DNA of 64,000 nt from Xaviernesmea oryzae (GTDB taxonomy: Bacteria; Pseudomonadota; Alphaproteobacteria; Rhizobiales; Rhizobiaceae): positions 434,001-498,000 of the forward strand of contig NZ_FXAF01000011.1 of assembly GCF_900177415.1 (NCBI RefSeq). The letters are read 5' to 3'. Of the stretch, positions 1-64,000 are shown in pieces; positions within the stretch are counted from its first letter, which is position 1; each line of letters begins with the position of its first letter. The position numbers and the translations under genes are program-made. Under the pieces are notes generated by a model that saw nothing but the letters and a program-made list of their open reading frames with translations, searched no databases and was not told where the DNA came from.

Positions 1-838
1 GTCGAAACTGCCGCCGGTCGATGCCATGCGGGCTCTGATCGCGAGGCTGCCCGATGGCGAGGATTTCGAGACGGCGCTCCGGCTGCTCGTGGCACCTGCC
101 GTCTTCCTGCCGGCCGTGCTGAGGCTGCAGAAGGGCGAGGCGCCGGTAGCCCCTACACCAGCCCTCTCCCAGTCCGCCGACATTCTCGCCATGCTGAATG
201 CAGGCCTTCCCTCCAGGGAGCAGGTGGCGGCGCTGGATGCCTATCTGGTGACGATTTCCGACCACGGGCTCAACGCCTCGACCTTCGCTTCGCGCGTCGT
301 CGCCTCCACCAGGGCCGGCCTTACCTCCTCCGTGCTCGCGGCGATCGGCGCGCTCAAGGGACCGCTGCACGGCGGTGCGCCGGGACCGGTGCTCGACATG
401 CTGGAGGCCGTCGGTACGGAAGCCGACGCAAAAGTCTGGCTCGCCCGTGCGCTGGATCGCGGCGAGCGGCTGATGGGCTTTGGCCATCGGGTCTATCGCG
501 TGCGCGATCCCCGCGCAGATGCGCTGAAAGGCGCCCTGAAGCCGCTGACCGCAACCGGCCAGGTCGACCGGGATCGCATCCGGCTTGCGGAAGCCGTCGA
601 GCAGGCGGCACTTGCCATCCTGAGGGAACGCAAGCCGGACCGCCCCCTCGACGTCAATGTCGAGTTCTACACGGCCCTGCTGCTCGATGCGCTGAAATTC
701 CCGCGCGAGGCTTTCACCGGCGTCTTCGCGATCGGCCGCACGGTCGGCTGGATCGCGCATGCCCGCGAACAGTCGCTCGAGGGACGGCTGATCCGTCCCC
801 GCTCGGTCTATGTGGGACCGATGCACCAGGCGGCGTAG
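1..838 (+). CDS. Citrate synthase-family protein, C-terminal part (5' end outside window)
   Basis: The frame is open from base 2, so the gene begins before the window; the ATG at 26 is internal. The visible part is the large-domain C-terminal portion of a citrate/2-methylcitrate synthase. Catalytic elements of the family are present: the His of GPLHGGAP (about base 368), the His of GFGHRVYR (about 485) and the Asp of DVNVEFY (about 650), followed by the GWIAHAREQ segment that contains the substrate-binding Arg. The enzyme class condenses acetyl-CoA or propionyl-CoA with oxaloacetate in the cytoplasm. Because the N-terminus is missing, it cannot be decided whether this is the housekeeping gltA, a methylcitrate synthase, or a variant with an N-terminal helix-turn-helix domain. 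Confidence 0.88.
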   Translation, partial: SKLPPVDAMRALIARLPDGEDFETALRLLVAPAVFLPAVLRLQKGEAPVAPTPALSQSADILAMLNAGLPSREQVAALDAYLVTISDHGLNASTFASRVVASTRAGLTSSVLAAIGALKGPLHGGAPGPVLDMLEAVGTEADAKVWLARALDRGERLMGFGHRVYRVRDPRADALKGALKPLTATGQVDRDRIRLAEAVEQAALAILRERKPDRPLDVNVEFYTALLLDALKFPREAFTGVFAIGRTVGWIAHAREQSLEGRLIRPRSVYVGPMHQAA

Positions 839-847
839 AGAGGCCGA

Positions 848-1618
848 TTACATCCGGACCGACATCCCACCGTCGACGGTCAGCACATGGCCGTTGACGA
901 AGGAGGCGGCGTCGCTCGCGAGGAAAAGTGCAGCACCTGCGATCTCCTCCGGCCGGCCCCATCGCTCAAGGGGCACACGCCGGCGCGCGAAAGCGATCAT
1001 GTCCGGGTTTTCGGAAAGGGCGGCGTTGGTCTCGGTCGCGAACATGCCCGGCGCGATTGCATTGCTCGTCACACCGAATGCGCCGTATTCGACGGCGAGA
1101 CTGCGCACCAGGCCGGTCATGCCCTGCTTGGCGACCGGATAGACCGCGTCGCCGGGCATCGCCATGTCGCCGATGATCGAGGTGACCGCGATCAGCCGGC
1201 CATGACCCCGCTCCTTCATGATTTCCGCGGCATCGCGCGACAGCGAGATCGCCGAGAGGAGATCCGTCCGGATGAGGTCCAGGATTTCACGGTCGTCGAA
1301 CGCGGCGAGCGGACGTCTATCGCGGGCGCCGACATTGTTGATCAGGATATCGAGCCGGCTATGCGTTTTGCGGATATCCGCGACGACGGCCCGCCCCGCA
1401 TCGATATCCGCCACGTCGAAGGCTGCCGCCTCCGACTTGCCTCCGGTTTTCGCGATCGCGGCAACGGCCTTATCGAGCGTTCCGGCAGTTCGTCCCGTGA
1501 GAACCACGTGGGCGCCCGCTTCGGCGAGAGCCCGCGCCATCTCGAACCCGAGCCCTCTCCCGCCGCCCGTGACCAGAGCGACCCGTCCGTCCAGGGAAAA
1601 CCTGTTGAAAATGCTCAT
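848..1618 (-). CDS. SDR-family oxidoreductase (gluconate 5-dehydrogenase-like)
   Basis: A 256-residue classical short-chain dehydrogenase. The nucleotide-binding TGGGRGLG motif lies at residues 17-24, the structural NNVG at about 94-97, and the catalytic Ser147, Tyr160 and Lys164 (YPVAK) are all present. The length and the NNVGARDRRPL segment resemble gluconate 5-dehydrogenase/3-oxoacyl-ACP reductase-like members, so NAD(P)-dependent oxidation of a sugar acid or hydroxy acid is inferred; the substrate is not established. The start at 1618 (MSIFNRF) is preferred over an upstream in-frame codon because it begins just before the Rossmann fold as in relatives. It converges tail to tail with the citrate synthase-like gene, 9 bp apart. 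Confidence 0.85.
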   Translation of the reverse strand: MSIFNRFSLDGRVALVTGGGRGLGFEMARALAEAGAHVVLTGRTAGTLDKAVAAIAKTGGKSEAAAFDVADIDAGRAVVADIRKTHSRLDILINNVGARDRRPLAAFDDREILDLIRTDLLSAISLSRDAAEIMKERGHGRLIAVTSIIGDMAMPGDAVYPVAKQGMTGLVRSLAVEYGAFGVTSNAIAPGMFATETNAALSENPDMIAFARRRVPLERWGRPEEIAGAALFLASDAASFVNGHVLTVDGGMSVRM

Positions 1619-1752
1619 ATCAAACCCGCCCGATGAAATGCCGCGATCCGAGCACGTCACCGGCGGGAATGCAAGCCATGCCGCGCCCTTATCAGGCGCG
1701 GAGAAATCGCCGCAAAAACATGGATGGAAGAGCCGCCTCAGCGGCCGGCCGG

Positions 1753-3426
<1,674 letters not shown>

Positions 3427-3464
3427 TTATCCGCTTCTAAAAAAACGGCTGTGGAATCTTCTCA

Positions 3465-3495
3465 AAATAAAACCGGCAGGCTTTTGGCCTGCCGG
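3465..3495 (-). terminator. Rho-independent terminator after secG
   Basis: A perfect 9-bp stem CCGGCAGGC/GCCTGCCGG (3473-3495) with a 5-nt loop is followed on the minus strand by TTTTATTTT. It sits 24 bp past the secG stop codon and before pyrG, so it should end the tpiA/secG transcript. Confidence 0.9.
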
Positions 3496-3518
3496 AGCGT
3501 GAAGCTTTGACCCGGGCC

Positions 3519-3995
3519 TTACTGGCCGGTCGGGACACCCGAAGGCGCGGCCGGAGCGGCAGGCTCCGAAGGTGCCGCCGGCGTCGCACCCGCTGCCGGA
3601 GCATTACCGGCCGCAGGCGCTGCGGGAGCCGGAGCTGCCGCGCCGGCACCGGACGGAACGCCGTTGTCGGAAGGTGCGGGGGTCTGTGCCGGCGCCGGAC
3701 CGAGCTGGTCGAGAATGCCGCCGCCCTGACCCTGCTGTCCCTGCGGGATGCGGTTCAGGATGTCGCTCGGGCGGCTTTCGTAGCGTGCCAGGATGCCGAG
3801 GGCCAGCGAGGTTATGAAGAAGAGCGTCGCGAGGATCGCTGTGGTGCGGGTCAGCGCATTGGCGGTGCCGCGTGCCGACATGAAGCCGGAGCCGCCGCCG
3901 ATGCCGAGCCCGCCGCCTTCGGAACGCTGGATCAGCACCACGCCGACAAGCGCGAGCACGATCATGAGGTGAATGACGATCAGAACGGTCTGCAT
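3519..3995 (-). CDS. secG: Preprotein translocase subunit SecG
   Basis: SecG is a small inner-membrane subunit that assists the SecYE translocon. The N-terminal half carries two membrane helices (about residues 2-22 and 50-72) with the conserved QRSEGGGLG loop between them. The C-terminal half, about 80 residues, is a low-complexity Ala/Pro/Gly tail, longer than the E. coli protein, as often seen in Rhizobiales. The ATG at 3995 (MQTVLIVIH) is chosen; an ATG at 4007 is only 1 nt from the GGAGG Shine-Dalgarno at 4009-4013, while 3995 is 13 nt from it, so the start is not fully decided. It follows tpiA on the same strand by about 90 bp. Confidence 0.93.
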   Translation of the reverse strand: MQTVLIVIHLMIVLALVGVVLIQRSEGGGLGIGGGSGFMSARGTANALTRTTAILATLFFITSLALGILARYESRPSDILNRIPQGQQGQGGGILDQLGPAPAQTPAPSDNGVPSGAGAAAPAPAAPAAGNAPAAGATPAAPSEPAAPAAPSGVPTGQ

Positions 3996-4087
3996 ATCAA
4001 AATCCATGCCTCCGCGACGGGAAGCAACAATGAGGTTGGCGGCTCTTTACATGAGAGCCGCGCGCATTCCAAGCCCTTCTGAAAGCT

Positions 4088-4858
4088 TTAGGCAATCAGC
4101 TCTTCATAGACCCGGTAGATGGCGAGGAAATCGACGGCTTTCAAGCTCGCGCCGCCGATGAGGGCGCCGTCCACGTTCTCGACACCCATCAGCTCCCGTG
4201 CATTTCCCGGCTTGACCGAGCCCCCATAGAGGATTCGCATGCGCTTGCCCTCTTCGCCGAAACGCATGACGAGCTCGGCCCGCATGAAGGCGTGAGCGAT
4301 CTTGACGTCCTCGACGGTCGGCGTGACGCCCGTGCCGATCGCCCAGACGGGCTCGTAGGCGATCACGGTATTGGTCGCCGTCGCCGCTTCCGGCACCGAA
4401 TTGAAGATCTGGCGCTTCAGGACGTCGAGTGTCTGGTAGGCGTCGCGTTCGTCCGCGGTTTCGCCGACGCAGATGATTGCCGTCAGGTCCGCTCCGTAGG
4501 CGGCTTCGGCCTTGGCGCGGACAAGGTGATCGGTCTCGGCATGGTCGGCGCGGCGCTCCGAATGACCGACGATGACATGGGTGCCGAAGCAATCGGCGAT
4601 CATCTCTGCCGAAATGTCGCCCGTATGGGCGCCGGAAACGCTCTGGTGGCAGTCCTGGCCGCCGATCATCAGCGGACTGTCGGTCGCAAGCGCGGTCGCG
4701 ACATAGATGAGCGTCGCGGGCGGGCATATCAGCGCGTCGACCTTTTCGGACAATGCGCCCTGGACGCCTTCGGCCATGGCCTTGATTTCGGTCAGGGACT
4801 CGCGGGTGCCGTTCATCTTCCAGTTTCCGGCAACGAGCGGGCGAACGTCGGGCGTCAT
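4088..4858 (-). CDS. tpiA: Triosephosphate isomerase
   Basis: A 256-residue TIM-barrel enzyme interconverting dihydroxyacetone phosphate and glyceraldehyde 3-phosphate in glycolysis and gluconeogenesis. Active-site residues are visible: Asn12 and Lys14 in GNWKMNG, the electrophile His99 in VGHSERR, and the catalytic base Glu169 in [11 protein letters not shown]. The phosphate-binding YGGSVKP loop is near the C-terminus. The gene is the first of a minus-strand run tpiA, secG, pyrG that is typical of rhizobial chromosomes. Confidence 0.98.
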
Positions 4859-5003
4859 CGGCAGATATGTCCTCTCTCTATTCGGTTTTTACCGTCGAAA
4901 AACCGGACCTCCACATATACGGGAACCTGTTTAGACGCATCCAGCCCAAATTGGTACGCAAAAGACGGGTCTTGGTTCAAGACTTTGGTTAACGGCTGCC
5001 TCG

Positions 5004-5900
5004 TCAGCCGGCGGAAAGCAGGAAATTCAGCACCTTCCGCCAGTCGACCATGCGGATCGGCGTGCCGTGGCTGCCGGTCTCGAAGAGCGTGAAGCGGGTG
5101 GGATAGCCGCTACCCTTCAGCTTGCGATAGACGGCCTCCTGCTCTCCTGCCTTGTAGACGCTGTCGGCGCTGCCATGGGCGAAATAGATCGGCACCGTGC
5201 GCCTTGCCAGGGCGCTTCCGGGCAGGCCGGGATCCGGCGGGCCGCCGAGCAGGACCATGCCTTTGAGATCGCGCACCGCCTGACCGTCACGGCTGATCCC
5301 TTCGCAGATCAGTCCGCCCATCGAGGCGCAGGCGAGGATGACCGGCCCTCCTCCGGACTGTTCACGGGCATAATGGATGAGCGCCGCGATGTCGGCCACA
5401 CCTTTTTCACCAAAGGACGTGACGCTCGGCGAATAGTAGTTGCCGCCACCGGCGACGGCGAGGTTCTTCAGCCGGTTGAAATTGCCCCCGAACGTGTAGT
5501 CGTTGACACCGAGCCGCCGGTCCCCCCCGCGGCCATGGATGAAGATCACGGTGAAGGCGGCGCCTTTCGCCTGTCCCACCCTGGTGACATCGAGCCTCCG
5601 GCCGGAAAGATCGAGCGTCTCGTTCTCCTGGTGGCGCCGCACGCCGGGCGAGACATAGGCGTCCTTGACGCGCCGCTCCGGTTCCCGGTCGCGGCCGTTG
5701 ATGTCGCGCATCTCCTGATAATCGATCACCTCATAGGCGCCGCCGTCGGCAGATTTCAGCACCGTCTGACGGGAAAACAGGTCGTCCTTGAACGGCTTGA
5801 TCGGACCTTCTTGAGCGGCTGCAGGCAGCCCGGCGAGTGTAACCAGACCTGCAAGAACCGCACCGGAGACGAAATGAATTGTGGACATGATTTCTTTCAT
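5004..5900 (-). CDS. Exported alpha/beta-fold hydrolase
   Basis: A 298-residue protein with an N-terminal signal peptide (hydrophobic residues about 9-30, likely cleavage after AAAQ) followed by an alpha/beta hydrolase domain. The oxyanion region is IFIHGRGGD (about 119-127), the nucleophile is Ser193 in CASMGG, and Asp246 and His278 complete a plausible triad. It is probably a periplasmic esterase or peptidase-like enzyme; the substrate is unknown. The start at 5900 has a GGAAG element upstream; an internal ATG at 5888 would shorten the signal peptide slightly. It is divergent from the topoisomerase IV gene with a 180-bp intergenic region that must hold both promoters. Confidence 0.82.
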   Translation of the reverse strand: MKEIMSTIHFVSGAVLAGLVTLAGLPAAAQEGPIKPFKDDLFSRQTVLKSADGGAYEVIDYQEMRDINGRDREPERRVKDAYVSPGVRRHQENETLDLSGRRLDVTRVGQAKGAAFTVIFIHGRGGDRRLGVNDYTFGGNFNRLKNLAVAGGGNYYSPSVTSFGEKGVADIAALIHYAREQSGGGPVILACASMGGLICEGISRDGQAVRDLKGMVLLGGPPDPGLPGSALARRTVPIYFAHGSADSVYKAGEQEAVYRKLKGSGYPTRFTLFETGSHGTPIRMVDWRKVLNFLLSAG

Positions 5901-6083
5901 CGGTCTTCCACGGCCGTTGAATCTTGCTATTGCGATACCGGCAAAGCATTGCTGAAAAACGGCCGTTTCCTTGCGGCATCGCGAAAAAGCCCGCTTTCTG
6001 GCAGAATCGCGAGTGATTCGAAACAGCATGGGATGGATATGGCTTCCTCCTCCGCACCCCGACAGGTAGTATCGACTGAGCCG

Positions 6084-8138
6084 ATGGATGACAATAACGA
6101 CCTTTTCGCAGACCTGCCTCTGACGTCGAAGCCGGTCGCCGTCGAACCCGCGCCCGCCGCCCGGGCCGAGCCTCCGGCGCAGCGCCCTGCCCCGTCGCAA
6201 TCGTCCGGTGACGACTATGGCGCCTCCTCGATCCGCGTTCTGGAAGGCCTCGAACCGGTGCGCATGCGCCCGGGCATGTATATCGGCGGCACGGACGAAA
6301 AGGCCCTGCATCACCTCTTCGCGGAAGTCATCGACAACTCGATGGACGAGGCGGTCGCGGGCCACGCGGACTTCATCGAGGTGCATCTCGATGCCGAAGG
6401 CTTCCTGACCGTCACGGACAACGGCCGCGGCATTCCGGTCGAGAACCACCCGCAGGTGCCGGGCAAGTCGACCCTCGAAGTCATCATGACGAAGCTGCAT
6501 GCGGGCGGCAAGTTCGACGGCAAGGCATACGAGACCTCCGGCGGCCTGCACGGCGTCGGCGTTTCGGTCGTCAACGCGCTGTCGGACCTTCTGGAAGTCG
6601 AGGTCGCCCGCAACCGCAAGCTCTACCGCCAGCGCTTCTCCCGTGGCGTTCCTCAGGGCGGGCTGGAACAGCTCGGCGACGTGCAGAACCGGCGCGGCAC
6701 CAAGGTCCGCTTCCATCCCGACCCGCAGATCTTCGGCGAGCACGCGAAATTCGATGCCGGGCGCATCTTCCGCATGGCGCGCTCCAAGGCCTATCTCTTC
6801 GGCGGCGTCGAGATCCGCTGGAGCTGCGATGCGGGCGTCGTGCCCGCCGGCGGCGAAATCCCCGAAAAGGCCGTCTTCCATTTTCCGGGCGGCCTGAAGG
6901 ATTATCTTTCCGCCACGCTCGGCAAGGAATTTACCGTCACCCGCGAAATCTTCGCCGGCCGCACGGAAAAGACCGGCGGCCACGGTGCGCTCGAATGGGC
7001 GATCACCTGGTATGGCGGCGATCCGCAGGTCCATTCCTATTGCAATACCATTCCCACACCCGAAGGCGGAACGCATGAGGCGGGGCTGCGCATCGCCCTC
7101 ACCAAGGGCCTCAAGAACTATGCCGAACTGACGCAGAACAAGCGCGCCAGGGAAATCACCACCGACGACGTGATGATATCGGCGGTCGGCATGCTGTCGG
7201 TCTTCATCCGCGAACCGGAATTCGTCGGCCAGACCAAGGACAAGCTCGCCACCGTCGAAGCCCAGCGCATCGTCGAGAACGCGCTTCGCGATCCCTTCGA
7301 CCACTATCTCGCCGGCAATCCGGCGGAAGCCGCGAAGCTTCTCGACTGGGTCATCGAGCGCGCCGAAGAGCGCCTGCGCCGCCGCAAGGAAAAGGAAGTC
7401 AACCGCAAGACGGCGGTGCGCAAGCTGCGCCTGCCGGGCAAGCTTGCCGATTGCTCGCAGAATACGGCCGAAGGCGCCGAACTCTTCATCGTCGAGGGTG
7501 ACTCGGCAGGCGGCTCGGCCAAGCAGGGCCGCAACCGCGCCAACCAGGCGATCCTGCCGCTGCGCGGCAAAATCCTCAATGTCGGCAGCGCCAGCCGCGA
7601 AAAACTCTCCGCCAACCAGCAGATCGCCGACCTGATCCAGGCGCTCGGCTGCGGCACGCGGACGAAATACCGCGAGGAAGACCTCCGCTACGAGCGCGTC
7701 ATCATCATGACCGACGCGGACGTCGACGGCGCGCATATCGCGTCCCTGCTCATCACCTTTTTCTATCAGGAAATGCCGGAGCTGATCCGCGGCAACCACC
7801 TCTACCTGGCGGTCCCGCCCCTCTACAAGATCACGCAGGGATCGAAGACCATCTATGCCCGCGACGATGCGCACCGCATCGAGCTGATGGAGACCGAATT
7901 CAAGGGTCGAGGCAAGGTGGAGATCAGCCGCTTCAAAGGTCTCGGCGAAATGCTTCCGGCGCAGCTCAAGGAAACCACCATGGATCCGGCGAAGCGCACG
8001 CTCCTGCGCGTCGAGATCGACGACGTGGATTTCGAAGGCACCCGCGAGGCGGTCGACAACCTGATGGGCACCAAGGCGGATGCCCGCTTCCGCTTCATCC
8101 AGGAGCGCGCGGCCTTCGCCGAAAACCTGGATATCTGA
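6084..8138 (+). CDS. parE: DNA topoisomerase IV subunit B
   Basis: A type IIA topoisomerase ATPase subunit, acting with ParC to decatenate replicated chromosomes. The order is a low-complexity N-terminal extension, the GHKL ATPase domain (VIDNSMDEA, DNGRGIP, GGLHGVG motifs), a transducer domain, and the TOPRIM domain with EGDSAGG near residue 470 and the metal-binding IMTDADVDGAH near 541. At about 684 residues, without the extra insertion of proteobacterial GyrB, it fits ParE rather than GyrB. The start is uncertain: ATG at 6084 (MDDNNDLF) is used because it begins the recognisable rhizobial N-terminus, but in-frame ATGs at 6033 and 6039 are possible. Confidence 0.95.
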   Translation: MDDNNDLFADLPLTSKPVAVEPAPAARAEPPAQRPAPSQSSGDDYGASSIRVLEGLEPVRMRPGMYIGGTDEKALHHLFAEVIDNSMDEAVAGHADFIEVHLDAEGFLTVTDNGRGIPVENHPQVPGKSTLEVIMTKLHAGGKFDGKAYETSGGLHGVGVSVVNALSDLLEVEVARNRKLYRQRFSRGVPQGGLEQLGDVQNRRGTKVRFHPDPQIFGEHAKFDAGRIFRMARSKAYLFGGVEIRWSCDAGVVPAGGEIPEKAVFHFPGGLKDYLSATLGKEFTVTREIFAGRTEKTGGHGALEWAITWYGGDPQVHSYCNTIPTPEGGTHEAGLRIALTKGLKNYAELTQNKRAREITTDDVMISAVGMLSVFIREPEFVGQTKDKLATVEAQRIVENALRDPFDHYLAGNPAEAAKLLDWVIERAEERLRRRKEKEVNRKTAVRKLRLPGKLADCSQNTAEGAELFIVEGDSAGGSAKQGRNRANQAILPLRGKILNVGSASREKLSANQQIADLIQALGCGTRTKYREEDLRYERVIIMTDADVDGAHIASLLITFFYQEMPELIRGNHLYLAVPPLYKITQGSKTIYARDDAHRIELMETEFKGRGKVEISRFKGLGEMLPAQLKETTMDPAKRTLLRVEIDDVDFEGTREAVDNLMGTKADARFRFIQERAAFAENLDI

Positions 8139-8217
8139 ACCGGTCGTTCGGGGTAGCGCCAGCCCTTTCCATCCCCCTTGGGCCCTCAAAGGGCCTCATC
8201 AGGAACGTTTGCATCTA

Positions 8218-8240
8218 CTTCCGGTTTTAACCGGAGGAAG
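8218..8240 (+). terminator. Possible terminator hairpin after parE
   Basis: An imperfect inverted repeat, CTTCCGGTT and AACCGG-A-GGAAG around a 2-nt centre, lies 80 bp after the parE stop and is followed by a moderately T-rich ATTTCATATTTC. A second small hairpin (GGCCCT/AGGGCC, 8181-8195) lies just upstream. The T-tract is weak, so the call is tentative. Confidence 0.35.
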
Positions 8241-8361
8241 ATTTCATATTTCTATCGCATCTGCCGTCTAGGTCGTAAGCTTCCCTTTAAAGGCTGGCGC
8301 TTACTCTTGTGCCGGGAAGCCTCATAAGCCATATGATGGCGGAAACGGAAAAGGATCAGTG

Positions 8362-9579
8362 GTGAGCGGAAATAACGATCGCAAAGGACCGAAGGAGCCG
8401 CGCTGGCTTGGACCGGTGGCGCCGAGCAGGGTTGCGCTCATTCCGCCCATTTCCGCAGCGCGCTGGCTCCTCGTACTCGTCGCCATCGCAGGCATCTATT
8501 TCTTCCACGGCTTCGTCGTCCCCGTGCTCGCCGCGCTCGTCATCGGTTTTGCGAGCTGGCCCCTCTACCGCGAATTGCTGCGCCGCATCGGCGGCAACAC
8601 GACGCTTGGCGCCACGCTCGCCATCATCTTCATCCTGACGTTCCTCATCGTGCCGATCGGCATTGCGATCTCCTACACGATCGGCGAGGTGCGCCAGTGG
8701 ATCGTCTGGGCGGCCGAGGTGAACCGTTTCGGCGCGCCGCCGCCGGCCTGGATCACCGGCCTTCCATGGATTGGCGAATGGCTCGGCATCCAGTGGGTTC
8801 AGCATGTCGGCGCCCCCGGCGCGATCGGCGAACTCATCCAGATCGTCAGCGGCGCCAATATCGGCAACATCTATCGCGCCATCGTTGCGGCCGGCGACGG
8901 TGCCTTCCATCTCGTCCTGACGCTGCTGTTCATGCTGATCGCGCTGTTCTTCGTCTATCGCGACGGCGGAGCCTTCAGCGAGCAGATCGACCTGCTCGGC
9001 GAGCGCATCCTGCCGGCCCGCTGGGGGCGCATCTCACGCGTCGTCCCCGCCACGATCAGTTCCACGGTGACGGGCCAGACGCTGATTGCCATCGGCGAAG
9101 GCATCGTGCTCGGCATCGCCTATTACATCGCCGGCGTCCCCTCGCCCGTGACCCTCGGCGTGATCACCGGCGTCATGGCTCTCATTCCGGGCGGTGCGCC
9201 GCTCTCCTTCACGTTGATCTCGTTCTATCTCGTGGCGAACGGTTCTTACTTCGCGGGTGCCGGCCTGTTCTTGTGGGGCTCGGTGGAGCTCTTCATCGTC
9301 GACAAGACGCTGAGGCCGCGCCTGGTCGGCGGGCCGATCAAGCTGCCTTTCCTGCCGACCTTCTTCGGCCTGGTCGGCGGCGTCAGCACCATGGGCTTCC
9401 TCGGCCTCTTCATCGGTCCGGTGCTGATGGCCCTCTTGGTCTCGATCTGGCGCGAGTGGATCCGTGAGGTGAAGATGGCCGAAAGCACCGACGTGGAATC
9501 GGCCGATCTCGCCAAAGGTCCGGCCGTCCAGGATCTTCCCCCCGAGGTTCCGGTGGTCAGGAAAGCTTCTTCTCCATGA
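8362..9579 (+). CDS. AI-2E family transporter / permease
   Basis: About 405 residues with the membrane topology of the AI-2E (PerM/YdiK) family: paired helices near residues 33-65 and 76-100, a soluble region containing paired Trp/Gly segments (about 110-160), and a C-terminal bundle with the family signature region around LGVITGVMALIPGGAPL and LPTFFGLVGGVSTMGFLGLFIGP (each part shorter than the whole bundle). The family is known for inner-membrane exporters of small molecules or ions; the substrate here is unknown. Two adjacent GTG codons (8359 and 8362) can start it; AGGA at 8352-8355 fits 8362 better. Its 3' end overlaps the convergent GNAT gene by 23 bp. Confidence 0.85.
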   Translation: MSGNNDRKGPKEPRWLGPVAPSRVALIPPISAARWLLVLVAIAGIYFFHGFVVPVLAALVIGFASWPLYRELLRRIGGNTTLGATLAIIFILTFLIVPIGIAISYTIGEVRQWIVWAAEVNRFGAPPPAWITGLPWIGEWLGIQWVQHVGAPGAIGELIQIVSGANIGNIYRAIVAAGDGAFHLVLTLLFMLIALFFVYRDGGAFSEQIDLLGERILPARWGRISRVVPATISSTVTGQTLIAIGEGIVLGIAYYIAGVPSPVTLGVITGVMALIPGGAPLSFTLISFYLVANGSYFAGAGLFLWGSVELFIVDKTLRPRLVGGPIKLPFLPTFFGLVGGVSTMGFLGLFIGPVLMALLVSIWREWIREVKMAESTDVESADLAKGPAVQDLPPEVPVVRKASSP

Positions 9580-10015
9580 AGATGCTGAGCGGATCGGGCC
9601 GGTAGTTTCCGAACGGCCCGATCTCCGTAAATCCGTAGGCGCGATAGAGGCCGATCGCTTCCGGTTGGCGGATGCCGGTCTCCAGCCGGATCGCTGAAAG
9701 GCCGAGTTCGTGGCTCCGTTTCACGATCGCGTCCATCAGCCGTCTGCCAAGCTTCAAGCCCCGCGCCGCCTCGTCGACGAACATGCGTTTGATTTCCGCC
9801 GTGCCGTCGTCCGCTTTGACCAGCGCACAACAGCCGAGCACCACAGCGCTGCTCCGCGCAACGAAGAAAGAGACGCCCGGCTCCTCCAGGCTCGAAACAT
9901 CCACCATATGGTTGCTTTCAGCCGGATAGAGCGAAGCCGCGTAGGCGTCCGAGAGTTTGAGAAGCCTCAGCACCTCAGGCTGGCGAGGCGGCTCGAGCGC
10001 GATCGTCACGGTCAT
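9557..10015 (-). CDS. GNAT-family N-acetyltransferase
   Basis: A 152-residue GCN5-related acetyltransferase. The acetyl-CoA binding motif A region reads IKRMFVDEAARGLKLGRRLM, partly matching R/Q-x-x-G-x-G/A, and the C-terminal IGLYRAYGF segment is typical. Such enzymes transfer acetyl from acetyl-CoA to an amine; the substrate is unknown. The start at 10015 is favoured over 10021 because AAGGAG is 7 nt upstream of 10015 but only 1 nt from 10021. The last 23 bp overlap the convergent AI-2E transporter gene. Confidence 0.83.
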   Translation of the reverse strand: MTVTIALEPPRQPEVLRLLKLSDAYAASLYPAESNHMVDVSSLEEPGVSFFVARSSAVVLGCCALVKADDGTAEIKRMFVDEAARGLKLGRRLMDAIVKRSHELGLSAIRLETGIRQPEAIGLYRAYGFTEIGPFGNYRPDPLSIFMEKKLS

Positions 10016-10137
10016 CGGCATTCTCCTTGCTCTGGCATGTTGGCTACCCGATTACAGGACGAAGAACGCGTTTGAAACCGCCTTGATCGGGCCAAGATTG
10101 CACATTCTAAGTCGATCACCATCATCCAGGGGACGAC

Positions 10138-10575
10138 ATGAACGCCGCACTCATCGTCATGACCATTCTCGGCTGCGACGACGCCGGAACCGATTGCCAC
10201 TATATAGCGACCGCCGAGAACCGCTGGCCGACCATCGAAATGTGCGATGCGGTTTCCGAAGATCAGCTTGCCGGCTATGTGAACCAGCCCTACCCGATGA
10301 TCATCGCCGTCTGCCAGAAGCCGGAAACGACGGAGGTCGCAAACGCACCGGTGCCGCAGGCAAAGCCCGACGCGCCTGCGCCCGGGCCCGCTCCGCAAGC
10401 GGCCCCTGTCACGCTTGAGGTCACGCCGCAGGAAAAGGAAACTTTGGCGGAGCGCGCGATCCACCGCGTCAAGGCCGTTCTGCCGACGACGGAAGGCGTG
10501 AAGACGCTCATGGTCAAGCCGGTGCGTCTCGTAGAGGATAGCTACTCCTGGGTCGCCAGGAAACTCCAGCGCTGA
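10138..10575 (+). CDS. Conserved hypothetical protein with Pro/Ala-rich linker
   Basis: A 145-residue protein I do not recognise by function. The N-terminal half is compact and Cys-containing (Cys at about residues 13, 20, 36 and 59, with Trp and Tyr residues), which suggests a small disulfide-stabilised or exported domain. A Pro/Ala-rich linker follows (about 68-92), then a basic amphipathic C-terminal segment ending in WVARKLQR. GGGGA precedes the ATG at good spacing. It lies between the GNAT gene (divergent) and the DUF2336 gene (convergent). The codon usage is like that of its neighbours, so it is likely a genuine lineage-specific gene. Confidence 0.7.
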   Translation: MNAALIVMTILGCDDAGTDCHYIATAENRWPTIEMCDAVSEDQLAGYVNQPYPMIIAVCQKPETTEVANAPVPQAKPDAPAPGPAPQAAPVTLEVTPQEKETLAERAIHRVKAVLPTTEGVKTLMVKPVRLVEDSYSWVARKLQR

Positions 10576-10581
10576 ACCGGC

Positions 10582-11727
10582 TCACGCCGCCAGGAAGAGG
10601 TCGCTCGCGTAAGACCGCGCGCTGAACCGCACTTCCATCCGGTGCAGTTTCTCGACCATGTCGAGAAGCTCGGAAACCGGCGAGAGCGGCATGCCCGGCC
10701 GGTGATATCTTTCAAGGAGCCGGGCCGATATGCCGCCGGGTACGCCGCTTGCCGCAGCCTTTCTCCAGAGGAGAACCGCTTCGACGAAGACGACGGCGAT
10801 ATCGCGGCCAAGGCCCGTGGCTTCGAAGAGCGCCCGCACCGCATGCATGCGGCCGGTGGCAAGGATCGCCCGCACGCGGCGGTCGTCGAGACCGGAGAGC
10901 GATACCATCGCACCGGCGAAGAAATCCACCTTGCCGGTGCAGAGCGCGTGGATCAGGAAAGCGGGGGTGAGACGCCCCGCCGTCCGCAGATGCTCGACCA
11001 GCCCGGCAATCTCCTCCTGTGGCACCGTGCCGGCGATCGCGACGGTGGCCGCCTCGCCGGCTTCGCGGGTCACCCGGTCGATCCGCGCCGGCGCCATGAT
11101 GGTGCGTACCAGACCGGAATTCGCCAGCGCCGCCGTGATATGGCTGACGAGCATATGGCGAGCATCCGCAGGCAGGTTCTCCTGCTCCAGCAGCAGGTTG
11201 CGGATGTCGCTGCGATCCCCGAACCGCTCGGCGATCCGCCGCAGCGAAACGCGGGTGATCGAAGCGGTTTCGTTTTCGAGCAGGATGGCCACCTCCGCCT
11301 GGTCGCCGATCTCGGCGATCGCCGCGGCGACGCCGCGGGAAAGAAGGGGCCGCGCGGCGATCAGTCCGCGGGTCAGGTTGTCGCCCCGCCCGGCGAGATC
11401 CACGAGGTCGCTTTCGGTCAGCACAGGCGAGCGGGTGATCACGGTGCAGGCGATTTCCGGCTGATCCTCGGCAAGCGAGACGATGACCGCGCGCGGCGCA
11501 TCGGGCGAATCGGCAAGCGCTTCGGCGAGAGCCAGCCGCACGCGCGGCGAAGGATCGTCGAGCAGATAGGTCATCGCGAGCGCAGCGGCCCGGTGCTGCT
11601 CTCCCGCCATCGGCGAGTGGAGATAGGCTCGCCCCAGTGCATTGGCAGCCTTGGCCCTGTCGGCTACCCTTGCGGTTTCCGCCCAACGAAGAAATGCTTG
11701 TACGATCACACCCAGCCCCGATAACAC
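10582..11727 (-). CDS. DUF2336 domain-containing protein
   Basis: A 381-residue, almost entirely helical protein matching the alphaproteobacterial DUF2336 family. It looks like a HEAT-type repeat array: successive helices with patterns such as DPSPRVRLALAEALAD near residues 54-70 and repeated Ala/Leu-rich helices to the end. No catalytic motif is visible; a scaffold or protein-interaction role is inferred. It starts at a GTG (11727) lacking a clear ribosome site; the in-frame GTG at 11709, preceded by GGGG at good spacing, may be the true start. It is divergent from the CitE-like gene, with 78 bp between their starts. Confidence 0.75.
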   Translation of the reverse strand: MLSGLGVIVQAFLRWAETARVADRAKAANALGRAYLHSPMAGEQHRAAALAMTYLLDDPSPRVRLALAEALADSPDAPRAVIVSLAEDQPEIACTVITRSPVLTESDLVDLAGRGDNLTRGLIAARPLLSRGVAAAIAEIGDQAEVAILLENETASITRVSLRRIAERFGDRSDIRNLLLEQENLPADARHMLVSHITAALANSGLVRTIMAPARIDRVTREAGEAATVAIAGTVPQEEIAGLVEHLRTAGRLTPAFLIHALCTGKVDFFAGAMVSLSGLDDRRVRAILATGRMHAVRALFEATGLGRDIAVVFVEAVLLWRKAAASGVPGGISARLLERYHRPGMPLSPVSELLDMVEKLHRMEVRFSARSYASDLFLAA

Positions 11728-11805
11728 ATGCCAGTAAACACCTGACCGGTTGAGGCCTACACTAGGGCAGAAAAGTTTAAGATTGGTTCACCACGTTTGT
11801 TAATC

Positions 11806-12531
11806 ATGCCGAAGTCTTTGAAATCACGTTCCTGGCTGATCGTCGAACCGTCGGCCGAACCGGCAGCGGTCCAGTCGGCCGGCGCGGACAGGATCCTGCT
11901 CGATCTCACCGGCTCGTCCGTGTCGTGGCAGGCGGTTTCGGAATTTTCCAAAGCGTGGTCGGATATGGAGCCGGACCAGCCGCTCTCGTTCCTTTTGCCT
12001 CCCTTCCTCTCCGGACGAACAGAAACCGCTGCCGGGAACGCAGTTCGGGCGGGCGCGGTCTCGGTCTTTCTGTCCGGAGCGCGCAGTGGTGCCGAGGTTC
12101 AGAGGTTGGATGTGATCCTCCGGGTCGAGGAGATACGGGGTGGCGATGCCCCGGGCGGCACGGCGATTGTCGCACTCGCCAATGCCGCAGGCATGCTTGC
12201 GGCTGCCAGCTTCGAGCGCTGCAGCAGGCGCCTCCGGGGCATCGGGTGGGAAGCCCAGGGCGGTCCGCTGTCGGATACTGCCCGCCTCGCCCGCGCCACG
12301 ATCAGGCTCGCCGCATCCGCCGCCGGCGTCGTGGCCCTGGATGCCGTTTCACCGACCGGCGACGATGCCGCCTTCCGGTCCGAGTGCCTTGCCGCGCGCG
12401 AAAACGGCTTTGCCGGCAAGCTCAGCCGGCAAAGCCGCCAAATTCCGATCATTAATCATGTTTTTGCAGATCAGGCTTCTGCGCCCGTCGGCCGCACCAT
12501 TTCGAAGACGTCGGAACCTCCGTCGGCATAG
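11806..12531 (+). CDS. Degenerate CitE/HpcH-HpaI aldolase-like protein
   Basis: A 241-residue protein that can be aligned by eye with CitE-type CoA-ester lyases along its whole length: RSWLIVEP for the opening strand, ILLDLTGSSV for the usual LDLEDAV, a VRAGAVSVFLSGARSGAE strand-helix, ALANAAGMLAAA for the VETARGVLNAA element, and GFAGKL near the C-terminus for GF-GK-IHP-Q. The acidic metal ligands expected in LDLED and VET and the HP of IHPxQ are all missing, and the C-terminal cap is replaced by an unrelated tail that overlaps the convergent flavin reductase gene by 61 bp. It is therefore probably non-catalytic or decaying. ATG 11806 is the start; upstream TTG is less likely. Confidence 0.7.
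   Translation: MPKSLKSRSWLIVEPSAEPAAVQSAGADRILLDLTGSSVSWQAVSEFSKAWSDMEPDQPLSFLLPPFLSGRTETAAGNAVRAGAVSVFLSGARSGAEVQRLDVILRVEEIRGGDAPGGTAIVALANAAGMLAAASFERCSRRLRGIGWEAQGGPLSDTARLARATIRLAASAAGVVALDAVSPTGDDAAFRSECLAARENGFAGKLSRQSRQIPIINHVFADQASAPVGRTISKTSEPPSA
12401..12436 (-). terminator. Strong terminator antisense within the CitE-like gene
   Basis: A perfect 12-bp stem GGCTTTGCCGGC/GCCGGCAAAGCC (12406-12417 and 12425-12436) with a 7-nt loop is followed on the minus strand by G then TTTT. It lies 35 bp past the flavin reductase stop codon, so it fits a Rho-independent terminator of the minus-strand nitroreductase/flavin reductase operon. It sits inside the plus-strand CitE-like reading frame. 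Confidence 0.8.
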
Positions 12532-13085
12532 TCCCGATAGCCCATGCGTGCGATCGGCCGGGCAAGGCTCATGTCGATCCGGCCGTTGCGAAGGATTTCC
12601 TCGCTGATATGGATGCCGATTACCTGCCCGAATACTATGAAGGCCTCGGCCTCCTCGCCGTCCAGACCCTTCGGCTGGATTATTTCGGTGACCCGGCACT
12701 CGAGCGCCGTATAGGCTTCTGCGACATAGGGCGCGTCGATCAGCTCGGCCATCTTCGCCGTCAGTCTCGCCAGGTCGAATTCGCTGACCCCATAGGCGAC
12801 CGCCGCCGAGGAGGCGTTCACCTTTTCGGCGAGGTGACGGCTTGCAAGGCTGGCCGTGAAGACGCCGGTCTCCTCCGCGTTCTTCAGGCTGTGCTTGCGT
12901 CCGCTGGAGGAGAACATCACCAGCTTCGGCCGGTCGGAGACGGCGTTGAAGAAGGAATAGGGCGAGAGATTCAGCGACCCGTCCCTGCCCTTCGTGCCGA
13001 TCCAGCCGATCGGCCGCGGCGCGACGATCGCCTTGAAGGGGTCGTGCCTCAGCCCGTGCTGGTTGGTGTCGGTCGTGTAGAACAT
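12471..13085 (-). CDS. Flavin reductase-family protein (FMN-binding split barrel)
   Basis: A 204-residue flavin reductase-like domain protein. The signature stretch VAPRPIGWIGTKG near residues 22-34 followed by NLSPYSFFNAVSDRPKLVMF is typical of FMN-binding members of this family, which reduce or bind flavin in the cytoplasm. The ATG at 13085 shares its A with the TGA stop of the nitroreductase (TGATG), so translation is probably coupled; an in-frame GTG at 13088 is less likely. Pairing with a nitroreductase suggests a flavin-dependent redox unit, substrate unknown. The 3' end overlaps the convergent CitE-like gene by 61 bp. Confidence 0.85.
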   Translation of the reverse strand: MFYTTDTNQHGLRHDPFKAIVAPRPIGWIGTKGRDGSLNLSPYSFFNAVSDRPKLVMFSSSGRKHSLKNAEETGVFTASLASRHLAEKVNASSAAVAYGVSEFDLARLTAKMAELIDAPYVAEAYTALECRVTEIIQPKGLDGEEAEAFIVFGQVIGIHISEEILRNGRIDMSLARPIARMGYRDYADGGSDVFEMVRPTGAEA

Positions 13086-13681
13086 CACGCTTCGCCCGCG
13101 TAGGTGACGATCTCGGAAAGCACCGGCCGCGGACGGTCGGGCGTCGGGAAATCGCTCGAACCGATATGAATGAAGCCTGCGACCTTCTCGCCGGGCTTGA
13201 TGCCGAGCAGAGCGAGTGCCTCGTCGTCATAGGCGACCCATTCGGTACGCCAGTTGGCGACATAGCCGTGGGCGTTCGCCGCCATCAGCATGTTGAAGCA
13301 GAGCGCGCCGGCGGAAAGCACCTGTTCCCATTCGGGAATTTTGACGTGCGGCGCAGCGGTGCTGACGACTGCCACCACCAGCGGCGCACGCGAAAACCGC
13401 GTCAGCTCCGCTTCCCTGGCGGCTTCCGCCATGTCGAGCGTCTTCTTCAGCGCCAGCGCCAGGAATTGCTCGCCGAGCCGCTTCCGCACTGCGCCGCGAT
13501 AGACAACCAGACGCCAGGGCGCCAGCTTGCCGTGGTCCGGAACGCGTGTCGCGAAGGTCAGAATCGCCTCCAGCTCCTCCTGCGACGGCCCCGGCTCCTT
13601 GATCTGGGCAACCGGTGTGGAATGCCTGTCGCGCAGAAAATCGGTGAGTTTAACATCATTTTGCATGGTCAAAACTTTCAT
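13085..13681 (-). CDS. Nitroreductase-family protein (YdjA-like)
   Basis: A 198-residue FMN-dependent nitroreductase-type protein. It shows the N-terminal DRHSTPVAQ substrate/FMN arginine-serine region, [17 protein letters not shown] near residues 45-61 (the phosphate-binding and dimer region of the YdjA subgroup), and a C-terminal GFIHIG strand. Such enzymes reduce nitro compounds or quinones with NAD(P)H. The first ATG (13681) and an alternative (13666, MQNDVKL) both lack a strong ribosome site. It is the first gene of a two-gene unit with the flavin reductase, with coupled stop/start codons. Confidence 0.85.
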
Positions 13682-13774
13682 TTGGGGCTTGTGCGGTGGC
13701 GAGGTCTTGAAATTGCCTTGGCATTGGTCTTCAAGTGCAGTCTCGAAAAAGAAGAGTCAACCGGTACAGAACAG

Positions 13775-14767
13775 ATGTCAGGCACTTCCTTTGGGCTACG
13801 CTGGACCTTGGCAGGAGCGCTGATTCTTGGCTCTGCCTTCAGCGCGTTTGCCCAGGAAGACGCCTTCAAGAGCTTCCGCCAGCTCGACAGCACCGGAAAG
13901 ATGCCGAAGCTCAATGCCTTTTCCGCCGTACCGGCCGGTCCCGCCGGCACGGCTGCCAAGGACGTGCTGTTCGACGCCAGGCTGACTGCCGACGGCGAGG
14001 TGATGCAGGAAGGCCTCGCCTGGCGCGTCTTCAGCCCGATTGCCGGCGATGACGGCAAGCTGCCCCTGGTTGCCAGTTCCGAGGGAGGCTCGGCGGCCTT
14101 CCAGCTCATGCCCGGCGACTATTTCGTCAATTGCGCCTTCGGCCGCGCCGGCGTCACCAAGAAGCTTACCGTCCCCGCGGACGGCAGCGTTCCGAAGCAG
14201 ACGCTGGTGCTCGACGCAGGCGGCTTCGTGCTGAATGCCGTGGCCGGCGCCGACCAGCGCATTCCGCCCAACGAGCTGAGCTTTTCCATCTATTCGTCGG
14301 AGGTCAGGGAAAACGGCGACCGGGCGCTGGTGATGTCCGACGTCAAGCCGAACACCGTCGTCCGGCTCAATGCGGGCACCTATCACGTCGTTTCGGAATA
14401 TGGCGACGTCAACGCGGTCGTCCGGGCCGACATCCAGGTGGAGGCCGGCAAGCTCACCCAGGCGGTCCTGCAGCACCGGGCGGCGCAGATCGCGCTCAAG
14501 CTCGTCTCCCAGCCGGGCGGCGAAGCCATCGCCGATACCGCCTGGTCGGTCCTGACCGCGGCCGGCGACATCGTCAACGAAAGCGTCAGCGCCTTCTCCA
14601 CCATGGTTCTGGCGGAGGGCGAATATCTCGCTGTCGCCCGTAACAAGAACAAGATCTACCAGCGCGAATTTACGGTCAAGGCAGGCCGCAATATCGAGGT
14701 CGAGGTGCTGATGCGCGAGACGCCGCAGATGGCCGGTTCCGCGAAAGCGCTGAGCGACAGGAACTAG
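13775..14767 (+). CDS. Exported protein of unknown function with repeated beta domains
   Basis: A 330-residue protein with a clear signal peptide (hydrophobic residues about 9-26, cleavage after SAFAQ). The mature part is beta-rich and appears to contain three or four related modules, each with a pattern ending in a strand such as LMPGDYFVNCAFG, LNAGTYHVVSEYG or LAEGEYLAVARN followed by a K-x-(F/L)-T-V strand. This repeated G(D/T/E)Y-x-V pattern suggests carboxypeptidase-regulatory-like or Ig-like domains in the periplasm. It is known as a conserved hypothetical in rhizobia as far as I can tell; function is not established. It converges with thrS. Confidence 0.75.
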   Translation: MSGTSFGLRWTLAGALILGSAFSAFAQEDAFKSFRQLDSTGKMPKLNAFSAVPAGPAGTAAKDVLFDARLTADGEVMQEGLAWRVFSPIAGDDGKLPLVASSEGGSAAFQLMPGDYFVNCAFGRAGVTKKLTVPADGSVPKQTLVLDAGGFVLNAVAGADQRIPPNELSFSIYSSEVRENGDRALVMSDVKPNTVVRLNAGTYHVVSEYGDVNAVVRADIQVEAGKLTQAVLQHRAAQIALKLVSQPGGEAIADTAWSVLTAAGDIVNESVSAFSTMVLAEGEYLAVARNKNKIYQREFTVKAGRNIEVEVLMRETPQMAGSAKALSDRN

Positions 14768-14809
14768 CCGATATCCGGCATCCTGCCTGATTGACCCGAT
14801 GGCCGGGGA

Positions 14810-14839
14810 GACAGCGCCCGTGCGAAGACAGGCGCTGTC
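14810..14839. terminator. Inverted repeat between convergent genes
   Basis: GACAGCGCC (14810-14818) and GGCGCTGTC (14831-14839) form a perfect 9-bp stem with a 12-nt loop between the ends of the exported protein gene and thrS. There is no T-tract on either side, so intrinsic termination is uncertain. Confidence 0.35.
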
Positions 14840-14847
14840 GAGGATTG

Positions 14848-16869
14848 TCAGGCGGCAGCCTTCTTGGCTTCGAGCCGGCGCAGGATGTCCGGCGGCGTCG
14901 CTTCATGGGCAAGCGAAGTGACGGCTTCCTCGAGCTTCATCGAAGTCTGCGCCTGCGAGCCGAGACGGCGGATGTTGACCGAACGCTCCTCGGCTTCCTT
15001 TTTGCCGCAGACGATGATGACCGGCACCTTGGTGACCGAGTGCTCGCGGATCTTGTAGTTGATCTTCTCGTTGCGGAAGTCGGTCTCGACGATCATGCCC
15101 GCCTCGCGAAGAGCCTCCGCCACCTCGCGGCCGTAGTCGTCCGCATCCGAGGTGATCGTCGCCACCACGACCTGCAGCGGCGCGAACCAGAGCGGCATAT
15201 GGCCGGCGAAGTTCTCGATCAGGATGCCGAGGAAACGCTCCATCGAGCCGCAGATGGCCCGGTGGATCATCACCGGCTGGCGCTTCTCCGAATTCTGGTC
15301 GATGTAGAACGCGCCGAACCGTTCCGGCAGGTTGAAATCCACCTGCGTCGTGCCGCACTGCCATTCGCGGCCGATCGCGTCCTTCAGCGTATATTCGAAC
15401 TTCGGCCCGTAGAACGCGCCCTCGCCCGGCAGGATGCCGGTCTTGATGTTGTTCGACTGCGACTGGATCGTCTTCAGCACATCCGTCATCACGCTTTCGG
15501 CACGGTCCCAGAGCTCGTCCGTTCCGACGCGCTTGTCCGGCCTGGTCGAAAGCTTGATGGTGATCTCCTCGAAGCCGAAATCCTTGTAGACCGACAGGAT
15601 GAGCTCGTTGATCCGAAGGCACTCGGCAGCCATCTGCTCATCGGTGCAGAAGATATGGGCGTCGTCCTGCGTGAAGCCGCGCACGCGCATCAGGCCATGC
15701 AGGGCGCCAGACGGCTCGTAGCGATGCACAAGGCCGAATTCCGCAAGTCTTATGGGCAGTTCTCGGTAAGACTTGAGACCGTGCTTGAAGATCTGCACGT
15801 GCCCCGGGCAGTTCATCGGCTTCAAGGCAAAGACGCGCTGGTCCGCTTCCTCGTCGTCCGGATGGACGAAGGCATGGGCGGATTTCACCGCGAACATGTT
15901 CTCGTTGTACCAGCCCCAGTGGCCGGACGTCTCCCACAGCGATTTGTCGAGCACCTGCGGCGCGTTGACTTCCTCATAGGTTCCGGCGAGCCGGCGGCGC
16001 ATATAGGCAGTCAGCGTCTGGAACATGCGCCAGCCCTTGCCGTGCCAGAAGACGACGCCCGGCCCTTCTTCCTGGAAATGGTAGAGGTCCATTTCCCGGC
16101 CGAGTTTGCGGTGGTCGCGCTTTTCCGCCTCCGCCAGCACGTGCAGATACTGGTCGAGTTCTTCCTGGCTCGCCCAGGCCGTGCCGTAGATGCGGGTCAG
16201 CATGGCGTTGTTCGAATCGCCGCGCCAATAGGCGCCGGCCACCTTCATCAGCTTGAAGGCCGTGCCGATCTGGCCGGTCGACGCCATGTGTGGCCCGCGG
16301 CAGAGGTCGAACCAGTCGCCCTGGTGGTAGATCTTGACGTCCTGGCCTTCCGGGATCGCGTCCACGAGCTCGACCTTGTAGCCCTCGCCCATGTCGGCGA
16401 AGACGTTGCGGGCTTTTTCGCGCGGCCAGACTTCTTTGGTGAACGGCTTGTTGCGGGCGACGATCTCCTTCATCCTCGCCTCGATCCTCGGCAGATCCTC
16501 GGGCGTGAAGGGCCAGTCCTCCCGGGTGTCGGGATGGACGCGCTTGAAATCGTAATAGAATCCGTTCTCGATCACAGGCCCGATGGTGACCTGCGTTCCC
16601 GGCCAGAGCTCCTGCACGGCTTCCGCCATCACGTGGGCGGCGTCGTGGCGAATCAATTCCAGCGCGCGCGGATCGGTGCGGGTGACGATTTCGATCGACC
16701 CCGTGGCTACCGGATCGGCGAGGTCCTGCACGGTACCGTTGATGGATACCGCGACCGCCTTCTTGGCGAGCGACTTGGAAATGCTCTCGGCAACGTCACG
16801 GCCGGTCGTTCCGGCGTCGAATGCGCGGACGGAACCATCGGGAAATGTAAGGGAAACGGATTGGGACAT
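14848..16869 (-). CDS. thrS: Threonyl-tRNA synthetase
   Basis: A 673-residue class II synthetase charging tRNA-Thr. It has the N-terminal TGS domain (about residues 1-65), the editing/SAD domain with [10 protein letters not shown] (about 75-84) and the C-terminal part of the Zn editing site, the catalytic core with [13 protein letters not shown] (Zn-ligand Cys), [12 protein letters not shown] (motif 2) and [14 protein letters not shown] (motif 3), and the anticodon-binding domain at the end. Length and motifs are complete. The start at 16869 gives the conserved [13 protein letters not shown]-terminus. A 130-bp gap separates it from yidD upstream on the same strand. Confidence 0.98.
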
Positions 16870-16998
16870 GTCTTTCTCCTGTCCAGTCCCGCCAACGAAT
16901 GCGGGTGGTGACGAAATGGCCGGTCAAGTGGTCGAATTGACCGGTTGCGAAACGGGCTGCGTGATAGTGTGTTTCGGACGATTAGTAAAGCTTGCAGG

Positions 16999-17358
16999 CT
17001 ACGGGTGATGCCGCCAGTAGCGCCAGGGTGTCCACCAGTGCTGACGGGCAACCAACATCTCCGGCACGGGATCGAGGCCGCCGGTGCCGCCCGGCCCACA
17101 ACGCGCGACGCGGAAGAACGTCATCCACCCGCCGGGCCAGAGCCCGTGCCGCGCGACCGCCTCGTAGCCGTATTCGGAACAGGTCGGGATATGCCGGCAG
17201 GCATTGCCGATGAAACCCGAGAGCGTCAGTTGATAGAACCTGATCAGCCCCACGCCGAGGAGCCGTCCGGGCGTCTTGCGAAACGGTCCCGGCCAGTTGC
17301 GCGAACGATTGGCGCCTGGTTGACTTTGAGAATGCCCGCAGTCCGGAGCGTCGCACAT
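16999..17358 (-). CDS. yidD: Membrane protein insertion efficiency factor YidD
   Basis: A 119-residue member of the YidD family, a small membrane-associated protein that helps YidC/Sec insert inner-membrane proteins. The hallmark stretch is IRFYQLTLSGFIG then CRHIPTCSEYGYEA and a following RVARCGPGG-GLDPVP segment; three Cys are conserved in the family. The N-terminus carries an extra CxxxxxC (MCDAPDC) and a basic region. The start at 17358 has GGAG 8 nt upstream, better than the longer in-frame options. It is followed by thrS and preceded by the NifU-like gene on the same strand, separated by a large palindromic repeat. Confidence 0.93.
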   Translation of the reverse strand: MCDAPDCGHSQSQPGANRSRNWPGPFRKTPGRLLGVGLIRFYQLTLSGFIGNACRHIPTCSEYGYEAVARHGLWPGGWMTFFRVARCGPGGTGGLDPVPEMLVARQHWWTPWRYWRHHP

Positions 17359-17413
17359 TACGCTTGCTCCGCTGTTGATGATGACAGTCGATCCCTTACG
17401 ACGTGCCGATCCG

Positions 17414-17593
17414 GCCCCCCTCTGCCCTGCCGGGCATCTCCCCCACAAGGGGGGAGATCGGATAGCCGCATCGCTTTTGCCTTATCGCCGGCGGCGCGCC
17501 CTGCTGGGGATGAAACGTAAGAGGCGAAGAGAAGCCGGCTCCCCATGTGATCTCCCCCCTTGTGGGGGAGATGGCCGGCAGGGCAGAGGGGGG
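17414..17593. repeat. Large inverted intergenic repeat (rhizobial palindromic element family)
   Basis: Two arms of about 46 nt, near 17414-17459 and 17549-17593, are inverted copies of each other around an 89-bp centre. Each arm has an internal hairpin (ATCTCCCCC/GGGGGAGAT) next to a CCGGCAGGGCAGAGGGGGG segment. The same unit recurs at 60028-60073 and, diverged, at 59798-59932. This fits the short mosaic palindromic elements dispersed in Rhizobiaceae genomes. Confidence 0.85.
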
Positions 17594-17611
17594 TATGCAT
17601 AGGCTGATTGC

Positions 17612-18055
17612 TCATCCGACTTTCGCCAGCTGCTTCGCTTCGATCTGGTCGATCGCATCGACTACCGCCTCGAAGGTCAGCATGGTGGAGGGATGGCGGG
17701 CCTTGTAATCCTTGACCGGCTTCAGGTAGCGCATGTCTTCGAAGCGGCCGTCCGGCCCCTCGCCGTCTTCCTTCAGCATGGCGAGCATGTCCTCGCGGGC
17801 CTTGCGGATTTCGGCGGCCGTGGCGCCGATCACATGCCGCGCCATGATCGAGGACGAAGCCTGCCCGAGCGCGCAGGCACGCACCTCATGCGCGAAATCG
17901 GTCACGGTGTCGCCCTCCATCTTCAGATAGACGCGTACCTTGGAGCCGCAGAGCTTCGAATGTTTTTCCGAACTCGCATCCGCATCCGGCAGATTTCCCG
18001 CGTGGGTTATGTTGCCGGCGAATTCGAGGATCTTGCTGTTGTAGATATCGTCCAT
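17612..18055 (-). CDS. Iron-sulfur cluster assembly scaffold (NifU/IscU N-terminal-like)
   Basis: A 147-residue protein of the NifU-N/IscU fold, which builds Fe-S clusters before transfer to targets. Two of the usual three cluster Cys are visible: Cys36 in KLCGSKV and the Cys of RACALGQASSS near residue 60. The position of the third Cys (RxxC in IscU) reads KARHPS, so it is missing. The family in alphaproteobacteria often has this reduced form. It is alone on the minus strand, divergent from folE with 285 bp between. A role in Fe-S metabolism is inferred from the fold only. Confidence 0.82.
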   Translation of the reverse strand: MDDIYNSKILEFAGNITHAGNLPDADASSEKHSKLCGSKVRVYLKMEGDTVTDFAHEVRACALGQASSSIMARHVIGATAAEIRKAREDMLAMLKEDGEGPDGRFEDMRYLKPVKDYKARHPSTMLTFEAVVDAIDQIEAKQLAKVG

Positions 18056-18340
18056 GGCGGCTCGCGCTTTAAGCCCCGTCGTCGTTTGAACATAGCGTCA
18101 CGTCCGGCGGGCTACCATAAAAAGGTTCCTGACATTATATGTGATCTGGAGGCCGGATCATCAAGAAAGGATGTTTTCACGAAATCCTCTCGAAATCGGA
18201 ATAGGATATCTTGTAAAAACCTCCGCCGAGGATCAGATAACGCCGGATTGCCTAAAAATCAGCCGCGGCTGCCCGTGTGCTGGTCAGTCAGTGAGTAGAG
18301 CCAGTCGGATGCGGCCTTGAACCGCATCAGGAGACGATAG

Positions 18341-18955
18341 ATGGATGCCATTGTGAAGAATTTCCCGGCTTCGAAGGAGAAGCAGGCCCGTCCCACGCTG
18401 CAGGAGGCCGAGGAAGCCGTCCGCGTCCTGCTCCGCTGGGCAGGCGACGACCCCGCCCGCGAAGGCCTGCTCGATACGCCGAAACGTGTCGCCGCTGCCT
18501 ACCGCGAACTGTTTGCCGGTTACGAGCAGTCGCCGGAAGAGGTCCTCGGCCGCACCTTCGAGGAAGTTTCGGGCTATGACGATATCGTGCTTGTGCGCGA
18601 CATCCCGTTCTTCTCCCATTGCGAACACCACATGCTGCCGATCATCGGCAAGGCGCATGTCGCCTATCTGCCGAAAGGCCGCGTCCTCGGACTTTCCAAG
18701 ATCGCCCGCGTCGTGGAGATTTTCGGCCGCCGTCTCCAGACCCAGGAAAACCTGACGGCGCAGATCGCCAATGCCATCGAGGAAACCTTGAAGCCGCGCG
18801 GCGTCGCCGTGATGATCGAGGCGGAGCACATGTGCATGGAAATGCGCGGCGTCCAGAAGCGGGGTTCGCAGACGATGACGACGACGTTCTCCGGCGAATT
18901 CAAGACGAACGCGGCCGAACAGGCGCGCTTCTTCACGCTCGTCCGCAACCGCTGA
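18341..18955 (+). CDS. folE: GTP cyclohydrolase I
   Basis: A 204-residue GTP cyclohydrolase I, first step of tetrahydrofolate and pterin synthesis (GTP to 7,8-dihydroneopterin triphosphate plus formate). The Zn ligands are present: Cys94 and His97 in SHCEHH and Cys165 in [26 protein letters not shown] and [10 protein letters not shown] are family signatures. The start at 18341 gives the expected N-terminal extension. hisI follows after 15 bp on the same strand, so the two are probably cotranscribed, an arrangement common in rhizobia. Confidence 0.97.
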
Positions 18956-18970
18956 CCGGCGGAGTTTCAA

Positions 18971-19432
18971 ATGCCGCTCACCTTTGAAAAGCCCTCCGCC
19001 GACAAGGCGGAGCTGGAGGGCGCGGGTGCCTTCACGCCCCGCTTCGATGCGAACGGACTGGTCACGGCCGTCGTCACGGATATCCGTGACGGCGAATTGC
19101 TGATGGTGGCGCATATGGACGCCGAGGCATTGGCGCTGACCATCGAGACCGGGATTGCCCATTACTACAGCCGTTCGCGCCGCAAGATCTGGAAGAAGGG
19201 GGAAACCTCCGGCAATCTCCAGACCGTCCACGAGCTGCGCAGCGACTGCGACCAGGATGCCGTCTGGCTGAAGGTTTCCGTCGCCGGGCACGATGCCGCC
19301 TGCCATACCGGCCGCCGCTCCTGTTTTTATCGGGTCGTAAGAAAACGTGACAGCGATGCTGTCCTTGAAATCACCGACAACGAACGCCATTTCGATCCTG
19401 ATGCCGTCTATTCGGACGGGGGAACCAAATAA
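18971..19432 (+). CDS. hisI: Phosphoribosyl-AMP cyclohydrolase
   Basis: A 153-residue HisI, catalysing the third step of histidine synthesis (opening of phosphoribosyl-AMP). Signature segments are [29 protein letters not shown] and the Zn-ligand region with SDCDQD and, downstream, [11 protein letters not shown]. It lacks the HisE domain, as in other alphaproteobacteria where hisE is separate. It lies 15 bp after folE on the same strand and probably shares its transcript. A ribosome site GGCGGAG is upstream of ATG 18971. Confidence 0.97.
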
Positions 19433-19539
19433 GAACTGCCCCGTTTTTCGACACGCAAGCGTCGGATAAACGATTTCGAAACCTGTCGGTGGCTTAATCC
19501 GCAGAACCAGGGGTTGTTCAGCTTTGGAGGTTTTTGTCG

Positions 19540-20496
19540 ATGCTGAACTGGAGTTGGAATCGTCGCGATCCGCAGGCGGCGCCTGCTGAGGCCGGCGGAA
19601 CGCAGGTTCTGGCCCCCATCCCTCCACAGATCGTCGAAGCCCCCCGCAAGGCAAAACTTGCCCTCGCCCTCGGCGGCGGTGCCGCGCGCGGGTGGGCCCA
19701 TATCGGCGTGCTCCGCGCGCTGGACGAAGCCGGCATCGAGGTCGGCATGATCGCCGGCACGTCCATCGGCGCCCTTGTCGGCGGCTGCTATCTCGCCGGC
19801 AAGCTCGATGCGCTCGAAAATTTCGCCCGTTCGCTCACCATGCGCCGCATCGCCGGCCTTCTGGATCTGACGATCGGCGGCGGCGGCCTCCTCGGCGGCA
19901 TGCGGCTCACCAAGCGGATGCAGGAGCATCTGGAAGGCCTGACGATCGAGGATCTCGACCGCCCCTTCGTCTCCGTTGCGACCGAGCTCCATACGGGCCA
20001 TGAGGTCTGGATCTCGAGCGGTTCGCTGATCACGGCGCTGCGCGCGTCCTACGCCCTGCCCGGCATTTTCGAACCGGTCAACTGCAACAACCGCACGCTG
20101 GTCGACGGTGCGCTCGTCAATCCCGTGCCGACCTCCGTCTGCCGCGCCTACGAGCAGCCGCTCGTCGTCGCGGTCAACCTGAATTACGACATCTTCGGCC
20201 GCTCGGCGGTGGTCAAGCACAATGCCAGCGTCCAGCCGGTAGATAACGGCCGCCGCAAGGACGGGATGCATGTCGGGGTCACCGGCACGATGGTGCAGGC
20301 CTTCAACATCATCCAGGAGCGCATCTCGCGGGCCCGGCTTGCCGGCGACCCGCCGGACCTGGCGCTGCATCCGCGCCTGAGCGATATCGGCCTCTCGGAA
20401 TTCCATCGCGCCGGCGAGGCGATCGACCGCGGCTACGACGAGACCATGTCTCAGATCGCCGCGCTGAAACGCGTGCAGGAAGTGTTCGCCCGCTGA
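19540..20496 (+). CDS. Patatin-like phospholipase (RssA-type)
   Basis: A 318-residue patatin-fold serine hydrolase. The oxyanion loop GGGAARG is at about residues 46-52, the nucleophile Ser75 in GTSIG, and the dyad Asp189 in DGA. These match bacterial RssA/NTE-type phospholipases acting on lysophospholipids or related esters at the membrane. ATG 19540 has GGAGG 9 nt upstream, which decides the start over an upstream TTG. No signal peptide is seen, so it is probably cytoplasmic or membrane-associated. The stop codon lies inside the loop of a terminator hairpin. Confidence 0.88.
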   Translation: MLNWSWNRRDPQAAPAEAGGTQVLAPIPPQIVEAPRKAKLALALGGGAARGWAHIGVLRALDEAGIEVGMIAGTSIGALVGGCYLAGKLDALENFARSLTMRRIAGLLDLTIGGGGLLGGMRLTKRMQEHLEGLTIEDLDRPFVSVATELHTGHEVWISSGSLITALRASYALPGIFEPVNCNNRTLVDGALVNPVPTSVCRAYEQPLVVAVNLNYDIFGRSAVVKHNASVQPVDNGRRKDGMHVGVTGTMVQAFNIIQERISRARLAGDPPDLALHPRLSDIGLSEFHRAGEAIDRGYDETMSQIAALKRVQEVFAR

Positions 20497-20514
20497 TTTT
20501 TTGCGGGCGATTTT
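20486..20514 (+). terminator. Terminator overlapping the patatin stop codon
   Basis: TCGCCCGC (20486-20493) and GCGGGCGA (20503-20510) form a perfect 8-bp stem followed by TTTT. The loop contains the TGA stop of the patatin gene, and the 5' arm encodes its last codons. Confidence 0.85.
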
Positions 20515-20541
20515 GCCTGTTGGAGAGGCTTCCTCGAACGA

Positions 20542-20976
20542 TCAGCCGGCGATATAGGCCTTGATCTGTTCGGCCTCGAGTTCGATCTCGCGGATGCGCG
20601 ACTTCACCACGTCGCCGATCGAAACGATGCCGGCGAGCTTCCCGTCCTTTTCGACCGGCACGTGGCGGAAGCGCCCGCCGCTCATCATGCCCATCAGTTC
20701 GTCGACGGTCGTTTCTTCCTTGCAGCGCTGCACGTTGGTGGTCATGGCCGACCTGACCGGCTGACCGAGCACGCCGGGGCCTTTGCCCGCGATCGCCCGC
20801 ACCAGGTCGCGCTCGGTGAAGATGCCGGCGATCCGGCCTTCCGCTCCCGTGACCACGACCGCACCGATCTTGTTCTGGTTCAGGATCGCTGCGACATCCA
20901 GCAATGTCTTGTCCGGATCGACGGTCACCACATTGCGCCCCTTCGCATCGAGCATGTTCTTGACGACTATTGCCAT
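20542..20976 (-). CDS. CBS-domain protein
   Basis: A 144-residue stand-alone CBS pair. The two CBS motifs cover roughly residues 8-60 (VDPDKTLLDVAAIL, AVVVTGAEGRIAGIFTERDL) and 76-130 (RFRHVPVEKDGKLAGIVSIGDV). Such proteins sense adenosyl ligands (AMP, ATP, NADH) and regulate partners; no partner domain is fused. It is convergent with the patatin gene and codirectional with the rhomboid gene. Function beyond ligand sensing is not established. Confidence 0.92.
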   Translation of the reverse strand: MAIVVKNMLDAKGRNVVTVDPDKTLLDVAAILNQNKIGAVVVTGAEGRIAGIFTERDLVRAIAGKGPGVLGQPVRSAMTTNVQRCKEETTVDELMGMMSGGRFRHVPVEKDGKLAGIVSIGDVVKSRIREIELEAEQIKAYIAG

Positions 20977-21095
20977 GGCTCTCTCCTCGCAACCAAGCTT
21001 GGCTCGGGCGCCGCTCCTCCTCCCAAGGCCGCGGTTCCCTCGCGCAGGAATTGTTTCCTGCTCCTTTTGAAGGATAGGGCGAGGTCAAAAACAGA

Positions 21096-21854
21096 TCAAG
21101 GTTGTGTAAGCGGCATGCGGCTCGGCGGAACGGGATCGAAGAAGCCGAAGAGCAGGAAGCCGAACAGGAAGCCGCCGATATGGGCATCCCAGGCGATCGG
21201 CCCCATATCCGCCCCGAACAGCGTCACGCCGAAGGCGATCAAAAGATTGCCGATGAACCACATCGCCGTGAAGATGACCACGGTGCGGTTCCTGAAGGAG
21301 CCGAGGATGGATTGGCGCGGATAGAGATGGCCGTGCGTCCGGTCGTAGCCTCGGCGTGCCGGAAAGGCGAAGCGGCAGGCGGCGCCCATCAGCGCGGAAA
21401 CGACGCCCGACGCGCCGATCAGCAGCGTTTCGTTGCCCCAGTTGATCAGGGCATGGAAAAAGGCGGATGCGACGGCGGACAGGATCCAGAACAGCACGTA
21501 GCGAAAGGTCCCGATGCGCCGGACGACCGGCGCTCCGAAAGCCATCAGCCAGAGCGCATTGAAGAGGAGATGTTCGATGCTGCCGTGCAGGAGCGAATAG
21601 GTGACCGGCGTCCAGAGCCAGGCAAAGCCCTGCTCTTCCAGCGGATAGGCATATCGCAGCGGCGCGAAGGCGAGATTCACGACGAAATACGCCCGCGCAT
21701 CCTCGTCGAGCAGGTACTCCTGGATGACATAGATGCCGGCAAGCAGCGCCAGCGTCACCACCAGGCTCTGCGGCAGGTTGAACACCGGCTGGGAAGACCT
21801 GCCGTTCTCCTCCGTTTCCTCCCGTTCATCCGCCTTGTCCGGCTCGCGGTCCAT
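21096..21854 (-). CDS. Rhomboid-family intramembrane serine protease
   Basis: About 252 residues with six predicted membrane helices. The catalytic Ser is in LIGASGVVSALMG (GxSG) and the partner His in WDAHIGGFLFGF, both in their expected helices; the HG segment of LLHGSIEHLLFN corresponds to the family's L1/TM2 His-Asn region. The protein cleaves other membrane proteins within the bilayer. The start at 21854 begins a charged cytoplasmic N-terminus before the first helix. A perfect CtrA-type box lies 111 bp upstream, shared with the divergent PAS-domain gene. Confidence 0.9.
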   Translation of the reverse strand: MDREPDKADEREETEENGRSSQPVFNLPQSLVVTLALLAGIYVIQEYLLDEDARAYFVVNLAFAPLRYAYPLEEQGFAWLWTPVTYSLLHGSIEHLLFNALWLMAFGAPVVRRIGTFRYVLFWILSAVASAFFHALINWGNETLLIGASGVVSALMGAACRFAFPARRGYDRTHGHLYPRQSILGSFRNRTVVIFTAMWFIGNLLIAFGVTLFGADMGPIAWDAHIGGFLFGFLLFGFFDPVPPSRMPLTQP

Positions 21855-21964
21855 GCCCGTTCCTTTACGTTTCCCATCCCTCGTCCGGAATGTTCCGACA
21901 GCCATATAGGAGTGGCCCGCCGAAGGAAAGCATCGCACGGTGGTGTGTAACGGGCCTCTTACGG

Positions 21965-21980
21965 TTAAGGATTTCTTAAC
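21965..21980. promoter_or_regulatory. Perfect CtrA-type binding site
   Basis: TTAA-N7-TTAAC is present exactly (TTAAGGATTTCTTAAC), the consensus for the alphaproteobacterial cell-cycle regulator CtrA. It lies between the divergent rhomboid (start 21854) and PAS-domain (start 22077) genes, about 100 bp from each. Confidence 0.6.
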
Positions 21981-22076
21981 TCTAAGCCGCCGTCCGTGGC
22001 ATGGATTTCGCTGAGAACCGGGAAACGGTCGTGCATGAGGCGCGGCCTGCATCAAAATGTGACAGGTGATGACGTA

Positions 22077-22673
22077 ATGCGGAATGAGGCAAGCCGGAGA
22101 ATTTTCGACTATTGGACCGATCTGAGGGGGAATCGTGCGGCGCCGCTGCGCACCGAAATCGATCCTGCGGCGCTGCGCCATCTTCTTCCGCATCTCTTCA
22201 TCGCGACGATCGATACGGATGGCCGTCCCGTCTTTCGGCTGGCCGGCACCCGCATCTGCGATCTCTTCGCCCGGGAATTCCGCGGCGCGGCCTTCGCCGA
22301 GGCGTGGCTCGAAGACGACCGCCGGTCCCCTATCGGGATCGTCCATGACGTGATCCGCCACGAGCAGCCGGCGCTGCTCGATGTCGGCATATCGGACGGC
22401 GACGTCCGGCACGATTACGAGATGCTGCTGCTGCCGGTCCGCTCTGCCGAAGAGGCCGGAAGCGACCGTGTTCTCGGCGCTCTTCTGCCGCACGATGCGC
22501 CATATCCGGCGACCCGGATCCCCGCCGCCGGCCTGTCCCTGGAGAACTGGTCCTTCCTCGAAGGGCATGGCGCACCTTTCGGAGCGTCTCTCACGGGTGA
22601 CCGCCACGGCGTTGCCGAGATGCTGCGGCGTCTCCTGCCGGCCCGTTTCTTCCCCGAGAGCAAGGCATCCTGA
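22077..22673 (+). CDS. PAS-domain protein (PAS_5-like)
   Basis: A 198-residue cytoplasmic protein of the rhizobial PAS_5 type: it opens with RRIFDYWTDLRGNRAAPLRTEIDP and continues with a beta-rich sensor domain (PVFRLAGTRICDLFAREFRG). No output domain is fused, so it is a sensory or adaptor protein. The ATG at 22077 has AGGTGA upstream; in-frame ATG 22035 is an alternative. The next gene on the strand encodes a PilZ protein, an arrangement that suggests a shared signalling role, although the 100-bp gap allows a separate promoter. A CtrA-type site is upstream. Confidence 0.78.
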   Translation: MRNEASRRIFDYWTDLRGNRAAPLRTEIDPAALRHLLPHLFIATIDTDGRPVFRLAGTRICDLFAREFRGAAFAEAWLEDDRRSPIGIVHDVIRHEQPALLDVGISDGDVRHDYEMLLLPVRSAEEAGSDRVLGALLPHDAPYPATRIPAAGLSLENWSFLEGHGAPFGASLTGDRHGVAEMLRRLLPARFFPESKAS

Positions 22674-22775
22674 AAGGCCTCGATAAACCGCTTCCGTGCC
22701 GCGGCGAAAAATCTTTGTTAACTGCGATGGGTTATCTCTTCGGCTGGATTTCCAAAGAGAAAAAGCCCCTCTCAA

Positions 22776-23387
22776 ATGTATTCGTTTCAGCCGGCCCAGC
22801 CTCAGTCGACGCAGACCATTCCCGCCCAGCGCACATTCCAGAGGGTATCGGTCAATATCGCCGGCCGGCTCATGCTGGCGAGCCATGAGGAATTTCCCTG
22901 CACGGTGCTGGACATGTCCCCGGGCGACGTCACGTTCGCCTGTGTCGGCCGCCCTGCCGTCGGCGAGCGGGTGATCGCCTATCTCGATCATATCGGGCGG
23001 CTGGAAGGCGCCGCGACCGGCCTGTCGAACAACGGCTTTGCGATGGCGATCGCCGCGACGGAGCGCAAGCATGAAAAGCTTGCGGCCCAGCTCACCTGGA
23101 TCGCCAACAAGCATGAACTCGGCCTGCCCGAGGATCGCCGCCACGATCGCCTGACGCCGCGCAACACCCGCTGCGAGATCGCGCTCGACGACGGCCGGCG
23201 TTATGCCTGCCGCATCATGGACCTTTCGCTTTCCGGTGCGGCGATCGATATCGACATCCGTCCGGCGATCGGCACCTCCGTCCGTCTGGGCAATATGCGC
23301 GGCCGCGTCGTGCGGCACTTCATGGAAGGCGTCGCGATCGAGTTCAACTCGGTTCAGTCGCGTGAAGCGCTGACGGAATTCCTTTAG
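22776..23387 (+). CDS. Tandem PilZ-domain protein
   Basis: A 203-residue protein with two PilZ folds. The second, about residues 124-198, is canonical for c-di-GMP binding: RRHDR gives the RxxxR motif and DLSLSG the (D/N)xSxxG motif. The first, about 20-95, has QRVSV and DMSPGD, so it lacks the full binding motifs and is probably structural. No enzymatic domain is present, so it acts as a c-di-GMP-dependent effector or adaptor, as in rhizobial motility or polysaccharide control. A terminator follows at 23419-23447. Confidence 0.9.
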   Translation: MYSFQPAQPQSTQTIPAQRTFQRVSVNIAGRLMLASHEEFPCTVLDMSPGDVTFACVGRPAVGERVIAYLDHIGRLEGAATGLSNNGFAMAIAATERKHEKLAAQLTWIANKHELGLPEDRRHDRLTPRNTRCEIALDDGRRYACRIMDLSLSGAAIDIDIRPAIGTSVRLGNMRGRVVRHFMEGVAIEFNSVQSREALTEFL

Positions 23388-23418
23388 GAAAATACCCTGT
23401 CCCGGCATCGTCGCCTGC

Positions 23419-23447
23419 GCGGCAAGGCCTGTTCCTTGCCGCCGTTT
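23419..23447 (+). terminator. Terminator after the PilZ gene
   Basis: GCGGCAAGG/CCTTGCCGC form a perfect 9-bp stem with a 6-nt loop, 31 bp past the PilZ stop, followed by CGTTTC. The T-run is short. Confidence 0.6.
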
Positions 23448-23909
23448 CAGTATCGGACAGGCCCCGGATGCCCCTCGCCTGTACCAAAACGGACTTTTTT
23501 CAAAAAAATTTGTGCTCTTTCGGCACTTTTTTCCGATGCCGAAATCGCCCCGAACCGCCGTTTTGCCCCCTGTCCGCAGACAGGCTGAGGCGCTCCTTTT
23601 CGAGATAATCCCTGCTCGGCACCGCCAAGAGGAGGTATCCGCCGAACTCCAAACCGGTTTTGGGCGCTCTCTGAAAAGCGTTTATTTCCAGTGGGATAAA
23701 TGAAATTTCGGATCGCCGGCCAGGGCGAATAGCTTGCATTTTATGAAAGTTAAACTCGAATTCGGTTCGATTTTGACGAAAATTCAAAGCGTATTCTAGC
23801 TGCTTTTTAGGCAAATTGAATTCAAATAAGATATTGATTTTACTGCGAGATTTTGCGGTCGCTCAAGCCCTTCATGGCACAGTTCTTCCCATAACGGGGA
23901 GACAAGAAA
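23448..23909. other. AT-rich intergenic region upstream of the BTLCP gene
   Basis: About 460 bp with no convincing gene on either strand. Much of it is clearly AT-richer than the neighbouring genes (for example the T- and A-runs near 23495-23530 and the tract 23740-23850). A perfect 10-bp palindrome TTGAATTCAA is at 23816-23825, about 85 bp before the BTLCP start. It probably holds the promoter of that gene. The minus-strand open frame at 23500-23814 lacks coding character. Confidence 0.6.
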
Positions 23910-24521
23910 ATGAACTGCCTCAAGGGACTGGGCCTCGCTGCCGTCACCGCCGTCATGGCGATCTTTTCTGCCGGACAGGCCTTCGCCATGCCGCCTGGCG
24001 CCATGCGCGTCATCGGCCAGGCCAACCCGCCGCTCGGCCATTACGAGTTCTGCCAGACCTATGTGAGCGAATGCGCCGCGACCTATAAGGATGCGGGCCC
24101 GATGACGCTGACGGAGGACAAGTGGCGGACGCTGCTGGACGTCAACTACACCGTCAATTCCTCGATCACCCCCATGACCGATCAGGAGATTTACGGTGTC
24201 GAGGAGCGCTGGGCCTATCCCCGCACCGTCGGCGATTGCGAGGACTTCGTCCTTCTGAAGCGCAAGATGCTGATGAAGAAGGGCTTTCATCCGTCCGACC
24301 TGCTCATCACCGTCGTGCTGCAGCCGAATGGCGAGGGCCATGCGGTCCTGACCGTGCGCAGCGACCGCGGCGACTTCGTGCTGGACAACATGCGCAACAA
24401 GGTCATGCTGTGGTCGGACACGGAATATACCTACCTGAAGCGTCAGGCGAGCGACAATCCGGCCCGCTGGGTAAAGCTTCAGGACGGCCGCGCGACCGCA
24501 GTCGGCTCCGTCGGTCAATAA
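23910..24521 (+). CDS. Exported transglutaminase-like cysteine protease (BTLCP family)
   Basis: A 203-residue protein with a signal peptide (hydrophobic residues about 6-26, cleavage after AFAM or AFA) and the bacterial transglutaminase-like cysteine proteinase fold. The catalytic Cys is in GDCEDFVLLKR (about residue 110), the His in GEGHAVLTV (about 147) and an Asp in FVLDNM (about 161). The family includes the periplasmic LapG-type proteases that cut cell-surface adhesins, but no LapD-like receptor is adjacent, so the substrate is unknown. The ribosome site GGGGAGA precedes the ATG. It ends at a bidirectional hairpin shared with the VOC gene. Confidence 0.88.
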   Translation: MNCLKGLGLAAVTAVMAIFSAGQAFAMPPGAMRVIGQANPPLGHYEFCQTYVSECAATYKDAGPMTLTEDKWRTLLDVNYTVNSSITPMTDQEIYGVEERWAYPRTVGDCEDFVLLKRKMLMKKGFHPSDLLITVVLQPNGEGHAVLTVRSDRGDFVLDNMRNKVMLWSDTEYTYLKRQASDNPARWVKLQDGRATAVGSVGQ

Positions 24522-24528
24522 CCCCCAA

Positions 24529-24561
24529 AGGAGCGGGAACCGGCGACCGGTCTCCGCTCCT
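24529..24561. terminator. Convergent-gene hairpin terminator
   Basis: AGGAGCGG/CCGCTCCT with an inner ACCGG/CCGGT stem gives a strong hairpin just after the BTLCP stop and overlapping the VOC stop codon. T-runs are short on both sides, but position and symmetry suit a bidirectional terminator. Confidence 0.6.
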
Positions 24562-24925
24562 AAGATGCCGGGCTGCACATCTGCAGACGGTTGCCGAAGG
24601 GGTCGTGGAAACTTGCGAACACGACGTAACCGTCGAATACGACCGGTTCCCCGCATGCCACGCCCCTGCATCGGAGTTCGTCCACCGCCGCATGGCAATC
24701 CTTGACGTTGAGGACCACCGTCGTTCCCGTCGAAGGTTCCCAATCCGGCCCTGCCAGCGTCACCGCCAGATTGGCATCGCCTCCCGTCGAGAATTCGATC
24801 CACCCGGCGTCGGGCAGATCGTAAAGCGGTTCGCCGAGGCCGAGCGTGTCCCGGTAGAAGAGCCGCGCCCGCTCGAGATCGGTGACGGAAATCGACACCA
24901 CGTTGATTCCATGGAAAAGCTGCAC
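24560..24925 (-). CDS. VOC/glyoxalase-superfamily protein
   Basis: A 121-residue single-domain vicinal oxygen chelate protein. The N-terminal half has the VVSISVTDLERARLFYRDTLGLGEP segment broken into its beta-alpha-beta pattern, and the C-terminal FASFHDPFGNRLQMCSP is the family's usual metal/substrate-side strand. The enzyme class includes glyoxalases, dioxygenases and resistance proteins; the substrate is unknown. The GTG at 24925 is chosen because AGGGAGG lies 5 nt upstream; the longer TTG start is unlikely. It converges with the BTLCP gene. Confidence 0.85.
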   Translation of the reverse strand: MQLFHGINVVSISVTDLERARLFYRDTLGLGEPLYDLPDAGWIEFSTGGDANLAVTLAGPDWEPSTGTTVVLNVKDCHAAVDELRCRGVACGEPVVFDGYVVFASFHDPFGNRLQMCSPAS

Positions 24926-25089
24926 CTCTTCCTCCCTGCGCAATCCGCCGTCGGGCCGGCGCCGTTTACGAAGCGTTAACGATAACCCGCCAGATTGCCG
25001 CTTATCGCTCGCCCGCGTTCCGTATCCCGTTCCTGTTCTATTTCGGGCACGGCGAAGCTTTCCGAGCGTAAGAACATGGAGCGCGCGTC

Positions 25090-25824
25090 ATGGCAGGTCC
25101 AGCCCCCGCCCCGTCGGTAGCCGAAGAGGCCCCGCTGGTCTCCAGTCGGTTCCTTTACCGGATGACGGCGGTCATCGCTGTTCTCGTCGTCCTGACCGTC
25201 GCGATCGGCGTCGGCGGCCAATGGTTTGGGCAGCGCATCGCGCTCGCGGGCCATACGGATGGTATCGAGGAATTGCTGATCCAGATCGGCCAGGACAAGC
25301 TCAGCCTCCCGGCCAACACGATCCGCTTCCGCGACCAGCGCCAAAGCGGCGTCGCCGAACGCGTCGACCTCTACCTCACCTGGCCGGAACTCAAGGGCTA
25401 CAGTGCCGAAATGCGTCCGCGGTTCGACGATATCGCGCAATCCTCCGCGTTGATTTTCCTGCAGTTATCGCAAAGCACGATGTCGCGGGACATGTCCGGC
25501 CGTCTGGAACCCATCTATTCCAAGCTCTTCGAGGGCGGGCCGCAGCCGGTGAATTTCGGGCTGACGCTGCACCGGCTGCGGCCCGATTCCGGCTACGGTA
25601 ACGAGATCGTGTTGACTGCATCGAGGCCGGACGCCCCGGACTATGTCGTGCGCTGCCTTCTTCCCGGCCCCGGCGGGAAACCGACCAGCGGAGATTGCCA
25701 GCGCGACATCCATATCGGTCAGGACCTGACGGTACTCTACCGCTTTTCCAGCGCGCTTCTGAAGGACTGGCAACATATTGATGCCGCAGTTCGGCTTTTT
25801 GTCGAAACCCGGCTGGCGAAATAG
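25090..25824 (+). CDS. Membrane-anchored conserved hypothetical protein
   Basis: A 244-residue protein I do not recognise by function. One membrane helix (about residues 24-46, VIAVLVVLTVAIGVG) follows a short cytoplasmic tail, and the remaining 195 residues are predicted periplasmic, with a C-terminal YRFSSALLKDWQHIDAAVRLF helix. Two Cys (about 192 and 204) could form a disulfide. A near-consensus CtrA half-spaced site (TTTA-N7-TTAAC, 24965-24980) is upstream. It sits before the D-Ala-D-Ala carboxypeptidase gene on the same strand, 154 bp away, so an envelope role is plausible but not shown. Confidence 0.7.
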   Translation: MAGPAPAPSVAEEAPLVSSRFLYRMTAVIAVLVVLTVAIGVGGQWFGQRIALAGHTDGIEELLIQIGQDKLSLPANTIRFRDQRQSGVAERVDLYLTWPELKGYSAEMRPRFDDIAQSSALIFLQLSQSTMSRDMSGRLEPIYSKLFEGGPQPVNFGLTLHRLRPDSGYGNEIVLTASRPDAPDYVVRCLLPGPGGKPTSGDCQRDIHIGQDLTVLYRFSSALLKDWQHIDAAVRLFVETRLAK

Positions 25825-25978
25825 CCGCCACGGACGGGTCGGGTTGATGTCTAGGCTGATGCTTAAAATGCAGCATATCCAAGCAAGCTGCTGTTCATCA
25901 TAAACCTCTTGGTAACGCTATTCCCCTAGATTTGAGACTGCGGCCGTGACGGGGGCGCGTCCGGGCGTGGTAAATGTG

Positions 25979-27514
25979 ATGCAAGCGATGAGTGCGGCAG
26001 TGTCGAAAACGATGTTACTCGCCTCCTTTTCCAAGGATGGCACAACGGTTCCGGGACGTTTTCTCGGTTATCTCTTCACCCTGGTTCTGGCGGTTTCCAT
26101 CTTCTCGGCGCCTGCGGAGGCTGCCCCGAAATATGCCGGGATCGTGGTCGACGCCAGTACCGGCAAGGTCCTCTATGCCGAAGACGCGGACGGCCTGCGC
26201 TATCCCGCATCGCTCACCAAGATGATGACGCTTTACCTCACTTTCGAGGCGCTTGAGGCGGGTCGTATCGGTCTCGATACGAAAGTGCCGGTGTCCGGCA
26301 ATGCCGCTGCCGAACCGCCCTCGAAATTGGGCGTCCGCGCCGGCGGTTCCGTGACGGTCGACCAGGCGATCCGCGCGCTCGTCACCCGTTCCGCCAACGA
26401 TATCGCCACCGCGCTCGGCGAATTCCTCGGCGGTTCCGAGGACCGTTTCGCCCAGATCATGACCCGCAAGGCCCGGGCGCTCGGCATGACGCGGACCACC
26501 TACCGCAATGCCCACGGCCTGCCGAATACCGCCCAGATGACGACGGCCCGTGACCAGGCCCGGCTTGGCATGGCGCTTCGTCAGCACTTTCCGCAATATT
26601 ATGGTTATTTCGGCATCCGCAGCTTCAACTTCGGCAAGCAGGTGATCGGCAATCACAATCGTCTGGTCGGCAACGTGAAGGGCGTCGATGGCATCAAGAC
26701 GGGCTATACCCGTGCCGCCGGCAGCAATCTCGCGACCTCCGCCCAGCTCGATGGACGTTCGATCGTCGCCATCGTGCTTGGCGGACGCTCCAGCGCCGCC
26801 CGCGACGCCACGATGCGCAAGCTCGTCGCCGAATATCTGCCGAAGGCTTCGCGCGGCGGCAGCGGCAACCTGATCGCCCAGGCTCCGGCTGCTGCAGCGC
26901 CCGTTCCGGCAGCGCCGGTCAGGTCCGCTCCGGCTGTCGCGGCTGCACAGTCCGATGCGCGCCAGATGGCCGCTCTCGACCTGCCGAACAGCGGCCCGAT
27001 GCCCGGCGCACGCTATGGCGAACAGCCGACCGCTGCGGCCGCTGCACCTGCTCCGGCAGTCGCCTCCGCCTATGCCGCCGAGCCGGCTCAGAAGAAAGTC
27101 ATTACCCAGGCCATGAACACGGCGATGGCCGGTGTCGCAGCCGTGCCGACCCCCGCGCCCGAGTATATCCCGGAGCGCACGGAAAACGTCGTCGCCCGCC
27201 GTACCGGCAGATCGACCGTCGATGACGTCACCACGGCCTCGACCAGGGCGGCGGCTTCGGTGACGCCGAGCGGCTGGGTGATCCAGATCGGCGTCTCGCC
27301 CAATCCGAAAATGGCTCAGGATCTCCTGCAGAATGCGCAGGACAAGGGCGGCAAGGTACTGCGTTCCGCCAAACCCTTCACCGTCGCCTTCAACAACAAT
27401 GGCGAACAGATTTACCGCGCCCGCTTCGGCGGCTTCGACGACCAGAAGACGGCCGTGGATGCCTGCAACGCTCTCAAGAAGAAGGGCATCAGCTGCTGGG
27501 CCTCGCTCCAGTGA
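25979..27514 (+). CDS. D-alanyl-D-alanine carboxypeptidase with C-terminal SPOR domain
   Basis: A 511-residue penicillin-binding protein of the S11 family. An N-terminal signal segment (hydrophobic, about residues 30-48) is followed by the serine peptidase motifs SLTK (SxxK), SAN (SxN) and KTG. A long Ala/Pro-rich linker leads to a C-terminal SPOR domain (WVIQIGVSPNPKMAQ to the end), which binds denuded peptidoglycan at the septum. It trims D-Ala from peptidoglycan stems and is probably recruited to division sites. ATG 25979 is chosen; a GTG at 25946 is possible. Confidence 0.93.
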   Translation: MQAMSAAVSKTMLLASFSKDGTTVPGRFLGYLFTLVLAVSIFSAPAEAAPKYAGIVVDASTGKVLYAEDADGLRYPASLTKMMTLYLTFEALEAGRIGLDTKVPVSGNAAAEPPSKLGVRAGGSVTVDQAIRALVTRSANDIATALGEFLGGSEDRFAQIMTRKARALGMTRTTYRNAHGLPNTAQMTTARDQARLGMALRQHFPQYYGYFGIRSFNFGKQVIGNHNRLVGNVKGVDGIKTGYTRAAGSNLATSAQLDGRSIVAIVLGGRSSAARDATMRKLVAEYLPKASRGGSGNLIAQAPAAAAPVPAAPVRSAPAVAAAQSDARQMAALDLPNSGPMPGARYGEQPTAAAAAPAPAVASAYAAEPAQKKVITQAMNTAMAGVAAVPTPAPEYIPERTENVVARRTGRSTVDDVTTASTRAAASVTPSGWVIQIGVSPNPKMAQDLLQNAQDKGGKVLRSAKPFTVAFNNNGEQIYRARFGGFDDQKTAVDACNALKKKGISCWASLQ

Positions 27515-27601
27515 GCGGCGGGGAGCGCTCGATACGAAAATATCTGCGCCGGTTCGCCGGCGCGGTGGAATCTCGAAAGTAACGCGTAGACGGGGTTTCC
27601 G

Positions 27602-27871
27602 ATGGCAGTGAATGAAAACAGTGTGGACTTCACCTTGACGGCCATGCCGAAAAGCAGGGCCAAGGGTGTTGCTCTCAATCCGCTTCATGAAGCGGCCATG
27701 CGGCTCGCCGGCCTGGGGCTCAGCCGCTCCAAGGAAAAGACGCGCGATCTGGTCGCCATGCTGCTCAGCCACGGCGCCCGCGCCTGGCGCCATTCCCAGC
27801 CGGAAGCGCATATCCACCTGCATATCGGCATCCGTTCCGGCCGCGCGCCGGTCCGCCTCAAGCTTCGCTGA
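27602..27871 (+). CDS. Small conserved hypothetical protein
   Basis: An 89-residue basic protein I do not recognise. The central part (RLAGLGLSRSKEKTRDLVAMLLSHG region) looks helical; the end is His/Arg-rich with alternating hydrophobic residues (IHLHIGIRSG) as in a beta hairpin. The codon bias matches the neighbours. It lies 87 bp after the carboxypeptidase gene on the same strand and converges with the DUF1489 gene, separated by a small palindrome TTTCAAA/TTTGAAA (27881-27899). It might be cotranscribed with the carboxypeptidase gene. Confidence 0.6.
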   Translation: MAVNENSVDFTLTAMPKSRAKGVALNPLHEAAMRLAGLGLSRSKEKTRDLVAMLLSHGARAWRHSQPEAHIHLHIGIRSGRAPVRLKLR

Positions 27872-27903
27872 TCGGGATTGTTTCAAACTCGCTTTGAAAT
27901 GCC

Positions 27904-28341
27904 CTACAGCAACCCGAGCTCGGCGAGTTCGCGCCGAAGCTCTTCCGGCAGCGCCGCAACGCCTTCTCCGAGTTTGCCGAGGTCGCGCGGCGCCTCCTCG
28001 TCCTTCAGGTAGCGCCATCCCTGAAACGGCCGCTTCGGCTGCGGCGCGGTCTCGATGACTTCCGGCCCGAGGACCAGATGGCAGCGCTGAATTCCGTCGC
28101 CGCCCGTGAACGTCTCGATATTCAGAAGCTTCTGGCGCGCCATGACCTGGCCCTTGATCACCCAGTAGAGCGAACCGTTTTCCAGAAGTTCGTCGACGCG
28201 CTTCGGCACCATGCGGGTGGTATGCGTGCTGTGCGGTTCGAGGCCGGCGGCAATCGCGTTGAGCGAGCGCTCGGCAACCCAGTCCCGGAGGTCCTGGATC
28301 GAGTCCGCGCCGACGCAGAGTTTGATCAGATGTAGAGCCAT
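27904..28341 (-). CDS. DUF1489-family protein
   Basis: A 145-residue cytoplasmic protein matching DUF1489, conserved in alphaproteobacteria. Recognisable parts are MALHLIKLCVG, the T-T-R-M-x-P-K-R segment near residues 41-48, and GSLYWVIKGQVMARQ. The conserved Arg/Lys/His residues suggest RNA or nucleotide binding, which is an inference only. The start at 28341 is preferred to a TTG at 28353. It follows sdaA on the same strand, 60 bp downstream. Confidence 0.82.
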   Translation of the reverse strand: MALHLIKLCVGADSIQDLRDWVAERSLNAIAAGLEPHSTHTTRMVPKRVDELLENGSLYWVIKGQVMARQKLLNIETFTGGDGIQRCHLVLGPEVIETAPQPKRPFQGWRYLKDEEAPRDLGKLGEGVAALPEELRRELAELGLL

Positions 28342-28401
28342 CTTCTGGTTCAAGACCCAACCGGGCCGCGCGTCAAGTCCCTGCTTCCTTGCTCCACAGG
28401 G

Positions 28402-29802
28402 TCAGCATTCGACGACGTTGACGGCGAGGCCCCCGGTCGAGGTCTCCTTGTACTTTTCGCTCATGTCGTTGCCGGTCTGGCGCATGGTCTCGATACAGGC
28501 GTCGAGCGGCACGAAATGCGTGCCGTCGCCCTTGATGGCAAGAGAGGCGGCAGTCACCGCCTTGACCGCGCCGAGCGCGTTCCGCTCGATGCAGGGCACC
28601 TGGACGAGGCCGGCGATCGGATCGCAGGTCATGCCGAGATGGTGTTCGAGCGCGATCTCGGCGGCGTTCTCGATCTGCTCCGGCGAACCGCCCATCACGG
28701 CCGCGAGTCCCGCCGCGGCCATGGCGGCGGCCGAACCCACCTCGCCCTGACAGCCGACCTCGGCGCCGGAGATCGAGGCGTTGTGCTTGATGATCCCGCC
28801 GACCGCCGCCGCCGTCAGCAGGAAGTTGCGGATGTCCTCATCGGTGGCATCCTCGTGGAAATGCAGGTAGTAGCGGATCGCCGCCGGGATGACGCCCGCC
28901 GCCCCGTTGGTCGGTGCGGTGACCACGCGCCCGCCGCCGGCGTTCTCCTCGTTGACGGCCATGGCATAGACGGAGAGCCAGTCGTTGGCGAGCAGCGGGT
29001 TCAGCCGGTTGCTGCGCCATTCCTCGTTGAGCTTGTCGTGGATCGCCTTCGCGCGGCGCTTCACCTTCAGCCCGCCGGGCATGATGCCGTCGACCTTGAG
29101 GCCGCGATCGATACAGCTCCTCATCGCCTCCCAGATGCGGTCGAGACCGGCATCCAGTTCGGCCGCGCTCATCCTGGTCTCCTCGTTCGCGCGCTTCATC
29201 TGGGCGATCGTCAGGCCGGAGCCGCGGGACATGTCGAGCATCTGCTTGGCGGTCGAGAACGGATAAGGCACGCGCGAGTCGCTCGACGATTTCTTCGGCA
29301 TGCGCATGGCTTCGAGCTCGGTGTCCGTCACCACGAAACCGCCGCCGATCGAATAATAGATGCGCTTAAGAAGCAGCCGTCCGTCCCGGTCGAAGGCGGA
29401 GAAGCTCATGCCGTTGGCATGGCCCGGCAGCGGCTGCTTCTTGTCGAAGATGAGGTCGGTCTTCGGCTGGAACTCGTAAGGGGGATGGCCGGGCGGCGTC
29501 ACACGGCCGGTCCGCTCCACCTCGTCGATGATGGCGTCCATCCTGTCGGGATCGACGCTTGCCGGCTCCTCGCCCATCAGCCCCAGGATCACCGCCCTGC
29601 CCGTTCCGTGGCCGATCCCGGTGAAGGCGAGCGAACCGTGCAGGCTCACCTTCAGCGCCGCGACATGCGCGCCGGCCGGCCGCGGCCATTCGGCAGAGAG
29701 GATCAGCGCCAGGAAGCGGTTGGCGGCCGACATCGGCCCCATCGTGTGCGAGCTGGAAGGGCCGATACCGATCTTGAAGACATCGAAGACGGACAGGAAC
29801 AT
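28402..29802 (-). CDS. sdaA: L-serine ammonia-lyase (single-chain, iron-sulfur)
   Basis: A 466-residue L-serine dehydratase that converts L-serine to pyruvate and ammonia, using a [4Fe-4S] cluster. The beta domain begins with [21 protein letters not shown], and the catalytic domain carries the Cys residues of [31 protein letters not shown], the cluster ligands, plus [10 protein letters not shown]. Both domains are fused as in Gram-negative enzymes. The start at 29802 gives the conserved [11 protein letters not shown]-terminus; 11 upstream codons are not conserved. A 33-residue ORF upstream on the same strand is separated by 170 bp. Confidence 0.96.
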
Positions 29803-29972
29803 GGGAATCCGCAAGAACAAACAGGATGATCGCAAGGCTATGCCAGGCGGCCCGCAGGTTCAGGCGGTTGCCCGACATCCGGTTTGACGGCCGCGACATG
29901 ACCCTAAAATAGAAACGGCGCGGTACGAATACCACGCCGCAAGGAAGAATTTCAGGAATTCAACCGCTAAAA

Positions 29973-30074
29973 TCAGAAGGCGCCGAAGAGATAGGCTAGT
30001 GCCATGGCGCCGGCAAATCCCGCCAGCGCCTTGAAGGTGACGCTCCAGCAGGATTTCTGGGCAGTGCTTTCCAT
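29973..30074 (-). CDS. Unannotated 33-residue membrane peptide
   Basis: A 33-codon reading frame beginning MESTAQKSCWSVTFK and ending in LAYLFGAF. Its ATG is preceded by CGGAGA at 5-6 nt, a good ribosome site. The C-terminal two thirds (AGFAGAMALAYLFGAF) form one hydrophobic helix long enough to span the inner membrane. Similar short single-helix peptides are often overlooked. Function is unknown. It lies between sdaA and the DUF599 gene, which is divergent. Confidence 0.55.
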   Translation of the reverse strand: MESTAQKSCWSVTFKALAGFAGAMALAYLFGAF

Positions 30075-30319
30075 GTTGTCTCCGGGTTCTTGTCGCATGA
30101 ATAAACGTCCGCTTCGGACTGTCGTGGATAACGGTCTATTAAAATTCCGCGTTCCCCGCAATGCAAAAACGGCGGAACCATGGCCCGGGATCGCAAGCCG
30201 GCCATATTTGTTAACGGCCGGCCCGCGCCAGGGTTCCTGCCGGTCCGGGAGGACTTGCCGCGGCAGCCGAAACAAAGCATGACGAAACGAACGTCGACCC
30301 TTGAGTCCCCGGTGAAGCC

Positions 30320-31018
30320 ATGACGATCGCAGACTACATAGCGCTTGCCCTCTTCGCCCTGCTCTGGGCCGGCTACTCCTGGGTGACGGCCGGCTCGGGT
30401 GCGCGCTTCTTTCCCCGCGCCAGCCTGAACCGGGCGATGGCGGAGCGCCGCAGGCTGTGGATCTACAATTCGCTCCGCCGCGACTTGAAGATGATCGATA
30501 CTCAGATTCTGGCCGGCTTGCAGAACGGCACGGCCTTCTTCGCCTCGACGTCGATCTTCGCGATCGGCGGCTGTTTCGCCCTTCTCGGCGCGACGGAAAA
30601 GGTGGAGGCCGTCTTCAGCAACCTGCCGATGGTCGCCTATGGCGGCCGCACCGCCTTCGAGATCAAGGTGGCCGGCCTTACCTTCCTGTTCGGCTACGCC
30701 TTCTTCAAGTTCGGCTGGTCCTACCGGCTCTTCAACTACTGCACCATCCTCTTCGGGGCGCTGCCGATGATGCACGACACCAACCTCGATCGCGCCGCCG
30801 CTGAACGGGCCGCGGATCAGGTCGTGCGGATGAACAGCATAGCCGCCCAGCACTTCAACGCCGGCCTCAGGGCGCTCTTTCTGTCCGTCGGCTATCTCGG
30901 TTGGTTCGCCGGGCCCTATATGTTCATGGCCATGACCCTGTTCGTTATCTTCGTGCTCGTCCGCCGCCAGTATTTTTCCGAGGCAAGGCTGGCGCTCATG
31001 GATCGTGACGTTCCGTAA
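30320..31018 (+). CDS. DUF599 membrane protein
   Basis: A 232-residue inner-membrane protein of the DUF599 family. Four hydrophobic segments are visible: about residues 6-24, 68-92, 115-135 and 188-215. The family-typical stretch RRLWIYNSLRRDLKMIDTQI is a basic, amphipathic connector between the first and second segments, followed by LQNGTAFFAST. Function is not established. It is followed by a DUF1624-type membrane protein on the same strand, whose longest frame overlaps its end by 14 bp. Confidence 0.85.
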   Translation: MTIADYIALALFALLWAGYSWVTAGSGARFFPRASLNRAMAERRRLWIYNSLRRDLKMIDTQILAGLQNGTAFFASTSIFAIGGCFALLGATEKVEAVFSNLPMVAYGGRTAFEIKVAGLTFLFGYAFFKFGWSYRLFNYCTILFGALPMMHDTNLDRAAAERAADQVVRMNSIAAQHFNAGLRALFLSVGYLGWFAGPYMFMAMTLFVIFVLVRRQYFSEARLALMDRDVP

Positions 31019-31021
31019 TGC

Positions 31022-31057
31022 AGAAAGACTGCCGGAAAGATTGCCAGAAAGACCGAT
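31022..31057 (+). repeat. 12-bp tandem repeat at a gene start
   Basis: Three imperfect 12-bp units (AGAAAGACTGCC, GGAAAGATTGCC, AGAAAGACCGAT) end 1 bp before the GTG at 31059. If the longer frame from 31005 is used they encode an ERLP repeat. Confidence 0.7.
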
Positions 31058-31058
31058 T

Positions 31059-32060
31059 GTGACCGTTGCCGAAAATCAAAATCCCGCTTTGCGGACGCCC
31101 CGCATCACGCTCATCGATACCCTGCGCGGCGTGGCGCTCGTCGCCATGGCGACCTATCACTTCACCTGGGATCTGGAATTCTTCGGCTACCTCGATCCCG
31201 GCACGGCAACGCAAGGCTTCTTCCGCATCTATGCCCGGTCGATTGCCAGTTCCTTCCTGTTTCTCGCCGGCGTCAGCCTCGTGCTGGCGCATGTCCCGCA
31301 TATCCGTTGGCATTCCTTCTGGAAGCGTTTCGCCATCGTTGCCGGCGCGGCCGCGGCGATCAGCATCGCGACCTTCATCGGCTTCCGCAACGAGTGGATC
31401 TATTTCGGCATCCTGCACAATATCGCGGTGTCGAGCCTGGTCGGGCTTGCCTTCCTGCGCCTGCCCGCCTTTGTGACCGGGGCAGTCGTTCTGCTGATCG
31501 CCGCCGCGATGGTCCTCGACTATGTCCTCATGCCCGGAGCGCTGGATTCGGCGGTTTTCAACACCCGCTGGATGAGCTGGCTCGGCTTTGCCGAAATCCC
31601 GCCGCGTTCCAACGACTACGTGCCGCTCTTTCCGTGGATTGCCGCCCTGCTGGCAGGTATCGCCGTCGCTAGGCTCGCGATTGCGCGCAACTGGCTGCCG
31701 CAGCTTGCGGCCGTCCAGACGAAACCGAACCTTCTCTCCAGGGCCGGTCGCCATAGCCTGATCGTCTACCTCGTCCACCAGCCGGTGCTGATCGCGCTGG
31801 TCTATCTCTTCTCGCTCGTCTACCCGGCCCCGCCGCCGGACCCGCGGGTGAGCTACACCCTGAGCTGCGAAGCCGGCTGCAACGGACAGACGAACGATCC
31901 GGGCCTTTGCCGGCGCTTCTGCGGCTGCACGGCCGACAGGCTGATCGCCCAGTCGCTGATCGTACCGTTGCAGACCGGCACGATCGCGCCGCAGGACGAC
32001 CGTGTGCAGGCGATCGCCGAGGAATGCTCGATCGGCGCGCAACTCTCCGACGGAAATTGA
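31059..32060 (+). CDS. DUF1624 / heparan-alpha-glucosaminide N-acetyltransferase-like membrane protein
   Basis: About 333 residues with many membrane helices and the opening signature RITLIDTLRGVALVAMATYHFTWD of the DUF1624/HGSNAT-like acyltransferase-3 group. Multiple helices follow to about residue 240. The C-terminal tail has a cytoplasmic or periplasmic Cys-rich part (CEAGCNGQTNDPGLCRRFCGCTA region: six Cys within about 30 residues), which is unusual for the family and may bind metal or form disulfides. Acyl transfer to an unknown glycan or lipid is inferred. The start is uncertain: GTG 31059 is used, GTG 31005 overlaps the DUF599 gene. Confidence 0.78.
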   Translation: MTVAENQNPALRTPRITLIDTLRGVALVAMATYHFTWDLEFFGYLDPGTATQGFFRIYARSIASSFLFLAGVSLVLAHVPHIRWHSFWKRFAIVAGAAAAISIATFIGFRNEWIYFGILHNIAVSSLVGLAFLRLPAFVTGAVVLLIAAAMVLDYVLMPGALDSAVFNTRWMSWLGFAEIPPRSNDYVPLFPWIAALLAGIAVARLAIARNWLPQLAAVQTKPNLLSRAGRHSLIVYLVHQPVLIALVYLFSLVYPAPPPDPRVSYTLSCEAGCNGQTNDPGLCRRFCGCTADRLIAQSLIVPLQTGTIAPQDDRVQAIAEECSIGAQLSDGN

Positions 32061-32063
32061 CGG

Positions 32064-32456
32064 TTAGGTCCCGACGCCGATTTCGGCGAGCCGCGTCAGG
32101 CAGGCTTCCTCGACATTGTCGAGCTCGGCCAGCGTATCGTCGATATCCTTGCGCTTCTGGCGCAGGTCGTCGCGCTTCTCGTCGATTCGCTTCATCAGGA
32201 GCTTGAGCTGGCCCATCTCGCCCGGCGGCTCCTTGTAGACCTGGATGATCTCGCGGATCTCGGCGATCGTGAAGCCGATCCTGCGGCCGCGCAGGATCTC
32301 CTGGATGAGCCTCCTGTCGGCTGCCCGGAAAAGCCGCGTGCGGCCCCGGCGCTCCGGATGGATGAGCCCTTCGTCCTCGTAGAAGCGAAGCGTGCGGGTA
32401 GAAACCCCGAATTCCCGCGTCAGCTCGGTGATGCTATAATATTTGTTCACGACCAT
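32064..32456 (-). CDS. MerR-family transcriptional regulator
   Basis: A 130-residue DNA-binding protein. The N-terminal MerR winged helix reads YYSITELTREFGVSTRTLRFYEDEGLI, and the middle has the second helix-turn region (DRRLIQEILRGRRIGFTIAEI). A dimerisation coiled coil follows (KRIDEKRDDLRQKRKDIDDTLAEL). The C-terminal end has one Cys only, so a metal-binding loop is not evident and the inducer is unknown. It is only 3 bp from the end of the convergent DUF1624 gene and 68 bp downstream of mgtE on the same strand. Confidence 0.9.
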   Translation of the reverse strand: MVVNKYYSITELTREFGVSTRTLRFYEDEGLIHPERRGRTRLFRAADRRLIQEILRGRRIGFTIAEIREIIQVYKEPPGEMGQLKLLMKRIDEKRDDLRQKRKDIDDTLAELDNVEEACLTRLAEIGVGT

Positions 32457-32524
32457 GTCCTGCTACCTGAAGCCAAAATAATTGACTTTTACGTAACAGT
32501 CAATTTTGCCCGTTTGGCATCCGT

Positions 32525-33940
32525 TCAGTTCAGGAGCCAGAGCGTCGCGAGCCCCAGAAACGAGAAGAAACCGGTCGTATCGGTGATCGCCGTGACGAAG
32601 ACGGCGGAAGACACGGCCGGATCGGCGCCGGCCCGGTCGAGCAGCAGCGGGATCATGATGCCCGCCATCGCCGCCGCGAACATGTTGATCAGCATGGCGG
32701 TGGCGATCAGCCCGCCGATATGGATGTCGTGGAACCACAGGCCTGCCACCGTCCCGACGAGGCAGCCGATCACCACGCCGTTGATGAGGCCGACGCCGGC
32801 CTCGCGTCGCGCGACGCGCCAGGCGTTATGGATGTCGAGATTGCGGGTGGCGAGCGCGCGCACGGTCACGGTCATCGTCTGCGAGCCGGCGTTGCCGCCC
32901 ATGCCGGCGACGATCGGCATGAGGATCGCCAGCGCCACCACCTCTTCGATCGTCGCCTCGAAGAGCGATATCACCGAGGCGGAGATGAAGGCGGTGAAGA
33001 GATTGATCAGCAGCCAGGGCACGCGCGAACGCGAGGTTTCGGTCACGGAATCGGACAATTCTTCATCGCCGACGCCCGAGAGCCGCATGATGTCCTCTTC
33101 CGCCTCCTCCTGGATGACGTCGACCACGTCGTCGATCGTCAGCACGCCGACGAGCCGGCCGTTCTCGTCCACGACGGCGGCGGACAGGAGGTCGTATTGC
33201 TCGAAAAGCTGGGCGGCCTCCTCCTGGTCCATGTCGGCGGGGATCGGATAGTTCGTCTCCCGCATGATCGTCTCGATCTTCACCTGCCGCTTGGTGCGCA
33301 GGATCCTGTCGAGGTCCACGACGCCGAGCAGCTTGAAGGTCGGGTCGATGACGAAGATCTGCGTGAAGCTCTCCGGCAGGTCCTCCTCGTCGCGCATGTA
33401 GTCGATCGTCTGGCCGACGGTCCAGAACGGCGGCACTGCGACGAATTCCGTCTGCATGCGGCGGCCGGCCGACTGCTCCGGATAGTCGAGCGCGCGGCGC
33501 AGCCGCACCCGCTCGGTGAACGGCAGCTGCGCGAGGATTTCTTCCCGGTCCTCCTGGTCGAGGTCTTCGAGAATGTAGACGGCGTCGTCCGAATCGAGAT
33601 CGCCGATCGCCGCGGCGATCTGCGCGTTCGGCATCTGGTCGACGATTTCCATGCGGATCGCTTCGTCGACCTCGGTAAGCGCCGTCAGGTCGAAGTCGTC
33701 GCCGAGCAGTTTGACGAGCGCCAGGCGCTGGTCGGGCAGGATCGCTTCCAGAAGGTCGCCGAGCTCGGATTCGTGCAGCCGGGCGACATGCTGGCGCAGG
33801 AAGAGAACGTCCCGGTCGGCGATCGCCGCCCCCACCATCGCCAGGAAATCGGCGCGGATCGACCCGTCCTCGGAATAGATGTCGTCGCCGGCTTCGTCGG
33901 TCTTGGTGCGCAGGCGGTCGTCTTCGCCGATATCGCTCAT
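32525..33940 (-). CDS. mgtE: Magnesium transporter MgtE
   Basis: A 471-residue Mg2+ channel. The N-terminal acidic helical domain (to about residue 150), two CBS domains (about 150-280) and five C-terminal membrane helices (about 300-470) are in the standard order. The pore segment MPIVAGMGGNAGSQTMTVTVRALAT is present, with the NAGSQ motif. It imports Mg2+ and is gated by cytoplasmic Mg2+ binding to the N and CBS domains. No M-box-like leader was seen upstream. The merR gene follows downstream. Confidence 0.96.
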   Translation of the reverse strand: MSDIGEDDRLRTKTDEAGDDIYSEDGSIRADFLAMVGAAIADRDVLFLRQHVARLHESELGDLLEAILPDQRLALVKLLGDDFDLTALTEVDEAIRMEIVDQMPNAQIAAAIGDLDSDDAVYILEDLDQEDREEILAQLPFTERVRLRRALDYPEQSAGRRMQTEFVAVPPFWTVGQTIDYMRDEEDLPESFTQIFVIDPTFKLLGVVDLDRILRTKRQVKIETIMRETNYPIPADMDQEEAAQLFEQYDLLSAAVVDENGRLVGVLTIDDVVDVIQEEAEEDIMRLSGVGDEELSDSVTETSRSRVPWLLINLFTAFISASVISLFEATIEEVVALAILMPIVAGMGGNAGSQTMTVTVRALATRNLDIHNAWRVARREAGVGLINGVVIGCLVGTVAGLWFHDIHIGGLIATAMLINMFAAAMAGIMIPLLLDRAGADPAVSSAVFVTAITDTTGFFSFLGLATLWLLN

Positions 33941-34095
33941 CTGCCGCCCTCGCTGCTTGCATCCGACAAAAGGAAGATGGCGGCAAAAAGCATATTGTCA
34001 ACAACCGGATAGCTCAATCCGGCGCTATTGCCCGTGACGCCGGTTTTCCTGCTAGAACAATTGGCGTTGCGGGTCCAGCCCGCACCCTGAAATGG

Positions 34096-34128
34096 CCTGG
34101 AAAATCCCTGGAAAATCCCTGGAAAATC
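34096..34128. repeat. 11-bp perfect tandem repeat upstream of the PDF-like gene
   Basis: Three perfect copies of CCTGGAAAATC, ending 30 bp before the ATG at 34159. Confidence 0.85.
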
Positions 34129-34158
34129 CAAGTGCAAAAGACCGGAGGAAGTTCGAAA

Positions 34159-34650
34159 ATGACCGTCCGCACCATCCTGAAATATCCCGATCCGGGTCTC
34201 TCCGAACCTTGCGGACCGGTCGAGGCTTTCGACGCCGCCCTCGGCACCCTCGCCCACGATCTCCTCGATACGATGCGGGCGGCGCCGGGCGTCGGGATCA
34301 CCGCCGCCCATATCGGCGTCTTCACGCGCCTCGTGGTGCTGGAGCTCTCGAAGGAGACTGGGCCGCGCTTCTACGCGAACCCCGAAATCCTCTCGTTCTC
34401 GGCAGAGACCATGCGGCATATGGAGGGCAGCGTCTCCATGCCGGGAGCAACCGAGGAGGTCGAGCGGCCGCGAAAGATCCGCTTCCGCTACCAGGATTTC
34501 GGAGGCGCCTTTCACGAGGAGGACGCGGAAGGTTTTTATGCCGTCTGCATGCAGCACGAGATCGACCAGCTCGACGGCGTCTTCTGGCTGAAGCGGCTTT
34601 CCCGGCTCAGGCGCGACCGCCTGATCCGCAAATGGGAGAAGGGAAAATAG
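34159..34650 (+). CDS. Peptide-deformylase-like protein lacking metal ligands
   Basis: A 163-residue protein with the whole deformylase fold, but all three active-site motifs are altered. Motif I (GxGxAAxQ) is GVGITAAHIG, motif II (EGCLS) is MEGSVSMPG, so the Cys metal ligand is Ser, and motif III (HExxH) is HEIDQLDG, so the second His is Gln. Only one of the three expected metal ligands remains. Removal of the N-terminal formyl group is therefore unlikely; binding of nascent or formylated peptide is possible. The ATG at 34159 has GGAGG upstream. It is followed by two BON-domain genes on the same strand. Confidence 0.85.
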   Translation: MTVRTILKYPDPGLSEPCGPVEAFDAALGTLAHDLLDTMRAAPGVGITAAHIGVFTRLVVLELSKETGPRFYANPEILSFSAETMRHMEGSVSMPGATEEVERPRKIRFRYQDFGGAFHEEDAEGFYAVCMQHEIDQLDGVFWLKRLSRLRRDRLIRKWEKGK

Positions 34651-34716
34651 GTCCTCGGCGCTGAACCAAAATCGGTTTCAACCGTTCATCGGTCGTCGCA
34701 AGGAGGAGCTACGACC

Positions 34717-34974
34717 ATGAATGCAACCGCAGACAAGACCGCAGCCGAACTGGAGCGAAAAGTATCCGAACGCCTGGCAGAATTGCCGGACGTGGATGCC
34801 TCCCATATCGAACCGCATGCCGAGGGAACCAAGGTCATTCTCGAAGGTTCTGTCGATACCGTGTTCTCCGCCCGCAAGGCGGTCTTGAGCGCGGAAACCG
34901 TGGATGGCGTCCATGACGTCGAAAGCCATCTGACCCTTACGGGAAGCAAGGATGGCCCATCCGCGAGCCATTGA
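34717..34974 (+). CDS. BON-domain protein
   Basis: An 85-residue protein consisting of one BON domain (about residues 10-75). The alternating pattern VDASHIEPHAEGTKVILEG, SVDTVFSARKAV and VDGVHDVESHL matches the beta-alpha-beta units of BON domains, which bind phospholipids or other hydrophobic ligands. No signal peptide is visible. AAGGAGG lies before the ATG at 34717. The next gene also encodes a BON domain; they may be functionally linked stress proteins. Confidence 0.85.
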   Translation: MNATADKTAAELERKVSERLAELPDVDASHIEPHAEGTKVILEGSVDTVFSARKAVLSAETVDGVHDVESHLTLTGSKDGPSASH

Positions 34975-35035
34975 AGAAAACATTGCCCGGCGCATCGCCG
35001 GTGCGCCGGGAGCCGGCTGAAATGAGGAGACGACC

Positions 35036-35533
35036 ATGCCAGCCAAGCGAAAGGTTGACGACATTTCCCGCGAGGAGGATTTCCGCGACTACGACGACCG
35101 CAATATCGACGAAGGCTGGCCCTATGACGATGCCTCGGGCGCCGGTGCGCGGCCGGTAGACAACGCTGCCTACGGCGAACCCGCCGCCAATTTCGACAGC
35201 GAGCGCAACCGCGGCTATCGCGTCGACGAAGCGGATTTCGACGGATTGGAAGAGCGCGTGGTCGACAGTGCCTTTCCCGGCACGGACGGGCTCGAGGAAT
35301 CCGACGACCTGGAGGAGCGCATCACCGATGCGATCGAGAACCTGGACGTCGTCCCCATGGATGCGATCGACGTGCATGTCGACGGCGACAAGGTGACGAT
35401 CGAGGGCGTCGTGGACGATGCCGCCGCCTCCCGCAAGATCGTTCGGCAGGTTCAGGACGTCCCGGGCGTGCGTGTGGTGATCAACAATCTCCGGCTTGCC
35501 GGCGTCGACAGCCGCATTCCCGACGACGACTAG
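35036..35533 (+). CDS. BON-domain protein with acidic N-terminal region
   Basis: A 165-residue acidic protein. The first 95 residues are disordered-looking and rich in Asp, Glu, Arg and Gly; the C-terminal BON domain (about 98-155) has MDAIDVHVDGDKVTIEGVV and the SRKIVRQVQDVPGVRVVINN pattern. It lies 61 bp after another BON gene and ends 4 bp into the convergent OsmC gene. A role in envelope stress or surface binding is inferred only from the domain. Confidence 0.85.
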   Translation: MPAKRKVDDISREEDFRDYDDRNIDEGWPYDDASGAGARPVDNAAYGEPAANFDSERNRGYRVDEADFDGLEERVVDSAFPGTDGLEESDDLEERITDAIENLDVVPMDAIDVHVDGDKVTIEGVVDDAAASRKIVRQVQDVPGVRVVINNLRLAGVDSRIPDDD

Positions 35534-35952
35534 CCGATTTCGACGGAGAATTCGGGCGAGCCCTTCAGCGTATTGCTGACGGTGCAGATGTCTTCCGCCA
35601 TATGGGCGATCTCCGTCTTTTCCAGGGGACTGAGATCGCCTTCGACCGTCAGCTTCACGATGAAACGCGTAATCCGGGATGGCCCGCCCTCAGCCTTCTC
35701 GCCCGTGACATGCGCCCTCACCTCTGCAAGCCTGTCGAGAATGCCGAGCTTGCTCGCGGCGATCCGGCCGCTGAGCACGAGGCAGGCCGCGAGCGAGGAA
35801 AACATCAGATCGAGCGGATTGAAGCCCTGCTCCGAGGCGCCCGTCACCACGTCCACCTGGCCGTTCGTCTCGCTTGTCACCTGCGGGTGACCGAGGCGGC
35901 CGACCACCGCCGTCGCACCGATCGGACGCGTCTTCACTTTCAGTTCCACCAT
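35530..35952 (-). CDS. OsmC-family protein
   Basis: A 140-residue OsmC/Ohr-family protein. The two redox Cys are at expected places, in SLAACLVLSGR (about residue 57) and EDICTVSNTLKG (about 124). This family reduces organic hydroperoxides or acts on related peroxides using a thiol mechanism. The absence of Ohr-specific surroundings suggests OsmC rather than Ohr. The last 4 bp overlap the end of the convergent BON gene. It is separate from lipB by 11 bp on the same strand, so cotranscription with lipB is possible. Confidence 0.88.
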   Translation of the reverse strand: MVELKVKTRPIGATAVVGRLGHPQVTSETNGQVDVVTGASEQGFNPLDLMFSSLAACLVLSGRIAASKLGILDRLAEVRAHVTGEKAEGGPSRITRFIVKLTVEGDLSPLEKTEIAHMAEDICTVSNTLKGSPEFSVEIG

Positions 35953-35963
35953 GGAATCGCCCC

Positions 35964-36683
35964 TTATCCTTCCGAAACGGTTGGCCCGAATATCTCTTCG
36001 AAAGCCTCGCGCAGCCTGATATCCACATCCGCCATCATCACCGGCAGGCCGAGATCGACGAGGCTCGTCACGCCATAAGCGCTGATGCCGCAGGGCACGA
36101 TGCCGGAAAAATGCGAAAGGTCGGGATCGACATTGAGCGACAGGCCGTGGAAGCTCACCCAGCGCCGCAGCCTTATGCCGAGCGCGGCCACCTTGTCCTC
36201 GGCCATGGAACCGTCCGGCAGAAGCGGCTTTTCCGGCCGGCGCACCCAGACGCCGACGCGGTCCTCGCGCCGTTCGCCGCGCACGTTCATCATGTCGAGC
36301 GTGCGGATGACGAGTTCTTCCAGCGCCGCCACATAGGCGCGCACGTCCTGCCGCCGGCGTTTGAGGTCCAGCATCACATAGGCGACCCGCTGGCCCGGAC
36401 CGTGATAGGTATATTCGCCGCCGCGGCCTGTGGAAAACACCGGGAATCGGTCGGGCTCGATAAGGTCGGCAGCGTCGGCGCTCGTGCCGGCGGTGTAGAG
36501 CGGCGGGTGTTCGAGCAGCCAGACCAGTTCGTCCGCGTCGCCGTCGGCGATCGCCGCGACTTCGCGTTCCATTTCGGCGACCGCCTGCTCGTAAGGCACG
36601 AGCCCGTCGGAAATCCGCCAGCGCACCGGCGCAGAACCGGGCTTCGGCAGCATGGCAAGGGTAATATCGGTGCGTGTCAGCAT
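35964..36683 (-). CDS. lipB: Lipoyl(octanoyl) transferase
   Basis: A 239-residue LipB that moves octanoyl from acyl carrier protein to lipoyl domains. The signature [17 protein letters not shown] is at about residues 92-108, the nucleophile Cys in GIVPCGI (about 196), and the Lys in [18 protein letters not shown]. The start at 36683 (MLTRTDI) fits family length; a long upstream in-frame extension is not conserved. GcvH encoded in this window at 55589 is a typical target of the lipoyl pathway. It is divergent from the tRNA-Leu gene. Confidence 0.96.
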
Positions 36684-36861
36684 GGGAATTCTTCTGGCAA
36701 AAACGATGGAAGGCGGCAAGAGGCGGGCTTTCCGGCCGCTTCCATATAGGTATTTCGCTTTCGGATTTTTATCCTTCAAAAATCTGTCACGGCACACTTG
36801 TGCCCGGGAAATCGTTTTGCTACATGCTGCCCCGCCGGCGCAAATCGGCACCTACCACGAT

Positions 36862-36946
36862 GCGGTCGTGGCGGAATTGGTAGACGCGCAGCGTTGAGGT
36901 CGCTGTGGGGCAACCCGTGGAAGTTCGAGTCTTCTCGACCGCACCA
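36862..36946 (+). tRNA. tRNA-Leu(GAG)
   Basis: An 85-nt tRNA that folds into a cloverleaf with acceptor stem GCGGTCG/CGACCGC, D-arm GGCGGAATTGGTAGACGC split across the loop, anticodon loop TTGAGGT with GAG, a long variable arm as in class II tRNAs, T-loop GTTCGAGTC and encoded CCA at 36944-36946. It reads CUC and CUU. A terminator follows immediately. Confidence 0.97.
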
Positions 36947-36950
36947 AAAG

Positions 36951-36974
36951 AAACCCGCTTCGGCGGGTTTTTTG
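36951..36974 (+). terminator. Terminator after tRNA-Leu
   Basis: AAACCCGC TTCG GCGGGTTT is an 8-bp stem with a stable UUCG loop followed by TTTT, starting 5 bp after the tRNA 3' end. Confidence 0.95.
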
Positions 36975-37027
36975 TTGTCCGGACCTCGATGATGCCGCGG
37001 CCCGGATATCCCGCTTGAAGAACGTCG

Positions 37028-37990
37028 ATGCCTGTGGTTGAAAACGCCGTTCCTCGAAAGCGCGCCGGCATGCCTCCTTCCACACCTGAAAACCCGCTCA
37101 AGGGCATGGCCATCATGGCCACCTGCATGGTCGTTCTGCCGCTGATGGACGCGATCGCCAAATACATGGCGACTTTCGAAGCCATGTCGCCCGGACAGGT
37201 GACTTTCTACCGCTTCTTCTTCCAGCTCGTCTGCATCCTGCCCCTGGTGTTCTTCACGGGTACGGCCGTCTTCAGGGCGAAGCGCCCGTGGATGAACCTC
37301 TTCCGCGGCATGCTGCACGCGGCGGCGAGCCTGATGTTCTTCGTTGCGGTCAAATACATGCCGCTTGCCGACGTCTTTGCGATCTATTTCGTCGAACCCT
37401 TTATGCTGACCATGATGTCGGCGGTCTTTCTCGGCGATAAGGTCGGCTGGCGGCGGTGGCTGGCGATCGTCGTCGGTTTCGGCGGCGCCATGATCGTCAT
37501 CCAGCCGAGTTACGCGATCTTCGGCTGGACCGCGCTGCTGCCGGTCGCCTGCGCCTTCCTTTACACCCTCTACCTCTTTCTGAACCGAGCGATCGGCGAA
37601 GCCGATTCGCCGCTGGTCATGCAGACCATGGCGGGCGTCGGCGGCACGCTTTTCATAGCGGCGGCGCTCGGCATCGGAGACGGCATGGGCGCCACGGACT
37701 TCACGCCCTCGCTTCCGGCCTCCTTTCTCGGGCTCTTCCTGCTGATCCTGCTCGGCTCGATCTCCGGCTACATGCACCTGCTTGTCGTCCGCGCCTTCCG
37801 CCTGGCGCCGCTCTCGCTGCTGGCACCCTTCCAGTATTTCGAGATCATCTCGGCCACGGTATTGGGATATGCCCTTTTCGGCGATTTCCCCACGGCTTCC
37901 AAATGGCTCGGGATCGTCATCATCGTCGCCTCCGGCCTTTTCATCATCTGGCGCGAACGTCTCAAATCGAGGCAGGCCGAAGCGGTTTAA
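37028..37990 (+). CDS. EamA/DMT-family transporter
   Basis: A 320-residue inner-membrane protein with ten predicted helices in two EamA repeats (about residues 28-155 and 170-305). It is in the drug/metabolite transporter superfamily; typical segments are MDAIAKYMA near the first helix and the PFQYFEIISATVLGYALFGD stretch near the ninth. The substrate is unknown, possibly an amino acid or S-adenosylmethionine-like compound. It starts 54 bp after the tRNA-Leu terminator. It is not part of an evident operon. Confidence 0.9.
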   Translation: MPVVENAVPRKRAGMPPSTPENPLKGMAIMATCMVVLPLMDAIAKYMATFEAMSPGQVTFYRFFFQLVCILPLVFFTGTAVFRAKRPWMNLFRGMLHAAASLMFFVAVKYMPLADVFAIYFVEPFMLTMMSAVFLGDKVGWRRWLAIVVGFGGAMIVIQPSYAIFGWTALLPVACAFLYTLYLFLNRAIGEADSPLVMQTMAGVGGTLFIAAALGIGDGMGATDFTPSLPASFLGLFLLILLGSISGYMHLLVVRAFRLAPLSLLAPFQYFEIISATVLGYALFGDFPTASKWLGIVIIVASGLFIIWRERLKSRQAEAV

Positions 37991-38090
37991 CGGTTTCCTT
38001 GGCCGCGGGTTAACGCCGCTTCTTTTCCGACCCTCAACTTCTCTCCGGTAAGACCCACATCAGAGTTTCATGATGAAACGGAGATGGAAG

Positions 38091-38801
38091 ATGAGCGGAT
38101 TCCGCTTTTCTTTTCCGGCATGTGTCGTCGCCGGGAAGGGTCGGATCGTGGCCGACGATATTTTCATGCTGCGCAGATATGCGTTCCCGGACGGCATCCG
38201 CTCCTGCGAAGACGTGCTGACCCTGTTTGCGATCCACGAATCCTCTCCCGAGCGCAGCCCCGAATGGACGGCCTATTTCGTCGAGAGCCTGACGGCCTAT
38301 CTCGTCCACGGCACCGAACCTGCGGGTGTTATCGACGAGGCGAAAGCCGGCTGGCTGATGCGCACGATCGCGGCCGACGGCGCCGTCCGCTCGGCTCCCG
38401 AGCTGGAATTTTTGCTGCATGCCATGGAAGTCGCATCGGAGGTGCCGGAAAGCCTCTCCGCCTTCGCGCTCGATCAGATCCGCCTGGCTCTCGACCCGGA
38501 CGCGCGCGGGGCCTATCACGCGAGCCGGCCGGCGGCCGAAGGCATCACCGCTCACGATCTTGCCTATGTCTGGCGGGTGCTGCGCGGCGCATTGGACCGA
38601 GGCCGGCTGATGCTCTCGCCGCTCGAGACGCAGGTGCTGCGCGGGATCGATGAGCTTGCCGCTCCCTCCGCCCACCATCCGGCCTGGCGGGAGATGATGG
38701 AGGCGATCGTCACTCCCGACCAGCCACGGGAAGCGTTGCGCTCGGAGCGCTGGCTCCTTTCCGAGGGGCGGCTTTCTGTGGATGAAGGTCTTGCCGCCTG
38801 A
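38091..38801 (+). CDS. Helical conserved hypothetical protein
   Basis: A 236-residue protein I cannot assign. It is largely helical and cytoplasmic. Two similar helical units, DEAKAGWLMRTIAADGAVRSAPELEFLLHAM (shortened here to its first part DEAKAGWLMRTIAADGAVR) at residues 83-101 and a later one around LSPLETQVLRGIDEL, suggest a TerB-like or EF-type repeat, which is an inference. GGAG 7 nt before the ATG at 38091 decides the start over the ATG at 38070. Codon use matches neighbours. Confidence 0.68.
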   Translation: MSGFRFSFPACVVAGKGRIVADDIFMLRRYAFPDGIRSCEDVLTLFAIHESSPERSPEWTAYFVESLTAYLVHGTEPAGVIDEAKAGWLMRTIAADGAVRSAPELEFLLHAMEVASEVPESLSAFALDQIRLALDPDARGAYHASRPAAEGITAHDLAYVWRVLRGALDRGRLMLSPLETQVLRGIDELAAPSAHHPAWREMMEAIVTPDQPREALRSERWLLSEGRLSVDEGLAA

Positions 38802-38898
38802 GGTCGAAGATGGGCGGAAGGCGGGGCGGAACGGCTTCCGCCGCCATCGGTTGCGCCTATGCCGTTGACATCGCGGCGGAAACCGGCTCAAAGGCCGC

Positions 38899-39516
38899 AT
38901 GAAGACCGATAACCCCCTCCTTCCCCTGGGCTATTCCGCCGTTCCGCCCGGCAAGCTCGCCACCGTCGTGACCTGCCTGGAGATGTTTGCGCCGCCGCCC
39001 GCGAAACCCGCGCCTGCAGCGGATCCGTCCCTGGCGCTGGAACACTGGCAGTCGCCCGATATCGAAAGCTATCGCGCGCTGTTCCGCGCCGTGGGCGAGA
39101 ACTGGATGTGGGTGTCGCGCCTTGCCATGGCGGACGAGAACCTCGCGGCAATCCTCAACGATCCCAAGGTCGAGATCCATGCCCTGACGGATCGCGGGCG
39201 TCCCGTCGGCCTGCTGGAACTCGACTTCCGGCAGGATGGCGAATGCGAACTCGTGTATTTCGGCCTCGTTTCCGATGCGATCGGCAAGGGCGCCGGCCGG
39301 TTCCTGATGAACAAGGCGATAGAGAAAGCCTGGGCCGGACCGATCCGCCGCTTCTGGGTGCATACCTGCCATCTCGATTCCCCTCAGGCGTTGCAGTTCT
39401 ATCAGCGTTCCGGCTTCAAGCCTTACGCTACGATGGTGGAAATTCTCGACGATCCGCGCCTCACCGGCCTGCTGCCGAAGAGCGCCTCGACGCAAATACC
39501 TCTCATCGAGCCGTAA
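38899..39516 (+). CDS. GNAT-family N-acetyltransferase
   Basis: A 205-residue acetyltransferase. The N-terminal 45 residues are specific and Pro-rich; the GNAT fold follows. The acetyl-CoA site is in [22 protein letters not shown] (about 133-154) where the Q/R-x-x-G-x-G/A pattern reads DAIGKGAG, and the conserved C-terminal strand [13 protein letters not shown] is present. The substrate is unknown. It lies 100 bp upstream of frmA, on the same strand. Confidence 0.85.
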
Positions 39517-39622
39517 GCCTCTCGTGTTTTTTGCGACTTGCGGCGTCCGGTTCCGGCTTGAGCCGCAGCACCTCGCCGTGCGAAGGTCCGTCCGGATTCG
39601 AAAATACCAAGGGAGAGACAAG

Positions 39623-40750
39623 ATGGATGTCCGTGCCGCCGTCGCCGTCCAGGCAGGAAAACCGCTTGAAGTGATGACCGTGCAGCTCGAAGGCCCGAAG
39701 GCCGGCGAGGTGCTGATCGAAGTGAAGGCGACCGGCATCTGCCACACCGACGATTTCACCCTGTCGGGCGCCGATCCGGAAGGCCTCTTCCCGGCCATCC
39801 TCGGCCACGAAGGCGCCGGCATCGTCGTCGATGTCGGCCCCGGCGTCACGTCGGTGAAGAAGGGCGACCACGTCATTCCGCTCTACACGCCGGAATGCCG
39901 CGAATGCCCCTCCTGCCTGTCGCGCAAGACCAACCTCTGCACCGCGATCCGCTCCACGCAGGGACAGGGCCTGATGCCGGACGGCACCTCGCGTTTCTCG
40001 ATCGGCAAGGACAAGATCCACCATTACATGGGCTGCTCGACCTTCGCGAACTACACGGTCCTGCCGGAGATCGCGGTAGCCAAGATCAATCCGGACGCAC
40101 CTTTCGACAAGGTCTGCTACATCGGCTGCGGCGTCACGACGGGGATCGGCGCCGTCGTCAATACCGCGAAAGTGGAGATGGGCTCGACCGCCATCGTCTT
40201 CGGCCTCGGAGGCATCGGCCTCAACGTCATCCAGGGGCTCCGCCTTGCGGGCGCCGACATGATCATCGGCGTCGATTTGAACAACGACAAGAAGGCCTGG
40301 GGCGAACGTTTCGGCATGACCCATTTCGTCAATCCGAAGGAAGTCGAAGGCGACATCGTGCCCTATCTCGTCAACATGACGAAGCGCGGCGCGGACCAGA
40401 TCGGCGGCGCCGACTACACGTTCGACTGCACCGGCAACACGAAAGTGATGCGCCAGGCGCTGGAATCATCCCATCGCGGCTGGGGCAAGTCGGTCGTCAT
40501 CGGGGTCGCCGGCGCCGGCCAGGAGATCTCCACCCGTCCCTTCCAGCTCGTCACCGGCCGCACCTGGATGGGCACCGCCTTCGGCGGCGCCCGCGGCCGC
40601 ACCGACGTGCCGAAGATCGTCGACTGGTACATGGAGGGCAAGATCGAGATCGACCCGATGATCACCCACACCATGCCGCTCGAAGACATCAACAAGGGTT
40701 TTGAACTGATGCACGGCGGCGAAAGCATCCGCAGTGTGGTGATCTATTGA
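39623..40750 (+). CDS. frmA: S-(hydroxymethyl)glutathione dehydrogenase / class III alcohol dehydrogenase
   Basis: A 375-residue Zn-dependent medium-chain dehydrogenase that oxidises S-hydroxymethylglutathione, formed from formaldehyde and glutathione, to S-formylglutathione. Catalytic Zn ligands are Cys in [10 protein letters not shown] and His in GHEGAGIV, plus the third Cys in [12 protein letters not shown]; the structural Zn site is the [15 protein letters not shown] region with four Cys. The NAD-binding GLGGIGLNV motif is near residue 195. GGGAGAG precedes the ATG at 39623. Its product is hydrolysed by the S-formylglutathione hydrolase encoded at 42559. A terminator follows it. Confidence 0.96.
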
Positions 40751-40758
40751 TCCCTGAG

Positions 40759-40794
40759 CCGGAGCGGGGCTTTAGGTTCCGCTCTGGTTTCTTT
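40759..40794 (+). terminator. Terminator after frmA
   Basis: CCGGAGCGG/CCGCTCTGG (one G-T pair) form a 9-bp stem with an 11-nt loop, followed by TTTCTTT, 8 bp past the frmA stop. It should isolate frmA from the following toxin-antitoxin pair. Confidence 0.8.
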
Positions 40795-40843
40795 GCTCCA
40801 TCATTGATAAACTTGCGTCTCGTCATCGTTCGCAGGAGCCGTC

Positions 40844-41098
40844 ATGGCGCAGGCATCGACCGTTTCTCTGACCCAAGAACAGCAGGACCTTGTCGATCGG
40901 CTTGTCCGTTCGGGACGTTTCAATGGCGCAAATGACGTCGTCGCCTCCGGCCTTCGCCTGCTGGAGGAGCGCGAGAGAGAAGCCTCCAGGTTCATCGCCG
41001 GCCTTGAAGCGGAGATCGAAAAAGGCCTCGGAAGTGGTGACGCATTGCCGATGGAGCCTGCCGAGGAGCTGCTGGCCGCCTTTCGCGGCCGGAAGTAA
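40844..41098 (+). CDS. parD: ParD-type antitoxin
   Basis: An 84-residue antitoxin with an N-terminal ribbon-helix-helix DNA-binding part (TVSLTQEQQDLVDRLVRSG) and a disordered, acidic C-terminal part that binds the toxin (GLEAEIEKGLGSG). It represses its own operon and neutralises the adjacent ParE-type toxin. AGGAG precedes the ATG at 40844. The toxin gene starts 5 bp after its stop, the usual parDE order. It lies after the frmA terminator, so it has its own promoter. Confidence 0.88.
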   Translation: MAQASTVSLTQEQQDLVDRLVRSGRFNGANDVVASGLRLLEEREREASRFIAGLEAEIEKGLGSGDALPMEPAEELLAAFRGRK

Positions 41099-41103
41099 CG
41101 CCG

Positions 41104-41403
41104 GTGGGGCTTATCATCCGCCGTCCCCAATTCATTGAAGACCTCCGCAATGTCTGGGATTTTATCGCTCGTGACAGCGAGCGCCATGCGGATGCCTTCG
41201 TTCTGGAACTTGAAAAGCGCTATCTGATGCTTTCCGAGAAGCCGTTTCTCGGCGTTCAACGCTTCCCGAATTATCCCGGCATGCGGATGTTTCCGTTTCG
41301 CAAGTACATTATCATTTACGATCCTTTGCCCGACGGCTCCGGTATCGAATTGATCCGTCTCCTGCATGCGGCTAGAGACTATCATCGCTATTTTGATGAC
41401 TGA
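41104..41403 (+). CDS. parE: ParE/RelE-superfamily toxin
   Basis: A 99-residue toxin of the ParE type, starting at GTG. It has the fold's order: RRPQFIEDLRNVWDFIA helix pair, KRYLMLSEKPFLGVQR, then the FPNYPGMRMFPFRKYIIIYDP strands and the IELIRLLHAARDY C-terminal strand/helix. ParE toxins poison DNA gyrase; that activity is inferred from the family. It overlaps the possible start region of the next gene by up to 8 bp. The symbol refers to the toxin, not to the topoisomerase subunit at 6084. Confidence 0.88.
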   Translation: MGLIIRRPQFIEDLRNVWDFIARDSERHADAFVLELEKRYLMLSEKPFLGVQRFPNYPGMRMFPFRKYIIIYDPLPDGSGIELIRLLHAARDYHRYFDD

Positions 41404-41407
41404 TCCC

Positions 41408-41860
41408 ATGCCCCAAATCTACGTCGATGCCGATGCCTGCCCGGTGAAGCCGGAGATCCTGAAGGTCGCGGAGCGCCACGGCCTCGAAGTGACCTTCGTG
41501 GCCAATTCCGGCCTGCGTCCATCGCGCGATCCGATGGTGCATAACGTCATCGTTTCCGGCGCCTTCGACGCAGCGGACGACTGGATCGCAGAGCATGCCG
41601 GGCCGGGCGACATCGTCGTCACCGCCGACGTGCCGCTCGCCGGCCGCTGCGTCTCGAAGGGCGCGCTGGTGACGGGTCCCGCCGGCCGGGTATTCGACGA
41701 AACCAATATCGGCATGGCGAGCGCCATGCGCGATCTCGGCGCGCATCTTCGCGAAACCGGTGAGAGCAAGGGCTATAATGCCGCCTTCTCCCCCCGCGAC
41801 CGGTCGAAATTCCTCGAAACGCTGGACCGGCTCTGCCGCCGCGCCAGATCAGGTCCGTAG
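41408..41860 (+). CDS. YaiI/YqxD (DUF188) family protein
   Basis: A 150-residue PIN-like protein with an N-terminal MPQIYVDADACPVK signature containing Asp residues used for metal binding, FVANSGLRPSRDPMV, and the DDWIAEHAGPGDIVVTADVPLAG core. It is a known conserved family of unknown function, with nuclease-like acidic residues. Two starts are possible: 41408, and 41396, which overlaps the ParE toxin stop by 8 bp. The 41408 start is used as it keeps the conserved N-terminus. Confidence 0.88.
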   Translation: MPQIYVDADACPVKPEILKVAERHGLEVTFVANSGLRPSRDPMVHNVIVSGAFDAADDWIAEHAGPGDIVVTADVPLAGRCVSKGALVTGPAGRVFDETNIGMASAMRDLGAHLRETGESKGYNAAFSPRDRSKFLETLDRLCRRARSGP

Positions 41861-41877
41861 GAAAGCGGAAGCTCACC

Positions 41878-42540
41878 ATGCCGAACCCCTGGCACAGATT
41901 GAAGCACCAGCGGCATGGTCCGTTCTTCGCCGGCGCCGTCATATCGCTCGTCTGCCTGCCCTTCCTGCTGTTTTACGTGCCGAATCTCGCTCCCGGGATC
42001 GCCGCGATCGTCTTTTTCCTCATCTATCTCGGCATGATGGCCGCGCGTATCCCGAAGCTCGACGGTCCCATGCTGAGGCAGAAGGGCCAGAACACGGATG
42101 AGCCGGCGCCGGTCATCCTTGCCGTGACGCTGCTTGCCGTCGCCGTCGCCGTGGTCTCGCTCTTCGGGGTGCTCAATCGGGATCGCCCGGCAGGCCTCGC
42201 GGAAATCTCCCTGGCCTTCGCTTCGGTGGTTCTCGGATGGCTGACCATCCACACCATGTTCGCCCTTCACTATGCCCATCTCTACTGGCGGCCGGACGAA
42301 CAGCGGCGCAAGAGCGAGGCGAAGCGCGGCGGCCTGGATTTTCCCGAAACGGACGAGCCCGGCGCCTACGATTTCCTCTATTTCTCCTTCATCATCGGCA
42401 TGACCGCCCAGACATCCGATACCGCCATCACCACCACCGAGATGCGCAAGATCAATCTGGTGCATGCGGTCATATCCTTCTTCTTCAACACCGTGCTCGT
42501 GGCCGCCGCGGTCAACACCGTGGTTTCGCTCGCCGGCTGA
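41878..42540 (+). CDS. DUF1345 membrane protein
   Basis: A 220-residue inner-membrane protein of the DUF1345 family with five or so membrane helices: about residues 18-35, 38-55, 79-100, 108-130 and 195-217. The typical segments are HYAHLYWRPDE after the fourth helix and YDFLYFSFIIGMTAQTSDTAIT, rich in aromatic and Thr residues. The function is unknown. It lies between the YaiI gene and fghA, all on the same strand with short gaps, and could be cotranscribed with them. Confidence 0.87.
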   Translation: MPNPWHRLKHQRHGPFFAGAVISLVCLPFLLFYVPNLAPGIAAIVFFLIYLGMMAARIPKLDGPMLRQKGQNTDEPAPVILAVTLLAVAVAVVSLFGVLNRDRPAGLAEISLAFASVVLGWLTIHTMFALHYAHLYWRPDEQRRKSEAKRGGLDFPETDEPGAYDFLYFSFIIGMTAQTSDTAITTTEMRKINLVHAVISFFFNTVLVAAAVNTVVSLAG

Positions 42541-42558
42541 GCTTCAGGGAGATCCCAT

Positions 42559-43392
42559 ATGAAAGTCCTGTCCCAGAATACCGCCTTCGGCGGAATGCAG
42601 GGCGTCTTCGCGCATGATTCCGAGGCCTGCAAATGCGAGATGACCTTCGCGGTCTTCGTGCCGCCGAAGGCGATCCATGAGCCCTGCCCGGTCCTCTGGT
42701 ATCTCTCGGGACTGACCTGCACCCACGCAAACGTCATGGAAAAGGGCGAATACCGCCGGCTTGCCGCCGAACTCGGTCTCATCATCGTCTGCCCGGATAC
42801 GAGCCCGCGCGGCAACGACGTACCCGACGAACTCACCAACTGGCAGATGGGCAAAGGCGCCGGTTTCTATCTCGACGCCACCGAAAAGCCCTGGGCCGAA
42901 CACTACCGGATGTACACTTACGTCACGGAAGAGCTGCCGGATTTCGTCAGCCGCCATTTCCGCATGGACATGAGCCGCCAGGGCATTTTCGGCCATTCCA
43001 TGGGCGGCCATGGCGCCATGACCATCGCGCTGAAGCACCCGGACCGTTTCAGAAGCTGTTCGGCCTTCGCCCCCATCGTTCAACCGTCGACCGCCGATTG
43101 GTCGGCTCCCGCTTTCGAGAAATATCTGGGCTCGGACAAGGCTGCATGGCGGCAATACGACGCCTGCGCGCTGGTGGAGGACGGCGCCCGCTTCCCGGAA
43201 TTCCTGATCGACCAGGGCAAGGCGGACGGATTTCTGGAAAACGGCCTGCGGCCCTGGCTGTTCGAGGAGGCGGTGAAGGGAACGGATATCGGTCTGACGC
43301 TCAGGATGCACGAACGCTACGACCATTCCTATTACTTCATCTCGACCTTCATGGACGATCACCTCCGCTGGCATGCGGAACGGCTAGGTTGA
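42559..43392 (+). CDS. fghA: S-formylglutathione hydrolase
   Basis: A 277-residue esterase-D-type serine hydrolase that releases formate and glutathione from S-formylglutathione, the product of FrmA. The oxyanion and nucleophile elbow is GHSMGGHG (Ser about 148), Asp lies in DQGKAD and the His in RYDHSYYF near the C-terminus. Family marks include YLSGLTCTHANVMEKGEYRR. The ribosome site AGGGAGA precedes the ATG at 42559. It is separated from frmA by a toxin-antitoxin pair, a DUF188 gene and a DUF1345 gene. Confidence 0.96.
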   Translation: MKVLSQNTAFGGMQGVFAHDSEACKCEMTFAVFVPPKAIHEPCPVLWYLSGLTCTHANVMEKGEYRRLAAELGLIIVCPDTSPRGNDVPDELTNWQMGKGAGFYLDATEKPWAEHYRMYTYVTEELPDFVSRHFRMDMSRQGIFGHSMGGHGAMTIALKHPDRFRSCSAFAPIVQPSTADWSAPAFEKYLGSDKAAWRQYDACALVEDGARFPEFLIDQGKADGFLENGLRPWLFEEAVKGTDIGLTLRMHERYDHSYYFISTFMDDHLRWHAERLG

Positions 43393-43414
43393 ACAGTTGA
43401 GTTTCGTTACCAGG

Positions 43415-43426
43415 CAATATATATTG
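43415..43426. promoter_or_regulatory. Palindromic operator before the BrnT-like toxin gene
   Basis: CAATATATATTG is a perfect 12-bp palindrome ending 7 bp before the ATG of the toxin gene, within an AT-rich tract that could also hold the -10 element (TATATT). Its position suits autorepression by the ribbon-helix-helix antitoxin. Confidence 0.55.
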
Positions 43427-43433
43427 TATATGC

Positions 43434-43712
43434 ATGGACATTCGGTGGTCGGACGAGAAGAATGATCTTCTTAAGCTGAAATTCGGTTTCGGCTTTGAAA
43501 GGATCATCATAGCGTTGAGCGACGGGAAACTGTTGAGTGATCGCCACCATGTCAACGAGGAACGTTACCCGCATCAGCGGCAACTGATCATAGAGATCGA
43601 AGCCTATGCCTTCGTCGTCCCTTATGTCGAAACGGAAGACGGGATTTTCCTGAAGACCTTCTTCCCCAGCCGCAAGGCCACCCGCGATTACCTGAAAGGT
43701 GAGGCCCCGTGA
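43434..43712 (+). CDS. BrnT-like toxin
   Basis: A 92-residue protein resembling the BrnT toxin family, RNase toxins of RelE-like fold. The pattern W-x-D-E-K-N then F-E-R-I at the start, RHHVNEERYPHQRQLIIEI in the middle, and FLKTFFPSRKATRDYLKG at the end fits. Toxin-first order and the 4-bp overlap with the antitoxin gene are as in brnTA. The base composition is less GC-rich than in the neighbours, which may mark transfer. No clear ribosome site is seen; an AT-rich promoter region directly precedes it. Confidence 0.75.
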   Translation: MDIRWSDEKNDLLKLKFGFGFERIIIALSDGKLLSDRHHVNEERYPHQRQLIIEIEAYAFVVPYVETEDGIFLKTFFPSRKATRDYLKGEAP

Positions 43713-43975
43713 GCAAGAACAAGATGGCCGAAGAGTTGAGCGAAGACGAAATCATCGCGCTGTCGGAAACCGATGGATGGGCACCGGTCGGTGATCTTGA
43801 TGGACGCAGGCGATTCTGGCAGGAAGCCGCGCGTAACACGATCGAGGGCAAACGCCAGCGTATATCGATCTCGATCCCCGAAAGGGATCTGGCACGCCTG
43901 AAAGCAAAGGCTCTCGAAGAAGGCATGCCCTATCAAACTCTGATCAATTCGATCCTGCACAAATACGTTTCCTGA
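43709..43975 (+). CDS. Ribbon-helix-helix antitoxin (BrnA-like)
   Basis: An 88-residue antitoxin starting at GTG 43709, overlapping the toxin stop (GTGA). The N-terminal 45 residues are acidic and flexible, likely the toxin-binding part; the C-terminal part (KRQRISISIPERDLARLKAKALEEGMPYQ) carries the ribbon-helix-helix DNA-binding motif. It should neutralise the BrnT-like toxin and bind the palindrome at 43415. It ends 3 bp before the convergent hypothetical gene. Confidence 0.8.
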   Translation: MSKNKMAEELSEDEIIALSETDGWAPVGDLDGRRRFWQEAARNTIEGKRQRISISIPERDLARLKAKALEEGMPYQTLINSILHKYVS

Positions 43976-43978
43976 TCC

Positions 43979-44467
43979 TCACGGAAACAGCGCGTTCGCG
44001 ATCGTCGGCCTGCGCGGGCCGTCGAGGCGGAATTCGCCGGCGATGCGGTCGGCGATCCTTTCGGCGAGCTGCCGGTCCGCCTCCTCCGCATCGAGCAGGA
44101 AAACGGAGGTCTTGAACGTCCCTTCGGCGATCGGCTCGCCGCTGGAAACGGAGATCGCCTGGACCGTGACCGTCGCCTCGTGCCGGCTGCCGATCAGGAG
44201 CGGCATATGCGACGCCCTGTCGATACGCACGGCGATGATCGTCCGCGGCAGCATGGTCGCCCGCACGGTCGCGCGGATCGCCTCGTCGACCAGCATGTCG
44301 GTGGCGATCACCAGCGCCCGCGGCACGTCGGGCCGCGCGGTGACGAAGGCGCCGCGCACGTCATAGAGCAGTTTTTCGCGCGCTTCGCCTGAATCCGGCA
44401 TGCGGAACGCCATCAGCGGCAAGGCGGCGAGCACGATAAAAGCAAGGCGGAAGACGCGGCGGACCAT
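43979..44467 (-). CDS. Exported conserved hypothetical protein
   Basis: A 162-residue protein with an N-terminal signal peptide (RLAFIVLAALPLMAFRM, cleavage after AFA-like region near residue 20). The mature part is predicted alpha/beta with long helices and a strand at IIAVRIDRASHMPL and TVTVQAIS. I do not recognise the family. It is convergent with the antitoxin gene and lies downstream of the ATP12 gene on the same strand, 59 bp away, so it may be cotranscribed with that gene. Confidence 0.68.
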   Translation of the reverse strand: MVRRVFRLAFIVLAALPLMAFRMPDSGEAREKLLYDVRGAFVTARPDVPRALVIATDMLVDEAIRATVRATMLPRTIIAVRIDRASHMPLLIGSRHEATVTVQAISVSSGEPIAEGTFKTSVFLLDAEEADRQLAERIADRIAGEFRLDGPRRPTIANALFP

Positions 44468-44526
44468 CGAGAAACCCGGGGAAAACGGTGCTTCGCGATG
44501 TTGCGCCGGTTACGGTTAGGGAAGCC

Positions 44527-45318
44527 TTAAGCCGGGCCGCGCAATGCGAGAAAAACTGCCGCCGCCGCCTGCATCTCCTCGAGCCGCTTGGCGCGGCGAT
44601 GTTCCGCTTCCGCGTCCGTCCCCCAATGCTCGTTGGTCCAGTCCTCGTCGAGATGGGCGAGCGCCCAGGCCTCCTCGGCCGTGATCCGGCCTTCCGCGAA
44701 GGCGAGCGCCAGAAGCGCCGAGCCGGTCAGCGACGTGACCGTATGGATGACGGCAAGCTCGATCGGCGTGTCGTATTTCCGGAGCGTCACGGCGAAGGCG
44801 GCGATCGCCTCCTTCGGCTGCTCCTGCGGCATGACGCCCTCGATCAGGATGAAGCGAGCGCCGAGCTCGTTCGCCGCCCAGTCGATGATCGGGTCCCATC
44901 GCTCGTTCTGCCGGATGACCAGATTTTCCGGCCCCTCGGCACGGTAGCAGAGCATGTCGCTTGCCGAGAAGCGCAGGATGTCCTCGAACACGGCTTGGCT
45001 GTCGGCGGCGATGCCGTCGATCGCCGTGTTGACGAGACGCGTCACGGGCATGGTGCGCGGATCGATGACCTCCACCTGGCTCGCCCATTCGTCGCGCAGC
45101 AGCTCGGCAAGCCTGGCATTCGGAGCGACAAGCCCGTTTTTCGCCGGCGTCTTCACCGGCCGTCCGTCCAGATGGATGGCGTGACCGCCCTCGCCTTCCG
45201 AAACCGAGACTTCCTTGTAGAAGCGTTTCGGCAGCGGCTTCTGCATCTGGATCTGCGCCCGCCGCGTCGGGTCGGCATGGCTCATCGCTTCGGAAAGATC
45301 TGGAAAAATCTCACGCAT
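44527..45318 (-). CDS. ATP12-family chaperone (F1-ATPase assembly)
   Basis: A 263-residue homologue of mitochondrial ATP12, which helps assembly of the F1 alpha subunit. Recognisable segments are KRFYKEVSVSEGEGGHAIHLDGRPVKTP (its first part KRFYKEVSVSE), ASDMLCYRAEGPENLV and WALAHLDEDWTNEHWG. The family is widespread in alphaproteobacteria. The start at 45318 matches the common N-terminus. It follows the HAD phosphatase gene on the same strand with 8 bp between, in an RluC-HAD-ATP12 run conserved in rhizobia. Confidence 0.92.
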   Translation of the reverse strand: MREIFPDLSEAMSHADPTRRAQIQMQKPLPKRFYKEVSVSEGEGGHAIHLDGRPVKTPAKNGLVAPNARLAELLRDEWASQVEVIDPRTMPVTRLVNTAIDGIAADSQAVFEDILRFSASDMLCYRAEGPENLVIRQNERWDPIIDWAANELGARFILIEGVMPQEQPKEAIAAFAVTLRKYDTPIELAVIHTVTSLTGSALLALAFAEGRITAEEAWALAHLDEDWTNEHWGTDAEAEHRRAKRLEEMQAAAAVFLALRGPA

Positions 45319-45326
45319 GAAAAACC

Positions 45327-45980
45327 TCAGCCGATATGGGCGAGAATCTCGCTCGGATGATGGACGACGGCGTCGGCTCCCGCCTGTTTCAATTCGTCCA
45401 CCGAGGCATAACCCCAGGAAACGCCGAGCGCCTTGGCGCCGGCCGCCTTTGCCATCTGCATATCGTAGATCGCATCGCCGATGACAAGGGTGTCGGCCGG
45501 CTTCATGCCCGTCTCGTCGCAGCATTCCGTGACCATTGCCGGATGCGGCTTGGAGGGGCAGTCGTCCGCGGTGCGACCGACGACGAAATATCTGTCGAAG
45601 CCGTGCGTCTCCATGACGAGATTGAGGCCGCGTCGCGACTTGCCGGTCACCGCCCCGATCAGCAAACTGTCCCGCGGGCCGATTTCGTCGATCAGCTCGC
45701 GGATGCCGGGAAACAGCGGTTCCTTGAAATCCAGGTCCTTGCGGACGACCGCGAACAGCGATTTGTAATAGGCCATCATCTCGACATCCTCCCCGTCCGC
45801 ATGCTCCTTGCCCTGCATGCGGGCGATCGCGATGTCGAGCGTCAGGCCGATGATCGCCTTCGTGTCGGCGAATGTCGGTTCGGGCTTGGCGAACTGCGCG
45901 AAGGTCCGGCTCATGGTTTCGTGGATGAGGCCGGCGCTGTCGATCAGCGTGCCGTCGCAATCGAACAGGACCAGTTTCAT
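45327..45980 (-). CDS. HAD-superfamily phosphatase (GPH-like)
   Basis: A 217-residue class I HAD hydrolase. The nucleophile motif is LVLFDCDGTLIDS, motif II is the Thr in IGAVTGKSRRG, the conserved Lys is in CPSKPHPAM and motif IV is TLVIGDAIYDMQMA. These enzymes dephosphorylate small metabolites; phosphoglycolate is a typical but unproven substrate. Its ATG overlaps the stop of the RluC gene by ATGA, so translation is likely coupled. Confidence 0.93.
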   Translation of the reverse strand: MKLVLFDCDGTLIDSAGLIHETMSRTFAQFAKPEPTFADTKAIIGLTLDIAIARMQGKEHADGEDVEMMAYYKSLFAVVRKDLDFKEPLFPGIRELIDEIGPRDSLLIGAVTGKSRRGLNLVMETHGFDRYFVVGRTADDCPSKPHPAMVTECCDETGMKPADTLVIGDAIYDMQMAKAAGAKALGVSWGYASVDELKQAGADAVVHHPSEILAHIG

Positions 45981-46969
45981 TCTTCGTCGCCCTTGTCGCC
46001 GTCGGCCTGATCGAAGCCGAGCAGGTTCCAGCTCTGCACCATATGCGGCGGCAGCGGCGCGGTGACCTTCAGGCGCCCGCCGGAAGGATGCGGAATGTCG
46101 ATATGCCGGGCATGCAGATGCAGCCGCTTCTGGATGCCGCCCGGAAAATCCCAGTTCGGATCGTCGATGAAGTATTTCGGGTCGCCGATGATCGGATGTC
46201 CCATATGCAGCGCGTGGACGCGAAGCTGGTGGGTGCGGCCGGTATAGGGCTCCATTTCCAGCCAGGCGAGCCGCTGCGCGGCCGTATCGATCACGCGGTA
46301 ATAGGAAACCGCATGGTCGGCGCCCTCCTCGCCGTGCTTGGCGATCCGCATCCGGTCGCCGTCGGGCGTCTGCTCCTTGACGAGCCAGGTGGAGATCTTG
46401 TCCTCGTGCTTGCGCGGCACGCCCTTCACCAATGACCAGTAGGTCTTCTTGGTGTCGCGCTCGCGGAAAGCGGCGGTCAGCTTCTGCGCCGCGCCGCGGG
46501 TGCGGGCGATGACCAGCACGCCGGAGGTGTCGCGGTCGAGACGGTGGACCAGCCGCGGCTTCTCGCCCTTCTGGTTCACCCAGGCGTCGAGCATCTTGTC
46601 GATATGGCGGGAAACGCCGGAACCGCCCTGCACGGCAAGCCCCGCCGGCTTGTTCAGCACGAAGACCTTGTCGTCCTCATGCAGCAGCATGCGCGCCAGA
46701 AGCTCCGCATCGCCCGAATGCTTGAGCTCCTTCGAAGCGATCGGGCCGGTTTTCCTGGCATCCGTCTCCATCGGCGGAATGCGCACCATCTGGCCCGGCT
46801 GCACGCGAGTGTCGGATTTCACCCGGCCGCCATCGACGCGCACCTGGCCGGAACGCAACAGTTTCTGCAGCGCGCCGAAGCCGAGGCCCGGATAATGGAC
46901 CTTGAACCAGCGGTCGAGACGCATGCCCGCCTCGTCCGCCTCGACGCGGATATGCTCGATGCCTGCCAT
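45977..46969 (-). CDS. RluC-family 23S rRNA pseudouridine synthase
   Basis: A 330-residue pseudouridine synthase of the RluA/RluC family. The N-terminal S4-like domain (RLDRWFKVHYPGLGFGALQKLLRSGQVRVDGGRV, shortened to its start RLDRWFKVHYPGLG) lies at about residues 17-50, the catalytic HRLDRDTSG at about 143-151, and YTGRTHQLRVH later. It modifies uridines of 23S rRNA. The start at 46969 is preferred to a TTG at 46972. It is the first gene of the run with the HAD and ATP12 genes. Confidence 0.93.
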   Translation of the reverse strand: MAGIEHIRVEADEAGMRLDRWFKVHYPGLGFGALQKLLRSGQVRVDGGRVKSDTRVQPGQMVRIPPMETDARKTGPIASKELKHSGDAELLARMLLHEDDKVFVLNKPAGLAVQGGSGVSRHIDKMLDAWVNQKGEKPRLVHRLDRDTSGVLVIARTRGAAQKLTAAFRERDTKKTYWSLVKGVPRKHEDKISTWLVKEQTPDGDRMRIAKHGEEGADHAVSYYRVIDTAAQRLAWLEMEPYTGRTHQLRVHALHMGHPIIGDPKYFIDDPNWDFPGGIQKRLHLHARHIDIPHPSGGRLKVTAPLPPHMVQSWNLLGFDQADGDKGDEE

Positions 46970-47008
46970 CAAGTGTCTTTCGTAATTCCCTAGGGTCAGC
47001 CCTGCCCT

Positions 47009-47386
47009 TTAGAGCATTGCCCGCCCGAGCGCCAGCCCGGCAAAGACCGCGCCGAGCGAGACCGCCACGCTGGCGACGATATAGGTCGCGGCGGTGAACC
47101 CGGCGCCGCGCTCGAACAGCGCCACGACATCCAGCGAAAAGGCCGAGAACGTCGTGAAGCCGCCGAGGAAGCCGGTGACGATCAAGAGCCGCATTTCCGG
47201 GGAAGCGTTGAGCCGGCGGGCGATGAGTTCCGCCAGGAAGCCGATCGCGAACGAACCGACGACATTGACCGTGAGCGTGCCCCACGGGAAATTCGGACCG
47301 AACTGGCGCAGCGTCCAGACGCCGACGAGATAGCGGAGAACGGAGCCGGCCGCCCCGCCGACGGCGACGATAAGCATGTTGATCAT
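47009..47386 (-). CDS. crcB: Fluoride exporter CrcB/Fluc
   Basis: A 125-residue membrane protein of the CrcB family, a dimeric channel that exports fluoride. Four helices are visible, and the signature GGAAGSVLRYLVG and GTLTVNVVGSFAIGF, then TGFLGGFTTFSAFS, are all present. The ATG at 47386 has AGG 5 nt upstream; a GTG at 47392 is also possible. No fluoride riboswitch was seen upstream. It lies 39 bp upstream of the RluC gene on the same strand. Confidence 0.94.
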   Translation of the reverse strand: MINMLIVAVGGAAGSVLRYLVGVWTLRQFGPNFPWGTLTVNVVGSFAIGFLAELIARRLNASPEMRLLIVTGFLGGFTTFSAFSLDVVALFERGAGFTAATYIVASVAVSLGAVFAGLALGRAML

Positions 47387-47510
47387 GGGCACCTGTGTAA
47401 TACGGCCGGAAAAATCGTCAAATCGATAAAATGCCGCGCTTTTGTTTAAAGGGGAACAAATCGGGTTCTGCTTACGTCTTTTCTATAGACGAGGAGTGGC
47501 GACACGCGAC

Positions 47511-47789
47511 ATGACACTGGTGGTCAGCATATCGGCGAATACCGCAGCCATGGCCATCGAGGCCCTGAAGCCCGGCCGGCGCATTTCGGCCAAGGACCAC
47601 GTCGCCGATATCAAGGCCGATGCGGACCGTAACGCACGCCGCGCCGAAAATGCCGCCGAGCCCGGTGATGTCGAACGCATGTCTCCCGCCCCGACGGTCT
47701 CCCTGGACCTTCTGGCCACCGGCCAGCAGCCGCGCCAGCAGGCGACGCTCGATCAGGCGCAATCCGCCTATCGCGATCTCGACGACTGA
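47511..47789 (+). CDS. Small conserved hypothetical protein
   Basis: A 92-residue hydrophilic protein that I do not recognise. The N-terminal part reads MTLVVSISANTAAMAI, moderately hydrophobic but without a clear signal peptide; the rest is helical and rich in Ala, Asp and Arg (IKADADRNARRAEN). GAGGAG upstream is 12 nt from the ATG, somewhat far. It converges with the EAL gene and is divergent from crcB. It may be a lineage-specific small protein. Confidence 0.55.
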   Translation: MTLVVSISANTAAMAIEALKPGRRISAKDHVADIKADADRNARRAENAAEPGDVERMSPAPTVSLDLLATGQQPRQQATLDQAQSAYRDLDD

Positions 47790-47801
47790 AGGTCGCCCTT
47801 C

Positions 47802-49400
47802 TCAGGCCGCCACGCCCCGGATATTCCCCCGCCCGTCTTCCCGGCTGGCTTTTGCGTTGCGGTAGTAGCGGATGAAATCCGGAGCCGGCAACGGCTTGGA
47901 AAACAGCCAGCCCTGGCCGAAGTTCACGTCGCGTGCCTTCAGGTAGTCCGCCTGCTCTTCGGTCTCCACCCCTTCCGCGACGATATGCAGATCGAGCGTC
48001 TTGGCCATCTCGATGATGTGTGAGGTGACCGAACTCGTCGCGCTGTTGCGGCCGATCGTATCGATGAAGGATTTGTCGATCTTCAGCGCATCCATCGGCA
48101 GGCCCTGCAGATATTGCAGGCTGGAATAGCCCGTGCCGAAATCGTCGATCGCCACCGCATGGCCTCTCTCGCGAGCCCGGGCCAGGGTTGCGCGGGCGGC
48201 GTCGATATCGATGAAGCCGCGTTCGGTCGCCTCGAGCCAGATCTGCCGGGACTCGATCTCCGTTCCGGCGAGCCTGTCTTCGAGAACGTCGAGCGCGCGC
48301 CCCGACGTCACGTCGGCGGCGGAGAGATTGACGGCCACATGCAGCGAGCGGTCCATTCTGAGCAGCGCACCGAGTTCGGCGATGATCGCCTCGATCACCT
48401 GATCGGTGATCGGCAGGATGAGCCCGCTCTCTTCCGCCAGCGGAATGAAGAGGTCGGGCCTGACCAGCGATCCGTCCGGCCGCTGCCACCGCACCAGCGC
48501 TTCGGCGCCGATGCAGGTCCCCGTCTTCAGCTCGACGATCGGCTGGTAGTGGACGATGAACTCGCGCTTGCGCACCGCGATCGAGAGTTCGCCGAGCGGC
48601 GACAATCTCTTTCGCGACAGCCACGCCACGATCCCGACGATGAAGATCGCGATGAACGCGCCGACCGGCAGCAGAAGGAACTGTTCCTCGCGCAGCTTGG
48701 CGGCAAGGTTGGCACGCGGCTCCATGGCGATCGCGATCAGCCCTCTGTCTCGCGCGACCGCATAGAACGAGGAAGAGGTCATGCCCTTCCGCGGCTCGCC
48801 GCTGCTCAGCGTTTCGACGAGCGCCGGATCGGGCGAGTTGAGCTTGCTGATCAGCAGGCCGTCCTGGTTTGCAAGCGCCAGCGAAATGTCGTCCTCCACG
48901 AGGATGTCGACGAACCGGGCGGGGTCCATGAGCACGCTGTAGCCGCCGTAATGCAGCGCCATCACAGGGTTGCCCATGCTGGCGGCAGGCTGCACGTGCG
49001 TCGTCACTTCCAGACCGTCCGGCGTCACGTAATCGATCGGCGCCTTGTCGACCTCGCCCTCCTCCACGCCCCAGGAGGTGCATTTCAGGCGTCCGTTCTC
49101 GATATAGCCGACTTCCGCGACCGAGGGCGTATTGAAGGCGATCACCCGCATGCGGGCGATATGCTGAGGCGAACAGGGCGCCAGGCGCGGATAGGCGAGC
49201 GAATCGAGCGCCAGCTTGGCGTCCTCGAAAGTCCTGCCGGCGCGCATGATCGTCTGCTCGGCCACCCGTTCGAGATTGTCCTGCTGTTTCTCGACCGCGA
49301 TCGTCCACGAAATATAGGCCATGGCGGCAATCGGAACGATCGCACCGAGGAGGCCCAGGAGGATGGCCGCCGCAATCACGCGAGAACGCCGCAGTTCCAT
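47802..49400 (-). CDS. CSS-motif EAL-domain c-di-GMP phosphodiesterase
   Basis: A 532-residue inner-membrane protein. A periplasmic CSS-motif sensor domain (about residues 35-245; PRLAPCSPQH and RLKCTSWG hold the two Cys expected to form a redox-switch disulfide) is bounded by membrane helices at about 9-32 and 246-268. A full EAL domain follows: GAEALVRWQ, VNLSA, LEATERG, DDFGTGYSSLQYL, LKIDKSFID and EGVE, with all catalytic acidic residues. It degrades c-di-GMP, probably under control of periplasmic thiol redox, as in E. coli PdeB/PdeC-type proteins. Confidence 0.93.
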   Translation of the reverse strand: MELRRSRVIAAAILLGLLGAIVPIAAMAYISWTIAVEKQQDNLERVAEQTIMRAGRTFEDAKLALDSLAYPRLAPCSPQHIARMRVIAFNTPSVAEVGYIENGRLKCTSWGVEEGEVDKAPIDYVTPDGLEVTTHVQPAASMGNPVMALHYGGYSVLMDPARFVDILVEDDISLALANQDGLLISKLNSPDPALVETLSSGEPRKGMTSSSFYAVARDRGLIAIAMEPRANLAAKLREEQFLLLPVGAFIAIFIVGIVAWLSRKRLSPLGELSIAVRKREFIVHYQPIVELKTGTCIGAEALVRWQRPDGSLVRPDLFIPLAEESGLILPITDQVIEAIIAELGALLRMDRSLHVAVNLSAADVTSGRALDVLEDRLAGTEIESRQIWLEATERGFIDIDAARATLARARERGHAVAIDDFGTGYSSLQYLQGLPMDALKIDKSFIDTIGRNSATSSVTSHIIEMAKTLDLHIVAEGVETEEQADYLKARDVNFGQGWLFSKPLPAPDFIRYYRNAKASREDGRGNIRGVAA

Positions 49401-49553
49401 TGCCGAAACCTTTGATGAAGGGTCGTGCCTCAGTCATCGCGGATTTCTGTTAAGATTTCTTGCTGCAACTCGATCAGGTTGTATCGAAGCAGACCCTGAA
49501 ACCCGGACCGTCGCCACGTGACGACAGGGCGGAGATATGCGATCTTTGGATTT

Positions 49554-49601
49554 TGAAGTACAGCTTCAGACATCATGCAGATTTACCTGTCTAATCCTGC
49601 A
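49554..49601. promoter_or_regulatory. Two dyad-symmetric sites upstream of the SDR-LysR pair
   Basis: TGAAG-N5-CTTCA (49554-49568) and TGCAGATT-N9-AATCCTGCA (49576-49601) are inverted repeats 50-100 bp before the SDR start. The first has the dyad form of LysR-type boxes. A palindrome GTCGCCACGTGACGAC (49510-49525) lies further up. Confidence 0.4.
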
Positions 49602-49649
49602 TAATCTTCTCGCTTATGTGGTAGCCTGTCTTTCAACGGAGCATCCCCC

Positions 49650-50546
49650 ATGACACAGGAAATGTCACAGGAAATCCCACAGGAAATCCCACAGGCAACC
49701 TCGCAGAAAACACCCCTTCTCTTCCTCGTCACCGGCGTCAGCTCGGGGCTCGGCAAGGCAATCGCAGGCACGGCCCTTGATGCCGGCCACAAGGTCGTCG
49801 GCACCGTCCGCCGGCAGGAAGACGCCGCCGCCTTCGAAGCCACCGCACCGGGCCGCGCCATGGCCATCCGTCTCGACGTGACCGACACGGGCTCGATCGT
49901 GCCGGCGGTCGCGAAAATCGAGAAGGAGATCGGCCCGATCGACGTTCTCGTCAACAATGCCGGCTATGGCCACGAAGGCGTGCTTGAGGAGTCGACCATG
50001 GCCGAACTTCGACATCAGTTCGAGGTCAACACCTTCGCACCGGTCGCCTTCATGCAGGCCGTGCTTCCCTATATGCGTGCGCGCCGCGCCGGCCGCATCG
50101 TCAACGTCACCTCGATGGGCGGCATCATCACCATGCCCGGCATCTCTTTCTATCACGGCAGCAAGTTCGCGCTGGAGGGCATCGGGGAATCGCTCGGCAA
50201 GGAGGTCCGCGAGCTCGGCATTTTCGTAACAGCCGTGGAGCCCGGCGGTTTCCGCACCGACTGGGCCGGTCGCTCCATGGTCCGGGCCGGCCGCAGCATC
50301 GCCGACTACGACGCCATCTTCGATCCGGTCCGCGAACGCCGGCAGGGTTATAGCGGCAGGCAGGCGGGCGATCCCGCTAGGCTCGGCAAGGCGGTGCTGG
50401 AACTCGTCCGGTCGGAAAATCCGCCTGCGCACCTCCTGCTCGGCAGCGATGCGCTCCGCTTGGTCCGCGACAAGCTCGCAAGCCTGAACGCCGAGATCGA
50501 GGCTTGGAAGGACGTCTCCGCCTCGACCGATTTTCAGGAGGCCTGA
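49650..50546 (+). CDS. SDR-family oxidoreductase with repetitive N-terminus
   Basis: A 298-residue classical short-chain dehydrogenase. The first 19 residues are a repeat (four copies of about TQEM/SQEI/PQEI/PQAT) encoded by 12-bp tandem units. The dinucleotide motif TGVSSGLGKAIAG is at about residues 28-40, NNAGYG near 103, catalytic Ser about 151, Tyr167 and Lys171 in YHGSKFALE. This resembles oxidoreductases with a C-terminal substrate cap. The substrate is unknown. The stop (50544-50546) is 1 bp from the LysR start, so the two are translationally linked. Confidence 0.88.
   Translation: MTQEMSQEIPQEIPQATSQKTPLLFLVTGVSSGLGKAIAGTALDAGHKVVGTVRRQEDAAAFEATAPGRAMAIRLDVTDTGSIVPAVAKIEKEIGPIDVLVNNAGYGHEGVLEESTMAELRHQFEVNTFAPVAFMQAVLPYMRARRAGRIVNVTSMGGIITMPGISFYHGSKFALEGIGESLGKEVRELGIFVTAVEPGGFRTDWAGRSMVRAGRSIADYDAIFDPVRERRQGYSGRQAGDPARLGKAVLELVRSENPPAHLLLGSDALRLVRDKLASLNAEIEAWKDVSASTDFQEA
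49655..49702 (+). repeat. 12-bp coding tandem repeat
   Basis: Four units of the form ACAGGAAATCCC (the first and last with changes) begin 5 bp into the SDR gene and encode its repetitive N-terminus. Confidence 0.85.
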
Positions 50547-50547
50547 C

Positions 50548-51489
50548 ATGTCCGAAGCTCCGCTGGAGGGTCTCGAAGCCTTCGTCACCGTGGCTCGCCT
50601 GCGGAGCTTTTCGGCCGCCGCCACAAGGCTTTCCATGTCGCCGTCGGCCGTCAGCCAGGCGGTGCGGACGCTGGAACGCCGGCTTGGCGTCGCTCTCTTC
50701 CATCGCACGACGCGCAGCGTCAGCCTGACCGAGGCCGGCGAGGCTTACCTGGCCCGCGTCGGGCCTGCCTTGCAGGAACTGACTGCCGCGGCGGCGGTGA
50801 TCGGCGAGAATGCCGCCGAACCGTCCGGCCTGCTCAGGCTCAACGTGCCCCGCTCGGCCTATATGATCGTGCTGCAGCCGATCCTCACGGAATTTCTGGA
50901 ACGCTACCCGGCAGTCGATATCGACGTCGTCGTCGACGGCGCCAGGGCCGATATCGTCGAGGGCGGTTACGACGCCGGCATCCGCTTCGGTGACCTCATC
51001 CAGAAGGACATGATCGCCGTGCCGGTCGGCCCGCCGATCTCGGCCTTTGTCGTCGCGTCGCCGGACTACCTGGCCCGCTTCGGCACACCGCGGCATCCGC
51101 GCGACCTGCTGCAGCACCGGCTGATCGCCTTCCGGCCGACCAATACCGGCCAAGTGGAGAAGTGGGAGTTCGAAAGGGATGGCGAAAAGCTCGTCCTGCC
51201 GGGCACCGGACGGCTGACCTGCAACGACCTTGCGGCGCTCACCCAGGGCGCGCTGGACGGGCTCGGCGTGAGCTATCTGATCAATGGCCATATCGACGAC
51301 CTGCTCAAACAGGGAAAGCTTGTCCGACTGCTGGAGGACTGGAGTCCGCCGCTTGCCGGCTTCCATATCTATTTCGCCGACCGCCGCCATGTGGCGCCGA
51401 AACTCCGGGCCTTCATCGATTTCCTGAAGAGCCGGAAATGGGCGGCACCTTCCAATCTCGACGCCTATTTCCGGGCGAAATCCGGTTAA
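50548..51489 (+). CDS. LysR-family transcriptional regulator
   Basis: A 313-residue LysR-type regulator. The N-terminal helix-turn-helix (AFVTVARLRSFSAAATRLSMSPSAVSQAVR, shortened to SFSAAATRLSMSPSAVSQ) is followed by a linker helix and a co-inducer domain from about residue 90 (LRLNVPRSAYMIVLQPIL). The domain type is that of the regulators which control quinone or oxidoreductase genes. It is codirectional with and 1 bp from the SDR gene, unlike the usual divergent layout. The last 4 bp overlap the Lrp gene end. Confidence 0.93.
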   Translation: MSEAPLEGLEAFVTVARLRSFSAAATRLSMSPSAVSQAVRTLERRLGVALFHRTTRSVSLTEAGEAYLARVGPALQELTAAAAVIGENAAEPSGLLRLNVPRSAYMIVLQPILTEFLERYPAVDIDVVVDGARADIVEGGYDAGIRFGDLIQKDMIAVPVGPPISAFVVASPDYLARFGTPRHPRDLLQHRLIAFRPTNTGQVEKWEFERDGEKLVLPGTGRLTCNDLAALTQGALDGLGVSYLINGHIDDLLKQGKLVRLLEDWSPPLAGFHIYFADRRHVAPKLRAFIDFLKSRKWAAPSNLDAYFRAKSG

Positions 51490-51971
51490 GGCCTGCCGCC
51501 GGTGAAACGCAGCGGAAAACCGTCGAAACCCTTGATCTCCTTCAAGACGAAGGTCGTCTGCATCTCCTTGATGCGCGGCAGCCGCCGCAGCGTCGACATG
51601 GCGAAATCCGCATAGCTGTCGAGATCGGGCGAGACGACCTGCAGCAGGAAATCGGCGTCGCCCGCGATGCTGTAGCAGGCGACCACTTCGTCGAGGCCGA
51701 TGACCTCGGCGGCAAAAGCCTCCGCCTCCGCGGCGCTGTGGCTGTCGATCTTCACGCGGATGAAGGCGAGCACGCCGAGACCGATCGCCTTGCGGTCCAG
51801 CACCGCCTTGTAGCCCTGGATGACGCCCGTCTCTTCCAGATGCCGCACCCGGCGCCAGCTCGGCGATGTGGAGAGCCCGACTTTCTCGGCAAGCGCCTGA
51901 TTGGTCAGGCGGCCGTCTGTCTGCAGGGCTTCGAGGATTCGCACATCCGCCGGCTCGATCATCTCAGCCAT
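51486..51971 (-). CDS. Lrp/AsnC-family transcriptional regulator
   Basis: A 161-residue Lrp-type regulator: helix-turn-helix (DVRILEALQTDGRLTNQALAEKVGLSTSPSWRR, shortened to LTNQALAEKVGLSTSP) then the RAM ligand-binding domain (AFIRVKIDSHSAAE, VACYSIAGDADFLLQV). It probably responds to an amino acid. It is divergent from the DUF2000 gene with 134 bp between starts, a pairing seen in rhizobia, so DUF2000 expression may be under its control. It overlaps the LysR end by 4 bp. Confidence 0.93.
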   Translation of the reverse strand: MAEMIEPADVRILEALQTDGRLTNQALAEKVGLSTSPSWRRVRHLEETGVIQGYKAVLDRKAIGLGVLAFIRVKIDSHSAAEAEAFAAEVIGLDEVVACYSIAGDADFLLQVVSPDLDSYADFAMSTLRRLPRIKEMQTTFVLKEIKGFDGFPLRFTGGRP

Positions 51972-52105
51972 AAAAGTCTACCCGCTCTTCAGGATAAAGA
52001 GGTAGCTTCTACCAAAGCGGCCCGAAAATTGAAAGGAAAAGGTAAGATCGACCTGCCGATCCGGAATAATCTCCCGGCATCTTTCTCACGAGCCTCCTCC
52101 GAGAC

Positions 52106-52522
52106 ATGACCGACGAAATCCGCATCGCCATCATCGTCAATCCCGCTTTGCCGCTGGGCCTCATCGCCAATACGGTCGGTGCCATATCGATCGGCCTCGG
52201 GGCCAGACTGCCGCAGCTTGGCGCCCGGCAGCTGACCGACCGCGGCAGGCGCACCATCGATATTTCCTCCAACCGGCCCGTGCCGATCCTGCAGGCGGAG
52301 ACCGATGTGATCCGGTCGCTTCTGTTGCGAGCCTTCGACCAGCCGCAAGAGCGCGCCATCGTTCCCTTCCCGGCCTTCGCCCGGTCGCTGCACGACTACA
52401 AGGATTACGAAGCCGCCTTCCCCGGCCGGGATCTCTCCCAGGAGGCGATCGACGGCCTGGGCCTCGCCGGCCCGTCCAAATGGGTAAAGTCGCTGACCGG
52501 CAGCCTGAAACTGCTGCGGTAG
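52106..52522 (+). CDS. DUF2000 family protein
   Basis: A 138-residue protein matching DUF2000: IRIAIIVNPALPLGLIANTVGAISIGLGARL near the N-terminus, PVPILQAETDVIRSLLLRAF in the middle, and the DYKDYEAAF region at the end. The fold is related to small ligand-binding proteins; no enzymatic role is established. The divergent Lrp-type regulator suggests amino-acid-linked regulation. It has no apparent signal peptide. The next gene downstream converges on it. Confidence 0.85.
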   Translation: MTDEIRIAIIVNPALPLGLIANTVGAISIGLGARLPQLGARQLTDRGRRTIDISSNRPVPILQAETDVIRSLLLRAFDQPQERAIVPFPAFARSLHDYKDYEAAFPGRDLSQEAIDGLGLAGPSKWVKSLTGSLKLLR

Positions 52523-52561
52523 AACGCAAAAGGGCTGCTCGTCGAACGGCCCCGATCGCGT

Positions 52562-53548
52562 TCAATTGTGCCGGTGGCCGGCAGGCCCCGCCGCCTCGAC
52601 CGGCAGCGTGATGTCCACCGAACCGGCCTTCTCGAAGGTCAGCGTCACCGGCACGGTTCCGCCCTCCTTGAAGGGCTCCTTGACCTTCATGAACATGAGG
52701 TGCAGCCCGCCGGGCGTCAGTTCCACCGTCTTGCCGGCGGGAATGGCAATGCCGCCGTCAAGCTTGCGCATTCTCATCACCTGGCCCTGCATGGCCATCT
52801 CGTGCAGTTCCACCGTGCCGGCGACCGGCGAAGAGACCGAAACCAGCATGTCGTCGGCCTTGCCGTTGTTCTTCACGGTGAAATAGCCGCCGCCGACCGG
52901 CTGGCCCGGCAGCATCGCCTTCGTAAAGGCGCCGGTCACGTCGAGATCGCCGACCTTGACGACAGCGTCATGGCTTGCCGCCGCGCCGCCCATGTCCATG
53001 CCGGCATGCTCGTCGTGGCCGCCTGCCGTTTTCGCGGTCACCGCGAGCACCGGCGCCGGGCTCTTGAGCGAATGCGGATCGGCACCCTCTGCCGCGACCT
53101 GGTCCCACGCGACCTTGCCGTCGGTGCCGCAAAGCTGCGTCGCGGGAAAGGCCAGCGTCTTGCCCGCCGCGATGCCGGAGACTTTGCCCTGGATGTTGAA
53201 CGTGTCGTAATAGGCGTCGGCCAGGTTGCCGTTCTTCCAGCGGATTTCCACCGGACCCGAGGTCACCTTGGTGCCGTGGTCGTCATAGGATTTGGCATAG
53301 TCGCCCTGGATGATTTCGAGCTCCCAGCCGGGCTTCGGCTGCGGCTTGGCAAGAACGAAGCCCTCCGGCAGTTTGACCCGGAATTCCGTCGTCGCCTTGC
53401 CGTCGCAGCCATGCGGTACCTGCAGCGAGATCACCGAGGTGCTTTCCTCAGCCACGCTGCCGTTGACGAATGTGACATGTGCATGCGCCTGCGTGATGCC
53501 CGCAGCGGCGAAAAGGCCGGAAAGCGCAAGTTTGGTGATGGTCTTCAT
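52562..53548 (-). CDS. Exported DUF1775 (YcnI-like)-PCuAC fusion protein
   Basis: A 328-residue protein with a signal peptide (residues 1-24, MKTITKLALSGLFAAAGITQ start). The N-terminal DUF1775/YcnI-like domain begins HVTFVNGSVAEESTSV with an exposed N-terminal His after cleavage, and has WELEIIQGDYAKSY and NGNLADAYYDTF. The C-terminal PCuAC domain (about 195-325) has PVGGGYFTVKNNGKADD, ELHEMAMQGQVMRMRKL and GLHLMFMKVKEP, whose His/Met residues bind Cu(I). It likely traffics or buffers periplasmic copper for cytochrome oxidase. It follows the DUF2946-like gene on the same strand, 77 bp away. Confidence 0.92.
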   Translation of the reverse strand: MKTITKLALSGLFAAAGITQAHAHVTFVNGSVAEESTSVISLQVPHGCDGKATTEFRVKLPEGFVLAKPQPKPGWELEIIQGDYAKSYDDHGTKVTSGPVEIRWKNGNLADAYYDTFNIQGKVSGIAAGKTLAFPATQLCGTDGKVAWDQVAAEGADPHSLKSPAPVLAVTAKTAGGHDEHAGMDMGGAAASHDAVVKVGDLDVTGAFTKAMLPGQPVGGGYFTVKNNGKADDMLVSVSSPVAGTVELHEMAMQGQVMRMRKLDGGIAIPAGKTVELTPGGLHLMFMKVKEPFKEGGTVPVTLTFEKAGSVDITLPVEAAGPAGHRHN

Positions 53549-53625
53549 GGAGTGTCCCCTTCCGGTGACAGCATGCTTGGCTGTATCGACCGGGATGCGA
53601 TTGATCTCTTGGATGAATGAGAGGA

Positions 53626-54000
53626 TCAGATCGAAAGCGGCGGAGCGCGGGATTTCGGCCGGGCGACGGCGGTCGTGCCGAGCAGTTCGGAGAATTCCCG
53701 GAGCGGATTGGCGAGCGAGGCGCGTTCGCCGGAAAGCCAGGCTGCGTCGTCCGGCGGCGGCAGGATCACCGAGGCGGCCAGCAGGCAGACTTCGCAAAGC
53801 GGCCTTGCCGCCGGTGTTTCGCGCCCGTGGTCGCCGTCGGAGCAGATATCCGCGAACGTGCCGTCCGGCAGCCGGTAGGCTTCGCTGTAGGAATCGGGCG
53901 GTGCCGCCGCCTGGACCGGCTGGTGTGCGAAGCCCAGCCCGAAGAGCAGCGCGGCGCAGAAGATGCGCACCAGTTTCGCCGCTGTCGAAAGCCTCGCCAT
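53626..54000 (-). CDS. Exported DUF2946-like protein
   Basis: A 124-residue small exported protein: a signal peptide (residues about 7-30, LVRIFCAALLFGLGFAHQPV) then a His/Cys-containing mature part with ICSDGDHGRE and PLCEVCLLAASV, the CxxC pair typical of DUF2946-like proteins. This family often accompanies copper uptake or export genes. The start at 54000 has GGCGAGA upstream; the longer frame from 54039 lacks a good site. It is the first gene of a two-gene unit with the DUF1775-PCuAC protein. Confidence 0.75.
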   Translation of the reverse strand: MARLSTAAKLVRIFCAALLFGLGFAHQPVQAAAPPDSYSEAYRLPDGTFADICSDGDHGRETPAARPLCEVCLLAASVILPPPDDAAWLSGERASLANPLREFSELLGTTAVARPKSRAPPLSI

Positions 54001-54202
54001 CGTTGTCTCGCCTGTCTTGACGGCACTCGAATAACGCAAATGGAGACAAAGCGCAAAAGCGTTTTGTCGCGCGCCGGAGCACCGGCGCCGTTGCCCGTTG
54101 CATTAGGTCAAATCGCATTTGCTGCGCTGCGACAGAAATCGTGTCCTCCGCGACATGGGGGGCTTGCCAAACCGTCAATGAGGCCGATAATGACGGCCAG
54201 AC

Positions 54203-54366
54203 TCGCTGGGAGAAGCCGCTTCGATGCGGTGCCGAAGGAGCAACCGCCCCGGAAACTCTCAGGCAAAAGGACCAGCGGGCACCGACAGGAACTCTGGAGA
54301 GAAGCTTTGCTTCGAGCAAGGCTCGCCGAAGGGATAACAATCTCAGGCGACAAGGACAGAGGGGGC
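54203..54366 (+). promoter_or_regulatory. Tandem glycine riboswitch
   Basis: Two consecutive glycine aptamers precede gcvT. The first (about 54204-54279) has CGCTGGGAGA, the GCCGAAGGAGCAA core and ACTCTCAGGCAAAAGGACCAG; the second (about 54288-54365) has ACTCTGGAGAGA, GCCGAAGGGATAA, TCTCAGGCGACAAGGACAGAG. Each shows the conserved GAAGGxGxAA and CTCAGGCxAAAGGACAG elements. It lets glycine turn on the cleavage system. Confidence 0.97.
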
Positions 54367-54436
54367 TCATGAACCGGCGCGGCGACGCGTCTGACACTGA
54401 GCCGGCGCCGGTCAAGCGCCAGACCTGGAGGCGTCC

Positions 54437-55570
54437 TTGGACGATCAGATTCTCAAGCAAACCCCGCTGCACGCCCTTCATCTGTCGCTCGGCGCCAGGA
54501 TGGTGCCCTTCGCCGGCTACGACATGCCGGTGCAATATCCCGCCGGCGTGTTGAAGGAACACCTGCATACCCGCGCTGCCGCCGGTCTTTTCGATGTCTC
54601 CCATATGGGCCAGGTGATCGTCCGCGCGAAAACCGGCACTTATGAAGATGCGGCTCTGGCGCTCGAAAGCCTCGTGCCGGTCGATATCCTCGGCCTGAAG
54701 CCGGGCCGCCAGCGCTACGGCTTCTTCACCGGCGAAAACGGCGGCATCCTCGACGACCTGATGATCACCAATCGCGGCGATCATCTTTTCGTCGTGGTCA
54801 ACGCGTCCTGCAAGGAGGCGGACATCGCCCACATGCGGGCACGTCTTGCCGGTTGCGACGTCTCCCTTCTGGAAGATCGCGCTCTCCTCGCCCTTCAGGG
54901 CCCGCGCGCCGAAGGGGTCCTGGCGGCTCTGTGGCCGGACGTGACGGACATGAAGTTCATGGACGTACGCGACGCTCTCCTCCACGATGCGCCCTGCATC
55001 GTCTCCCGCTCCGGCTACTCCGGAGAGGACGGTTTCGAGATTTCGGTTCCGGCAGACCAGGCCGAACAGATCGCCAAAGCCCTGCTCGAAGATCCCCACT
55101 GTATGCCCATCGGCCTCGGCGCCCGGGATTCGCTCCGCCTCGAAGCCGGCCTCTGCCTTTATGGCAACGACATCGACACGACCACATCGCCGGTCGAAGC
55201 CGGGCTCGAATGGGCGATCCGGAAGGCGAGGCGCCCCGGCGGCGCCCGCGCCGGCGGCTATCCGGGTGCTGCCCGCATCGAAGAGGATCTGGAGAAAGGT
55301 CCGGTCCGGCGTCGGGTGGGCCTCAAGCCCGAAGGAAAGGCGCCCGTGCGCGCCCATGCCGGACTGTTTGCGGAGGATTCGCCGGAGTCGCCGATCGGTG
55401 AAATCACCTCGGGCACGTTCGGGCCGAGCACCGAAGGCCCTGTCGCCATGGGCTACGTCCCCGCATCGCTTGCCGAACCGGGGACCCGGGTCTTCGCCGA
55501 GGTGCGCGGCAAGTATCTGCCCCTCGTCGTCACCGCCCTTCCCTTCATCACCCCGACCTACAAACGCTAA
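54437..55570 (+). CDS. gcvT: Aminomethyltransferase, glycine cleavage T protein
   Basis: A 377-residue T protein, which moves the aminomethyl carbon from lipoyl-H protein to tetrahydrofolate. Recognisable parts are [39 protein letters not shown] (with the Asp/Glu that bind folate) and [20 protein letters not shown]. The start is the TTG at 54437, supported by GGAGG 5 nt upstream, and by the lack of a nearby ATG. It is the first gene of the riboswitch-controlled gcvTHP operon. Confidence 0.95.
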
Positions 55571-55588
55571 AATCCTCCGGAGAGAACC

Positions 55589-55947
55589 ATGCTGAAATTC
55601 ACCGCCGAACACGAATGGCTGAAACTCGACGGCGATGTCGCGACCGTCGGAATCACGGCGCATGCCGCCGAACAGCTCGGCGACCTCGTCTTCGTCGAAT
55701 TGCCGGAAGTGGGCGCCGAGCTCGCCAAGGACGGCAATGCCGCGACGGTAGAGAGCGTCAAGGCTGCCTCAGACGTCTATTGTCCGCTGGATGGCGAAGT
55801 CACCGAAATCAACCAGGCGATCGTCGACGATCCTTCCCTCGTCAACTCGGACCCTCAAGGAGCCGGCTGGTTCTTCAGGCTGAAGCTCAAGAACGCCTCC
55901 GACGCCGACGCGCTGCTCGACGAGGCCGCCTACAAGGAGCTCATCGC

Positions 55948-55951
<4 letters not shown>
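55589..55951 (+). CDS. gcvH: Glycine cleavage H protein
   Basis: A 120-residue lipoyl carrier that shuttles the aminomethyl group between the P, T and L proteins. The lipoylation site is the Lys of [10 protein letters not shown] near residue 59. [19 protein letters not shown] and [16 protein letters not shown] are usual segments. The lipoyl group would come from LipB/LipA. It lies 18 bp after gcvT and its stop overlaps the gcvP start (ATGA), so the operon is tightly packed. CCGGAGAGA is its ribosome site. Confidence 0.98.
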
Positions 55952-58812
<2,861 letters not shown>

Positions 58813-58842
58813 CGGCATCGGTCTCACCCGGCTCATCCTTCG

Positions 58843-58876
58843 CACCCTTCTCTCCGCCCCGACGGGGAGAAGGGTG
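58843..58876 (+). terminator. Hairpin after gcvP, related to intergenic repeats
   Basis: CACCCTTCTC/GAGAAGGGTG is a perfect 10-bp stem around a 14-nt GC-rich centre, 30 bp past the gcvP stop. No T-tract follows. It resembles the CTTCTCCCC hairpins near 59.8-59.9 kb, so it may be a repeat copy that also serves as terminator. Confidence 0.55.
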
Positions 58877-58939
58877 CAAGACGGGACGGATGTGATAAAT
58901 GGCTTTTCGTGCCCGCGGACAAGATAGGAAGGATCGGTG

Positions 58940-59077
58940 ATGGAAGAGCACCCGAACGGCAATTCTCTCTGGAACAAGGTGTTCGACACGGATTCGATCA
59001 CCGGCACGGGCCGCTTCGTCCTGCTGATCCTCGTCTTCATCGTCATCGGCGGCGGCCTCTCCTGGCTCGTTGGCTGA
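58940..59077 (+). CDS. Unannotated 45-residue membrane peptide
   Basis: A 45-codon frame starting at ATG 58940 with AAGGA 9 nt upstream, too short for most gene finders. The N-terminal half is hydrophilic (MEEHPNGNSLWNKVFDTDS), the C-terminal half a single membrane helix (FVLLILVFIVIGGGLSWLV). Composition and strong third-base GC bias support coding. It lies alone between gcvP and the SRPBCC gene. The function is unknown; similar tiny membrane proteins often tune larger membrane complexes. Confidence 0.65.
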   Translation: MEEHPNGNSLWNKVFDTDSITGTGRFVLLILVFIVIGGGLSWLVG

Positions 59078-59174
59078 GGATCGGCGATTGAAAATTTCAT
59101 GGGCTCTGTCGGATGGGCAATGTCCCGTCCGTCCTTAGCGTCGTACGCTCCACCAATTCAGAAGGATCACGACC

Positions 59175-59618
59175 ATGCCCAGCACCATACGCCTGCACCG
59201 CGTCCTGGCGGCCAGCCCGGAAAAGGTCTATCGCGCGTTCATCGAGGCCGACGCGCTCGCCAAATGGCTTCCCCCGAACGGCTTCACCTGCACCGTGCAT
59301 CACTTTGAATCGACGGTCGGCGGCAAGTTCAAAATGTCCTTCCGCAACTTTACCACCGGCAACAGCCATTCGTTCGGCGGCGAATATCTCGAACTCGTTC
59401 CCGGCGAGCGCCTGCGCTACACGGACAGGTTCGACGACCCCAACCTGCCTGGCGAAATGGAAGTCACCGTGACGTTGAAGAAAGTCTCGGTCGGGACCGA
59501 GATGGATATCACGCAGGCAGGCGTGCCGGACCTCATCCCCGCCGAGGCCTGTTATCTCGGCTGGCAGGAATCGCTGAAAAACCTGGCAAGGCTCGTCGAG
59601 CCGGAAATCAACGAGTAA
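59175..59618 (+). CDS. SRPBCC/AHSA1-family protein
   Basis: A 147-residue START-like/AHSA1 protein forming a hydrophobic ligand cavity. The opening RLHRVLAASPEKVYRAFIEADALAKWLPP segment (its part SPEKVYRAFIEADALAKW) is the family signature, and the C-terminal LGWQESLKNLARLVE helix closes the cavity. Such proteins bind lipids or hydrophobic metabolites or assist Hsp90; no specific role can be named. AAGGA precedes the ATG by 7 nt. A long gene-free region with repeats follows. Confidence 0.9.
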   Translation: MPSTIRLHRVLAASPEKVYRAFIEADALAKWLPPNGFTCTVHHFESTVGGKFKMSFRNFTTGNSHSFGGEYLELVPGERLRYTDRFDDPNLPGEMEVTVTLKKVSVGTEMDITQAGVPDLIPAEACYLGWQESLKNLARLVEPEINE

Positions 59619-59797
59619 GCGCGTTCGGATCGATCACCCTTCCGCGGAGGAGTTTCTCCCCGCGGGTGGGACGAAGGAGTTCGTGCCGATCCAGCCCCCC
59701 ACCCCGCCGGCCCTCTTCCTCCTCAAGGGAAGGGCAATTGCATATCAGCAAGATATGCTGAAGCTTCTGTGGAATGCCGAGGCAGCAGCGCGCTCTT

Positions 59798-59932
59798 CCT
59801 TCTCCCCAGCGGGGAGAAGGTGCCCGGCAGGGCGGATGAGGGGGGCGAAGCCAAAATCCAGCACGGCGTTTGCCGCATGTACACCCCCTCATCGCCTCGC
59901 TTTGCTCGGCACTTCTCCCCGCTGGGGAGAAG
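59798..59932. repeat. Inverted pair of palindromic repeat units
   Basis: Two hairpins, CCTTCTCCCC-AGC-GGGGAGAAGG (59798-59820) and CTTCTCCCC-GCT-GGGGAGAAG (59912-59932), face each other with GTGCCCGGCAGGGCGGATGAGGGGG-like arms between (59820-59845 and 59884-59911). They are diverged relatives of the 17414-17593 element. Another short palindrome, GCATATC-N5-GATATGC, is at 59740-59758. Confidence 0.8.
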
Positions 59933-60027
59933 AGGGCGCAAGCCGATCCCGCTCCGTTCCCCCGTATGCGTATGCGGTATGCCGAATAGCGGCGCTTGTC
60001 GTTTGGGGAAACCGCCGCCCCCATCCG

Positions 60028-60073
60028 ATCTCCCCCCTTGAGGGGGAGATGCCCGGCAGGGCAGAGGGGGGTG
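60028..60073. repeat. Palindromic repeat unit (same family as 17414-17593)
   Basis: ATCTCCCCC...GGGGGAGAT (60028-60050) followed by GCCCGGCAGGGCAGAGGGGGG is nearly identical to one arm of the element at 17414-17593. Only one arm is seen at this place. Confidence 0.85.
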
Positions 60074-60179
60074 CGGCGGCAGGCATCCACCGGCTCTGAT
60101 GGATAAAACGCAAACCCGCCTCAGCTCTATCAATCACTTGACCCCTTTCTCATCCCCGCTCCTTCACTCCATGCCTACA

Positions 60180-60630
60180 ATCACCCCGTCCCGCATCGGA
60201 TACACCGGAAGGCGTTCCGGCGAGGCGGGGCCGGCGCGGGTGTTGAGGGGAAGACGCAAAGCCTCACCATCCGGGTTCGCGGAAAATGGTCTCCCTCCGG
60301 CGACACGGGGAGAGGTGACGGGCAGCGGACCGGCCCATCGTCTCTTGATGCCCGAAAGAGCGCGCCGGGCGTGCCTGTGCGGCACACAGGGTGGCCGAAC
60401 GGATGGTTTCGCCGGACTTTTCTGTCCGTCCGCGTAAAGCGGAGAGTCCGGCGGCGGCGTCATGGATCGTTGGCGATAACTCGGTTCGCCCGGGGTCCAT
60501 GAAGCCAGACGAACACCGTCCGGGAAGGCCAAGGCAGAGGGACCGAAGTCGCGGATAAAAACCGCCGAACGGGGCGCTGAGAGGTGTCACCTATAAACTA
60601 ACATAAGAGGCAGCTTTCAGCGCCCCGTCC
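60180..60630. other. Structured gene-free region, possible noncoding RNA or mosaic repeat
   Basis: Between the SRPBCC gene and dusA there is no credible coding region from 59619 to 60708. The part 60180-60630 is rich in inverted repeats: CCGGAAGGCGTTCCGG near 60210, CTCCCTCCGGCGACACGGGGAGAGG near 60288-60313, CATGGA/TCCATG around 60463-60501, and a perfect 11-bp arm pair CGGGGCGCTGA (60570-60580)/TCAGCGCCCCG (60617-60627). Open frames there (for example minus strand 60164-60532) are Pro/Arg-rich and look like non-coding translation. It might be a noncoding RNA or a composite of repeats; I could not match it to tmRNA, RNase P RNA or 4.5S RNA. Confidence 0.45.
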
Positions 60631-60708
60631 GACTTGAAAATCCCAAGATCGCCAAGGGAAAAGTGTGTCTTGAAATCATAGGCTTTGTCGATGAGGGAAC
60701 GCTTGCCC

Positions 60709-61737
60709 CTACCCCGCCAGCCTCTTCGCCCCGCCATCGATATCAACCGCTGCAAAGGCTGCGGCAATCACCTCGACGCCTGCCCCCGGACGGGTCGCCT
60801 CGGCGGAGAGGATCTGGCGGAACCGGCGGGCGCCGGCAAAACCCTGGAAGAGCCCGACCATGTGGCGGGTGACGTGATGCAGCCTTCCGCCGGACGCGAT
60901 CACCTCGTCCGCATAGGCCATCATCGTGTCGCGCAGCGCCAGCCAGTCGACGTAAGGGGTTTGGGTCCCTCCGGGACTACCACCCTCGACCAACTCATCC
61001 ACCCCGGCCAGCAACCCGGCATTCTGATAGGCGGCGCGGCCGAGCATCACCCCGTCCATCACCTTGAGGTGACCTGTGGCCTGGTCGAGATCGGCAATGC
61101 CGCCGTTGATGCCGAGGAAGACGCTAGGGTTCTCGCGCTTCATTCGGTAGACGAGCTCGTAGTCGAGCGGCGGGATCTCGCGGTTCTCCTTCGGCGAAAG
61201 CCCCTGCAGCCAGGCTTTTCGCGCATGGATCCAGATCGCGTCGGCCCCGGCCCCGATCATCCGGGCGAGGAAATCCGGCAGCACCTCGGCCGGTTCCTGC
61301 TCGTCCACGCCGATGCGGCACTTCACCGTCACCGGCACGGTCGAAACCTTCTTCATCGCACTCACCAGATCGGCGACATGTCCGGCACCGCGCATCAGGC
61401 AGGCCCCGAACGTGCCGGACTGCACCCGGTCCGACGGGCAGCCGACATTGAGGTTGATCTCGTCGTAACCGTAATCGGCGGCGATCCGGATCGCTTCGGC
61501 AAGCTTGCCCGCGTCCGATCCGCCGAGCTGCAGCGCCACCGGATGTTCCTGAGCCGAATAGGCAAGCAGTCTCTCGCGCGGCCCGTGGATGATCGCATCC
61601 GCCACGATCATCTCGGTATAGAGCACCGCCTCTTTCGAAAGCTGCCGGTGCAGGAAGCGGCAATGCCGGTCCGTCCAGTCGATCATCGGAGCGACTGCGA
61701 AAATCTTCTCACCGTGCCTCAGCGCGTCTGCGTACAT
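60709..61737 (-). CDS. dusA: tRNA-dihydrouridine synthase A
   Basis: A 342-residue flavin-dependent tRNA dihydrouridine synthase. FMN-binding and catalytic segments are FAVAPMIDWTDRHCR near the N-terminus, LNVGCPSDRVQSGTFGACLM with the catalytic Cys, TVKCRIGVDE, and the GINGGI strand. DusA type is supported by the N-terminal sequence and by the C-terminal helical domain with HHVTRHMVGLFQGFAGARRFR (its end HMVGLFQGFAGARRFR). It makes D at positions 20/20a of tRNA. It is divergent from the FAH gene with 150 bp between. Confidence 0.96.
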   Translation of the reverse strand: MYADALRHGEKIFAVAPMIDWTDRHCRFLHRQLSKEAVLYTEMIVADAIIHGPRERLLAYSAQEHPVALQLGGSDAGKLAEAIRIAADYGYDEINLNVGCPSDRVQSGTFGACLMRGAGHVADLVSAMKKVSTVPVTVKCRIGVDEQEPAEVLPDFLARMIGAGADAIWIHARKAWLQGLSPKENREIPPLDYELVYRMKRENPSVFLGINGGIADLDQATGHLKVMDGVMLGRAAYQNAGLLAGVDELVEGGSPGGTQTPYVDWLALRDTMMAYADEVIASGGRLHHVTRHMVGLFQGFAGARRFRQILSAEATRPGAGVEVIAAAFAAVDIDGGAKRLAG

Positions 61738-61884
61738 TCGAATGCCTCTGTTGAGTGGTTCTCATACAATGGTGACAAGTTTTTTGCCAGTTTCCGCCTG
61801 GCGAAAGGATTGGGGCTAGGATTGAGGGGCGAATTGAGAGACAAAGACATCCCTGTCTTCATTCACCTTCTTAGGATGCCTCCC

Positions 61885-62571
61885 ATGCTCGCGACCGTCA
61901 TCCCCGCTCCCGAAACCGTGCTTCTCGACGTGGAGGGCGCAAAGGAGCGGTTTCCGGTGCGGCGGGTCTATTGCGTCGGCCGCAACTACGCCGACCACGC
62001 GCTCGAAATGGGCGGCGATCCGTCGCGCGAACCGCCCTTCTTCTTCCAGAAGAATGCCGACAATCTCTATAACGGCAAGACTTTCCCCTATCCGCCGCTT
62101 TCGAGCAGCGTCCATCACGAGGTGGAACTGGTCGTGGCGCTGTCGGCCGGTGGCGCGGATATAGCGGTCGGGGACGCGCTTTCCAAGGTCTACGGCTATG
62201 CGGTCGGCATCGATTTCACCCGCCGCGACCTGCAGGATGTGGCCAAGAAGATGAGCCGTCCGTGGGAAGCGGCAAAAGCCTTCGAGAAGTCGGCGCCCGT
62301 CTCCGCCCTCGTCCCGGCCTCGAAGATCGGCCACCCGCAGGCGGGCGGCGTCTGGCTCGACGTCAACGGCCAGCGCAAGCAGTCCGGCGATCTCAACCAG
62401 CTCATCTGGAAGCTGCCGGAAATCATCGCCGAACTGTCGAAGCTCTTCGTGCTGGCGCCGGGCGATGTCATCATGACCGGCACGCCGGCCGGCGTCGGCC
62501 CGGTCGTCAAGGGCGACAAGGTCGCCTGCGGCATCGAGGGTGTCGGAAAACTGTCGCTGACGGTCGCCTGA
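61885..62571 (+). CDS. Fumarylacetoacetate hydrolase-family protein
   Basis: A 228-residue FAH-superfamily hydrolase or decarboxylase. Metal ligands are visible in VHHEVELVVAL (the two Glu) and GIDFTRRDLQ (Asp); the opening VYCVGRNYADHALEMG and the end GDVIMTGTPAGVGP match the family. Enzymes of this size hydrolyse acylpyruvates or decarboxylate oxaloacetate; the exact substrate is unknown. The ATG at 61885 has AGG 9 nt upstream; 61876 is an alternative. It lies 21 bp before the gamma carbonic anhydrase gene on the same strand, so the two may be cotranscribed. Confidence 0.9.
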   Translation: MLATVIPAPETVLLDVEGAKERFPVRRVYCVGRNYADHALEMGGDPSREPPFFFQKNADNLYNGKTFPYPPLSSSVHHEVELVVALSAGGADIAVGDALSKVYGYAVGIDFTRRDLQDVAKKMSRPWEAAKAFEKSAPVSALVPASKIGHPQAGGVWLDVNGQRKQSGDLNQLIWKLPEIIAELSKLFVLAPGDVIMTGTPAGVGPVVKGDKVACGIEGVGKLSLTVA

Positions 62572-62592
62572 CCTCGGATTTGGGAGGAAACC

Positions 62593-63120
62593 ATGCCGCT
62601 TTACGCTCTGGGAGAATTCGAACCCAAACTCCCGGCTCCCGACCGCTACTGGGTGGCGCCGGATGCCACCGTCATCGGCAAGGTGGAGCTCGGCGAGGAT
62701 GTCGGCATCTGGTTCGGCTCGGTGCTGCGCGGCGACAACGAGCCGATCACCGTCGGCGCCGGCTCGAACATCCAGGAAGGCGTGATGATCCACACCGACC
62801 CGCGCTATCCGGTCAGGATCGGCAGGGATTGCACCATCGGCCACCACGCCATCATCCATGGCTGCATCATCGGCGACAATTCGCTGGTCGGCATGGGCGC
62901 GACGATCCTGAACGGCGCCAGGATCGGCAGCAACTGCCTGGTCGGCGCCAATGCGCTGGTCACCGAAGGCAAGGAATTTCCCGACAATTCGCTGATCGTC
63001 GGCTCGCCCGCCAGGGCCATCCGCACGCTGGACGAGGAGGCGGTCGAGAAGCTGAGGCAGTCGGCGGTGCGTTACGTCGAGAACTGGAAACGGTTCGCCC
63101 GCGATCTCCGGCTGCTTTAA
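62593..63120 (+). CDS. Gamma carbonic anhydrase-family protein
   Basis: A 175-residue left-handed beta-helix protein with hexapeptide repeats, member of the gamma-class carbonic anhydrase/YrdA group. Zn-ligand His residues are in GVMIHTDPRYP and CTIGHHAIIHG, as in active members; the acidic loop characteristic of Cam is absent. It may hydrate CO2 or act as an acyltransferase-like protein; the activity is not proven. GGAGGAAACC precedes the ATG at 62593. It is followed by the convergent zur gene after 13 bp. Confidence 0.92.
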   Translation: MPLYALGEFEPKLPAPDRYWVAPDATVIGKVELGEDVGIWFGSVLRGDNEPITVGAGSNIQEGVMIHTDPRYPVRIGRDCTIGHHAIIHGCIIGDNSLVGMGATILNGARIGSNCLVGANALVTEGKEFPDNSLIVGSPARAIRTLDEEAVEKLRQSAVRYVENWKRFARDLRLL

Positions 63121-63132
63121 GCGGCCCCAGGT

Positions 63133-63558
63133 TCAGGCGGCACAGGAGCTGCAGATCCCGCGAATCTCGATCGTCGTCTTGGCCGGCTTGAAGCCCTTGC
63201 CTTTCGCCCAGTCGCCGAGGCGATGGTCGACGGCGTGATCGTGGAATTCGAACACGTGGCCGCAGCTCTCGCAGATCGCAAACGCGACCGTGCCGTGGCC
63301 GTGCCCCTTGGCGCAGCAGTCGCTTTCGGGATGGGCGCAGGCGACGAAGGCGTTCAGGCTCTCCAGCCGATGCACCATGCCGAATTCGAGCAGCTTGTCG
63401 AGCGCCCGATAGACCTGCAGCGGCGCCCGGAAACCGTGGTCGCGGAGTTTGTCGAGGATCGTATAGGCGCTCATCGGCGCATCCGAACGGGTCAGCACGT
63501 CGAAGACGAGCGACTGGTTCTTGGTGAGCGCCGGTGAAGATACTGGTGCGTTCATCAT
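63133..63558 (-). CDS. zur: Zinc uptake regulator Zur (Fur family)
   Basis: A 141-residue Fur-superfamily repressor. The N-terminal winged helix includes LRDHGFRAPLQVYRALDKLLEFGMVHRLES (part LQVYRALDKLLEFGMVHR). Structural Zn is bound by ICESCGH and the C-terminal GICSSCAA pairs of Cys, and the sensory His/Cys region ACAHPESDCCAKGHGHG is present. Sharing an ATGA overlap with znuB identifies it as the zinc-responsive Zur rather than Fur. It represses zinc uptake genes when zinc is sufficient. The start at 63558 is chosen because of that overlap. Confidence 0.93.
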   Translation of the reverse strand: MMNAPVSSPALTKNQSLVFDVLTRSDAPMSAYTILDKLRDHGFRAPLQVYRALDKLLEFGMVHRLESLNAFVACAHPESDCCAKGHGHGTVAFAICESCGHVFEFHDHAVDHRLGDWAKGKGFKPAKTTIEIRGICSSCAA

Positions 63559-64000
63559 CGCACTCCTGTGTTGCCGGCCCTGTCGGCCGTGTTTTTTCCC
63601 GCTGTCGGGATGAGGCTCAGAATGAAAAGTAAGAGCGCCGCGACCACGATGGAAGGGCCGGACGGCGTATCGTAGGTGAGCGAGCCGAACAGGCCGCCGA
63701 TGACGGCGACGGCGCCGATCAGCGAGGCGGCGACGGCCATGATCTCGGGGCTGGCGGAAAAGCGCCGCGCCGTGGCGGCCGGAATGATCAGCAGCGCGGT
63801 GATCAGCATGATGCCGACGATCTTCATGGCGATCGCGATGACGAGCGCCATCAGGAGCATGAAGAGGAGCCGCGCCTGCGCCGGCTTCATGCCTTCGGCT
63901 TCCGCCACGTCCTCGCTGACGGTGGACGCGATCAGCGGACGCCAGAGAAAGGCGAGTGCTGCGATCACCAGCACGCCGCCGCCCCAGATGAGCGCGATGT
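63555..64000 (-). CDS. znuB: Zinc ABC transporter permease ZnuB, C-terminal part (5' end outside window)
   Basis: The visible 148 residues are the C-terminal half of an ABC-3-type metal permease, with four or five membrane helices. Segments such as ALAFLWRPLIASTVSEDVAEAEG, KIVGIMLITALLIIPAATARRF and GGLFGSLTYDTPSGPSIV are typical of ZnuB. It imports Zn2+ across the inner membrane with ZnuA and ZnuC, whose genes would be beyond the right end. The stop codon overlaps the zur ATG by ATGA, so both are translated from one transcript. Confidence 0.93.
   Translation of the reverse strand, partial: IALIWGGGVLVIAALAFLWRPLIASTVSEDVAEAEGMKPAQARLLFMLLMALVIAIAMKIVGIMLITALLIIPAATARRFSASPEIMAVAASLIGAVAVIGGLFGSLTYDTPSGPSIVVAALLLFILSLIPTAGKNTADRAGNTGVR

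Follow-up and report, generated by a model that had tools for sequence, protein, structure and literature searches.

An accessory peptide deformylase paralogue of Alphaproteobacteria with a fixed alternative set of active-site residues

Peptide deformylase (PDF) is an essential, antibiotic-targeted enzyme built around a Cys-His-His metal site. The window, a stretch of 64 000 nucleotides of Xaviernesmea oryzae DNA, contains a gene for a PDF-like protein of 163 residues in which this site is altered. Its frame on the plus strand is intact, running from an ATG at 34159 to a stop codon ending at 34650 behind a good ribosome-binding site (GGAGG, 34144–34148), as the first-pass annotation of the locus had read it. 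The PF01327 match spans residues 4–152 (139.5 bits, cut-off 22.8) and profile positions 2–155 of 156, so that the whole domain is present and the protein belongs to the family. It also scores 261.2 bits with the NCBIfam equivalog NF009484 (PRK12846.1-5; curated cut-off 190), a threshold that four distant members of the altered group likewise pass (232.1–255.4 bits), whereas the canonical PDF of the same genome falls below the cut-off (178.4 bits). NF009484 separates the altered group but names its members plainly "peptide deformylase", a name that implies an active deformylase and is silent on the altered site. The features of the locus are as follows.

34144–34148, plus strand: ribosome-binding site GGAGG, 10 nt upstream of the ATG (read from the sequence).
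34159–34650, plus strand: PDF-like gene, 163 aa, NF009484 group, with His51/Ser91/His133-Glu134/Gln137 (frame, profile matches and relatives).
34288–34317, plus strand: motif I, residues 44–53 (GVGITAAHIG), His51 at 34309–34311 (His51 in 129/129 distinct sequences).
34423–34437, plus strand: motif II, residues 89–93 (EGSVS), Ser91 at 34429–34431 (Ser91 in 129/129).
34552–34578, plus strand: motif III, residues 132–140 (QHEIDQLDG), His133 at 34555–34557 and Gln137 at 34567–34569 (His133, Glu134 and Gln137 in 129/129).
34582–34587, plus strand: group-specific Phe142-Trp143, Leu-Phe in classical copies (alignment columns).
34597–34647, plus strand: C-terminal basic stretch, residues 147–163, corresponding to the helix by which E. 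coli PDF docks on the ribosome (residue alignment).

An mgtE-like gene lies upstream in divergent orientation in 83 of the 113 loci compared, and two BON-domain genes (34717–34974 and 35036–35533) follow the PDF-like gene in the window; a BON gene also follows it at one other locus (L048). No operon partner naming a function emerged from 15 fetched loci, at which the one neighbour considered belonged to unlike families (ASCH, Hsp70-like, BON, MerR, DeoR, NIPSNAP, YCII, EamA, TetR, methionine synthase and histidine kinase) or, in four cases, had no family match. Outside Rhizobiaceae, no conserved neighbourhood at the loci compared hints at oxidants or iron. Most of 20 aligned upstream regions share conserved intergenic blocks. 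One strongly conserved block sits between mgtE and the PDF-like gene (33984–34013), and its minus strand holds TTGACA (33996–34001 in plus-strand coordinates), likely the −35 element of mgtE on the other strand. Just upstream of the ribosome-binding site, at 34096–34129, the 11-bp unit CCTGGAAAATC is repeated three times head to tail, an array absent from 19 aligned relatives.

All three active-site motifs depart from the classical pattern. Motif I reads GVGITAAH, with His51 in place of Gln; motif II reads EGSVS, with Ser91 in place of Cys; and motif III reads HEIDQ, with Gln137 in place of the second His of HExxH. The protein thus lacks the full set of residues by which a catalytic PDF (EC 3.5.1.88) is recognized, namely the motif I Gln, the Cys of EGCLS and both His of HExxH. 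It retains Glu134, the HExxH Glu that acts as the general base of PDF, and His133 as the sole classical metal ligand. The first-pass annotation had described the Ser and Gln replacements and the loss of the classical metal site with one of three ligands left, and both descriptions stand; in the Salmonella PDF, Cys90 is reportedly needed for activity, since C90S does not rescue growth and the wild type does (PMC7683392). The same annotation had read motif I as Ala-His for the usual Pro-Gln, of which only the His is a fixed change. Ala50 is unremarkable because position 50 varies, the commonest four residues being Ala (96), Pro (27), Cys (4) and Leu (1) among 129 altered sequences and Ile (17), Pro (6), Cys (1) and Val (1) among 26 classical ones. 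The Gln of motif I reportedly hydrogen-bonds the carbonyl oxygen of formyl-Met in the classical enzyme (PMC13131673). The His and Gln changes are reciprocal, with Gln turned to His in motif I and His turned to Gln in motif III.

Further positions set the altered group apart. Phe142 and Trp143 occur in 129/129 altered rows (imposed by the search pattern for those from a scan described below), whereas classical rows have Leu (26/26) and Phe (25/26) there. At the position of Arg97, a substrate and actinonin contact, the altered group mostly carries Thr (93), Ser (10), Asn (10) or Val (5 of 129, commonest residues only), and 23 of the 26 classical rows, including the canonical def of the same genome, carry Tyr. 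An arginine-to-tyrosine change in Vibrio Def2 has been linked with lower actinonin susceptibility (PMC12690207). Cys130 was considered as a residue that might restore the metal site and rejected, being present in 123/129 altered and likewise in 26/26 classical sequences; the matching second Cys of the Salmonella PDF reportedly binds no metal (PMC7683392). No solved structure of the altered group was evident among 60 of 80 PDB sequences, the best of the matches listed scoring 167.7 bits (1n5n).

The combination His51/Ser91/His133-Glu134/Gln137 was identical, in open frames, at 164/164 loci representing 147 distinct sequences: 40/40 within the genus, 44/44 in further genera (40 of these loci belonging to other families) and 80/80 from a scan of genome contigs. 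The 80 scan loci were picked via the peptide pattern DQL[DE]G[IVL]FW, which imposes Gln137 and Trp143, so that only His51, Ser91, His133 and Glu134 are free observations there; 17 of their sequences are identical to ones obtained from other genomes. The count omits L002 and L173–L180 (duplicates), the plasmid records L267–L270, and L047, whose domain match is split by an insertion with the pieces carrying the His and the Ser/His-Glu/Gln; many mid-scoring matches in the class and third copies in some genomes also lie outside the motif counts. An alignment of 155 distinct rows resolved into 129 with the altered set and 26 with the classical Gln/Cys/His-Glu/His. Classical or extra copies had the classical set at 31/31 loci (28 distinct sequences, two genes having been fetched twice), as did 55/55 distinct viral PDFs, and no intermediate between the two sets was found among the sequences read. 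The Ser/Gln pattern whose conservation the first-pass annotation had proposed to check recurs at 164/164 loci, free of random motif changes, the Gln being imposed at the 80 scan loci.

Were the substitutions accidents of decay or mis-assembly, frameshifts, stops or random loss of motifs would be expected, and the 164 agreeing open loci with their single pattern lead us to reject decay and sequencing error. The one frameshifted relative read, a plasmid copy of Mesorhizobium huakuii, and a dN/dS above that of the canonical gene (below) speak for decay; the identical substitutions, a dN/dS of 0.20 and the single branch of the tree speak against it, refute it for the genus and leave it scarcely credible overall. 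The M. huakuii relative, on plasmid p_1 (L268, ~3001–3479), is unannotated and has a frameshift at motif I, with the other motifs in another frame; a two-piece match in Mesorhizobium sp. AR07 resembles it. Separately, a run of AEAGD-like units follows approximately residue 65 of the PDF-like protein in Tistrella mobilis pTM2 (L269, 3001–3585) and in L037, differing in copy number between the two, and is missing from the kin sequence L034.

Across the 129 distinct altered sequences, whose pairwise identities reach as low as 40%, invariant columns number 20 of 161. They concentrate in the motifs (11/22 motif columns against 9/139 others), and mean entropy is 0.24 bits in motif columns compared with 1.29 bits elsewhere when positions 142–143 are excluded (p about 1e-8, a guide only since the rows are related). 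With invariant columns clustered in this way, no region of the protein is better preserved than the former active-site pocket. His133 and Glu134 are invariant in 129/129, and the loss of the HExxH His is as fixed as the gain of the motif I His, so that His and Gln have in effect been swapped between two motifs that line the site. Since Ser91, His51, His133 and Glu134 are all invariant and the change of Cys to Ser also takes away the usual metal ligand, one could conceive of a metal-free hydrolase acting on N-terminal acyl groups, with Ser91 as the nucleophile, His51 or His133 as the base and Glu134 as the third member. To our knowledge, a Ser-nucleophile hydrolase of this kind has no precedent in PF01327, and this reading of the sequences appears very unlikely.

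An unrooted tree combined 56 altered with 26 classical sequences, two of the latter being long-branch rows; its bootstrap values were unsettled, and it contained neither type 3 nor non-proteobacterial PDFs. In it, all altered sequences fell to the same side of one branch (100/99; 200/200 bootstrap trees). A single origin of the altered group would be the simple reading. Pairwise dN/dS (Nei-Gojobori, domain-trimmed genes) had a median of 0.20 for the altered gene (30 of the 40 genus genomes; range 0.08–0.38, 326/435 pairs usable) and 0.076 for the canonical gene (11 genomes, 55/55 pairs). The altered copy is constrained by purifying selection, though less than the canonical copy, relative to which its roughly 2.7-fold higher dN/dS marks it as relaxed. 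With 164/164 open loci and a fixed motif, the view of the first-pass annotation that the gene is selected rather than decaying is well founded.

Every one of the 40 genus genomes searched, that of the window included, has the altered gene. Across the class its distribution is patchy: 14/385 sampled alphaproteobacterial genomes, and 0/14 control genomes, passed the NF009484 cut-off, so that the copy is dispensable for most. Within the order, profile matches above 210 bits occurred in 28/199 genomes, all 28 with the full altered set, and a phylum-level sample gave matches at E up to 1e-58 in 18/299 genomes, all of them in the order of X. oryzae. Carriers include Neorhizobium, Rhizobium and Allorhizobium (among the matches listed), Aminobacter, Tistrella and Sinorhizobium meliloti, in which the gene has an mgtE/MerR neighbourhood. 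In an association study of S. meliloti, COG0242 (peptide deformylase) is one of the functions linked with competition and nodule coinfection, the copy being unspecified in the passage concerned (PMC8407117). The group is not rare, at least 575 of at least 590 pattern-matched stretches in a scan of bacterial genomes encoding relatives of the PDF-like protein. A phage origin was also considered and rejected: the patterns EGS[VL]SMPG or C[LI][QM]HEID led to 160 viral loci confirmed as relatives, and the best 80 of these included no altered member, with a best identity of 38%. The altered PDF is, in sum, an accessory paralogue of Alphaproteobacteria with a fixed alternative active-site set.

Carriers do not appear to depend on this copy alone. 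The genome of the window has one other PF01327 match (C5:776263), which has the classical motifs and is 41% identical to the PDF-like protein. A Formyl_trans_N match, presumably fmt, lies 818 bp beyond the end of the domain match of this classical copy; the five Formyl_trans_N matches in this genome are at C5:1682575, C5:24824, C10:138954, C5:777536 and, a weak one, at C1:534043–534321. A further PDF match was present in 40/40 genus genomes, 10/10 other carriers listed and 28/28 carriers within the order (>210 bits), its type being read for the fetched copies only. In one genus genome (G016; L296, C1:2079600–2080500) the classical def is split between two frames and the altered copy is open, so that the latter is the sole open PDF frame of that genome; the assembly is rated 91% complete, and the split is likely a sequencing error. 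The altered protein might be no more than an ordinary deformylase, active as its name says, the classical motifs not being strictly required; this would agree with the NF009484 name and with a report that 7.1% of bacterial reference genomes have no PDF carrying the exact updated motifs (PMC12690207). Since the changes strike the metal ligands, which 28 distinct classical and 55 distinct viral PDFs all keep, and since the carriers counted have another PDF match, we consider this improbable.

Residue numbers of the PDF-like protein are those of E. coli PDF plus one, from its match to 1bs4, which we take to be the E. coli enzyme (residues 3–161 on 2–160). The ribosome docking of E. coli PDF, on uL22 and 23S rRNA, involves L149, K150, R153, K157, K160 and R163 (PMC12690207). 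The equivalents of the first five of these residues are kept in the altered group: Leu at L149 (126/129), Lys or Arg at K150 (129/129), Arg at R153 (128/129, with one Lys), and Lys or Arg at K157 (128/129) and K160 (129/129). Classical alphaproteobacterial copies have Met at the R153 position in 14/26 cases, a change that in Vibrio Def2 likely breaks the ribosome contact according to its authors (PMC12690207). The retained docking residues make it likely, as far as residue conservation can tell, that the PDF-like protein docks at the ribosome. Counting along 10qm_a, presumably E. coli uL22, the uL22 of X. oryzae has a Glu at the position of E52, the Glu contacted by R153.

The altered group poses the question of whether the site has been rebuilt from other residues or the fold recruited as a nascent-chain sensor; that the same three residues are exchanged alike in the second PDF copy of many soil and root bacteria suggests that the site was rebuilt or given a new binding task, and that the gene is not dying. 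Ribosome docking would suit a non-catalytic pseudoenzyme that sits at the tunnel exit, binds formylated N-termini there, delays or competes with canonical PDF and so regulates deformylation. Two of the three classical ligands are gone in every member read, the carriers counted have another PDF match, and the Cys90 requirement in Salmonella (PMC7683392) points the same way. So do the accessory type 3 PDFs of Staphylococcus aureus and Streptococcus pneumoniae, reported to be inactive (PMC12690207), and the formaldehyde resistance of Methylobacterium extorquens, in which reduced PDF activity can be beneficial (PMC13131673). However, activity is reported for the type 3 PDFs of Trypanosoma brucei, whose motifs are altered (PMC12690207), and a pure binder would have no obvious need for the invariant Glu134 and His133 or for the reciprocal His/Gln exchange. 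A regulatory binder is a real possibility, which we place slightly behind a rewired site. The first-pass annotation had gone further in arguing for a non-catalytic role, a conclusion that the invariance of Glu134 and His133 (129/129), the best-kept motif columns and the gain of an invariant His51 do not sustain. It had itself named a Cys and a His elsewhere that restore the metal site as the case against its reading, and the match between the lost His137 and the gained His51 comes close to this.

We favour, at somewhat below an even chance, a rewired and possibly catalytic site. The protein would dock at the ribosomal tunnel exit like PDF, given its kept docking residues, and nascent N-termini would be held in the old PDF pocket. 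There, His51 may replace the lost HExxH His, either as a metal ligand or as a metal-free acid/base; the polar function once served by the motif I Gln could pass to Gln137, with Glu134 remaining the general base. The protein would most likely still carry out chemistry on formylated or otherwise acylated N-termini, be it slowly, on special substrates, or under oxidants, nitric oxide or iron shortage. In the Salmonella PDF, NO nitrosylates Cys90 (PMC7683392), and because Ser91 is not S-nitrosylatable, a rewired enzyme could work where the Cys-Fe enzyme fails.

Such a rewired site is consistent with a set fixed at 164/164 loci free of intermediates while classical and viral PDFs keep theirs, with the single tree branch (100/99), a dN/dS of 0.20 and a pocket that is the most conserved region. 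The invariance of Glu134 and His133, the reciprocity of His and Gln, the retained docking residues and the uL22 Glu (its position by counting) also fit. Against it stand the Cys90 requirement of the classical enzyme (PMC7683392), the mostly Thr, Ser or Asn residues at the Arg97 position, a dN/dS ~2.7x that of the canonical gene, the further PDF match in the carriers counted, the lack, outside Rhizobiaceae, of a conserved neighbourhood that hints at oxidants or iron, and carriage by only 14/385 class genomes; that His51 would reach a metal is an inference. The conservation matches the expectation for a rewired site, and it is also compatible with a pocket retuned for formyl-Met or another N-terminus. 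More specifically, with the second HExxH His moved to motif I and Cys turned to Ser, the protein might be a thiol-free, NO- and oxidant-resistant, ribosome-docked deformylase or N-terminal deacylase working beside the Cys-Fe enzyme, which we regard as possible though less likely than not. If true, such an enzyme would be at work in many Alphaproteobacteria under the annotation of plain peptide deformylase.

Rhizobial "peptide deformylase-like" entries without the catalytic residues exist in UniProt. With type 3 PDFs (archaeal, trypanosomatid and the accessory ones of S. aureus and S. pneumoniae), the altered group has in common substitutions in the conserved motifs. The substitutions in motifs I and II that characterize type 3 PDFs are found in the PDF-like protein, a likeness by description. 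Several type 3 PDFs are reported to have weak or no activity (PMC12690207, PMC5591237). They are described by their motif I and II substitutions, and the passages concerned make no mention of His and Gln being reciprocally exchanged, in fixed form, between motifs I and III; nor was such an exchange found described in the literature searched, which covered few subscription journals, some sources in part, and is weak evidence of absence. Compared with classical type 1 PDFs (PF01327; TIGR00079), the altered group is alike in whole-domain homology, length and motif placement, and both have the Glu and first His of HExxH and the C-terminal basic stretch. In contrast to these enzymes, it has His in motif I, Ser in motif II and Gln in motif III, together with Phe142-Trp143 and, at the Arg97 position, mostly Thr, Ser or Asn where classical copies have Tyr.
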